Origin: Phycisphaerae bacterium
GTDB taxonomy: Bacteria > Planctomycetota > Phycisphaerae > Phycisphaerales > SM1A02
DNA length: 38,500 nt
Reading direction: 5' to 3'
Assembly (NCBI GenBank): GCA_016873275.1
Contig: VGXO01000028.1
Location: forward strand, 1-38,500
The notes under the pieces were generated by a model that made no database searches, was not told the origin of the DNA, and was given only the letters and a program-made list of their open reading frames with translations. A program made the translations under genes and the position numbers. The stretch's first letter is position 1; each line of letters opens with the position of its first letter. Positions 1 through 38,500 of the stretch are shown here, piece by piece.

Positions 1-42
1 GGTTGAGGGGGGTTGAGGGGGGTTGAGGGGGGTTGAGGGGGG
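1..42. repeat. G6/TTGA decamer tandem repeat
   Basis: Four copies of the 10-base unit GGTTGAGGGG run from the first base, giving four complete runs of six G (7-12, 17-22, 27-32, 37-42) separated by TTGA. The array probably continues to the left of the window, since it starts mid-run. The period of ten is not a multiple of three and no gene covers it, so it is non-coding here. Four G-runs with short equal loops satisfy the usual G-quadruplex pattern on the plus strand; that it folds in the cell is inference. Confidence 0.9.
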
Positions 43-171
43 CACCGTGGCGGCGGGGGCGACTGGTACTTGGGCGGGATCGCTCGGAGGCATCGACTCT
101 CCCCTCGCGGGTGAACCCTGCGGTGAAGCCTGCGATCAGACCTCCGACGAGTCCGCCGATGGAACCCCCCG

Positions 172-207
172 CCAAAGAACGCGACCCGGTCGGTGGACCG
201 GGTCGCG
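172..207 (-). terminator. Rho-independent terminator of the S8 protease gene
   Basis: A perfect 12-bp inverted repeat (arms 180-191 and 196-207, arm CGCGACCCGGTC, loop GGTG) lies 24 bases past the protease stop. Read on the minus strand the hairpin is followed by TTCTTTGGC, a short T-rich stretch. Stem length, loop size and position fit an intrinsic terminator; the U-tract is imperfect. On the plus strand no T-tract follows, so it is probably one-directional. Confidence 0.75.
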
Positions 208-231
208 AGAGGAGATCGCCGTGGGGAGCGG

Positions 232-3200
232 TCAGGGGACCGGGATGAACGGATTCGGTCCGACCTGCACGAAGTCGTGGTAGACGAAGTGGCTCGGCGT
301 CGAGCCGAGGCCCGCCGTGAAGATGCGGGCGACGACCTCGCCGGTCTGGGCGTTCACGTACTGGCTGATGTCCTCGGTGGGATCCACCGCGAAGTTCGCC
401 GCCGCGTACTGCTGCGGCATGATGTCGAGACCGACGAGCCGCCACCGGCGGGTGACCTGGTTGAGGACGTAGACGATCCGAATCACGTTCGGACGGCTCG
501 CCGCCGCGACGTTCTGGATCGTGAGTCCGACCAGCTCCTCCGCCTCGCCGTCGTAGGTGGCGGTCACCTGGATGTCGGTGATCCAGCCGCCCGTGAGGTA
601 GACGAGACCGGCGACGCCAAGACCGCCGTTCGCCCGCTGGGTCTTGATCTCGACGGCGATGCCGTCGTCGGCGCGGAGGCGATAGGGGCTCTGCGGCGTC
701 ACCTGCGTGCCGGTGTAGATCCGGTAGTTGGTGACGAGGCTCGGCCAGGAGATCGAGGTCAACGCCGCGGCGGCGGCGCTCACGACCTCGGGGAACACGC
801 CGCGGTTCGCCGGATCGGTCGCGCTCTGGCCAATCCGGTGACGGGTCTCTGCGCCATCGCCGACGATGTTGTCGCCAGCGGCAGGGCAGAGGTCATTGCC
901 GGGGAAGTTCGTACTTCCGTAGCTGATCGAGCACTGCTGGAATCCATTGCTGCGGAGCAGGTCGCCGAGTTGCTCCGGGGAGAGCGGCATGTCGCCGTAG
1001 ATCTGCTTCGCCCATCCCTGCATGCACGCCGCGACTCCTGCGATGAGGGGCGCCGCGGCACTGGTCCCGTTGAATCCGCCGGTGTAGGTGCGGAGCCGGT
1101 TCGCCTCGAGCGGCGGCGTGGTGGGGGCGGTCCTTCCCTGAAACGCGACGCCGTAGCCGGTGGTGCCCACGCCGGTCCCCCACGCCATCAGGTCGACGAC
1201 ACCGAGCGGGTTCTCGCCGGAGTGCCAGTTGCTGAAGTCAAGCCGGCAGAACGCGCCGCCCGGATTGATTGGGGCGAGCTGCGCGCCCGGCCAGCACGCC
1301 CCGACGATGAGGGCGCCCGAGCGGATCTCCCCACCCTCCGACTCGACCTCCGCGGAGCTGTTGCCCGCGGAGATGCACGACAGGACGCCGAGGTCGGTGC
1401 CGAGGCGGATCAGGGTCCAGACGCCCGGATCCGACACGAGGGTCGGGTGCGTGCCGTTGCCGCAGTAGGGACCGCCCGCGGGTCCGATCGAGAAGTTGAG
1501 CACGTCGCCCGGCTCGAAGGTTTCGAGCGCCGAGACGATCGCCGTGGCGAGACGCGGTCCCTCCTCCACGCTGACGATCGGGAAGAACCAGCCCTGCGCT
1601 TGGTGAGCGATGCCGGTCACCCCGAAGCCATTGTCGGCTGCGACGGTGATGCCAAGGCATGCGGTGCCGTGATCGGGCTCTGTATCCGCTTGCGGAAGCA
1701 GGATGATCGTCTGACCAGGCTCGGAGTTGACGCGGGGGGTGGTCAGCGGGGTGCCGCCGCTGCCGTCGGGATTCGATGGCGTCGCGAGCACGAAGTCCTC
1801 GTGGTTCACGAACGCCGCGAACTCGACGACGCCCACGTTGATACCGGCGCCGTTCACGAGCGGCCGAGCACCCGCCTGATAGTTGTTGGAGAAGTCCTGG
1901 GCGAGGTTGCGCAGTCCGGCGAGGTCGAACCCGCCGCCGCGGAATCCGCTCGCGAGGAACGCGGTGCCAGGCGAGGGCGCGGGCGGGATCCCAATCTCGC
2001 CGAGAACCGGCTGGATCACCGTGTACGCCTGAAGCCCTCGCGCCCGGACGGCAGTGATGGTGGTGCCGAAGATCGTCTGCTCCTGGACGACCTCCGGCCT
2101 TGCGGTGAAGTCCGGCGTCGGCGCCGGCTGGGGCTGCCCGCCGCACTTGTTGATGTTCGGATCCTCGATCGACGCATTCTGCAGCGCGAGGAAGGCGCAG
2201 TACGCGTCCCAGGAGACCGAGCAGCAGGAGGGATCCTGAAGACAGATCACGTCGCAGCAGTCGGGGTTGCTGCAGCCGCCGACCGCGTGCGCCTCGAAGC
2301 AGGGTCCGGAGATCAGCGGGATGAACGCGGCAAAGATCGGATCTGGACCGCCGGGAGGTTGACCAGGATCACCGTTACGAAGACACGGGTCGTACCGCTC
2401 CGCGGGAGGAAGCGTCGCGTTGTTCGCGTCGTACACCGTGCCGTAGCAGTAGACGTTCGCGAGCGCGGCGCAGTAGGTGTCCCAACCGCGAGGATCGTCC
2501 ACGTCGATGCATCCCGGAAGGATCTCGCCGACCGCCTCGCAGCACTCCACGTCGGCGCAGCCGTACTGGTCGTTCGGCGGATCGCCCTGACCGCCCGGGT
2601 CCGGGTTGCAGTTGCCGAGTGCCGGCGGCGCGCAGCCCGGATTGGGCGCGTTGCAGACGACCGGGTTCATCGGGTCGCAGCCCTGCTGCGTCGTCACGAT
2701 GCGCCGCTCGAAGCTGACCCAGTCGGTCGCGTTGAGCTGGTTCAGCGCCTGCGCCACCTGCTCGATGACCTTCTCCGGCGCGTCGACGTAGACGATGCTC
2801 GAGAGATCAGGCTGCGGGCGGCCGCTGTACTCCTCGGCGCGGCGGGTCAGGTCGCGGAGCTGATCCGGCGTGCGGTTGATCCACTGCTGCACGGTCGAGC
2901 CCGACTGCAGCAGGATCTGCTCGACGGCGTTGAGGTCCGAGCCGTTGAGGCTCGCCGGGATCGGCGCCGGGGTACGCGGCGCACGGACCTGCAGGTCGTC
3001 GCGGAACTTCACGATGAGCCGACCCGTCGCGACGCTCTCGCCGGTGCGCTCGTCGATCGGAAGCACGAGGCTCGCGGTCGGGAACTTGCGTCCCTTCACG
3101 GCGCGCTTCGGCAGGTTCTTCGGCTCGCCGGTCCACCACATCTCGACGCCGGCGCCGCCGGAGGGATTCGGGGTCGCCTGCGGAGCGACCGCGGCCCAAC

Positions 3201-3258
3201 TCGTCGTGACCGCGATGGCACCAGCGAGCGAGGCAAGGGCGAGCGAGCGAACCTTCAT
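232..3258 (-). CDS. Secreted subtilisin-like (S8) serine protease with Cys-rich insert
   Basis: 1008 residues. The start is ATG at 3258, preceded by GGAG at 8 nt spacing; it gives a signal peptide (MKVRSLALASLAGAIAVTTS, then AWA-like site). An N-terminal region (to about 200) may be a propeptide. Residues about 214-372 hold many cysteines in CC...WD..CA modules, a pattern I associate with secreted planctomycete proteins. The S8 domain follows: His530 in DHGTA, oxyanion Asn633 in SAGN, Ser733 in GTSAAAP. At the place of the catalytic Asp (usually VxVxDTG) the protein has Glu479 in GVVEF, with the following HEDF aligning to HPDL. Role: extracellular or envelope proteolysis. The gene stands alone between two gaps and ends in a hairpin terminator. 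Family assignment is secure; activity with Glu is uncertain. Confidence 0.9.
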   Translation of the reverse strand: MKVRSLALASLAGAIAVTTSWAAVAPQATPNPSGGAGVEMWWTGEPKNLPKRAVKGRKFPTASLVLPIDERTGESVATGRLIVKFRDDLQVRAPRTPAPIPASLNGSDLNAVEQILLQSGSTVQQWINRTPDQLRDLTRRAEEYSGRPQPDLSSIVYVDAPEKVIEQVAQALNQLNATDWVSFERRIVTTQQGCDPMNPVVCNAPNPGCAPPALGNCNPDPGGQGDPPNDQYGCADVECCEAVGEILPGCIDVDDPRGWDTYCAALANVYCYGTVYDANNATLPPAERYDPCLRNGDPGQPPGGPDPIFAAFIPLISGPCFEAHAVGGCSNPDCCDVICLQDPSCCSVSWDAYCAFLALQNASIEDPNINKCGGQPQPAPTPDFTARPEVVQEQTIFGTTITAVRARGLQAYTVIQPVLGEIGIPPAPSPGTAFLASGFRGGGFDLAGLRNLAQDFSNNYQAGARPLVNGAGINVGVVEFAAFVNHEDFVLATPSNPDGSGGTPLTTPRVNSEPGQTIILLPQADTEPDHGTACLGITVAADNGFGVTGIAHQAQGWFFPIVSVEEGPRLATAIVSALETFEPGDVLNFSIGPAGGPYCGNGTHPTLVSDPGVWTLIRLGTDLGVLSCISAGNSSAEVESEGGEIRSGALIVGACWPGAQLAPINPGGAFCRLDFSNWHSGENPLGVVDLMAWGTGVGTTGYGVAFQGRTAPTTPPLEANRLRTYTGGFNGTSAAAPLIAGVAACMQGWAKQIYGDMPLSPEQLGDLLRSNGFQQCSISYGSTNFPGNDLCPAAGDNIVGDGAETRHRIGQSATDPANRGVFPEVVSAAAAALTSISWPSLVTNYRIYTGTQVTPQSPYRLRADDGIAVEIKTQRANGGLGVAGLVYLTGGWITDIQVTATYDGEAEELVGLTIQNVAAASRPNVIRIVYVLNQVTRRWRLVGLDIMPQQYAAANFAVDPTEDISQYVNAQTGEVVARIFTAGLGSTPSHFVYHDFVQVGPNPFIPVP

Positions 3259-3641
3259 GCGGAGATCTCCAGATCGACGGACCGCGGCGCTCGCCGGGTC
3301 CGAGGGTCGGACGGTCCGCCCATCCATGGCGCGGACGCTTGGTGTTCGACGGGGAGCCTTCCCGAGTTCCCTCGTCTCATCACGGTTACGAATGCAACCT
3401 CTGCGTCGCCCGTGAGAAGCGACGCTTGGGTGGAGAGTAGCAGAGGCTTGGGGGGGCGGCTACCGCGACCTCGGTTTGCGCGGTCTCAATCACCTCGAAC
3501 ACGACCCCCCAGTTGCCCATGAGAGGCGGCATCCCGGGGCAGGCGCAGGAGGCTCGAGGCTTCCTAGTCGCGGCGATCGCGGCGGTCGCGGCGGTCGCGA
3601 TCCGGAGAGCCGAGCTTCGCGGACGTCGCTCGTCGGGCGGG
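3259..3641. other. Intergenic region upstream of the S8 gene, with 9-bp repeats
   Basis: 383 bases with no convincing gene. At about 3567-3602 there are imperfect 9-base tandem repeats of the form CGGTCGCGG flanked by GATCGC and GCGATC. A minus-strand extended -10 candidate TGC-TACTCT (3442-3434) could start the protease mRNA with a leader of about 170 nt; no -35 was recognised. A 7-bp stem (3636-3642 with 3651-3657) overlaps the purD stop but has no T-tract, so I do not call it a terminator. Confidence 0.5.
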
Positions 3642-5042
3642 TCAGCCGGCACCCGCCGCGCGGACCCGCTCGGCTCGACGCCGCGTGGAGCCCGGTCGGG
3701 CTGCGGGCGGCGCCGTCTCCCCGAGCACCTTGGCGGCGAGGTCGCGCCGGAAGAAGGCTCCCGGGAAGCGGATCTTGGACGCCGCCTCGCGGGAGAGGTC
3801 GCGGGCCCGCCGCAGGTCGCCGGCAAGCGCCGTGACGGTCAGCACCCGACCGCCCCGGGTCACCGCGGTTCCGGGACCTGCGCTCGGATCCGTGGTCGTG
3901 CCGGCGTGGAAGACGACGACCTGCTCGCCCGGACCGCCGCAGGCTTCCGCGGCGTCGATCCCCTCGATCCGATCGCCCGTCTTCGTCGCGCCCGGATAGC
4001 CCTCGGCGCAGACGACGGTGGCGACCGCGGCGCGGGGATCGAAGGTGATGCTCGCCTCGTCGAGGGAGCCGGAGGCGGTGCGCCAGAGGATCTCCAAGAG
4101 GTCTCCCTGCAGGCGGGTCATGAGCGGCTGCGTCTCCGGATCGCCGAAGCGGCAGTTGAACTCGAGGACCTTCGGACCGCCTGGGGTGAGCATCAAGCCG
4201 GCGTAGAGGACGCCGCGGTACTCGATCTCCTCCCGGCGGAGCGCGTCCACGATCGGGACGAGCACGTCGCGCTCGACGATCCGGAGCAGCGCGTCGTCCG
4301 CGGCGGGGACCGGGCAGAAGGCGCCCATGCCGCCGGTGTTCGGTCCGACGTCGCCCTCGCCGACCCGCTTGTGGTCCTGGCAGGGATCGAGCACCCAGAT
4401 CGTCCGACCATCGACGAGCGCCATCACGCTGAGCTCGGGACCCTCGAGCCGCTCCTCGATCACCACGGTCCTGCCGGCGTCGCCGAAGACCTTCCGCTCC
4501 ATCGCGTCGCGGACCGCCTCGACCGCCTGCTCCTTCGTCTCGCAGACGACGACGCCCTTGCCCGCGGCGAGTCCCGATGCCTTCACCACGCAGGGCTCCT
4601 CGCGGACCGAGGCGTAGGCGATCGCCGCGTCGAGCGAGGTGAAGGACTTGCCCTCCGCGGTCGGCACGGAGGCGCTCCGCATGAGGTTCTTCGCGAACGC
4701 CTTGTCCCACTCGAGGCGCGACGCCTCGCGCGACGGGCCGAACACGCGCCGCTCGCCCTCGGCGAGGAGGTCGGCGTAGCCCTCGGCGAGCGGACCCTCC
4801 GGACCGATCACGACGAGATGGATCTGCTCGCGGTCGCACCAGCGGTTCAGGCGGAACGCCTCGCGGGTCGAGATCGGCTCGGGGCAGGGGCGCCCAAGCG
4901 CGAGCAGTCCCGCGTTCGCGCTCGGCTCCACCCAGAGCGTGCCGAGCCGCGGCGACTGCCGCAGCTTCCAGGCGATGGCGTGCTCGCGACCACCCGTCCC
5001 GAGGAGGAGGACGTTGCAGGGGGACGGGCAGGGGACGGTCAT
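3642..5042 (-). CDS. purD: Phosphoribosylamine-glycine ligase (GAR synthetase)
   Basis: 466 residues. Catalyses ATP-dependent joining of glycine to 5-phosphoribosylamine, step two of purine synthesis, in the cytosol. Visible family motifs in order: LGTGGREHA at the N-terminus, the ATP-grasp segments VVKASGLAAGKGVVV, EERLEGPELSV, then QDHKRVGEGDVGPNTGGMGA and LEFNCRFGDPETQ. Start ATG 5042 has GGAG five bases upstream; longer frames upstream run into the ald gene. The C-terminus carries an Arg/Ala-rich tail of about 25 residues past the usual end. It lies 31 bases downstream of ald on the same strand and is probably co-transcribed with it. purC is 25 kb away, so purine genes are dispersed here. 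Confidence 0.96.
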   Translation of the reverse strand: MTVPCPSPCNVLLLGTGGREHAIAWKLRQSPRLGTLWVEPSANAGLLALGRPCPEPISTREAFRLNRWCDREQIHLVVIGPEGPLAEGYADLLAEGERRVFGPSREASRLEWDKAFAKNLMRSASVPTAEGKSFTSLDAAIAYASVREEPCVVKASGLAAGKGVVVCETKEQAVEAVRDAMERKVFGDAGRTVVIEERLEGPELSVMALVDGRTIWVLDPCQDHKRVGEGDVGPNTGGMGAFCPVPAADDALLRIVERDVLVPIVDALRREEIEYRGVLYAGLMLTPGGPKVLEFNCRFGDPETQPLMTRLQGDLLEILWRTASGSLDEASITFDPRAAVATVVCAEGYPGATKTGDRIEGIDAAEACGGPGEQVVVFHAGTTTDPSAGPGTAVTRGGRVLTVTALAGDLRRARDLSREAASKIRFPGAFFRRDLAAKVLGETAPPAARPGSTRRRAERVRAAGAG

Positions 5043-5073
5043 GGAGGCTCCGGCGGACGTTCGTGGGCGCGGA

Positions 5074-6180
5074 CTAGGCGTAGAGCGGCTCGAACTCGAG
5101 CCCATGCGCCTCCGCGACCGGCAGGTTGGTCAGGCGACCACGGTCGGCGTTGATGGCGTTGGCGAAGTGGGCGTCGGTGCGGGCGAGGCGATCGCAGCCG
5201 TGGCGGGCGATGCGGAGCGCCCATGGCAGCGTCGCGTTGGTGAGGGCGATCGTCGAGGTGCGGGCGACGGCGCCGGGCATGTTGCCGACGCAGTAGTGGA
5301 CCACGCCGTCGACGGTGTAGACCGGGTTTCGGTGGGTGGTGACCTTCGCGGTCTCGACGCAGCCGCCCTGGTCGATCGCGACGTCCACGATGACCGACCC
5401 GGGCTGCATGTGCCTGAGGTCCTCGCGGCGGATGAGCCGCGGCGCCTTCGCGCCCGGCACGAGCACCGCGCCGATCACGAGGTCCGCCCAGTGCAGCCGC
5501 TCGCGGATCGCCTGCGGGTCGGAGTAGACCGTCGTCACGTTCGCGGGCATGAACTCGTCGAGCCGACGCAGGCGGTCGAGGCTGATGTCCATGATCACCA
5601 CGTCGGCGCCGAGACCTGCCGCCATCCACGCGGCGCAGGTGCCGACCACGCCGCCGCCGAGGATGAGCACGTGCCCGGGCGAGACGCCCGGCACCCCGCC
5701 GAGCAGCACGCCCTTGCCGCCGAAGGGGCGCTCGAGGAACTTCGCGCCCTCCTGCACCGAGAGCTTCCCCGCGACCTCGCTCATGGGGGTGAGGAGCGGC
5801 AGCGAGCCGCGGTCGTCGGTGAGGGTCTCGTAGGCGACGCAGATCGACTTCCGCTCAAGGCATCCCACGGTCAGCTCGCGGTCCGCGGCGAAGTGGAAGT
5901 AGGTGAAGACGACCTGGTCCTGCCGCATCTGCGGGATCTCGACCGGCTGCGGCTCCTTCACCTTCACGACGAGGTCCGCGCGGCTCCAGATCGACGCCGC
6001 ATCGGGCACGATCTGGGCGCCCGCGGCGACGTACTGGGCGTCCTCGAAGCCGCTGCCGAGCCCGGCGCCGGACTGGACGAGGACCACGTGACCTTCCCTC
6101 GCGAGCATCTCCGCGCCAACCGGGCGCATGCCCACGCGGAACTCGTCCGTCTTCACCTCGGTCGGGACTCCAACGATCAT
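5074..6180 (-). CDS. ald: Alanine dehydrogenase (NAD-dependent)
   Basis: 368 residues, the normal family length. Interconverts L-alanine with pyruvate and ammonia using NAD. Key residues fall at the numbering known for the Mycobacterium enzyme: Arg15 (FRVGMRP), Lys75 (VKVKEP), His96 (YFHFAAD) and Asp270 (VAIDQGG). The nucleotide-binding loop is GGGVVG at 175-180, and the C-terminal VHYCVGNMPGAVARTST segment is typical of Ald rather than of transhydrogenase alpha subunits. Start ATG 6180 follows AGGAG with good spacing. A TATCAT box at 6263-6258 on the minus strand is a candidate -10. First gene of an ald-purD unit. Could serve alanine catabolism or supply alanine for peptidoglycan. Confidence 0.96.
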   Translation of the reverse strand: MIVGVPTEVKTDEFRVGMRPVGAEMLAREGHVVLVQSGAGLGSGFEDAQYVAAGAQIVPDAASIWSRADLVVKVKEPQPVEIPQMRQDQVVFTYFHFAADRELTVGCLERKSICVAYETLTDDRGSLPLLTPMSEVAGKLSVQEGAKFLERPFGGKGVLLGGVPGVSPGHVLILGGGVVGTCAAWMAAGLGADVVIMDISLDRLRRLDEFMPANVTTVYSDPQAIRERLHWADLVIGAVLVPGAKAPRLIRREDLRHMQPGSVIVDVAIDQGGCVETAKVTTHRNPVYTVDGVVHYCVGNMPGAVARTSTIALTNATLPWALRIARHGCDRLARTDAHFANAINADRGRLTNLPVAEAHGLEFEPLYA

Positions 6181-6257
6181 CGGTCGCTCTCCTGTCGGCG
6201 CCAGTCCGCATGGCTGCAGCGGTCGCCCGCGCCAGCGGACTCCGGGCAAGGGGGCGG

Positions 6258-6311
6258 ATGATATCGGCGGTCCCCGCTCCCCTCCGGGCCGCGCGGGGGG
6301 TCTGCTACATT
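6258..6311. promoter_or_regulatory. Divergent -10 candidates between ald and the 6386 gene
   Basis: The 205-base divergent gap contains TATCAT on the minus strand (6263-6258), five of six matches to TATAAT and about 70 nt before the ald ATG. On the plus strand lies an extended -10, TGC-TACATT (6303-6311), about 75 nt before the ATG at 6386. No clear -35 element is seen for either, so this is a weak call. Confidence 0.35.
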
Positions 6312-6385
6312 CCGCCGCTTCGTTGCCCGCCCGCGCCCCGTCCGGCGAGCGGGACTCGACGCGTTCTCCTTCCCGGAGCGACTTG

Positions 6386-7858
6386 ATGGTCTCGCCCTCG
6401 GAGTTCGTCCGCCGGCGCGCGGGCGTTCATGCGGTCGCCGCCCTCGCCCTCGCCGTCGGCGTCATTTCCCACGCGGACGATCAGGCGCTCCTCGGTCGCC
6501 TCAACCAGCCGCTGCAGCGGGTGACGGAAGCGAACCGGAGCTGGAAGCCGCTCTTCGAGGCGATCGCGGCGATGACGCCGCCCCCGAAGCCGGTGGGTCC
6601 CGACTTCAACCAGACGACCATCTGGACCGGCATGCCGGACTGGACCGCCGTGGCGGCGTGGGCGCAGGCGAACGCGAAGGTGGCGGACGCCCTGAAGGAG
6701 GTCCAGGACAAGATCGTGCTGGGGCTTCCCTACGGCGCCGACGCCGTGCCGGCGAACCTCAAGCAGGCGGGGCTCTACGCGGCGGTCTCCGTGACCGACG
6801 ACGCGCGGATCACGACCTTTCCCTACCTCGACGGCATCCGGACCCTCGGCGCGTGGGCGACCGCGGAGATGTACCGCCTCTGCGAGGCGGGCGAGTTCGA
6901 CGCGGCGTTTGCGATCGGCGTCTCGCACCTCAAGGTCCTGCGGCAGATCGCGGACCGCTCGATGCTCGCGGAGAAGTCGCTGGGGATGCTCTGGATGTGC
7001 GAGGCGTGCTCCATCCAGCGGGACCTCTTCTGGAAGTACCTCGACAAGATCCCCGCGACGACCTTCCAGCGGCTCGCGAACGACGAGTACCCGTTCCTTC
7101 GACCGACCGACAACGAGCGGATGAAGCGGCTGGAGATGCCGGAGGGCGACCGCGTCGTCGCCGAGGCGATGCTCGAGCTCGGGTTCGACTCGAACGGCCA
7201 GCCGGACATCGACCGCTTCGAGGAGGTCTTCGCGGAGATCCAGGCGTCGTCCAAGCCGCTGACGCGGTTCGGCGCCGCGAAGCGCTGGAAGGCGATCGCC
7301 GCGGTGCACGGCAGCCTCGACGCGTCGAAGACGAAGCTCGAGAACATCTACGACGACTGGTGGCGGCGCTGGCGGATGCGGCAGTACGACCCGCTGCAGG
7401 AGCTGCCCACCGAGCTCTCCCGCACGAACGAGATCCGCTACGCGGCGGTGGTGGTGTCGATCCTCGACATCCAGTCGCTCTTCGCCCTGCGCAACCGGCT
7501 CGTCGCCGAGGTGAACGGCACCGTCCTCGCGGCGGGTCTTTGCGGCTACAAGCGGACCTTCAACGTCTGGCCCGACCTGCCCGCCAAGTACTACGCGGTC
7601 TTCGCGCCCAAGCGGTTCGACTTCGATCCCTACGACCGCGAGTACGGGAGCTTCCTCTTCCGCTTCCTCGGCAGCGACCGCAAGCCGATCGACACGCCGG
7701 AGGGACGGGTGTGGGTGACCGGGTGCGTGCTCTACGCGCGGGGCGCGGACCATGAGGATGGCGGCTTCACCGAGGGCGACCCGACTGGCGCCGCGGGCGA
7801 CCTGATCCTCTTTCCGCCGCTGCGGGCGCTCGCCCGCGAGGAAGGTCTGCTGAACTGA
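6386..7858 (+). CDS. Secreted hypothetical protein (planctomycete-type)
   Basis: 490 residues, not recognised by function. Start ATG 6386 has GGAG at 7 nt; the N-terminus has basic residues followed by a hydrophobic stretch (VAALALAVGVISHADD), so it is probably exported. The mature protein is rich in charged helices, with Trp-rich YDDWWRRWRMRQ around two thirds along. The last 90 residues (YDREYGSFLFRFLGS ... WVTGCVLYARGADHEDGG ... GDLILFPP) resemble a tail common in planctomycete exported proteins of the form YSxGxDxxDDGG...GDxxxxPP; that comparison is from memory. Transcribed alone or with the thioredoxin reductase 63 bases downstream. No enzyme motif seen. Confidence 0.8.
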   Translation: MVSPSEFVRRRAGVHAVAALALAVGVISHADDQALLGRLNQPLQRVTEANRSWKPLFEAIAAMTPPPKPVGPDFNQTTIWTGMPDWTAVAAWAQANAKVADALKEVQDKIVLGLPYGADAVPANLKQAGLYAAVSVTDDARITTFPYLDGIRTLGAWATAEMYRLCEAGEFDAAFAIGVSHLKVLRQIADRSMLAEKSLGMLWMCEACSIQRDLFWKYLDKIPATTFQRLANDEYPFLRPTDNERMKRLEMPEGDRVVAEAMLELGFDSNGQPDIDRFEEVFAEIQASSKPLTRFGAAKRWKAIAAVHGSLDASKTKLENIYDDWWRRWRMRQYDPLQELPTELSRTNEIRYAAVVVSILDIQSLFALRNRLVAEVNGTVLAAGLCGYKRTFNVWPDLPAKYYAVFAPKRFDFDPYDREYGSFLFRFLGSDRKPIDTPEGRVWVTGCVLYARGADHEDGGFTEGDPTGAAGDLILFPPLRALAREEGLLN

Positions 7859-7921
7859 CCGCGAGGCGGCGTGGTCCGAGGCGGGTCAGGTCGGCGCGAG
7901 GCGCGACAGGAGCGAACGAAC

Positions 7922-8911
7922 GTGGCGAGCGAGGCGAACGACTCCACCGAGCGGGTGGTGATCATCGGATCGGGTCCGGCAGGCTGGACGGCGGCGATCT
8001 ACGCGGCGCGGGCGAACCTCTCGCCGCTGGTCCTGATCGGCGTGCCCGCGACCGACCCGGCGCCGGTGCTGCCGGGCGGGCAGCTGATGCTCACGACCGA
8101 GGTCGAGAACTACCCAGGGTTTCCCGAGGGCGTGACCGGTCCGAAGATGATGGCGGACTTCCAGGCGCAGGCCGAGCGGTTCGGGACCCGCGTCGTGGGC
8201 GAGGACGTCCTCTCCTGCGACTTCTCGCGGCGACCGTTCGTCCTGAAGACCTCGGAGGGTCGCGAGGTCCGGACGCGGTCCGTGATCATCGCCACCGGCG
8301 CGGTCGCCAACTGGATCGGCGCGCCGAACGAGTTGCGCCTCGCCCGCTCGGGCGGCGGCGTCAGCGCCTGCGCGGTCTGCGACGGGGCGCTGCCGATCTA
8401 CCGGAAGAAGCACCTCGCGGTCGTGGGCGGCGGCGACACCGCGATGGAGGAGGCGGCGTACCTCAGCAAGTTCGCCTCGCAGGTCACCGTCATCCATCGC
8501 CGGGGCGAGCTCCGCGCCTCGCGGACGATGCAGGATCGAGTCAGGGCGCTGCCGAACGTCGACTTCCGCTGGCACTCGAAGGTGGTCGACGTGCTCGGCG
8601 CGGACCGCATCGAGGGAGTGCTCCTCGAGGACGCCCGCACCGGCGAGCGATCGCGGCTCGACGTGGCGGGGCTCTTCGTCGCGATCGGGCACAGCCCGGC
8701 GACGCGCTTCCTCGCGGGAAGCGGCGTCGAGCTCGACGACAAGGGCTACGTGATGCTCCGGACCCGTTCGAGCCGGACCAACATCGAGGGCGTCTTCGCC
8801 GCGGGCGACGTCGCCGACCCGACCTACCGCCAGGCGGTGACCGCCGCCGGCATGGGCTGCGCGGCGGCGATCGACTGCGAGCGGTGGCTTGCCGAGCACG
8901 GCGTGCACTGA
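7922..8911 (+). CDS. trxB: Thioredoxin-disulfide reductase (FAD/NADPH)
   Basis: 329 residues with a GTG start at 7922, preceded by AGGAG at 9 nt; an earlier GTG at 7871 is in frame but would add 17 unconserved residues. Reduces thioredoxin with NADPH. Seen in order: FAD loop VVIIGSGPAG (12-21), the GGQL and ENYPGFPEG segments, ATGA, the redox pair Cys150-Ala-Val-Cys153-Asp, the NADPH loop VVGGGDTAMEEA, and the C-terminal GVFAAGDV...RQAVTAAGMGCAAA. The family assignment is strong; substrate (thioredoxin versus another CxxC protein) is inferred from family. A TlpA-like thioredoxin is encoded 19 kb away in this window. Confidence 0.93.
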   Translation: MASEANDSTERVVIIGSGPAGWTAAIYAARANLSPLVLIGVPATDPAPVLPGGQLMLTTEVENYPGFPEGVTGPKMMADFQAQAERFGTRVVGEDVLSCDFSRRPFVLKTSEGREVRTRSVIIATGAVANWIGAPNELRLARSGGGVSACAVCDGALPIYRKKHLAVVGGGDTAMEEAAYLSKFASQVTVIHRRGELRASRTMQDRVRALPNVDFRWHSKVVDVLGADRIEGVLLEDARTGERSRLDVAGLFVAIGHSPATRFLAGSGVELDDKGYVMLRTRSSRTNIEGVFAAGDVADPTYRQAVTAAGMGCAAAIDCERWLAEHGVH

Positions 8912-8928
8912 CGCGGGACGCCGCGTCG

Positions 8929-8934
8929 TACGAT
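8929..8934 (+). promoter_or_regulatory. Predicted -10 box for a leaderless transcript (lipoprotein gene)
   Basis: TACGAT ends 6 nt before the ATG at 8941, and there is no Shine-Dalgarno. Transcription would begin at or next to the start codon. One of a set of similar arrangements in this window. Confidence 0.45.
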
Positions 8935-8940
8935 GCCGCC

Positions 8941-10380
8941 ATGACTTGGTCGAGAACGCATGCCCTCGTCGTTGCCGCGCTCCTCGCCGCGGGCGGATGC
9001 GGCGCTCCGGCGCCGATCCGCGATCCGGAGGCGGTGATCGCCGATCCCCGGGCGACCGCCCGCGACCAGCTGCGGGCGATGAACCAGCTCGACGCGACGC
9101 CGGAGGCGCCCGAGTACCTCGAGGCGCTCCGCCGCCCCATCAACCTCGACGGATACGCCCTCGACGTGCGCAAGGCGGCGTTCGAGCGGCTCTACGAGCA
9201 TGACCGGGCGCAGCTCGCCAAGCAGCTGGCGCTGACGCTGCCGAAGCAGGATCCCGGACCGTGGCGCGACTGGGCGTGCACCCGGATCGGCGAGCTTGAC
9301 TGGAAGGAGATGACCCCGACCCTGATCCGCGTCTGGGCGGCGCCTCGGCTGCCGTGGGTGGACGCGAAGACGCCGCGACCCGAGGCGCTTGCCCTCGAGC
9401 GGATGTACGGCGCCGACCGCGTCGCGGCGGTCCTTCTCCGCGAGCTCGTCGAGGCGGACCCGTTGGTGCAGGCGAACCTGCGGATGCGCTGCTGGGAGCT
9501 GCTGCTCGCCCTCGGGCAGGAGTCCACGCTGCGGGAGCTCGTCTCCGACGGCAGCATCGGTCAGAACGATCCGATGCTCCGCGCGATCCGCCGCTTCGTC
9601 GCCGAGCTCGGCACGCTGCCCCGCAACCGGGACGAGATCCTGTGGGCGGAGTCGATCGGGCGGAGCGGGCAGACCGCCTTCCTCGAGGAGGCGAAGCAGG
9701 GGATCACGCTGCTGGCTCCGGCGCGCCGCGAGCGGCTGCGCATGCGGGACCTCCACGTGGTGGTCGCGGCGGCGAAGGTCGAGCCGTCGTTGCTTTCGAG
9801 CTCCGACGAGGAGCTCCTCGCCCGGCTGAAGGAGCGGCTCAAGGAGCGCCAGGCTGGTCGGCACTCGCCCTCCTTCGAGGGCTACGGTCCGGCCGACGCC
9901 TTCAGCGAGACGCTGAGCGGTCAGCGGGACAAGATCGACTGGAGCGACCTCGTCGCCCTGCACCTCGCCCTCGATGCGATCGACTCCCCGCCGCTCGCGG
10001 CGCACCTCTTCGACTTCGCGGAGCGAGATCAGCTCGATCGGACCACCGAGTTCGGAGGTCTCATCGACGTCGATGCGCAGGGGCGGTTCCGCCTCGTCGA
10101 GTTCAAGCCTCGGTCGCGGGGCGGCGACCTCCGCTACGAGACGCCGACCGAGCTCATGCAGGCGCTCGCCACCGGGCTCTTCCACGTGCACCTGCACGCC
10201 CAGAAGTTCGAGAACCGCGACTACGCGGGACCGCACCTCGGCGACTTCCAGTTCGCCGACTCCTGCGGTCTGCACTGCCTCGTCTTCACCTTCATCGACT
10301 CGCGGACGCTGAACTGCGACTGGTACCGGCAGGACCGCTGCGTGGTCGACCTGGGCGTCGTGAAGCGACCGACCGGCTGA
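8941..10380 (+). CDS. Hypothetical lipoprotein with C-terminal HxHxH domain
   Basis: 479 residues. ATG 8941 gives a lipoprotein signal (MTWSRTHALVVAALLAAGGC) with lipobox AAGGC and acylated Cys20, so it should be anchored in a membrane. The middle is helical with repeated Arg/Leu/Glu segments suggestive of HEAT-like repeats. The C-terminal 120 residues are distinct: LVEFKPRSRGG, then His415-x-His417-x-His419 (FHVHLHA), then YAGPHLGD with Asp435, then WYRQDRCVVDLG. The HxH...GPxxGD order recalls a JAMM/MPN metal site, but the usual Ser is His and the spacing is longer, so this is only a suggestion. No SD is present. The M48 peptidase starts 14 bases downstream and may be co-transcribed. Confidence 0.75.
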   Translation: MTWSRTHALVVAALLAAGGCGAPAPIRDPEAVIADPRATARDQLRAMNQLDATPEAPEYLEALRRPINLDGYALDVRKAAFERLYEHDRAQLAKQLALTLPKQDPGPWRDWACTRIGELDWKEMTPTLIRVWAAPRLPWVDAKTPRPEALALERMYGADRVAAVLLRELVEADPLVQANLRMRCWELLLALGQESTLRELVSDGSIGQNDPMLRAIRRFVAELGTLPRNRDEILWAESIGRSGQTAFLEEAKQGITLLAPARRERLRMRDLHVVVAAAKVEPSLLSSSDEELLARLKERLKERQAGRHSPSFEGYGPADAFSETLSGQRDKIDWSDLVALHLALDAIDSPPLAAHLFDFAERDQLDRTTEFGGLIDVDAQGRFRLVEFKPRSRGGDLRYETPTELMQALATGLFHVHLHAQKFENRDYAGPHLGDFQFADSCGLHCLVFTFIDSRTLNCDWYRQDRCVVDLGVVKRPTG

Positions 10381-10394
10381 ACGCCGATTCCTCG

Positions 10395-11903
10395 ATGCCG
10401 CTCCTCGTCCTGGCGCTGGTCGCGACGGTGGTGCTGCCCGGACTCCTCGGCGGCGGCGTCGTCGAGCCGCAACCGGTGGTGCCGACGCTGCTCGTCGCGT
10501 GGGTGCCCTGCCTCCTGATCGCCGCCGCGGCGTTCCTCGCCGAGTGGCTCGCCGAGCGGGGGCTCGAGCAAGGTCGCGGCGGGGCGCTCCATGTGCTGCG
10601 GATTCGGCTCGTGACGCTGCAGTGGCTGGCGGTCGCCTGCCAGATGGTGGCGGTGGTGGGCTTCGGTTGGCTGGACCTCGTGCGCGACTGGGTCGGCAAC
10701 GTTCCCGTCGTGGACGAGGCAGTCGCGCTCGTCCCGCCGCTCGCCGCGATCACCGCCTGCTGGTGGGCGACCTCGCCGATGGAGTCGCTGCTGCGGGGGC
10801 ATCCCCGGACGGAGCCGCTCGGGTGGCGACGCCGAGGCTCCATCGTCCTCGGGCAGGTCCGGAACCAGCTCGCCCTGATCGGGGCGCCGGCGCTCCTCGC
10901 GCTCGGGGTGAGCGAGGCGGTCGAGCTCGTCGTCGTCCGCGTCGCGCCCGAAGGAGGACTGCTCGCGCTCCTCGCGACGCCCGCGGCGATCCTCCTCCTC
11001 GTGGTGGTCGCGCCGACGCTGATGGTCCGCGTCCTCGACACCACGAGCCTCGAGCCCGGTCCGCTCCGGCGCGACCTCGAGCAGATCCTCGCCGACAACC
11101 GGGTCCGGCTCCGCGACATCCGCGTCTGGCGGACCGGGGGCACGCTCTTCAATGGCGCCGTGATGGGGATGCTCGCGCCGGTGCGGTACCTGCTGCTGAC
11201 CGACGCGGTGCTCGCGTCGATCCCGAGCGAGGGATTGCGGGCGATCGTCGCCCATGAAGTCGGTCACATCCGGCGGCGTCACCTGCCCTGGCTCGTCCTC
11301 GTGATGGCGGGCACCATCGGACTGTGCTCCCTGCTGGCGGAGCCGCCGGCGCGATGGATCGCCGAGCAGATCGAGCCGGAGTTCCCGCCCGATCCCGCCT
11401 TCGACCGCCTCGCCGCCGCGGTCGGGGCGCCGATCCTCGCCGCCGAGGAGACCCGCACCGCGGACCGCCGGGCGTGGGCGGAGATCGCCGCGGGCGTGCT
11501 GGTGATCACCTCGACGATCCTCGCCTTCGGGTGGGTCTCCCGACGCTTCGAGCGGCAGGCGGACGCCTTCTCCGCCCAGTACCTGAGCGTGGTCGGCGCG
11601 ACCGCGGTCGCCGGGGGCGGACCACGACCCACGTCGCCCGAGCAGGCGGTGGTGACGCCGGCGGCGGTGCTCGCGATGTGCCGGGCGCTCGGTCAGGTCG
11701 CCGACCTGAACGGCGTCAGCCCGACCGCGCCGAGCTGGCGCCACGGCTCCATCCAACGGCGGCAGCGCCACCTCGTCGCGCTGGTGTCGCAGCCGATCCT
11801 GCGGCTGCCGATCGACCGCCAGGTCGCGCTCATCAAGTGGAGCGGGACGGTGGCGCTGGTGATCGTGATGAGCGTCGAGTTCGTGCGGCTGACCGCCGCG
11901 TGA
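10395..11903 (+). CDS. Multi-pass membrane M48-like zinc metallopeptidase
   Basis: 502 residues with about eight hydrophobic segments: N-terminal MPLLVLALVATVVLPGLLG, two more before residue 110, two around 165-215, one right after the HExxH, one near 365, and one at the C-terminus. The zinc site is His287-Glu-Val-Gly-His291 (AIVAHEVGHIRRRH), with Glu386 in FERQAD as third ligand. This is the HtpX/Ste24-type arrangement, with the catalytic face presumably cytoplasmic or at the membrane surface. Before the active site there is the VWRTGG..FNGAVMGMLAPVRYLLLTD stretch typical of M48 peptidases. It follows the lipoprotein gene by 14 bases without a clear SD. Likely role is membrane-protein quality control; substrate unknown. 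Confidence 0.87.
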   Translation: MPLLVLALVATVVLPGLLGGGVVEPQPVVPTLLVAWVPCLLIAAAAFLAEWLAERGLEQGRGGALHVLRIRLVTLQWLAVACQMVAVVGFGWLDLVRDWVGNVPVVDEAVALVPPLAAITACWWATSPMESLLRGHPRTEPLGWRRRGSIVLGQVRNQLALIGAPALLALGVSEAVELVVVRVAPEGGLLALLATPAAILLLVVVAPTLMVRVLDTTSLEPGPLRRDLEQILADNRVRLRDIRVWRTGGTLFNGAVMGMLAPVRYLLLTDAVLASIPSEGLRAIVAHEVGHIRRRHLPWLVLVMAGTIGLCSLLAEPPARWIAEQIEPEFPPDPAFDRLAAAVGAPILAAEETRTADRRAWAEIAAGVLVITSTILAFGWVSRRFERQADAFSAQYLSVVGATAVAGGGPRPTSPEQAVVTPAAVLAMCRALGQVADLNGVSPTAPSWRHGSIQRRQRHLVALVSQPILRLPIDRQVALIKWSGTVALVIVMSVEFVRLTAA

Positions 11904-11931
11904 CCGGCGTCCGGGCGGGCGAGGAGCGATG

Positions 11932-11937
11932 TAGCAT
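11932..11937 (+). promoter_or_regulatory. Predicted -10 box for a leaderless transcript (dapF)
   Basis: TAGCAT followed by CGACCGC (7 nt) and the dapF ATG at 11945, with no SD. The same 7-base spacer CGACCGC occurs before the glycosyltransferase ATG at 18323. Confidence 0.45.
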
Positions 11938-11944
11938 CGACCGC

Positions 11945-12964
11945 ATGACCCACCAGCCGCTGAAGCGCGACTCGGGCGACGGCACGCTCGCCTTCCGAAG
12001 GATCCACGGCTGCGGCAACGACTACGTCTTCGTGCGCGGCGAGGACCTCGCTCGGCGGGACCCCTCGCGGCTCGCGATCGCCCTCGCCGACCGCCACTTC
12101 GGCGTGGGCGGCGACGGGCTGATCGCGGTCGAGGCGGCTCCGGCGCCAGACGACGCGGACCTCCGGATGCGGATGTGGAACGCCGACGGATCGGAGAGCG
12201 GCATGTGCGGCAACGGGTTGCGGGGTGCCCTCCTCTTCGCCGTCGAGGAGGGTCTCATCGCCCCCGCGGCGGGCGGTCGCCTCCGCGTGCGGGTCGGGTC
12301 GCGCCTCGTGACGGCGTCCCTTGCCGCGCACGAGCGAGGTCGAGCGGAGGTCGAGATCGACATGGGACCGCCGGTCGTCGAGAGCCAGCGCGTGCCGGTC
12401 GCGTGGGGCGGGATCGATCCATCCGAGCGGTTGCTGGGCGAGCCGATCACGCGGCTTCGCGGCTGCGGCGTGCCCGATGGGGCGTGGCGAGTCCTTGCCT
12501 CGGTCGTCGAACGCTGGAGCGTCGTCTCGATGGGCAATCCCCATCTCGTGCTCGAGGTCGAGGAGCGTTCGCTCGATGGGATCGACCTCCGCACGCTTGG
12601 TCCGGCGCTCGAGCACGCCGCAGGATTTCCCGAGCGCATCAACGTCCACGTCGTCGCCGCGCTTGGTCCGGACGCCTTCCGCATGGCGACCTGGGAGCGG
12701 GGGAGCGGGATCACCCTCGCCTGCGGCAGCGGGGCGTGCGCGAGCTTCGCGGCGCTTCGCGCCACCGGTCGCGTCGCCGGTCGCGCGGTGGCTCGCCTGC
12801 CCGGCGGCGAGCTCCGGCTTCGCGAGGGCGACGGCGGATCGATCCTCATGCGGGGCGAGGCGGTCGAGACCTGCCGGGGCACCACGCGACCCGAATCACT
12901 CCCGGCGCGACCGCGGATCGACGTCAGGTCGCGAGCGGTCGAGGTAGTCGGAGCCGGACCGTGA
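11945..12964 (+). CDS. dapF: Diaminopimelate epimerase
   Basis: 339 residues, longer than the usual 275-285. Converts LL- to meso-diaminopimelate for lysine and peptidoglycan synthesis. Both catalytic cysteines are present: Cys88 in ESGMCGNG and Cys260 in LACGSGACAS. Other family marks are GCGNDYVF near the N-terminus, GGDGLI, WNADGSE, SMGNPHLV and WERGSG. Two small departures: the normally conserved Glu of GET before the second Cys is Ile257, and GNGxRC reads GNGLRG. The extra length is partly internal and partly a 30-residue Arg-rich tail. Its TGA overlaps the GTG of the next gene (GTGA), so the two are translationally coupled. ATG 11945 fits the -10 box 7 nt upstream. Confidence 0.92.
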   Translation: MTHQPLKRDSGDGTLAFRRIHGCGNDYVFVRGEDLARRDPSRLAIALADRHFGVGGDGLIAVEAAPAPDDADLRMRMWNADGSESGMCGNGLRGALLFAVEEGLIAPAAGGRLRVRVGSRLVTASLAAHERGRAEVEIDMGPPVVESQRVPVAWGGIDPSERLLGEPITRLRGCGVPDGAWRVLASVVERWSVVSMGNPHLVLEVEERSLDGIDLRTLGPALEHAAGFPERINVHVVAALGPDAFRMATWERGSGITLACGSGACASFAALRATGRVAGRAVARLPGGELRLREGDGGSILMRGEAVETCRGTTRPESLPARPRIDVRSRAVEVVGAGP

Positions 12965-14193
12965 CCGCGCCCCGCGAGCGTCTCGACGAGGTCGAGGAGC
13001 GCCTCCTCGCGGCGGCGCGGGTGAGGTCGTCGCGGCTGCGGGAGGACCTCGCGGCGTGGGTCGCGATCCCGACGGGGCGAGGTCATCTCGAGGGCATCGA
13101 GCGGCAGCGCGAGGCGATCGTGGATCGACTCGCGGCGCTCGGGGCGACCGCTCGCCGCATCGCGGGCGATCCACGACCCCCGTGGCTGCACGGGAGCGAG
13201 GCCGGCACGAGCCGCGCGATCCCGGATGCCTCGGTCATCACGACCCCCGGTGCCGGCCCGGCGTTCCTCCTCGTCGGGCACCTCGACACGGTGCACGATC
13301 CTCACGGAGCGTTCCAGCGGCTCGAGGAGGTGGGCGGCGGACGTGCGGTCGGACCCGGCGCCGCCGACATGAAGGGCGGGATCCTCGTCGCGGTCGCGGC
13401 GCTCGAGATTCTGCAGGAGCTCGGTCACGCCGTCCGCTGGACGTTCCTCCTCAACGCCGACGAGGAGACCGGCTCGTTCCACTCCGCGCGGCTCCTCGAC
13501 GCGGAGGCGCGGCGTCACGACGTCGGGCTCGTCTTCGAGCCGGCGCTTCCCGGCGGAGCCCTCGCGATCGCCCGCATGGGCGCCGGGCAGTTCCGCCTCG
13601 ACGCCCGCGGTCGCGCGGCGCACGTCGGGCGCGACTTCACCGAGGGCGTCTCCGCGGTGACCGCGCTCGCGCGCTGCCTCGTCAAGGTGCCCGAGTTCTC
13701 CGATCCGTCGGCCGGGCGCCTCGTGAACGTCGGACCCATCAGCGGCGGCGCCGCGACCAACATCGTGCCGGATCACGCGGTCGCGTGGGGCAACGTGCGG
13801 TTCGCGGATCCCGCCGCGGCGGCGCGGCTTGGTCGCGACCTCGCCTCTCTCGCGACGCCGCCGACGGCGATGCCCTCGATCGCGGTCGAGTTCCTCGCGA
13901 ATCGACCCGCGAAGCCGACGACGCCGGCGGTCGAGGCGATCGCGAACGAGGCGGCGGCGGTCTCGCGGGCGCTCGGACGGGATCTGCCCTTCGCCACGAC
14001 CGGAGGCGTCTGCGACGGCAACATCCTGCATCAGGCGGGGCTGCCCACCCTCGACAACCTCGGGGTCCGGGGCGGGAACCTGCACCGGCTCGACGAGTTC
14101 GTGGAGCTCGACAGCCTCGTCGAGCGCACGGCGCTCGTCGCCATCCTGATCCGCCGCCTCTCGCTCGCGGGAGCCCCTCGCCGGGACCGATAG
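12961..14193 (+). CDS. M20 family metallo-hydrolase (CPG2/ArgE-like)
   Basis: 410 residues from GTG 12961, which overlaps the dapF stop by GTGA. M20 di-zinc amidohydrolases remove acyl groups from amino acids or split peptides. All metal and catalytic residues are visible: His107 and Asp109 (GHLDTV), Asp136 (GPGAADMKGG), general base Glu168 and ligand Glu169 (NADEETGS), Glu193 (FEP), His375 (GGNLHRLDE). The segments VNVGPISGGAATNIVPDHA and GGVCDGN resemble carboxypeptidase G2 more than DapE. Position between dapF and the succinyl-transferase cluster allows two roles: a desuccinylase standing in for AstE (removing succinate from succinylglutamate) or for DapE. I favour the first on gene order, but specificity cannot be read from sequence. 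Confidence 0.88.
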   Translation: MTAPRERLDEVEERLLAAARVRSSRLREDLAAWVAIPTGRGHLEGIERQREAIVDRLAALGATARRIAGDPRPPWLHGSEAGTSRAIPDASVITTPGAGPAFLLVGHLDTVHDPHGAFQRLEEVGGGRAVGPGAADMKGGILVAVAALEILQELGHAVRWTFLLNADEETGSFHSARLLDAEARRHDVGLVFEPALPGGALAIARMGAGQFRLDARGRAAHVGRDFTEGVSAVTALARCLVKVPEFSDPSAGRLVNVGPISGGAATNIVPDHAVAWGNVRFADPAAAARLGRDLASLATPPTAMPSIAVEFLANRPAKPTTPAVEAIANEAAAVSRALGRDLPFATTGGVCDGNILHQAGLPTLDNLGVRGGNLHRLDEFVELDSLVERTALVAILIRRLSLAGAPRRDR

Positions 14194-14265
14194 GATGACT
14201 CCGAGCCTGGCGGCGTCCCTGTGTGGATGGGAGGTCGTCCCGGCGGTCCCGCGGACGCCGTCTCC

Positions 14266-15720
14266 ATGACCTCGATGCACGCCACGCCCGTCGCGCCAGC
14301 GCCGCTTGCCGCGGAGAGCCTCCTCTCGAACGCCCGCCTCGACGAGGCGGTCGCGGCGGCGATGAAGGAGTGGCGGCAGGCGCAGTCCTCGCTCGTCGGA
14401 GCGCGACCGGCGCGGGCGGACCGCCGCGAGGCGTTCGCCTGCTGGCTCGACCGCAACGCGAAGATCCGCGGGCGAGCCGGCTTCTACCCCTACGTCGGCA
14501 GCGGCGTCGGTCGGGGACCGCTCGTCGAGCTCCTCGACGGAAGCGTCAAGTGGGACATGATCTGCGGGATCGGCGTCCATCTCTTCGGGCACGGCGATCC
14601 GGAGCTCGTCGAGGTCGCGATGCGGGCGTCGCTCTCCGACCTGCTGATGCAGGGCAACCTGCAGTTCAACGGCGACTCGATCGAGTTCGCGGAGGTCCTC
14701 GCCGCCGAGGGCTCGCGAGCCTCGCGCCTTCGGCACTGCTTCGTGAGCAACTCGGGCTGCATGGTGAACGAGGCGGCGCTGAAGCTCTGCCAGCAGAAGA
14801 CCGGCGGCGCGCCGCGCATCCTCGCCTTCGCCAACTGCTTCATGGGTCGCTCGACCACCATGAGCCAGATCGGCGACGCGCCGGGCTATCGGCAGGGGGT
14901 CCCCCTCAACGCGCTCGTCGACTACCTGCCCTTCTACGACCCCGAGATGGGCGCCCGCTCGATCGAGATGACCCGCTGGCACCTCGAGCAGGCGATCCTC
15001 CGCTATCCGAAGCAGCACAGCTGCCTGATCGTCGAGCTCGTGCAGGGCGAGGGCGGCTTCAACGTCGCGCCGCGGGAGTTCTTCCTGCCGCTCTTCGAGC
15101 TCGCCCGCAAGCACGGCATCCCCGTCTGGGACGACGAGGTGCAGACCTTCGGCCGCACGACCTCGATGTACGCCTACGAGGCGCTCGGGCTCGGCGAGTT
15201 CATCGACGTCGTCTCGCTCGGCAAGATGAGCCAGGCGTGCGCCTGCCTCTACACCCCCGAGATGAACCCCGGACCCGGACTCCTCTCGGGAACGTTCAGT
15301 GCCTCGACCGCGGCGTTCCGCGTCGGGCGGCGGGTGCTCGAGCGGCTCCGCGACGGAGGCTTCTACGGCCCGAACGGCCGGATCGCGGCGCTTCATGCGG
15401 CGTTCCGCACGGGCGTCGAGGCGATCATCGCCCGGCATCCGGCGTGGTTCCCTCCGATGCGGGACTCGCTCGGGCGGACGAGCACGCGGGTCGTCGGCGG
15501 CACCGGGGGCATGATGCGCTTCACGCCCTTCGGCGGCGCGAAGGAGAAGGTCATGCGGCTGATGCACGTCCTCTTCGAGGAGGGCGTGGTCGGCTTCTAC
15601 TGCGGGCACGATCCCTACCACGTGCGGTTCCTGCCGCCGGTCGGCGTGATGAGCCCGGAGCAGTTCGGTCCGGTGCTCGAGATCGTGGAGCGCTCGCTCG
15701 GTCGGGTCGCCGCCGAGTAG
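14266..15720 (+). CDS. Class III PLP aminotransferase, probable succinylornithine transaminase role
   Basis: 484 residues from ATG 14266; no SD is visible and in-frame starts at 14221 (GTG), 14227 and 14275 are alternatives. Class III fold is shown by GHGDPELVEVA, the DDEVQTFGRT cofactor site with Asp290, and Lys320 in SLGKMSQ as the PLP lysine. Two motifs are unusual: the phosphate-binding SGTEANE reads SNSGCMVNEAALK, and the lysine loop GKxxGGG reads GKMSQACAC, more like lysine 6-aminotransferases (GKKTQVCG). By position, ten bases before astA, it would transaminate N-succinylornithine to the semialdehyde (AstC role). It could alternatively act on ornithine or lysine. Family secure, substrate inferred. 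Confidence 0.85.
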   Translation: MTSMHATPVAPAPLAAESLLSNARLDEAVAAAMKEWRQAQSSLVGARPARADRREAFACWLDRNAKIRGRAGFYPYVGSGVGRGPLVELLDGSVKWDMICGIGVHLFGHGDPELVEVAMRASLSDLLMQGNLQFNGDSIEFAEVLAAEGSRASRLRHCFVSNSGCMVNEAALKLCQQKTGGAPRILAFANCFMGRSTTMSQIGDAPGYRQGVPLNALVDYLPFYDPEMGARSIEMTRWHLEQAILRYPKQHSCLIVELVQGEGGFNVAPREFFLPLFELARKHGIPVWDDEVQTFGRTTSMYAYEALGLGEFIDVVSLGKMSQACACLYTPEMNPGPGLLSGTFSASTAAFRVGRRVLERLRDGGFYGPNGRIAALHAAFRTGVEAIIARHPAWFPPMRDSLGRTSTRVVGGTGGMMRFTPFGGAKEKVMRLMHVLFEEGVVGFYCGHDPYHVRFLPPVGVMSPEQFGPVLEIVERSLGRVAAE

Positions 15721-15730
15721 GGAGTCCGCC

Positions 15731-16786
15731 ATGTTCGTCATCCGCCCCGCCTCGCCCGACGACCTCCCGACGCTGCTCAAGCTCGCGCGGATGGTCCACT
15801 TCATCAACCTCCCGGCGGACCGCGACATGATCGCGGCGAAGATCGCCCGCAGCCGCCGGAGCTTCGCCGGCGAGCAGGATGACGCCCGCGAGCGGGAGTT
15901 CATGTTCGTGCTCGAGGACGCCGCGACCGGCAACGTGGTGGGGACGAGCGCGATCATCGGCTCCATCTCCTGGCCTGGTCATCCGCACACCTACCTCCAC
16001 GTGCGGAAGCGATCGCTCTTCAGCACCGACCTCCAGACCGGTCAGGTGCACCTCACGCTCGAGTTCGCGACGGACGAGAGTGGCTGGAGCGAGCTCGGCG
16101 GGCTGATCCTCGCCCCGGGCTACCGCGGTCATCCCGAGCGGCTCGGGGCGCTCCTGAGCCTCGTGCGGCTCCACTTCATCGGGCTGCACCGGGACCTCTT
16201 CGCCGAGAAGATCATCGCCGAGCTCATGGGCGCGGTGACGCCCGACAGCCGCAACCTCCTCTGGGAGTACCTCGGGCGGCGGTTCATCAACCTGTCGTAC
16301 AAGGAGGCGGACCTCTTCTGCCAGCACTCGAAGGAGTTCATCACGAGCCTCTTCCCGCGCGGGGAGATCTTCGCGTCGCTGCTGCCGCCCGAGGCGCGCA
16401 ACCTGATCGGTCGCGTCGGCGAGGAGACCCGACCCGCGAAGAAGATGCTCGAGGACCAGGGCTTCGAGTTCGAGGACCACGTCGATCCCTTCGACGGCGG
16501 TCCCTACATCTCCGCGCAGCGCGACCGGATCCCGATCGTCGCGGCGACCCGCTCGGCGGTGCTCGAGGTCGCGGAGGGCGAGCATCCGGAGATCGGGTTC
16601 CTCTCCGCCGACGGCGAGCTCGGCTTCCGCGCGATCCGCGGTCGCTACCGCCTCGAGGGCGAGCGGATCCTCGTCGCCCCGGCGCACGCGGAGGTGCTCG
16701 GCGCCGCGACCGGGCTGACCGTCGGCTTCACGCCGACCAAGGCGCCGGGCGGTCGGCGCCGCGGCGGCAAGGCGAGCACCGCATGA
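15731..16786 (+). CDS. astA: Arginine/ornithine N-succinyltransferase
   Basis: 351 residues, normal for AstA. Transfers succinyl from succinyl-CoA to the alpha-amino group of arginine (or ornithine), the first step of the AST pathway. Seen: FVIRPASPDDLPTLLKLA at the start, SRRSFAG, the GNAT-like stretch GGLILAPGYRGHPERLGALLS, then FAEKIIAELMGA, YKEADLFCQHSKEFI, LFPRGEIFASLLP and the C-terminal HVDPFDGGPYISAQRD. GGGAG-type SD (GGGAG, 7 nt) precedes ATG 15731. Its stop overlaps the astD start (ATGA). The C-terminal GGRRRGGKAS tail is basic. Arginine versus ornithine preference cannot be decided, but no astB is nearby. Confidence 0.94.
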   Translation: MFVIRPASPDDLPTLLKLARMVHFINLPADRDMIAAKIARSRRSFAGEQDDAREREFMFVLEDAATGNVVGTSAIIGSISWPGHPHTYLHVRKRSLFSTDLQTGQVHLTLEFATDESGWSELGGLILAPGYRGHPERLGALLSLVRLHFIGLHRDLFAEKIIAELMGAVTPDSRNLLWEYLGRRFINLSYKEADLFCQHSKEFITSLFPRGEIFASLLPPEARNLIGRVGEETRPAKKMLEDQGFEFEDHVDPFDGGPYISAQRDRIPIVAATRSAVLEVAEGEHPEIGFLSADGELGFRAIRGRYRLEGERILVAPAHAEVLGAATGLTVGFTPTKAPGGRRRGGKASTA

Positions 16787-18285
16787 GCGATCGACCGGTC
16801 GCCGCCCTCGACCTCCTCGGCGGCGAGTGGACCTCGATCGAGGGCACGGGGCTCCGCGCGCGGAATCCGGCGCGACCCGAGGACGTCGTCTGGAGCGGCT
16901 CGCCGCGCCCCGAGCACGTCGATCGCGCGGTCGAGGCGGCGCGACGGGCGCAGCCCGCGTGGGCGGCGACGCCGCTCGGAGCGCGGGTGGCGCTCCTGCG
17001 GCGGTTCCAGTCGCTCGTGAAGGAGGGCGCGGAGGACCTTGCGAGGCTCATCGGTCGCGAGATGGGGAAGATCCTCGCCGAGGGAAGGCTCGAGGTCGCC
17101 GCGGTCGCGGGCAAGGTCGACGTCACGCTCGAGGACCGCGTGATGGATCGCGTGCGGGGCTTCTCCGTCGGCGCGACCGCCGGCGTCGAGGGCGTCTGCC
17201 GCTTCCGTCCGCACGGGGTCATGGCGGTGCTTGGACCCTTCAACTTCCCGGCGCATCTGCCGAATGGTCACCTCGTGCCGGCGCTTCTCCTCGGGAACAC
17301 CGTGATCTTCAAGCCGAGCGAGAAGACGCCGGCGGTCGGGCAGCGGCTCGTCGAGCTCCTCCATCGCGCGGGGTTCCCGGCGGGCGTGGTCAACCTCGTG
17401 CAGGGAGGCGCCGAGGTCGCGGCGCGGCTCGTCGGGCATCCGGACCTCGACGGGATCCTCTTCACCGGCAGCTGGCCGGTCGGTCGGCGGATCATGGAGG
17501 CGAATCTTGACCGCCCCGGACGGCTGCTGGCGCTCGAGATGGGCGGCTCGAACGCGATGGTGGTGATGCCCACCGCCGGCTTCGATCGGTCGATCGTCGA
17601 GGCGGTGCGGGCGTCGTTCGCGACGACCGGGCAGCGCTGCACCTGCACGCGGCGGATCATCGTCCACGAGCGGATCGCCGATCGCTTCCTCGCGACCTTC
17701 GCGAAGGTCGCCTCGACGGTGCTCGTGGGACCCTACGACTCCGCGACGCCGGTCTTCATGGGTCCGCTCGTCTCGGAAGCCTCCCGCGCCGCGGCGATCG
17801 AGTTCCAGGCGGACCTCGCGAGGCGCGGCGGTCGCGTGATCGTGCCGGCGTGCCCGCTCGACGGACCGGGCTTCTTCCTGACGCCGGGGGTGATCGAGGT
17901 CGAGCGCTTCCGCCGCGAGACCGACCGCGAGGTCTTCGCGCCGATCGTGCAGGTCGCGGTGGCGCGGGACCTCGAGGACGCGATCGATCAGGCGAACGCG
18001 ACCGAGTTCGGGCTCGCCTCGGCGATCTTCACCGCCGAGCGAGCGGAGTTCGACGCGTTCCTCGCCGCGAGCCGCGCTGGCTGCGTCAACTGGAACTCCG
18101 GCACCGCGGGGGCAAGCAGCAAGCTCCCCTTCGGCGGTCTCGGCAAGAGCGGCAACCATCGTCCGGCCGGCGCGTTCTCGGTCGACTCCTGCGCGATGCC
18201 GATCGCCTCGATGGAGGCGTCGCTCGACGCCCCGGTGCCGCCGATGCCCGCGGGGATCGGCTTCGATCCGACGAAGGCGGTCTGA
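16783..18285 (+). CDS. astD: N-succinylglutamate 5-semialdehyde dehydrogenase
   Basis: 500 residues. NAD(P)-dependent oxidation of succinylglutamate semialdehyde to succinylglutamate. Aldehyde dehydrogenase landmarks: GPFNFPAHLPNGHLVPALL with Asn154, FKPSEKTP, FTGSWPVGRR, general base Glu252 (LEMGG) and nucleophile Cys286 in TGQRCTCTRR. The GQRCTC-RR context and PFNFPAHLPNGH are characteristic of AstD among aldehyde dehydrogenases. ATG overlaps the astA stop, so the two are coupled. The GT gene follows after 37 bases but appears to have its own start site. Confidence 0.94.
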   Translation: MSDRPVAALDLLGGEWTSIEGTGLRARNPARPEDVVWSGSPRPEHVDRAVEAARRAQPAWAATPLGARVALLRRFQSLVKEGAEDLARLIGREMGKILAEGRLEVAAVAGKVDVTLEDRVMDRVRGFSVGATAGVEGVCRFRPHGVMAVLGPFNFPAHLPNGHLVPALLLGNTVIFKPSEKTPAVGQRLVELLHRAGFPAGVVNLVQGGAEVAARLVGHPDLDGILFTGSWPVGRRIMEANLDRPGRLLALEMGGSNAMVVMPTAGFDRSIVEAVRASFATTGQRCTCTRRIIVHERIADRFLATFAKVASTVLVGPYDSATPVFMGPLVSEASRAAAIEFQADLARRGGRVIVPACPLDGPGFFLTPGVIEVERFRRETDREVFAPIVQVAVARDLEDAIDQANATEFGLASAIFTAERAEFDAFLAASRAGCVNWNSGTAGASSKLPFGGLGKSGNHRPAGAFSVDSCAMPIASMEASLDAPVPPMPAGIGFDPTKAV

Positions 18286-18309
18286 GGAGCGCCCTCGCCT
18301 GCCGCGGCG

Positions 18310-18315
18310 TACCCT
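18310..18315 (+). promoter_or_regulatory. Predicted -10 box for a leaderless transcript (glycosyltransferase)
   Basis: TACCCT, then the 7-base spacer CGACCGC, then ATG 18323; no SD. Same layout as dapF. Confidence 0.35.
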
Positions 18316-18322
18316 CGACCGC

Positions 18323-19039
18323 ATGCGCGTGGCCGAGCCGACCCTGTCGATCGTCATCCCCGCGTGGAACGAGGAGCGGACGCTGCCGGCGACGCTCGTG
18401 GCGCTCCGCGAGGCGGTCGATGCGCTCGACTGCGGAGCGGAGATCCTCGTCGTCGACGACGGCTCGACCGACGCGACCGCCGCGGTCGCCGAGGGCGAGG
18501 GCGCCCGCGTCCTCTCCGGGCACTGGCGGCAGATCGCCGCGGCGCGGAACGCGGGCGCCCGCGAGACGCGGGGTCGATACCTCGTCTTCGTCGATGCGGA
18601 CACGATCGTTCCCGCGGCGACGCTTCGCCGCGCCGTGGAGCTGATGCGCTCGGGCGCGGTCGGCGGCGGGGCGAACGTCGTGCTCGACGAGCCGGCGCCG
18701 TGGGCGATCCGCCTCCCCCTGTGGATCTTCATGACGACCTATCGCCTGCTTGGGCACGCCGCGGGGTGCTTCGTCTTCTCCACGCGCGAGGCGTTCGAGA
18801 CGATCGGCGGATTCGACGAGCGGTTCTTCGCGAGCGAGGAGATCGGTCTCTCGAAGCGGCTGCGGTCGATCGGGCGGTTCGTGAAGATCCGACCCCCGGT
18901 CGTCACCTCCGCCCGCAAGGTCCGGCTCTACGAGCCGCTGCCGCTCCTGCGCCAGTCGATCTCGCTCCTCCTCCGCGGTCCCTCGGCGTGGCAGTCGCGG
19001 GAGGGACTCGGGATCTGGTACGAGGGACGACGCGAGTAG
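18323..19039 (+). CDS. Family 2 glycosyltransferase
   Basis: 238 residues. GT-A fold: LSIVIPAWNEERTL at 10-23, VVDDGSTDAT, and the DxD-like VDADTIVP that binds metal and the sugar nucleotide. AARNAGARETRG and the acceptor-side GGFDERFFASEEIGLSKRL (ED motif replaced by SEE) follow. One hydrophobic stretch (PLWIFMTTYRLLGHAAGCFVF) may touch the membrane. It resembles glycosyltransferases of lipid or polysaccharide assembly; donor and acceptor are unknown. Convergent with glyS, 53 bases apart, that gap containing a duplicated GTGGCGGGCT and no obvious T-tract terminator. Confidence 0.9.
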   Translation: MRVAEPTLSIVIPAWNEERTLPATLVALREAVDALDCGAEILVVDDGSTDATAAVAEGEGARVLSGHWRQIAAARNAGARETRGRYLVFVDADTIVPAATLRRAVELMRSGAVGGGANVVLDEPAPWAIRLPLWIFMTTYRLLGHAAGCFVFSTREAFETIGGFDERFFASEEIGLSKRLRSIGRFVKIRPPVVTSARKVRLYEPLPLLRQSISLLLRGPSAWQSREGLGIWYEGRRE

Positions 19040-19092
19040 CGGCCGTTGCTCGCCTCGTGGCGGGCTCCGTGGCGGGCTGGGCCTGCGCCCGC

Positions 19093-20655
19093 TCAGCCGC
19101 CGATCTTCTCGGCGAGGAACGCCCCGACCTTGTCGAGCGCGATCCGCTCCTGGCTCAGCGTGTCGCGCTCGCGCACGGTGACGGTCTGGTTCGTCAGCGT
19201 GTCGCTGTCGATCGTGAAGCAGTAGGGGGTGCCCGCCTCGTCCATGCGGGCGTAGCGCTTGCCGATCGACTGCTTGGGGTCATGCTCGACCGCGAAGCGG
19301 GCGCGGAGCTCGCGGTGGAGCCGCTCGCTGACCTCGGGCATGCCGTCCTTGTTGACGAGGGGGAAGATCCCCGCCTTCACCGGCGCCATCCGCGGGTGGA
19401 ACTTCATGACCACGCCGCTCGGGCGGGAGGGATCGGGCGTGTACGCCTCGCAGAGCAGCGCCAGCGTCCCGCGGTCCGCGCCCGCGGAGGGCTCGATGAC
19501 GTGGGGGAAGTAGCGCTCGTTCTTCTCCTGGTCGAAGTAGCGCATCTTCTCGCCCTTGCCGCAGAACTCCGCGTGGCGGCGGAGGTCGAAGTCGCTTCGG
19601 TGGGCGACGCCCTCGAGCTCGCCGAATCCGGGCGCCGTGAAGGGGAAGCGGTACTCGATGTCGCAGGTGCCGGCGCCCTCCTTCGCGTAGTGGGCGAGCT
19701 CGTCGCGGTCGTGCTCGCGGAGGACGAGGTTCGCCCCGGTGAGCCCGATCGAGCGCCACCAGCGATGCCGCAGCTCGCGCCAGAAGGCGTACCACTCGCC
19801 CGCGGAGTCGGGGCGGATGAAGAACTCGATCTCCATCTGCTCGAACTCGCGGCTTCGGAAGGTGAAGTTGCGCGGCGTGACCTCGTTGCGGAACGCCTTG
19901 CCGATCTGGGCGATGCCGAACGGCACGCGGACCCGCGTCGAGTCGAGCACGTTCTGGAAGTTCGCGAAGATCCCCTGCGCGGTCTCCGGGCGGAGGTAGG
20001 CGATGCTCGAGGCATCCTCCAGGGCGCCGACGTTGGTCTTGAACATCAGGCTGAACGCCCGCGGCTCGGTGAGCGTGCCGGGCTCCTTGGCGTCGGGACC
20101 CACCACCCGCGTCAGGTCGGTCCTCGCGAGCGAGGTGAAGGGGCGCACCATGTAGCGGTCGGGCGAGAACTCCGCCCGCTCGTACTTGGCGAGCACCTTG
20201 CCCGCCTTCTCCCGCTGCGCGTCGTCGCCCTCGATGAACGCCATCATCCGGCGGGAGCCGTCGTCCTCGCGGGCGACGAGCACCGCGAGATGGTCGGCGC
20301 GGTAGCGGGCCTTGCTCTCGCGGCAGTCGACCATCGGATCGTTGAACCCGCCGACGTGCCCCGACGCCTCCCACACCCGGGAGTTCATGATGATCGTGCA
20401 GTCGACGCCGACCATGGAGAGCGGCTCGCCGTCGGGACCGTCGGGCGGGCAGAGGACCATGTCCTTCCACCAGGCGTCCTTCAGGTTCCGCTTGAGGGCG
20501 ACGCCGAGCGGGCCGTAGTCCCAGAAGCCGTTGATGCCGCCGTAGATCTCCGAGCTCTGGAAGATGAAGCCGCGGCGCCGGCAGAGGGCGACGAGGTCCT
20601 CCATGCGGATGGGATCGCGGATCGGGGCGGGCGAGTCGGTCGCGGGCGCGGTCAT
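19093..20655 (-). CDS. glyS: Glycyl-tRNA synthetase, homodimeric class II type
   Basis: 520 residues; charges tRNA-Gly. This is the single-chain dimeric type found in archaea, eukaryotes and many bacteria, not the glyQ/glyS tetramer. Seen: SSEIYGGINGFWDYGPLG near the N-terminus, RPETAQGIF, motif 2 in FRNEVTPRNFTFRSREFEQMEIEFF (interrupted here only by my reading), WGEL-like GELEGVAHRSDFDL, YFPHVIEPSAGADR, and the C-terminal anticodon-binding domain with DEAGTPYCFTIDSDT and VTVRERD. ATG 20655 has GGAG at about 9 nt; a minus-strand TACGAT (20686-20681) could be its -10, giving a short leader. Apparently normal and complete. Confidence 0.96.
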   Translation of the reverse strand: MTAPATDSPAPIRDPIRMEDLVALCRRRGFIFQSSEIYGGINGFWDYGPLGVALKRNLKDAWWKDMVLCPPDGPDGEPLSMVGVDCTIIMNSRVWEASGHVGGFNDPMVDCRESKARYRADHLAVLVAREDDGSRRMMAFIEGDDAQREKAGKVLAKYERAEFSPDRYMVRPFTSLARTDLTRVVGPDAKEPGTLTEPRAFSLMFKTNVGALEDASSIAYLRPETAQGIFANFQNVLDSTRVRVPFGIAQIGKAFRNEVTPRNFTFRSREFEQMEIEFFIRPDSAGEWYAFWRELRHRWWRSIGLTGANLVLREHDRDELAHYAKEGAGTCDIEYRFPFTAPGFGELEGVAHRSDFDLRRHAEFCGKGEKMRYFDQEKNERYFPHVIEPSAGADRGTLALLCEAYTPDPSRPSGVVMKFHPRMAPVKAGIFPLVNKDGMPEVSERLHRELRARFAVEHDPKQSIGKRYARMDEAGTPYCFTIDSDTLTNQTVTVRERDTLSQERIALDKVGAFLAEKIGG

Positions 20656-20703
20656 GCGGGACTCTCCAAGGGAAGCCGAGATCGTAATCGGACCGATGGC
20701 GCG

Positions 20704-20721
20704 GCGAGGACGAGTCCTCGC
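20704..20721. other. Hairpin between folE and glyS
   Basis: An 18-base near-palindrome (GCGAGGAC paired with GTCCTCGC) lies 35 bases past the folE stop and 48 bases before the glyS ATG, both on the minus strand. No T-tract follows, so it may be a Rho-type or weak terminator for folE, or an operator for glyS. Structure is certain, function is not. Confidence 0.4.
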
Positions 20722-20756
20722 GTCGGTCCCCTCGGCGATCGGGCGTCGCGCGGGGC

Positions 20757-21359
20757 TCACGCCTCCGGCTTGATGCCGATCAGCGTGAAGAGCTCCATCC
20801 GCGCCGCGGCGCTCTTCAGGAACACGCCGTGCAGCTTGCTCGTCGTGGTCCACGCGCCCGACTGCCGCACGCCGCGGTAGCACATGCAGAAGTGCCGCGC
20901 CTGCACGATCACCGCGACGCCCTGCGGGCGAAGCGCCTCCTGGATCGCGGAGGCGATCTGGGCGGTGAGCTTCTCCTGCACCTGGAGCCGCTTCGAGAAG
21001 ATCTCGACGACTCGCGCGAGCTTCGAGAGCCCGACCACCCGACCGTCCGGGATGTAGGCGACGTGCGCCCGACCCACGAAGGGCACCATGTGGTGCTCGC
21101 AATGACTCTGGAGCTCGATGTCCTGCAGGAGCACCAGCTCGTCGTAGCCCTCGACCTCGCTGAAGGTGCGGGCAAGCGGCGCGAGCGGATCCTGGAAGTA
21201 GCCCGCGAAGTGCTCCTTCCAGGCGCCGATCACCCGGCGGGGCGTGTCGAGCAGCCCCTCGCGCCCGGGATCCTCCCCGACGTAGCGGAGCATCCGGCGG
21301 ACGAGGTCGATCCCCTCGGGGTCGTCGTCGGGGCGTTCGGGCAGGGTGGGACCGGTCAT
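20757..21359 (-). CDS. folE: GTP cyclohydrolase I
   Basis: 200 residues, normal for FolE type I. Converts GTP to dihydroneopterin triphosphate, first step of folate or pterin synthesis. Zinc ligands Cys87 and His90 (SHCEHHMVPF) and Cys158 (ARHFCMCYRG) are present, as are GLSKLARVVEIFSKRLQVQEKLT and GVAVIVQA. The open frame continues upstream, but ATG 21359 is the only start that gives a normal N-terminus (DLVRRMLRYVGEDPGREGL). There is no SD; TACACT lies 10 nt upstream of the ATG, so the mRNA may be leaderless or nearly so. It is divergent from the SET gene, 123 bases away. Confidence 0.95.
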   Translation of the reverse strand: MTGPTLPERPDDDPEGIDLVRRMLRYVGEDPGREGLLDTPRRVIGAWKEHFAGYFQDPLAPLARTFSEVEGYDELVLLQDIELQSHCEHHMVPFVGRAHVAYIPDGRVVGLSKLARVVEIFSKRLQVQEKLTAQIASAIQEALRPQGVAVIVQARHFCMCYRGVRQSGAWTTTSKLHGVFLKSAAARMELFTLIGIKPEA

Positions 21360-21369
21360 GGGAGGGCGG

Positions 21370-21375
21370 AGTGTA
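21370..21375 (-). promoter_or_regulatory. Candidate -10 box of folE
   Basis: TACACT on the minus strand ends 10 nt before the folE ATG (21359), with no SD between them. It would place the transcript start within a few bases of the start codon. Confidence 0.3.
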
Positions 21376-21469
21376 GTGAGGAGAAGCGTCGGATCGACCC
21401 GCGGCGTCAAGGGTTCGGCATCGCCGCGGACGCGGAGTCGTCGGCGCCCGTCGATCGCCGCCCATCGCG

Positions 21470-21475
21470 TAGATT
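21470..21475 (+). promoter_or_regulatory. Predicted -10 box for a leaderless transcript (SET gene)
   Basis: TAGATT ends 7 nt before ATG 21483 with no SD; same spacing as in front of dapF and the glycosyltransferase. Confidence 0.45.
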
Positions 21476-21482
21476 TCTGCCC

Positions 21483-21974
21483 ATGCTCCGCTTCGACCAC
21501 GCGATCAAGCCCTCCCGGATTCCCGGCGCGGGGCTCGGGCTCTTCACGGTCGATCCGCAGCCTCGCGGGCGGGTGCTGATCATGCCCAACGAGGCGCAAT
21601 CGATCCGCTCCGCGGCGGAGCTCGCGATGCTGTCGCGCGACTCGATCGAGCACGCCTCGAGCGTGCGCTGGTTCGAGCAGGTTCACACCGTCGATCCCGC
21701 GTGGTCGGAGGAGTCGCACCTCAACCACAGCTTCGAGCCGAACTGTCTCTGGCACCTCGGATTCGTCTTCGCCCTCCGCGACCTCGCCGCCGGCGAGGAG
21801 CTGACCATCGACTACCGGCACCTCCTCGACGAGGCGACCCTGCTCGACTTCCGCGACTCGATCACGGGTCGCGAGATCAGGGGATTCGCCTGGCGCGAGT
21901 CGATCGCGCGGTCGAGCCGCCTGCTCGTCGAGCTCTTCGAGGCGGACGCGATGGTCCTCGGGCGAGGTCGCTGA
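21483..21974 (+). CDS. SET-domain protein, putative lysine methyltransferase
   Basis: 163 residues, essentially a bare SET domain. SET proteins use S-adenosylmethionine to methylate lysines. Visible motifs: RIPGAGLGLFT at 12-22 (the GxGxG-like N-terminal SET motif), LNHSFEPNC at 80-88 (NHSxxPNC, cofactor and pseudoknot region) and GEELTIDY at 104-111 (ELxxDY). The pre- and post-SET cysteine clusters of histone enzymes are missing, as is usual for bacterial single-domain forms. Target unknown. Its last 98 bases overlap the end of the convergent S9 peptidase gene. Confidence 0.87.
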   Translation: MLRFDHAIKPSRIPGAGLGLFTVDPQPRGRVLIMPNEAQSIRSAAELAMLSRDSIEHASSVRWFEQVHTVDPAWSEESHLNHSFEPNCLWHLGFVFALRDLAAGEELTIDYRHLLDEATLLDFRDSITGREIRGFAWRESIARSSRLLVELFEADAMVLGRGR

Positions 21975-24060
21975 CGGGTCGCTCTCTCGCGCTCGGCTCC
22001 ATCCACCTCCGCCACCACGCGAGGATCTCGTGCAGCCGATGCAGCCGCAGGTCCGGCGGACCGCTGCGGCTCATGCCATGACTCGTGCTCGCGGGATAGC
22101 GCACGAAGCGGGTCGGCACGCCCTGCACGACGAGCGCCGCGTGCACCTGCTCGCCCTGCTCGATGTTGCAGCGGAGGTCGCCCTCGCTGTGGATGATCAG
22201 GGTCGGGGTGCGCACGCCCTTGAAGTGGGCGATCGGGCTCGAGCGCCAGAGCGCCTCCGGTCGGTCCCACGGGGCGCCGACCCAGTAGCGGTCGGGACGC
22301 TCGTAGTGGTCGGTGCTGCCCTGCATCGAGAGGAGGTTGCTCACGCAGCGGTCGGTGATCGCCGCCCGCAGCCCGTGGTCGTGGGCGATCGCCCAGTTGG
22401 TCATGTAGCCGCCGTAGCTGCCGCCCATGATCCCGACCCGCTCCGCGTCGACGTTCTCCCGGGTGCGGATGAACTCGAGGACCGCCCGCACGTCCTCCCA
22501 GTCCTGGTGACCCCACGAGCCGCGGATCGCGGCGCAGAACGACTCGCCGTAGCCCTTGCTCCCGCGGGGGTTCGAGAAGAAGACCGAATGCCCGGCGGAG
22601 GCGAGGCACTGGAACTCATGGAAGAAGGTGAGCCCGTACTGCCCGTGCGGACCGCCGTGCACTTGAAGGATCGCCGGGACTCGCCGCGACGCGGGGACTC
22701 CCGGCGGTCGCAGCTCCCACACCTGCACCTTCGTGCCGTCGGCGCTCTCGACCCAGTGCTCGATCGGCGCCGCGATCGAGCGCGACGAGACGAAGGGGAG
22801 GTTGAAGTCGGTCAGCGTGCTCACGCGGATCCCGGAGGCGCCGACCTCGCCGATGGCGACCTCGTCGGGGGTGGTCGCGTCGCCGAAGGCAAGCGCCAGC
22901 CGTCGCCCGTCGGCGGCGAGGTTTCCGAGCGAGAGCTCGACGCCCTCTTGCGTGAGGAGCCGCGGCGTCGAACCGTCCAGCGGCAGCGAGGCGATCCGCC
23001 CCGAGCCCTGCCAGCCGATCCGCGCGAGGATCCGCGAGCCATCCGATGACCAGCGGAGCGACGCCGCGAAGCTCGCGTCACGGCTGTCGGAGAGGGTCGG
23101 CGCCATCATGCACCAGTCGGTGCCCGCGAGGAGATCGCGCCACTCGCTAGGTCCCTTCGCGGGACCGACCCACAGTCCGAGGTTCCGGGTCGAGTAGAGC
23201 CCGTCCTCGCCGAGGCGGGCGGCGATGGCGAGGTGCCTGCCGTCGGGGCTGAAGGCGACCGCGTGCTTGGGACCGACCGGCGCGGAGGCGATCCGGGTCG
23301 CTCGTCCCGTCGCGACGTCGATGCGGAGGATCTCGCTGCGCCATGGGTCGAGCACCGCCGTCGCGGCGGTGTTCGCGGTCACCGCGATCGATCGCCCGTC
23401 CGGCGCGACGTCGAAGGCGAAGTCGCCGAGGCGGTCGCGATCGAAGAGCGTCCGGACGCGACCGCTCTCGAGGTCGAGCCAGTCGAGCCGGAAGCGATCG
23501 CCGAGGAAGTAGCCATCGCCGTCGAGGCGATACCACGGATCCTCGACCACGCGAGGCGGCTCGGAGAGACCTTCGCGCTCGCGCCGGTCCCTCGCCGCCT
23601 TGGTCCGCTCCTCGGAGAGGGGTCGGAAGGCGAAGGCGATGCCGCGACCATCGGGGGACCACTGCAGTTCTCGCAGGGTGCCCTCGGACAGGTCGGTCAC
23701 CACCCGCGCCTCGCCGCCCGCGAGGTCGAGGATGGCGATCTGCGGACGCCCGATCTTGGGATCGCCGCCTCGGATGAAGGCGAGCCGCGAGCCGTCGGGC
23801 GACCATCGGCCGAAGCGGTCCTGATCGCCTGCCGTGAGCGGGCGAGCATCGCGGGTGCCGTCCACCTCGACGAGCCACAGGTTCTTGACGACGCGGTTCC
23901 TCGCGACGTGGCTCCGCGTGAAGGCGATTCGACCTCCGGCTGGATCGATCTGCGGATCGGAGACGCCGACGAGCTCGAGCAGGTCCTCGGGGAGGACGGG
24001 TCGGCGCGTCGAAGTTCGTGGCGCGTGGGTCGAGCGAGGCGAATGAGTCATTCGAGGCAT
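21877..24060 (-). CDS. S9 family (prolyl-oligopeptidase-like) serine peptidase
   Basis: 727 residues from ATG 24060. An N-terminal beta-propeller built of WSPDG / FSPDGR-type blades (RWSPDGSRLAFIR, QWSPDGRGIAFAF, RWSSDGSRILAR) is followed by an alpha/beta hydrolase domain. The catalytic triad is Ser548 (GGSYGG), Asp628 (HSEGDLR) and His661 (STSHGM). This is the acylaminoacyl-peptidase / dipeptidyl-peptidase subgroup that trims short peptides; no signal peptide, so probably cytosolic. A minus-strand TACATT ends 6 nt before the ATG and there is no SD, which supports this start over the long frame continuing under the ROK gene. After the natural end near WMEP a 38-residue Arg-rich tail is encoded opposite the SET gene. 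Confidence 0.92.
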   Translation of the reverse strand: MPRMTHSPRSTHAPRTSTRRPVLPEDLLELVGVSDPQIDPAGGRIAFTRSHVARNRVVKNLWLVEVDGTRDARPLTAGDQDRFGRWSPDGSRLAFIRGGDPKIGRPQIAILDLAGGEARVVTDLSEGTLRELQWSPDGRGIAFAFRPLSEERTKAARDRREREGLSEPPRVVEDPWYRLDGDGYFLGDRFRLDWLDLESGRVRTLFDRDRLGDFAFDVAPDGRSIAVTANTAATAVLDPWRSEILRIDVATGRATRIASAPVGPKHAVAFSPDGRHLAIAARLGEDGLYSTRNLGLWVGPAKGPSEWRDLLAGTDWCMMAPTLSDSRDASFAASLRWSSDGSRILARIGWQGSGRIASLPLDGSTPRLLTQEGVELSLGNLAADGRRLALAFGDATTPDEVAIGEVGASGIRVSTLTDFNLPFVSSRSIAAPIEHWVESADGTKVQVWELRPPGVPASRRVPAILQVHGGPHGQYGLTFFHEFQCLASAGHSVFFSNPRGSKGYGESFCAAIRGSWGHQDWEDVRAVLEFIRTRENVDAERVGIMGGSYGGYMTNWAIAHDHGLRAAITDRCVSNLLSMQGSTDHYERPDRYWVGAPWDRPEALWRSSPIAHFKGVRTPTLIIHSEGDLRCNIEQGEQVHAALVVQGVPTRFVRYPASTSHGMSRSGPPDLRLHRLHEILAWWRRWMEPSARERPVSDLARGPSRPPRRARRAGGSTARSTRARRIP

Positions 24061-24066
24061 GGCGCG

Positions 24067-24072
24067 AATGTA
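24067..24072 (-). promoter_or_regulatory. Predicted -10 box for a leaderless transcript (S9 peptidase)
   Basis: Minus-strand TACATT followed by CGCGCC (6 nt) and the ATG at 24060, without SD. On the plus strand the overlapping TAGCAT (24071-24076) could serve the ROK gene with a leader of about 30 nt, making this a back-to-back promoter pair. Confidence 0.45.
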
Positions 24073-24114
24073 GCATCGCGAGTCGATCGCCTGATCGACC
24101 GAGCCGCCGGACCC

Positions 24115-25053
24115 ATGCCGACGAACGCGCCGCCCTCCGTCCCCGCTTCCGAGCTCCGCCTCGGCATCGACTTGGGCGGAACGAAGATCGAGGGGGCGCT
24201 TCTCGACCGCCGCGGCGGCATCGTCTGGCGGGAGCGCGTGCCGACGCCGCAGGGCGAGTATCAGGGCACGATCGACGCGATCGCGGGACTCGTCGCCGCC
24301 GCCGACCGCGCCGCGGGCGAGCGGCTTCCGCTCGGGCTTGCGTTCCCGGGCTCGATCTCCCCGCGCACGGGAGTGCAGCGGAACTCGAACAGCACCTGCC
24401 TGAACGGGCGACCGGTCCTCGCCGATCTCGAGCGGGCGATCGGTCGTCCGGTGCGGGCGGAGAACGACGCGAACTGCTTCGCGCTCTCCGAGGCGAGCGA
24501 TGGCGCCGCGGCCGGGCAGGGCGTCGTCCTCGGCGTGATCCTCGGGACCGGGGTCGGAGGCGGCGTCGTCGTCGAGGGTCGCGTGCTCCGCGGTCGGAAC
24601 GGCATCGCCGGCGAGTGGGGGCACGCGGCGCTCCCGAGGCGCGGCGAGCTCGAGCGAGGCGAGGCGTCGCGCGGCTGCTACTGCGGCAAGGTCGACTGCC
24701 TCGAGCAGTGGATCTCGGGACCAGCGGTCGAGCGCGAGCATCTCGCCCGCAGCGGTCGGGAGTGGAGGCTCCCCGAGATCGCCCGTGCCGCCGCGGCGGG
24801 GGACCGCGAGGCGACGGAGGCGATCGACCGCCTCGTCCATCGGCTCGCCCGCGGTCTCGCGATGGTCTGCGACGTCCTCGATCCAGACGCGATCGTCCTC
24901 GGCGGCGGCGTCGGCAACCTCGCGGTGCTCTACGAGCGCCTCCCGGAGGCGATCTCGCGCGAGGTCTTCAGCGACTCGTTCGACACGGCGATCCTCCGCC
25001 CGCGGCACGGCGACTCGAGCGGCGTGCGCGGCGCCGCGTGGCTGTGGCGGTAG
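24115..25053 (+). CDS. ROK-family sugar kinase (fructokinase/glucokinase-like)
   Basis: 312 residues. ATP-dependent phosphorylation of a hexose in the cytosol. Phosphate loop LGIDLGGTKIEGALL (16-30), catalytic Asp118 in ENDANC, ATP-site LGTGVGGG (143-150), and the ROK zinc site His170 (EWGHAAL) with Cys188, Cys190 and Cys195 (GCYCGKVDC). The CYCGK--CLEQWISG context is closer to the Mak-type fructokinase than to NagK, but substrate remains open. ATG 24115 has no SD; the N-terminal 12 residues before the phosphate loop are unconserved. Divergent from the S9 peptidase, 54 bases away; convergent with dadA, 15 bases away. Confidence 0.92.
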   Translation: MPTNAPPSVPASELRLGIDLGGTKIEGALLDRRGGIVWRERVPTPQGEYQGTIDAIAGLVAAADRAAGERLPLGLAFPGSISPRTGVQRNSNSTCLNGRPVLADLERAIGRPVRAENDANCFALSEASDGAAAGQGVVLGVILGTGVGGGVVVEGRVLRGRNGIAGEWGHAALPRRGELERGEASRGCYCGKVDCLEQWISGPAVEREHLARSGREWRLPEIARAAAAGDREATEAIDRLVHRLARGLAMVCDVLDPDAIVLGGGVGNLAVLYERLPEAISREVFSDSFDTAILRPRHGDSSGVRGAAWLWR

Positions 25054-25068
25054 GAACGCGAATCTCGC

Positions 25069-26349
25069 TCACCCCGCGCGAGCGCTTCGCCGCACGAACC
25101 TCGCCGGCGAGAGCAGCGGGCTCTCGAGGTCGCTGCGACCGGTCGTCACGAGGTCCGCGACCATCGCGCCGGTCGCCGGGCCGAGCGTGACGCCCATCAT
25201 GGCGTGACCGGTCGCGAGCATGAGTCCCGGTCGCCCGGGGACGAAGCCGATCGCGGGCATGCCATCGGCGAGGCAGGGGCGGTAGCCCGCCCACTCCGCG
25301 ACCCGCGTCGCGCCCGGGATCCCCCGCAGGTACCGCGCCGCGCCGATCGGCAGCTGCTCGAGGCGCTCCCGCATCCATGGGCGATCGAGCGAGCCGAGCT
25401 CGAGCGTGCCCGCGAGGCGGAGACGCCCGTGGAAGGAGGTGACCGCGATGAAGGTCTCGTGCAGCACGGCGCCGGTCGAGGGCAGGGGCTCGACGCCCTC
25501 GAACTCGACGTGGTAGCCGCGGGCGCCATGCATCGGAAGGTCGAGTCCGACCAGCGCGGCGAGGCGGTCGGACCACGTGCCCGCGGCGAGGAGCAGGAGG
25601 TCCCCGCGATGCTCGTGACCGGAACCCGTGCGCACGCCGCGGATGCGTCCGTCCTCCTCGATGATCGAGGAGACCTCCTCGCCGAAGCGGAACTCGACGC
25701 CCCGCGAGGCGAGGGACTCCACGAGCCCGAGGACGAGGCGGCGCGGATCGAGCGTCGCCGCGAGCTCGTAGTGCCGCGCGCCTGAGACCTCGTCCCGGTA
25801 GGCGGGCTCGCGCGACCGGAGCGTCGCGCCGCTCCAGAGCTCCGAGGGATAGCCGAGCGAGTCGAGGAGCGACGCCTCGCCTGCCGCGGCGGCGAGCGCG
25901 GGCTCGGTCGCGAAGACGTCGAGCCAGCCCTGGCGGCGGTAGCCGCAGTCGCCCGCCGCCTCGACGAGCTCGTCGAAGCGCTCGAGGCTCGCGCGACCCA
26001 TCGCGGCGAGCACCGGCATGCACGCGTCGAAGTGGTCGCGCCGGCAGTGGCGGTGGAAGGTCCACATCCAGCGGAGGAAGTCGAGACGCAGGCGAGGTCG
26101 GACGAGGAGCGGGCTCCGTCGATCGAGCATCCAGCGAAGCCCGCGCCAGGAGACGCCGGGTCGCGTCAGCGGTGGATGCCCGTAGCTCACGAGTCCCGCG
26201 TTGCCGCAGGAGGCGCCCTCCCGAGGATGCTCGCGATCGATGATCCGCACCGCGATCCCGCGGCGGGCGAGCTCGTGCGCTGCGCAGAGCCCGACCACGC
26301 CGGCGCCGACGATCACGACCTGCGTGGGCTGTGGATGGCGGGGGCGCAT
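25069..26349 (-). CDS. FAD-dependent D-amino-acid dehydrogenase (DadA-like)
   Basis: 426 residues. DAO-family flavoenzyme: dinucleotide-binding VVIVGAGVVGLCAAHELARRG at 11-31, then the ID-REHP..GASCGNAGLVSYGHPPLTRPG substrate-proximal segment that is characteristic of DadA, RREPAYRDEVSGA-like middle, and the C-terminal FAD segment GYRPCLADGMPAIGFVPGRPGLMLATGHAMMGVTLGPATG. It would oxidise D-amino acids to 2-oxo acids, passing electrons to the respiratory chain. Start ATG 26349; a longer frame runs upstream but is not conserved, and no SD is visible. Divergent from the Gfo/Idh gene. With ald in the same window it could support D/L-alanine turnover. Confidence 0.9.
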   Translation of the reverse strand: MRPRHPQPTQVVIVGAGVVGLCAAHELARRGIAVRIIDREHPREGASCGNAGLVSYGHPPLTRPGVSWRGLRWMLDRRSPLLVRPRLRLDFLRWMWTFHRHCRRDHFDACMPVLAAMGRASLERFDELVEAAGDCGYRRQGWLDVFATEPALAAAAGEASLLDSLGYPSELWSGATLRSREPAYRDEVSGARHYELAATLDPRRLVLGLVESLASRGVEFRFGEEVSSIIEEDGRIRGVRTGSGHEHRGDLLLLAAGTWSDRLAALVGLDLPMHGARGYHVEFEGVEPLPSTGAVLHETFIAVTSFHGRLRLAGTLELGSLDRPWMRERLEQLPIGAARYLRGIPGATRVAEWAGYRPCLADGMPAIGFVPGRPGLMLATGHAMMGVTLGPATGAMVADLVTTGRSDLESPLLSPARFVRRSARAG

Positions 26350-26386
26350 CGGGGGAGAAGAGGATCGGCGTTCGATCCGCCGTCGT

Positions 26387-26415
26387 TTGAGCGGAGCGAA
26401 GCCGAGCCGTATCTT
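26387..26415 (+). promoter_or_regulatory. Sigma-70-like promoter of the Gfo/Idh gene
   Basis: TTGAGC (26387-26392), a 17-base spacer, then TATCTT (26410-26415); each hexamer matches consensus in four of six positions and the spacing is ideal. Leader of about 60 nt before ATG 26481. Confidence 0.45.
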
Positions 26416-26480
26416 CGCCCGCCCGCGGACCGGCGTCGATCCGCTCGAGCCGCCCTCCGCCACTTCCTTCGCGAGCACGC

Positions 26481-27578
26481 ATGGCGACGACCACCTCGAC
26501 CGCTTCCCCGCTTCGCCTCGGCATCATCGGTTCGGGCGGGATCGGGGCGATCCACGCCGACGCCGCGACCCGTGCCGGCTGGACCGTCGCCGCCTTCGCC
26601 GACGCGGAGCCGGCTCGCGCCGAGCGGCTCGCCGCCTCGCACCCGGGAGCGAAGGTCCATCGCGACGCGGCGGCGCTCCTCGCCGACTCCTCGCTCGCGG
26701 CGGTCTCGATCGCGACCCCGAACGCGACGCATCGCCCGCTCGCCGAACAGGCGCTCGCCGCGGGCAGGCACGTCCTCCTCGAGAAGCCCGCCGGGCTCGA
26801 CGCCGCGGAGTGCGACGCGATCGAGCGGATCGCCGCGAGGTCGCGAGGGATCCTCCAGATCGGGCTCGTCTGCCGATCCTCGCCCGCGTCTCGGGTCGCC
26901 CGCTCCCTCGTCGAGGCGGGGCGTCTCGGCTCGATCTATCAGGCGAGGGCGTCGCTCCATCGCCGCCGCGGCATCCCCGGGCTCGGCGGGTGGTTCACGA
27001 CGAGGTCGATGTCGGGCGGAGGTCCGCTCATCGACCTCGGCGTGCACGTCATCGACCTCGTCATGCACGTCGCCTCGCCGGGGCGGGCGCTGCGGGCGAG
27101 CGGCGTCGTCTACGCGCACTTCGGGCGACCGCTCGACGACTACCGCTTCCACGACATGTGGGGCGGTCCGCCGCGACCCGGCGGTCCCTTCGACGTCGAG
27201 GACCACGCGACGGCGCTCGTCCGCTTCGAGGGCGGGTTCAGCCTCGAGGTGAACGTGGTCTGGGCGTCGAACCTGCCGGAGGGCGCGCTCCGCGACGGGA
27301 TCGTCCTCTTCGGCGACCGCGGCGGGCTCTCCTTCGAGCCGCTCGGTCGGGAGGTGACGCTCGCGACCGAGGAGGACGGGCACTTGGTCGACGTGAAGCC
27401 GATCACGCCTCCCGAGGAGGGCGGGCAGGCGGCGTGGCGCCGCCAGTACGAGGGCTTCGCCGCGGCGGTGCGCGGCGAGGCGCCGCCGCTTGCGACGATC
27501 GGCGAGTGCCGTCGCGTCCAGCAGGTGATCGACGCGATCTACCGCTCGGCGCAGGAAGGTCGCGAGGTCGAGGTCTGA
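26481..27578 (+). CDS. Gfo/Idh/MocA-family NAD(P)-dependent oxidoreductase
   Basis: 365 residues. N-terminal Rossmann fold with GIIGSGGIG at 14-22, the family marker Glu-Lys-Pro at 101-103 (VLLEKPAG), and the C-terminal GGGPLIDLGVHVIDLVMHV segment that carries the catalytic His/Asp. These enzymes oxidise or reduce sugars, inositols or related polyols; planctomycetes carry many copies and specificity cannot be guessed. No signal peptide. No SD before ATG 26481. Ends 13 bases from the convergent TlpA gene. Confidence 0.92.
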   Translation: MATTTSTASPLRLGIIGSGGIGAIHADAATRAGWTVAAFADAEPARAERLAASHPGAKVHRDAAALLADSSLAAVSIATPNATHRPLAEQALAAGRHVLLEKPAGLDAAECDAIERIAARSRGILQIGLVCRSSPASRVARSLVEAGRLGSIYQARASLHRRRGIPGLGGWFTTRSMSGGGPLIDLGVHVIDLVMHVASPGRALRASGVVYAHFGRPLDDYRFHDMWGGPPRPGGPFDVEDHATALVRFEGGFSLEVNVVWASNLPEGALRDGIVLFGDRGGLSFEPLGREVTLATEEDGHLVDVKPITPPEEGGQAAWRRQYEGFAAAVRGEAPPLATIGECRRVQQVIDAIYRSAQEGREVEV

Positions 27579-27591
27579 GCCTCCGGTCGGC

Positions 27592-28719
27592 TCAGCTCGT
27601 CTTCATCGCCGCGCGGTACTCCGCGAGCGTCTTCTCCATCGACTCCTTCACGCGTCCCGCGGGCGAGCTCGCCACCGCCTTCTCCTGGATCTCGATCGCC
27701 TTCGCCTGATCGCCCGACTCCCAATGCGCCCGGGCGAGCGTGTCGAGGATCGAAGGATCGCTGCCCCCGGAGAGCTCGACCGCCTTCTTCGCCGCGTTCA
27801 TCGCCATGACGAGCGCCGGACCCTTCGCCTTGCCGGACTCGAGCACGCCCCACGAGAGGGCGTTGAGCATGCCGGCGGAGTCAAGCTCGGCGACGAGCTC
27901 CTCGGCGAGCGGCACGCCCTCATTCGGACGGTCGAGCTCGACGATCAGGAGCTGCGCCTTGTTGAGCCTCGCCTGCGGATCGTCGGGGAACTCCGCGAGC
28001 TGCTCCTCGACGAGCGCGAGCGCCTTGTCGAACTCGCCCGCCCGGGTCGCCGCGAAGTACGCCTTCATCCGCCCCGACCACGCCTGACGCATCGCCTGCT
28101 GCCGCGCCCAGGTGGCGGCGTACGCCTTCGCGTCCCACTCGCCCGCGACGATCTTCGCGAGGGGCGCATCCATCTCCATGGGATGGCCGATCCACGCGAC
28201 CACGCCATCGCCATCGACGACGAACGCGGTGGGGATGCCGCGCTGTCCCGCCGCCTTCATGTAGTGGTCATGGTTCGAGCGGTCGGGGTCGGCGGCGAGG
28301 GTGTACTGCGCCTTCTGCTTCCACTCGTCGGCGTCGAGGAAGCTCGTGACCTTGCCGACCTCCTCGTCGCTGATCCCGATGATGGTCACGCCCTTCTCGG
28401 CGTACTGCTTCTGGAGGTCCGTGAGGTGCGGCATGCTCGCCTTGCAGGGACCGCACCAGGTCGCCCAGAACTCGACGACGGTGACCTTGCCCGGCTCGAA
28501 GCCTCCGAAGGCATCGCCCCGCACCCAGTTCGACACCTCGAGCGCTGGCGCCCTGTCGCCGATCATCAGCCGCGCGACCGCGGCGTCCGCGGCGGGAGCC
28601 TGCGCCGCCTTCGCCGGCGCGACCGGCGTCGCGGGCACCGAGTCCTGCGCGATCGCCGCGTGGAGGGGGATGGTCGCGACGAGCACGCCCGCGAGGGTCG
28701 ATGAACGGGTCGATGGCAT
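27592..28719 (-). CDS. Exported TlpA-like thioredoxin with TPR-like C-terminus
   Basis: 375 residues. ATG 28719 has AAGGA at about 8 nt (a second ATG 9 bases upstream sits too close to it). Signal peptide MPSTRSSTLAGVLVATIPLH with AIAQ cleavage. After an Ala/Pro-rich linker comes a thioredoxin fold with Cys89-Gly-Pro-Cys92 (WATWCGPCK), IGISDEE, and cis-Pro in QRGIPTAFVVD. From about 220 onward the helices (FDKALALVEEQLAEFPDDPQARLNKAQLL ... ILDTLARAHWESGDQAKAIEIQEKAV) read as TPR-like repeats. Probable role: thiol-disulfide exchange outside the cytoplasm, with the repeats holding a partner. Confidence 0.92.
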   Translation of the reverse strand: MPSTRSSTLAGVLVATIPLHAAIAQDSVPATPVAPAKAAQAPAADAAVARLMIGDRAPALEVSNWVRGDAFGGFEPGKVTVVEFWATWCGPCKASMPHLTDLQKQYAEKGVTIIGISDEEVGKVTSFLDADEWKQKAQYTLAADPDRSNHDHYMKAAGQRGIPTAFVVDGDGVVAWIGHPMEMDAPLAKIVAGEWDAKAYAATWARQQAMRQAWSGRMKAYFAATRAGEFDKALALVEEQLAEFPDDPQARLNKAQLLIVELDRPNEGVPLAEELVAELDSAGMLNALSWGVLESGKAKGPALVMAMNAAKKAVELSGGSDPSILDTLARAHWESGDQAKAIEIQEKAVASSPAGRVKESMEKTLAEYRAAMKTS

Positions 28720-28789
28720 GGTCAGCATCCTTCGGTCGAGGGTGGGACGCGACGGGACCTCGCCGCGGAGGACCCGCATCCCGCGGACG

Positions 28790-28829
28790 ACTATACCGCT
28801 CGCCGCGGCGGGAACGATCCCGCTACGCT
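28790..28829. promoter_or_regulatory. Divergent promoter region tlpA-like / folD-like
   Basis: Minus strand TATAGT (28795-28790) is a good -10 for the thioredoxin gene, about 70 nt before its ATG. Plus strand TACGCT (28824-28829) ends 6 nt before the FolD-like ATG at 28836, without SD, again predicting a leaderless message. The two lie within 40 bases, so polymerase binding at one could affect the other. Confidence 0.45.
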
Positions 28830-28835
28830 GCCCGA

Positions 28836-29729
28836 ATGTCCGCCTCCGCCTCCGGTTCCATCCCGGCGCCGACCATGCCCAGCACCATCATCGACGGCAA
28901 GTCCCTCGCGGCGACCGTCCGCGAGGACGTCGCGCGGCGGGTCGCGGCGCTCAAGACCTCGGGGCGGAGCGTGCGGCTCGACGCGGTGCTCGCCGGCGGC
29001 GACCGCGCCGCGGAGCTCTACGCGGAGAGCCAGGCGAGGACCTGCACGGCGGTCGGGATCGACTACCGGCTGCACCGCCTTCCGGAGGACGCCACCTACG
29101 AGGACGTCGCCGGGCGGGTGCTCCTCCTCGACACCGACGACTCCGTGCGGGCGATCATGGTGCACCTGCCGCTGCCGCTCGGCGTCGACACCGAGCGGGT
29201 GCAGTCGCTGATCGTCCCGGAGAAGGACGTCGAGGGCGTCAACCCCGCGAACATCGGAAACGTCGTCTACGGTCGCCGCAGCCTCGTGCCCTGCACGGCG
29301 CGGGCGGTGCTCGAGATGATCGAGTCGACCGGCATCGAGCTCCGTGGCAAGCGGTGCGTCGTCGTCGGGGCGAGCAACATCGTCGGCAAGCCGATCGCCG
29401 TGCTCCTGATGCGCGCGGAGGCGACGGTGATCTCGACCAACAAGTTCACCCGCGATCTTCCCTCGATCGCCCGCGAGGCGGACGTGCTCGTCGCGGCGGC
29501 GGGGGTGCCGCGGCTCGTCGACTCGTCGTGGGTGAAGCCCGGCGGCGTGGTCATCGACGTCGGCATCCATCGGATCGACGGTCCCTCCGGCGTGCAGACC
29601 GTCGGCGACGTGAACTTCGAGTCGGTGCAGGGCGTGGCGGGTCACCTCTCGCCGGTCCCGGGGGGCGTGGGACCGATGACCGTCGCGATGCTGCTTCGCA
29701 ACTGCGTGGACGCCGCGGAGCGGGGATGA
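28836..29729 (+). CDS. FolD-like methylene-THF dehydrogenase with altered cyclohydrolase site
   Basis: 297 residues. Overall a clear FolD: IIDGKSLAATVREDV, LPLPLGVDTERV, VVVGASNIVGKPIAVLLM (NADP site), FTRDLPSIAREADVLVAAAGVP, VIDVGIHRI and the signature PVPGGVGPMTVAMLLRN. Three active-site positions are changed, using E. coli FolD for comparison (Tyr50, Lys54, Gln98, Asp121): Tyr62 is kept, but the catalytic Lys is Gln66 (YAESQARTC), Gln of QLPLP is His110, and Asp of KDVDG is Glu133. The Lys is needed for the cyclohydrolase step, so this may be a dehydrogenase-only enzyme. ATG 28836 is supported by the adjacent -10; ATG 28875 is the conserved-core alternative. Convergent with purC. Confidence 0.9.
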   Translation: MSASASGSIPAPTMPSTIIDGKSLAATVREDVARRVAALKTSGRSVRLDAVLAGGDRAAELYAESQARTCTAVGIDYRLHRLPEDATYEDVAGRVLLLDTDDSVRAIMVHLPLPLGVDTERVQSLIVPEKDVEGVNPANIGNVVYGRRSLVPCTARAVLEMIESTGIELRGKRCVVVGASNIVGKPIAVLLMRAEATVISTNKFTRDLPSIAREADVLVAAAGVPRLVDSSWVKPGGVVIDVGIHRIDGPSGVQTVGDVNFESVQGVAGHLSPVPGGVGPMTVAMLLRNCVDAAERG

Positions 29730-29769
29730 CGCCTTCGAGGCGCCTCCTCGCCGTGCACGATCGAGCCAG

Positions 29770-30729
29770 TCAGATCGCGCCGAGCCGGCGACCGACCTCG
29801 GCATAGGCATCGAGCAAGGCGGTCTGGACGACTTCCGGCACCGCCGGTCCCGGAGGCGTCTTGTCCCATCGCCCGGCGTCCACCTCCGACTGGAGCCAGT
29901 CGCGGAGCGGCTGCTTGTCGAAGCCGCGCGGGATGACGCCCTTGCCGAGCTCCTCGGCGGGCCACCAGCGGCTGCTGTCGGGCGTGAGGATCTCGTCGAC
30001 GAGGAGCAGCTCCTCCGTCGGGCGCCCCGACGGATCGAGGGCAAGTCCGAACTCGAACTTGGTGTCGGCGAGGACCAGACCCTTTGCCGCGGCGATCTCC
30101 CGCGCCGCGGCGTAGAGGCGAAGCGTCCGGTCGCGGAGCGCCCGCATGAGCGGCTCGCCGACGACCTCAGCGCCCCGCTCGAAGGAGATGTTCTCGTCGT
30201 GACCCTCGGCGGCCTTCGTCGCGGGAGTGAAGATCGGCTCGGGGAACGCATCCCCCGGTCGCAGGCCCGCGGGGAGCCGCACGCCGCAGGCGGTGCCGTG
30301 GCGGCGGTACTCCGCGAGCGCGCTTCCGGCGAGGAAGCCACGGGCGACGCACTCGATCGGCACGACCTTCGCGGCGCGGCAGACCATGATCCGGTCGCGG
30401 AGCAGGGGGCGGTCCTCGGGACGAAGCTGCGGCACTGCATCCACGTCGGCGTGGATCACGTGATCGGGGACGATCCCGAGGCGACGCAGGCGACGGAACC
30501 ACCAGAGGCTGATCTGGGTGAGCAGCCGACCCTTGCCCGGCGCCGCCTCCGGCAGCACGACGTCGAAGGCGCTCACCCGGTCGGTCGCGATCACGAGGAG
30601 CCGGCGGCCGCCATCGAGGTCGGGCGGCAGCTCGTAGAGGTCGCGCACCTTGCCGGTCCGCCGTCCCGGGAGCGCGAGGTTCGTCGAGGAGATTGCGACC
30701 TCCCGGGTCGAGAGGACGGAGACGTTCAT
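29770..30729 (-). CDS. purC: Phosphoribosylaminoimidazole-succinocarboxamide synthase
   Basis: 319 residues. Joins CAIR with aspartate using ATP in purine synthesis. Seen: GRRTGKVRDLYEL (ATP loop), ATDRVSAFDVVLPEA, PIECVARGFLAGSALAEYRRHG, IFTPATKAAEGHDENIS, LADTKFEFG and LVDEILTPDSSRWWPAEE. ATG 30729 has GGAG about 10 nt upstream; the ATG nine bases earlier (30738) is too close to the SD. The long form (about 300 residues, as in yeast) rather than the short 240-residue form. Complete, with no missing motif. Confidence 0.95.
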   Translation of the reverse strand: MNVSVLSTREVAISSTNLALPGRRTGKVRDLYELPPDLDGGRRLLVIATDRVSAFDVVLPEAAPGKGRLLTQISLWWFRRLRRLGIVPDHVIHADVDAVPQLRPEDRPLLRDRIMVCRAAKVVPIECVARGFLAGSALAEYRRHGTACGVRLPAGLRPGDAFPEPIFTPATKAAEGHDENISFERGAEVVGEPLMRALRDRTLRLYAAAREIAAAKGLVLADTKFEFGLALDPSGRPTEELLLVDEILTPDSSRWWPAEELGKGVIPRGFDKQPLRDWLQSEVDAGRWDKTPPGPAVPEVVQTALLDAYAEVGRRLGAI

Positions 30730-30803
30730 GCGGGGCATTCTCCGGCGCCGGTCGAGGCGGCGCGCCGAACCGCCGCGGCGACGGGACGCGCACCCCCGAC
30801 CGC

Positions 30804-30838
30804 TACACTAACGCCCCGCCTCGACCGCGGTCGAGGCG
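30804..30838 (+). promoter_or_regulatory. -10 box followed by a 22-bp palindrome before the GH10-fold/mfd operon
   Basis: TACACT (30804-30809) is followed at 30817-30838 by a perfect 22-bp palindrome (half-site CGCCTCGACCG), centred near the predicted transcript start. A copy of the right half (CGGTCGAGGCG) occurs at 30749-30759, upstream of purC. This could be an operator or a 5'-end hairpin. The rest of the 294-base gap 30730-31023 holds no gene I can support. Confidence 0.4.
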
Positions 30839-31023
30839 AGGCGGCCGGACTCTTCCCGTCATCTCTCCAGTCGCCTCTCCTTCGTGCCGACCCGACCGCG
30901 GATCCCCGCCGATCGCCCGTTGAAACGCCCTGAGCCACGCCCAGCGATGACCTCCGCCGCCCCCGACGCCGAGCCGACTCGGCCGCGCGCCTTGCACGAG
31001 CGGAGGGGCGAGAGGATCCGGGC

Positions 31024-32544
31024 ATGAGTACCTGGCTCTTCCGCCTCGAGGAGGAGGACGGGGTCACGCCCGACCTCGCGGCTCGAGCCATCGGTCTTGG
31101 CGCCGACGGCCTGCCGATCCCGGGTCGAGCAACGCTCGAGCCGGCAGGGCTTCTCCGCCTCGAGACGCGCGAGTCGGGCACGGCGGCGCTCTCGCTCCCG
31201 ATCGACGCGGGCCCGGCGGGAGTCCTCCGCCTGCAGACCACCCTGCTGCCGCCACGGACCGAGCCGTATCCGCTCCTCTACGAGCTGGCCCGGCACCGGA
31301 TCAAGCTCTATCTCGCCAAGGGCGAGGAGTGGGGGATGTTCGAGGGCGAACTTGCACCCGACGCCACCGCGCGCTTCGAGGAGGCGCGAGACCTGCTCGG
31401 TCGGGCGACCACCGAGCCGGATCCCCGTCGCTCCGCTCGCCTTGCGCGAGAGAGCCTCATCGCCGGACTCGATGCGTCGGAGCGCCTCGCCTCGGCGCAC
31501 GCGCGGATCCAGATCCGCCGCAAGTACTCCGGGAAGAAGGTGTCCGACGCCTCGTTCGGGCTCGAGATCGACCTCGCCCTACCTCCGAAGCTCGCCGAGT
31601 CCAGGCATCTCGAGCCGTTCGGTCTGGTCTCGCTGCCGGTCCGTTGGGCGGAGATCGAGCCGAGCCAGGGACGCTTCGCCTTCGATCGCCTCGACCGCTG
31701 GATGGTCGCGCTCTCGAGGGCCCGTCGGCGGATCCTGTGCGGTCCGCTCGTCGACCTCTCGCTCGACTTCCTGCCGGACTGGGTGCTCGCCCGCCGCGGC
31801 GATGCGTCGGCGGTGCGCGACGCTGCGTTCGCCTTCGCCGAGCAGATGGTCACCCGCTACCGCGGCGCCGTCGCCCTCTGGAACATCGCGTCGGGACTCG
31901 CCTCGTCGGCGTCCGACGACGACGAGGTCACCCGCGCGATCGCGCTCGTGCGGATGGCGAGCGTGCTGGTGCGGCAGCTGCATCCGGAGGGCAAGATCCT
32001 CATCGAGATCACCGATCCCTTCGCGGAGCGGCGGTGGATGAAGCCCGAGGGGATCGGTCCGCTGCGCTTCATCCGGCGCATCGGCGAGGAGGGCATTCAC
32101 TTCGACTCGGTGGGGTTGCGCCTGGTCATGGGCGAGAGCGTCGAGGGGTGCCGCGACCTCGCGGAGCTCGCGGCGCTTGCCGATCGGTTCGTGAACCCGG
32201 AGCGGCACGTGGTGGTGACCGCGCTCGGGGCACCTTCCGAGCCGTGCGCCGGCGACCCCAGCGGATGGCATGGGGCGTGGGATCCGCTCCGGCAGGCGGC
32301 GTGGCTCGGCGAGGCGCTGCCGATCCTCCTCGCGCGACCTCGCTTCACCGCGGTCGCGTGGAGCGCCCTCCTCGATCGCGCGGACCACCCCGGACGAGCC
32401 GGGCTCTACGACGCGTCCGGTCGGGCAAAGCCCGCCGCCTCGAGGTTCGAGGCGATCCGAGAGGCGCTTCGCGGGGAGGCGCTCGAGCTTCCCGACGGGC
32501 TGTTCCAGGCGCATCGACCGACGAGCCCGCGGGTCGAGCGATGA
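31024..32544 (+). CDS. GH10-fold (xylanase-like) protein lacking both catalytic glutamates
   Basis: 506 residues, no signal peptide, so cytosolic. Residues 1-165 form an unrecognised N-terminal domain. From about 195 the sequence follows a GH10 TIM barrel: VRWAEIEPSQGRFAFDRLDRW (the WxxxEPxxGxFxFxxxD strand), GPLVDLSLDFLPDWV (in place of HxLxWxxxxPxW), then ALWNIASG at 285-291 where GH10 has W-D-V-V-N-E (acid/base Glu), and VVVTALGAP at 396-404 where GH10 has ITELD (nucleophile Glu). The 110-residue spacing matches the family. The end (AVAWSALLDRADHPGRAGLYDASGRAKPAA) matches WGxxD...LxDxxGxxKPA. Both Glu are absent, so glycosidase activity is unlikely. ATG overlap couples it to the next gene. 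Confidence 0.75.
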   Translation: MSTWLFRLEEEDGVTPDLAARAIGLGADGLPIPGRATLEPAGLLRLETRESGTAALSLPIDAGPAGVLRLQTTLLPPRTEPYPLLYELARHRIKLYLAKGEEWGMFEGELAPDATARFEEARDLLGRATTEPDPRRSARLARESLIAGLDASERLASAHARIQIRRKYSGKKVSDASFGLEIDLALPPKLAESRHLEPFGLVSLPVRWAEIEPSQGRFAFDRLDRWMVALSRARRRILCGPLVDLSLDFLPDWVLARRGDASAVRDAAFAFAEQMVTRYRGAVALWNIASGLASSASDDDEVTRAIALVRMASVLVRQLHPEGKILIEITDPFAERRWMKPEGIGPLRFIRRIGEEGIHFDSVGLRLVMGESVEGCRDLAELAALADRFVNPERHVVVTALGAPSEPCAGDPSGWHGAWDPLRQAAWLGEALPILLARPRFTAVAWSALLDRADHPGRAGLYDASGRAKPAASRFEAIREALRGEALELPDGLFQAHRPTSPRVER

Positions 32545-32927
32545 CCACGCGGACTGAGTCGGGTCGCGAGGCGAGGCAGGGCGCGGCGATTGGGTGCTCG
32601 CCGCCCCGTGCCGCGGCGCCGGCGGTCCTCGGGTGCAGCCTCCTGCTGCTCGTCCTCGCGCCCCGCACGCCGGTCGCGCCGCAGCCGGTCGAGGCGCGGG
32701 CGTTCATCGATCCCTCCTCCTCGCCGGTCGAGGAGCTCATGCTGCTCCCCGGAATCGGCGAGCGCCGCGCGATGCTGATCGACCGCCATCGGCAGGAGCA
32801 CGGCGCGTTCGAGGCGCCGCAGGACTTGCTCGACGTGCGGGGGATCGGTCCCCGGACGCTCCGGCTCATGGAGCCGTGGCTCGTGTTCGATCGGGACGCG
32901 AGCACGGCTCCGGAGTCGAGCAGGTGA
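32541..32927 (+). CDS. Membrane-anchored helix-hairpin-helix (ComEA-like) protein
   Basis: 128 residues. ATG 32541 overlaps the previous stop (ATGA). One hydrophobic segment (AVLGCSLLLLVLAP, about 28-41) is followed by a Pro/Val linker and two HhH motifs at about 66-113: LMLLPGIGERRAMLIDRHR and LLDVRGIGPRTLRLMEP, with ALLxLPGIGxxxAxxI-type spacing. ComEA proteins bind double-stranded DNA at the outer face of the membrane during uptake; this one is short and could have that role or a repair role. Its stop overlaps the mfd GTG (GTGA), so all three genes are coupled. Confidence 0.85.
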   Translation: MTTRTESGREARQGAAIGCSPPRAAAPAVLGCSLLLLVLAPRTPVAPQPVEARAFIDPSSSPVEELMLLPGIGERRAMLIDRHRQEHGAFEAPQDLLDVRGIGPRTLRLMEPWLVFDRDASTAPESSR

Positions 32928-35900
32928 CCTCGGAGCGATCAACGAGCGAGTCGCCGCCGTCCGCGCCGGCGTGGCTCGACGTGATCGTCGAGGATCCGGT
33001 GATCGCCCGCCTCGCCTCCTTCGTCGAGCAGGGCGGGGCGAGCACCGTGCGTGGTCTTGCCGGCTCGATGGCGGTGGTGCTCGCGGCGGCGATCCGGCGC
33101 CGGACGAGCCGCGCGGTGCTCCTCCTCGTCGCGCATCTCGACGAGGCGGAGGAGGCGATCGACGAGCTGGCGGACCTCGCGATCCCGGCGAGGCTCTTCC
33201 CGGCGCTCGAGGTCCTGCCCGGCGAGTCGACGACGAGCCTCGAGCTGCTCTCGGCGCGCCTGACCCTCGCCCGCGACCTGCGTCTCGGTGCCGATCCGGG
33301 GATCGTCGTCGCGCCGATCGCGGCGCTCATGCAGGGGGTGCCGACGCCGACGCGGCTCGCCCGCATGCTGCGGACGATCCGACCCGGCGATCGGGTCGAT
33401 CCCGCGGAGCTCGCGGCGTGGCTCGCGGACGCGGGATACCGGCGGGCGACCGCCGTCGAGAGCCCCGGCGAGTTCGCGGTGCGCGGGGGGATCCTCGACG
33501 TGTTTCCGCCGGGCGGTCTGACGCCCTTCCGCCTCGACCTCTTCGGGGACGCGGTGGAGCGTCTCTTCGAGGTGGACGTCGCGACGCAGGCGTCGGACCG
33601 CCGGCTCGACAAGGTCGAGGTGGTCGGCGCGTCGCTCGAGTCGATCGCGGAGGACGAGGGGACGGTGCTCCTGCCGGAGGTGATGCCGGAGGGGAGCGTG
33701 GCGTTGCTCGTCGAGCTCTCCGAGCTCGTCGAGCAGGGTCGCGGCTACTACGAGCGGGTCTCCGGGGCGAGGTCGGTGCATGGACCGCCCGCGGTGCTGA
33801 AGTCGATCACCGAGCGAGCCTTCAGCGTGGTCGACGCGAGCCAGTTCTCCGAGGGGCAAGCGCCGCACCGCGCGGTCGAGCTTCCGGTCGAGCCGATTCC
33901 GGCGTTCTCGGAGGGCGTGCCCGCGGCGTTCGCGGAGCTCGACGAGCTTGCCGAGGCGGCGGAGGTGGTGGTGCTCGCCGACACGCCGGGTCAGGCGCAG
34001 CGGGTGGGGGAGCTCGTGCGGGAGACGCTCGGCGGTCGCGCGATCGCGATCGAGGAGCGCTACCTCCACCGCGGGTTCACCTGGCGCGGGACCGAGCGCC
34101 CGCGACCGCTCGCCCTCGTTCCCGAGCACGAGATCCTCCATCGCTGGCACGCCCGGCGGCGCGGACGCCGGCTCGGCGGCGGTCGCATCCGCGAGGCGTT
34201 CCTCGAGTTCGAGCCGGGCGACTTCGTGGTCCACCGCGATCAGGGCATCGCCCGCTTCGTCGGGCTCACCACGCTCGCGGAGGGCGACAAGCCGGAGCAG
34301 GAGTACCTCCTCCTCGAGTTCGACGGGAAGGCGCTCCTCCACGTGCCGGCGACGCGGATCGAGCTGGTGCAGCGCTACGTCGGCGCCGCGAGCGCGGCGC
34401 CGAAGCGGTCGATGCTCGGCGGGCGGCGCTGGCGGCGGCAGAAGGAGCAGGTCGCCGAGGCGGTCCGCGACCTCGCCGCGGAGATGCTCCGCGTGCAGGC
34501 GGCGCGGGAGTCGTCGCCGGGCATCCGGCATCCCGAGGACACCGCGTGGATGCGGGAGTTCGAGGCGTCGTTCCCCTACGAGGAGACCGAGGACCAGCTC
34601 GCGGCGATCGCCGCGGTCAAGCGGGACATGCAGAGCCCGCGACCGATGGACCGCCTCGTCTGCGGCGACGTCGGCTTCGGCAAGACCGAGGTCGCGATCC
34701 GCGCGGCGTTCAAGGCGGTCGAGGCGGGCACGCAGGTCGCGGTGCTCGTGCCGACCACCGTGCTCGCCGAGCAGCACGAGGGGACCTTCCGCGAGCGCTT
34801 CGCGGGATATCCGTTCCGGGTCGAGAGCCTGAGCCGCTTCAAGGGACCCGCGGAGCAGAAGCAGATCCTCGAGGACGCGGCGGCGGGTCGGATCGACGTC
34901 CTCGTCGGGACCCATCGGATCCTCTCCAAGGACGTGTCGTTCAAGGACCTCGGGCTGGTGGTCGTCGACGAGGAGCAGCGCTTCGGCGTCGAGCACAAGC
35001 AGCGGCTGCTGCAACTCCGCGTGACCGCCGACGTCCTCACGCTGAGCGCGACGCCGATCCCCCGCACGCTGCACATGGCGCTCTTGGGGATCCGCGACAT
35101 CTCGAGCCTCACCACGCCGCCGGTCGATCGCCGGGCGATCGTCACCGAGGTGATCCCCTTCAACCCGAAGCGCCTCAAGCAGGCGATCGACCGGGAGCTT
35201 GCCCGCGAGGGGCAGGTCTTCTTCGTGCACAACCGCATCGGCGACCTGCAGGAGGTCGCCGACTTCGTGCATGGGCTCGCCCCCGACGCCCGCGTGGTGG
35301 TGGGGCACGGGCAGATGGATCCGCACGAGCTCGAGTCGGTCATGCGGGCGTTCATGCGCCGCGAGGCGGACATCCTCGTCTCGACCGCGATCATCGAGAG
35401 CGGGCTCGACATCCCGACCGCGAACACCATGATCGTGAGCAACGCCCACATGTTCGGGCTCTCGGAGCTTCACCAGCTCCGCGGTCGCGTGGGTCGCTCC
35501 CGGCATCGCGCGTACTGCTACCTGCTCCTGCCGCAGAAGCGGAGGCTCACCGAGGACGCGAAGCGGCGCCTGCAGGCGATCGAGGACCACTCGATGCTCG
35601 GCGCCGGCTTCCGCATCGCGATGCGCGACCTCGAGATCCGCGGCGCCGGCAACCTGCTCGGCAAGGAGCAGAGCGGGCACATCGCCGCGGTGGGCTACGA
35701 GATGTACTGTCGGCTCCTCGAGGACGCGGTGCGGGAGCTTCGCCACGAGAAGCCCCTGACGCCGGTCGACACGCTCGTCGACGTCGGGCTCGCGGGCATC
35801 ATTCCGCGCGGGTACATCCCCTCCGACGCCCGCCGCATGGAGGCGTACCGGCGCCTCGCGCAGGCGGAGACGATGGAGTCGCTCGACGCGGCGCGCGACG

Positions 35901-36232
35901 CGCTCGTCGGGGCGTACGGCGCTCCCCCGAGCGGGGTCGAGCGGCTCTTCGACCTCGCGCGGCTGCGGCTCTCCGCGGCGATCCTCGGCGTGCGTGCCGT
36001 GCTCGTCCGCGAGCCGGACGTGGTCTTCCGGGTCGCCGATCCCGCCCCCCTCGAGGCGTGCCTCCGCGGCGCCGCCGGCACGGTGCGGGTGATCGGCACC
36101 CCCGACGGCGAGGGCGTGGTCGAGGTCTACTACCGCCCGCCAAGCAAGTACTTGGAGCGCGAGACGCTGCTTCGCGTGCTGCTGAAGCGGCTCGCGCCGG
36201 GGAACTCGAGTGCGAAGGACGCGCGACGCTGA
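32924..36232 (+). CDS. mfd: Transcription-repair coupling factor
   Basis: 1102 residues from GTG 32924, with GGAG at about 8 nt; it overlaps the previous stop. Mfd removes RNA polymerase stalled at lesions and recruits UvrA. Domains: UvrB-like region (about 15-330, with PGEFAVRGGILDVFPPG), RNA-polymerase-interacting CarD-like domain (430-490, FEPGDFVVHRDQGIARFVG and ATRIELVQRY), translocase with Walker A GDVGFGKTEV at 581-590, DEEQ at 682-685, SATPIPRTLHMAL, ESGLDIPTANTMIV, LRGRVGRS, and the C-terminal regulatory domain. Complete. Pairing with a HhH DNA-binding protein suggests a repair-related operon. Confidence 0.96.
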   Translation: MTSERSTSESPPSAPAWLDVIVEDPVIARLASFVEQGGASTVRGLAGSMAVVLAAAIRRRTSRAVLLLVAHLDEAEEAIDELADLAIPARLFPALEVLPGESTTSLELLSARLTLARDLRLGADPGIVVAPIAALMQGVPTPTRLARMLRTIRPGDRVDPAELAAWLADAGYRRATAVESPGEFAVRGGILDVFPPGGLTPFRLDLFGDAVERLFEVDVATQASDRRLDKVEVVGASLESIAEDEGTVLLPEVMPEGSVALLVELSELVEQGRGYYERVSGARSVHGPPAVLKSITERAFSVVDASQFSEGQAPHRAVELPVEPIPAFSEGVPAAFAELDELAEAAEVVVLADTPGQAQRVGELVRETLGGRAIAIEERYLHRGFTWRGTERPRPLALVPEHEILHRWHARRRGRRLGGGRIREAFLEFEPGDFVVHRDQGIARFVGLTTLAEGDKPEQEYLLLEFDGKALLHVPATRIELVQRYVGAASAAPKRSMLGGRRWRRQKEQVAEAVRDLAAEMLRVQAARESSPGIRHPEDTAWMREFEASFPYEETEDQLAAIAAVKRDMQSPRPMDRLVCGDVGFGKTEVAIRAAFKAVEAGTQVAVLVPTTVLAEQHEGTFRERFAGYPFRVESLSRFKGPAEQKQILEDAAAGRIDVLVGTHRILSKDVSFKDLGLVVVDEEQRFGVEHKQRLLQLRVTADVLTLSATPIPRTLHMALLGIRDISSLTTPPVDRRAIVTEVIPFNPKRLKQAIDRELAREGQVFFVHNRIGDLQEVADFVHGLAPDARVVVGHGQMDPHELESVMRAFMRREADILVSTAIIESGLDIPTANTMIVSNAHMFGLSELHQLRGRVGRSRHRAYCYLLLPQKRRLTEDAKRRLQAIEDHSMLGAGFRIAMRDLEIRGAGNLLGKEQSGHIAAVGYEMYCRLLEDAVRELRHEKPLTPVDTLVDVGLAGIIPRGYIPSDARRMEAYRRLAQAETMESLDAARDALVGAYGAPPSGVERLFDLARLRLSAAILGVRAVLVREPDVVFRVADPAPLEACLRGAAGTVRVIGTPDGEGVVEVYYRPPSKYLERETLLRVLLKRLAPGNSSAKDARR

Positions 36233-36257
36233 GCTGGAGTCGTCAGGCGTCAGGTCG

Positions 36258-36641
36258 TCAGGCAACTTGGCTCGAGCTGCCCTCGCGGGCGAAGTGCAGC
36301 TCGAGATAGCGGGCGACGTAGTCGAGGATGCTCGTCGCCTCGGGGATCTCAGGGTTGTTGGTGGGTCCCGACGGCTCGAACCGCATGCCGCGGAAGCGCT
36401 CCACCGCCTCCTCGGTCGAGAGCCCGAACTGCAGGGCGAGGCTGAACGCCCTGCAGAAGCCCTGGATGAGCCCCGAGAGCGTCGAGCCCTCCTTGCTCAT
36501 CTTGATGAAGATCTCGCCCGGACGACCGTCGTCGAACAGCCCGACGGTCAGGTAGCCCTCATGGCTTCCGATCGAGAACTTGTGGGTGAGCGAACGACGC
36601 ACGCTCGGAAGGACGTGACGGCGAGCGGTGGTGGTCGGCAT
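36258..36641 (-). CDS. Free-standing TSCPD domain (class II ribonucleotide reductase C-terminus-like)
   Basis: 127 residues from ATG 36641; no SD seen, with TATCGT at 36749-36744 (minus) as a weak -10 candidate. From residue 16 onward it matches the tail domain of B12-dependent ribonucleotide reductase NrdJ: HKFSIGSHEGYLTVGLFDDGRPGEIFI, KEGSTLSGLIQGF, SLALQFGL, MRFEPSGPTNNPEIPEATSILDYVARYL. The Cys of TSCPD itself is absent and no catalytic reductase domain is nearby. Function of the lone domain is not established; a regulatory or binding role is plausible. Convergent with mfd, 25 bases apart. Confidence 0.85.
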   Translation of the reverse strand: MPTTTARRHVLPSVRRSLTHKFSIGSHEGYLTVGLFDDGRPGEIFIKMSKEGSTLSGLIQGFCRAFSLALQFGLSTEEAVERFRGMRFEPSGPTNNPEIPEATSILDYVARYLELHFAREGSSSQVA

Positions 36642-36853
36642 GGGATCTGAGGTCTCGAGCTCGGGCGACGGCGGATCGTCCGTGGTCCGCCTGCGACCGG
36701 CGACGAAGGGTGATCGGCAACCTTCGCGATCCGGCAACAGCGGACGATACCGCCGCGTCGGACCGCGACGGTCGACGGCATGAAGACGATTTCTTGTCAA
36801 GTCTGCGTCAGGTCCGCGTCAGGTCGGCGCGGGGCGATCGCGCGACTCGAGGC

Positions 36854-37576
36854 TCACTCGCCCTTCGCCGCCTTCGCCGCCTTCGCCTCGGAGCCCTTCG
36901 AGCCCTTCGAGCCCTTCGAGTCCTTCGAGTCCTTCGAGCCCGCGGAGCCCTTGCCGGACTTGCCGGACTTGCCGGACTTGCCGGACTTGCCGCCGGTCGA
37001 CTCCTCGGTCGCCGCCGGGGCGGAGTCCTTCGCCGGCGCCGACTCCTCGGCGGGCGCCTCCTCGGTCGGAGCCTCCTCGACGACCTCCTCGGTCGCCTGC
37101 ATGAACTCCTCGAGCTCGCGATCGGGCAGGACCTTGACGGTGATCTGCTGCTTCAGCTCGCGGTCAAACTGGATCAGGACCTGCTGCGAGCCGACCCGGC
37201 GGATCGGCTGGCTCAGGCGCACCGCCCGCATGTCGACCGAGTAGCCCATCTCGACGAGACCGTCGGAGATGTCCCGCTGGGTGACCGAGCCGTAGAGGAC
37301 GCCCTGATCGTTGCAGGAGCGGACGAGCTTGACCTCGCAGTCAGTGAGCTTCTCGACGATCTCGGCGCGAGCCGCCCGCAGCGCGGCGAGCTCGGCTTGG
37401 GCGACCGCGCGGGCCTCCTTCAACGCCTCGATCCGCTCCGCACTCGGCGGCTCCGCGACTCCCATCGGAAGGAGGTAGTTGCGGGCGTAGCCCGATCGGA
37501 CCTTGACGACGTCCCCGACGAGACCGAGGTGCTCGACGGTGCGGCTGAGGAGAAGTTCGACGCGACGGCTGGCCAT
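36854..37576 (-). CDS. rplI: Ribosomal protein L9 with long low-complexity tail
   Basis: 240 residues against about 150 in most bacteria. Residues 1-150 are a normal L9: VELLLSRTVEHLGLVGDVVKVRSGYARNYLLP signature at 6-37, connecting helix 47-80, and C-terminal rRNA-binding domain to QQITVKVL. Residues 155-193 are acidic (EEVVEEAPTEEAPAEES), then 195-240 are SGK repeats, SKD/SKG repeats and AKAAKAAKGE, basic and serine-rich. AAGGA lies about 11 nt before ATG 37576. Not accompanied by rpsF, ssb or rpsR, its usual neighbours. The tail is an addition, not a truncation of a neighbour. Confidence 0.95.
   Translation of the reverse strand: MASRRVELLLSRTVEHLGLVGDVVKVRSGYARNYLLPMGVAEPPSAERIEALKEARAVAQAELAALRAARAEIVEKLTDCEVKLVRSCNDQGVLYGSVTQRDISDGLVEMGYSVDMRAVRLSQPIRRVGSQQVLIQFDRELKQQITVKVLPDRELEEFMQATEEVVEEAPTEEAPAEESAPAKDSAPAATEESTGGKSGKSGKSGKSGKGSAGSKDSKDSKGSKGSKGSEAKAAKAAKGE
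36862..36999. repeat. 9-bp tandem repeats encoding the L9 tail
   Basis: Two 9-base arrays inside rplI: CTTGCCGGA-type units (SGK) around 36950-36999 and CCTTCGAGC/T units (GSK, DSK) around 36891-36940, with CCTTCGCCG units (AKA) up to 36890. In-frame period of nine keeps length changes harmless to the frame. Confidence 0.85.
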
Positions 37577-37992
37577 AGAGGGCGCTGTCCTTTGCGAGGT
37601 GGGGGCAAAGTGAGGAGCGGTCCCGTGACCGCCCCAACGAGAGCCCCGCATTGTCACCAAGAGATCGCTTGGACGCAATGACTTGCCCGCCGATGGTGCT
37701 CGATCGATCACGCCCGATGACGCCTGATCGACCCGGAACTCAACCTCGCGGCGGATCGTCGTCGGCGCTCGCGAGCGACTTGATCCGCCTCGGCGCGAGG
37801 ACTGGTCGGGGGCGATGCGAGACGATCACAAGTCGTTGACAGATCGAGCCTTCAGTCCTCTGTCGGACGCCGATCGGCAGCGGCTTCCACCAAGCGTTCG
37901 CGCGGCAATCGGGTCGCGTGGTCGCGTCGCCGGTGAGCCACGAGCCATGGACCCTCCGTCGGAGATTCCGACCGAAGGTCGCCAACGTTGCC

Positions 37993-38019
37993 TTGACAGG
38001 CGAGGGGGACTGGTACACT
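37993..38019 (+). promoter_or_regulatory. Promoter of the RRM gene (TTGACA and extended -10)
   Basis: Perfect TTGACA at 37993-37998, a 15-base spacer, and TGG-TACACT (38011-38019), an extended -10. It is the best consensus promoter in the window and predicts a start near 38026 and a leader of about 95 nt. Confidence 0.6.
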
Positions 38020-38065
38020 CCGCCCGGCGGTAGACCCTGCCGCTCCGGTCCGACTGCGCAACGCC

Positions 38066-38112
38066 CTGAGGCCGCTCAGCCGACTGTCCGAGTTCCAAAG
38101 GCCTCAGTAGGA
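38066..38112 (+). promoter_or_regulatory. Alternative hairpins in the RRM leader, ending at the SD
   Basis: CTGAGGCC (38066-38073) can pair with GGCCTCAG (38100-38107), whose end is one base from the AGGA ribosome-binding site (38109-38112). The same CTGAG can instead pair locally with CTCAG (38075-38079) across a GCCG loop. The two folds exclude each other, as in RNA switches; regulation is inferred. Confidence 0.4.
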
Positions 38113-38120
38113 ATGCGCTT

Positions 38121-38500
38121 GTGAAGATTTTCGTCGGTAACCTGAACTTCAAGACCAGCGAGGGGACCCTCCAGCAGTTGTTCGCCGCCCACGGGGCGGT
38201 CGAGGAGGTCTTCATCGCGACCGACCGTGAGACCGGTCGCCCTCGCGGCTTCGCCTTCGTGACCATGCCTGACGACACCCAGGCGAAGGCGGCGATCGAG
38301 CAGCTCAACGGCAAGGACGTCGATGGTCGCACCATCAACGTCAACGAGGCTCGTCCCCGGACCGACGGTCCCGGCGGCGGCGGCAACCGTGGTGGCGGTC
38401 GCGGCGGCTTCGGTGGTGGCGGCGGCGGTCGCGGCGGCTTCGGCGGCGGCGGCGGTCGTGGCGGCTACGGTGGCGGTGGCGGCGGTGGCCGCGACCGCGA
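38121..38500 (+). CDS. Glycine-rich RRM RNA-binding protein (cut by the window end)
   Basis: Starts at GTG 38121 with AGGA at 8 nt and runs off the right edge after 126 codons. Residues 1-80 are one RNA recognition motif: RNP2 is KIFVGNL (2-8) and RNP1 is RGFAFVTM (about 46-53), with the usual FATDRETGRPRG-like loop before it. From about 85 the protein is Gly/Arg-rich (GGGRGGFGGG, GGRGGYGG). This is the cold-inducible RNA-binding type known from cyanobacteria and many other bacteria; it binds single-stranded RNA. An ATG at 38113 opens only a four-codon frame ending in TGA, so it is not the start. Confidence 0.92.
   Translation, partial: MKIFVGNLNFKTSEGTLQQLFAAHGAVEEVFIATDRETGRPRGFAFVTMPDDTQAKAAIEQLNGKDVDGRTINVNEARPRTDGPGGGGNRGGGRGGFGGGGGGRGGFGGGGGRGGYGGGGGGGRDR

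Follow-up and report, generated by a model that had tools for sequence, protein, structure and literature searches.

The window, a stretch of 38,500 nucleotides from a Phycisphaerae bacterium, carries a folD-like gene that we call Gln-type, after the glutamine that stands in place of the catalytic lysine, and FolDs that keep the lysine are called Lys-type. The features of this locus are given in Table 1. The gene product matches solved FolD structures over nearly its full length, with 3l07 as the best match (E 3.8e-63) and E. coli FolD at E 1e-61 (1b0a), and it passes both curated Pfam cut-offs (PF00763, 96.6 vs 32.8 bits; PF02882, 204.5 vs 27 bits). The true start may be Met14 (28875), which aligns with the start of E. 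coli FolD, and the finding is unaffected by this choice. As to the surroundings, 10 of 27 relatives' loci have a purC match no more than 1.5 kb from the Gln-type folD, and a 506-aa ORF at 31024–32544 of the window has no Pfam match at E 0.001.

Table 1. Features of the folD locus, with positions counted from the first nucleotide of the window
Feature	Position	Strand	Basis
folD-like gene (297 aa); Gln-type FolD, predicted to be a dehydrogenase-only methylene-THF dehydrogenase	28836..29729	+	ORF, structure matches, Pfam
Tyr62 codon (= E. coli Tyr50), kept	29019..29021	+	1b0a alignment; Tyr in 113/113 Gln-type and 142/142 Lys-type rows
Gln66 codon, replaces catalytic Lys54	29031..29033	+	1b0a alignment, relatives
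His110 codon, replaces Gln98	29163..29165	+	1b0a alignment; change reported as identical to the E. coli Q98H mutant (PMC5688156)
Glu133 codon, replaces Asp121	29232..29234	+	1b0a alignment, relatives
Ala155-x-Ala157, replaces Pro-x-Gly of Lys-type FolDs; adjoins Thr154	29298..29306	+	row comparison
purC (SAICAR synthase), convergent neighbour, context only	29770..30738	-	

Active-Site Residues of the Window FolD

The alignment with 1b0a is ungapped between residues 62 and 133, and the residue pairs that it gives are therefore unambiguous: Tyr50 pairs with Tyr62, Lys54 with Gln66, Gln98 with His110, and Asp121 with Glu133. This is the pattern that the initial annotation had read from the letters, and the same alignment bears out its remark that PVPGGVGPMTVAML is intact. 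In the bifunctional enzymes, the lysine is described as the general acid/base of hydrolysis, held by the glutamine, with the aspartate binding the pterin (PMC3338484, PMC3368264), and both the lysine and the glutamine are said to contribute to the dehydrogenase step as well (PMC3368264). The window FolD has Gln66 where the YxxxK motif of bifunctional FolDs has its catalytic lysine, and both the lysine-positioning Gln98 and the pterin-binding Asp121 are absent, with His110 and Glu133 in their places. The Ala-x-Ala change follows Thr154, which by offset is position 142 in E. coli and Pseudomonas numbering (Ala155 and Ala157 are, again by offset, positions 143 and 145 in E. coli numbering), and in the account given of Pseudomonas FolD, the head group of a docked inhibitor contacts Thr142 and Asp121 (PMC3338484). 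Both Pfam domains, the nucleotide loop, PVPGGVGPMT, and the catalytic-site tyrosine are shared with bifunctional FolDs (E. coli 1b0a and human MTHFD1 DC301), whereas Lys54, Gln98, Asp121, and the Pro-x-Gly after the pocket threonine are altered in the window FolD, and its cyclohydrolase activity is predicted to be absent.

Two of these positions are also those of the carolacton-resistant E. coli mutants K54N and Q98H, the latter being the identical change; structure 5o2a, which is among the matches of the window FolD, is given as that of the Q98H mutant (PMC5688156). The reported activities are, for K54N, about 19% dehydrogenase with cyclohydrolase below detection and, for Q98H, 8% dehydrogenase with about 1% cyclohydrolase (PMC5688156). 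Unlike these single mutants from the laboratory, whose dehydrogenase activity is reduced (PMC5688156), the window FolD carries a natural, co-inherited set of changes. With positions 54 and 98 both changed, hydrolysis is very unlikely, while dehydrogenation can survive, and as the E. coli single mutants lost most of their dehydrogenase activity as well, we assume compensating changes in this subfamily. The NCBIfam models that match the window FolD number 37, and the best 25 of the 37 all say bifunctional. This label is probably wrong, since the cyclohydrolase residues are gone and since, as described below, the genomes that depend on such a FolD nearly always have a separate gene.

Inheritance and Spread of the Gln-Type Subfamily

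The genome that contains the window (the own genome) and 40 relatives were searched together, giving a FolD match in 36 of the 41 genomes. In the window copy and 27 relatives (58–74% identity), both Gln66 and Glu133 are found in 28/28 and His110 in 27/28 (L029 has Phe), and the presence of the same changes in all 27 relatives read leads us to reject a sequencing or assembly error. On the scale of the phylum, a draw of 393 genomes gave a FolD match in 381, and 173 Planctomycetota loci from 168 genomes were read; as these loci come from among the best of the listed matches to the window protein, FolDs distant from it are under-sampled. Among the matches listed, 105 loci combine Gln66 with Glu133 and 68 combine Lys66 with Asp133, and none of the 173 has a mixed Gln/Asp or Lys/Glu pair. 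Outside the set of Planctomycetota FolDs read are the second ones of G183, G150, and G218, those of G375, and the third of G415.

When the rows from all sources are compared (113 distinct Gln-type and 142 distinct Lys-type rows), Glu133 is present in 112 of the 113 Gln-type rows, with Asp in the remaining one, and Ala155 and Ala157 are present in 109 and 108 of them, whereas all 142 Lys-type rows have Pro and Gly at these two positions. Position 110 varies among the 113 Gln-type rows (77 His, 24 Gln, 4 Asn, 4 Ser, and one each of Phe, Thr, Ala, and Met), and His110 is thus not a defining change. The initial annotation had asked whether its three changes are fixed among homologues, and this holds for Gln66 and Glu133 within the clade but not for His110. 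It had also considered that a neighbouring position might supply the lost lysine. We see no sign of this, as no lysine position is particular to the Gln type across the 113 and 142 rows: Lys makes up 50% or more of the Gln-type rows at positions 130, 185, and 234 alone, all of which are mostly Lys in Lys-type rows as well, and position 68, an Arg in the window FolD, is mostly Lys or Arg in both types alike.

In a quick maximum-likelihood tree of 111 hand-chosen rows out of 283 (three positions blanked, no bootstrap, unrooted), all 50 Gln-type rows fall on one side of a single branch (SH-aLRT 96). Because the Gln type forms one branch, the many Gln-type genomes amount to few independent events. 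The FolD of L165, from Bipolaricaulota, branches beside the Gln-type clade (support 85); it has kept Lys54 and the aspartate and has Glu in place of Gln98, and may be an intermediate, and its genome contains an FTCD_C protein (222-aa frame). The Armatimonadota FolD L146 has Gln at position 54 and the aspartate kept at 121, while L153, labelled 'uncultured Phycisphaera sp.', groups with the window's family. A cross-phylum pattern scan of named genomes, which is a sample rather than a census, covered at least 80 loci and gave 69 Lys-Gln-Asp, 9 Gln with Glu, 1 Gln-Gln-Asp, and 1 Lys-Glu-Asp, and the Gln54/Glu121 subfamily was found in several Planctomycetota groups, Omnitrophota, SAR324, and Rhizobiales.

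Folate One-Carbon Genes and Co-Occurrence with FTCD_C

The search for a second canonical folD, fchA, or fhs that the initial annotation had proposed was run on the own genome, which has 3.23 Mb and is rated 100% complete with 1.14% contamination. It returned a single FolD match, and hence no second canonical folD, no match to Fhs, and one stand-alone FTCD_C/FchA-like protein, encoded by a 224-aa ORF behind pheT and away from folD; FTCD_N has no match in this genome, fused or elsewhere, and purH is present. Fhs as the rescuing enzyme was also sought among the 41 genomes, of which three have it over cut-off (G013, G021, and G040) and a further one, G020, has one weak match below cut-off. The FTCD_C match of the FchA-like protein is strong (E 1.9e-42; 145.9 bits vs a Pfam cut-off of 24.5), and its best solved structure is the methenyl-THF cyclohydrolase 7vg4 (E 1.2e-19), ahead of the formimino-THF cyclodeaminases 1o5h and 1tt9. 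We regard it as a divergent member, because it is below the cut-off of the NCBI FchA equivalog NF045657 (102.8 vs 275 bits). All 25 relatives' proteins compared retain its PGGG and SD motifs, and on the evidence of such motifs FchA is under constraint; a pheT match lies beside fchA in 18 of the 25 relatives' loci.

By homology, these findings agree with the earlier expectation that the cell would need a separate cyclohydrolase or formyl-THF ligase, in that an FchA-like protein is present and Fhs was not found. The combination of one FolD, no Fhs, an FchA-like protein, and no FTCD_N also supports, as far as sequence can take it, the proposal of a bacterial monofunctional dehydrogenase. The alternative proposed alongside it was an enzyme for another pterin, by which the window FolD would use some different pterin or folate analogue instead of serving as the cell's methylene-THF dehydrogenase. 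Such a reading could draw on the replacement of the pterin-binding Asp121 by Glu and on the altered Pro-x-Gly beside the pocket threonine. However, this is the sole FolD found in a genome rated complete that has purH, whose product uses 10-formyl-THF, and has no Fhs match, such that methylene-THF would have no other known connection to 10-formyl-THF, and we therefore consider this alternative extremely improbable.

Turning to co-occurrence, FTCD_C is found in 34 of the 41 genomes; the FolDs of the remaining 7 are all of a distant kind (35–38% identity), and the 5 without a FolD match all have FTCD_C. Among the Planctomycetota matches listed, FTCD_C is present in 98 of the 100 genomes in which the FolDs read are all Gln-type, vs 25 of the 65 with Lys-type FolD only (Fisher test on the matches listed, p about 1e-18, with relatedness ignored). 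As this test ignores relatedness and the tree shows one change, we give the clade contrasts more weight than the Fisher value. The two Gln-type genomes without an FTCD_C match are G294, which is in 790 contigs, and G183, a single contig with a second FolD match outside those read. We note that G150, G183, and G218, from one genus of family f44, have two FolD matches each and are not among the FTCD_C matches; by the co-occurrence rule, one FolD copy of each should be Lys-type.

The rule runs in one direction: FTCD_C can be predicted from a Gln-type FolD, but a Gln-type FolD cannot be predicted from FTCD_C. Of the 25 Lys-type genomes with FTCD_C among the matches listed, 22 carry FTCD_N as well; of the other three, G010 contains a fused FTCD, and an FTCD_N match is missing from G061 and G259. 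In G192, G222, G240, and G287, FTCD_C is in a short ORF on a contig other than that of FTCD_N. As Lys-type genomes carry FTCD_C as well, mostly with FTCD_N, its presence alone fails as a marker of the split and is no proof of it. FTCD_N also occurs on the Gln-type side, being positive in 20 of the 88 genomes searched among the 98 with Gln-type FolD and FTCD_C in the matches listed (the other 10 lie outside the draw). Three genomes among the matches listed (G022, G026, and G039) have both FolD types and FTCD_C. In these, the Lys-type folD adjoins an FTCD with an FTCD_N match (loci L036, L034, and L033, respectively), and a separate FTCD_C is kept besides it; a Lys-type copy is thus not always coupled to the loss of FchA, and each genome has two folate one-carbon modules, one of them perhaps for histidine degradation.

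The window's order, to which 77 genomes of the 393-genome draw belong, provides a natural control in the form of a contrast between Gln-type FolD with fchA and Lys-type FolD without it. FTCD_C is present in all 61 genomes of families f1, f2, and f4, and in none of the 16 genomes of f5 and f6. In the former group, 58 genomes read as Gln-type, G002 and G020 have no FolD match, and G375 has only weaker, unread ones; in the latter, all FolD matches are weaker (E 1e-44 to 1e-52), and the six that were read (G028, G029, G033, G036, G037, and G040) are all Lys-type. No FTCD_N match was found in any of the 77 genomes, which disfavours a role of FTCD_C in histidine degradation within this order.

The contrast also bears on the possibility that the Gln-type enzyme is still bifunctional, with Gln66, His110, and Glu133 hydrolysing methenyl-THF by another arrangement and FchA employed otherwise. 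A remodelled site would likewise be inherited as a set, as these changes are, and either the histidine or the glutamate might serve as a base. The near-constant presence of FTCD_C beside Gln-type FolDs (the 98 of 100 genomes among the matches listed) and its absence from the 16 f5 and f6 genomes of the same order argue against it, however, and position 110 drifts between His, Gln, Asn, Ser, Phe, and others in a manner unlike that of a new catalytic residue. Considering also the reported effects of K54N (no detectable cyclohydrolase) and Q98H (about 1%) in E. coli (PMC5688156), we find a retained cyclohydrolase activity unlikely.

Across phyla, FTCD_C was searched in 34 of the at least 80 named genomes, including all 10 Gln-type genomes among the matches listed. 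Where the Gln-type protein is the sole FolD match, FTCD_C is present in 5/5 of those listed (L143, L145, and L153 of Planctomycetota, L146 of Armatimonadota, and L180 of Omnitrophota), with fchA immediately upstream of the Gln-type folD in L146 and L180. Where a Lys-type FolD accompanies it, FTCD_C is present in 0/5 of those listed (L152 of SAR324, L169, L181, and L187 of Mesorhizobium, and L188 of Hyphomicrobiales), and these Rhizobiales and SAR324 genomes hold the Gln-type FolD as an extra copy. Of the 23 Lys-type named genomes searched among the matches listed, 3 have FTCD_C over cut-off. Genes coding for FAD-binding and Fe-S cysteine-rich domains lie near the Gln-type folD of L169, and that of L152 has a DAO-GcvT fusion, a Rieske oxygenase, and a creatinase-like gene as neighbours, a setting that would suit the oxidation of methylene-THF from demethylation.

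A further possibility is that spontaneous hydrolysis of methenyl-THF makes the loss of cyclohydrolase tolerable, in which case the FTCD_C protein could be a formimino-THF cyclodeaminase or unrelated. E. coli FolD mutants with low or no cyclohydrolase activity do survive, and spontaneous hydrolysis is cited by the authors of that study (PMC5688156). Nevertheless, the lack of FTCD_N in the 77 genomes of the window's order in the draw, the methenyl-THF cyclohydrolase as best structure match of the FTCD_C protein, and the position of fchA directly upstream of the Gln-type folD in genomes of two other phyla all weigh against this possibility, which we judge to be very unlikely.

Proposed Division of Labor and Its Significance

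The sequence changes, their inheritance, the gene content, and the co-occurrence are established. Against this background, it is very probable that the window FolD is a monofunctional methylene-THF dehydrogenase working with FchA. In the mechanism that we propose, FolD would keep the NAD(P)-dependent oxidation of 5,10-methylene-THF to 5,10-methenyl-THF, while the hydrolysis of methenyl-THF to 10-formyl-THF would be lost or nearly lost in this protein, because the general acid/base lysine is replaced by glutamine. The changes Asp121 to Glu, Gln98 to His, and Pro-x-Gly to Ala-x-Ala would accompany the loss of the lysine around the pterin site, and those at 121 and 143/145, being co-inherited, may restore dehydrogenase efficiency. 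Hydrolysis would then fall to an unrelated enzyme encoded separately, namely the stand-alone FchA of the FTCD_C family, which would feed purine synthesis. We infer both activities, the partner role of FchA, and the direction of evolution.

That the two reactions can be divided between two proteins is already known elsewhere, and it is this FolD subfamily that is the new part. The FolD of Clostridium perfringens, in work by Aluri et al. from 2016, is reportedly a monofunctional dehydrogenase with a separate FchA. The division of labor appears to be the same, the likeness being one of description rather than of residues 54, 98, and 121; unlike the own genome, C. perfringens also has Fhs, which is named in the title of that paper. 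Yeast MTD1, going by the title of a 2005 paper by Wagner, is said to be a monofunctional NAD-dependent methylene-THF dehydrogenase. By the account of the initial annotation, MTD1 reads KDVEG. Its structure (1edz) is matched by the window FolD at E 1.5e-18, and it is a dehydrogenase-only FolD homologue, as is predicted for the window FolD, but a distant one. A bacterial monofunctional methylene-THF dehydrogenase is also described in Peptostreptococcus productus (PMC6443876), which is again likened to the window FolD by description and not by sequence, and in the Wood-Ljungdahl pathway as set out by a marine anammox study, fchA and folD are listed as distinct steps (PMC12213060). In a literature search beyond which most subscription papers lay, we found no Gln/Glu FolD subfamily and no link of such a FolD to fchA outside acetogens, and neither 'FchA' nor 'Planctomyc' occurs in the main text of a 2024 cross-life survey of this gene family (PMC11064299).

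Taking the spread of the subfamily into account, we lean toward a broader account, in which a subfamily of single origin (Gln54, Glu121, Thr-Ala-x-Ala) makes the FolD/FchA split the main route to 10-formyl-THF in large Planctomycetota groups and some Omnitrophota and Armatimonadota, has reached rhizobia and SAR324 by horizontal transfer as an additional copy with dehydrogenase activity alone, and, in two families of the window's order, has given way to a single enzyme for both reactions while fchA was lost. Bacteria with this subfamily would also be insensitive to carolacton at the target. Carolacton is reported to bind through Lys54 of FolD (PMC5688156), and the predicted target-level insensitivity, if true, follows from the loss of this lysine anchor. 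FolD is annotated as bifunctional almost automatically, and a short residue signature would flag the exceptions and correct the one-carbon models of whole bacterial groups. The subfamily would also supply natural proteins in which two activities have been separated by evolution, and it would explain why fchA is retained in bacteria that are not acetogens.
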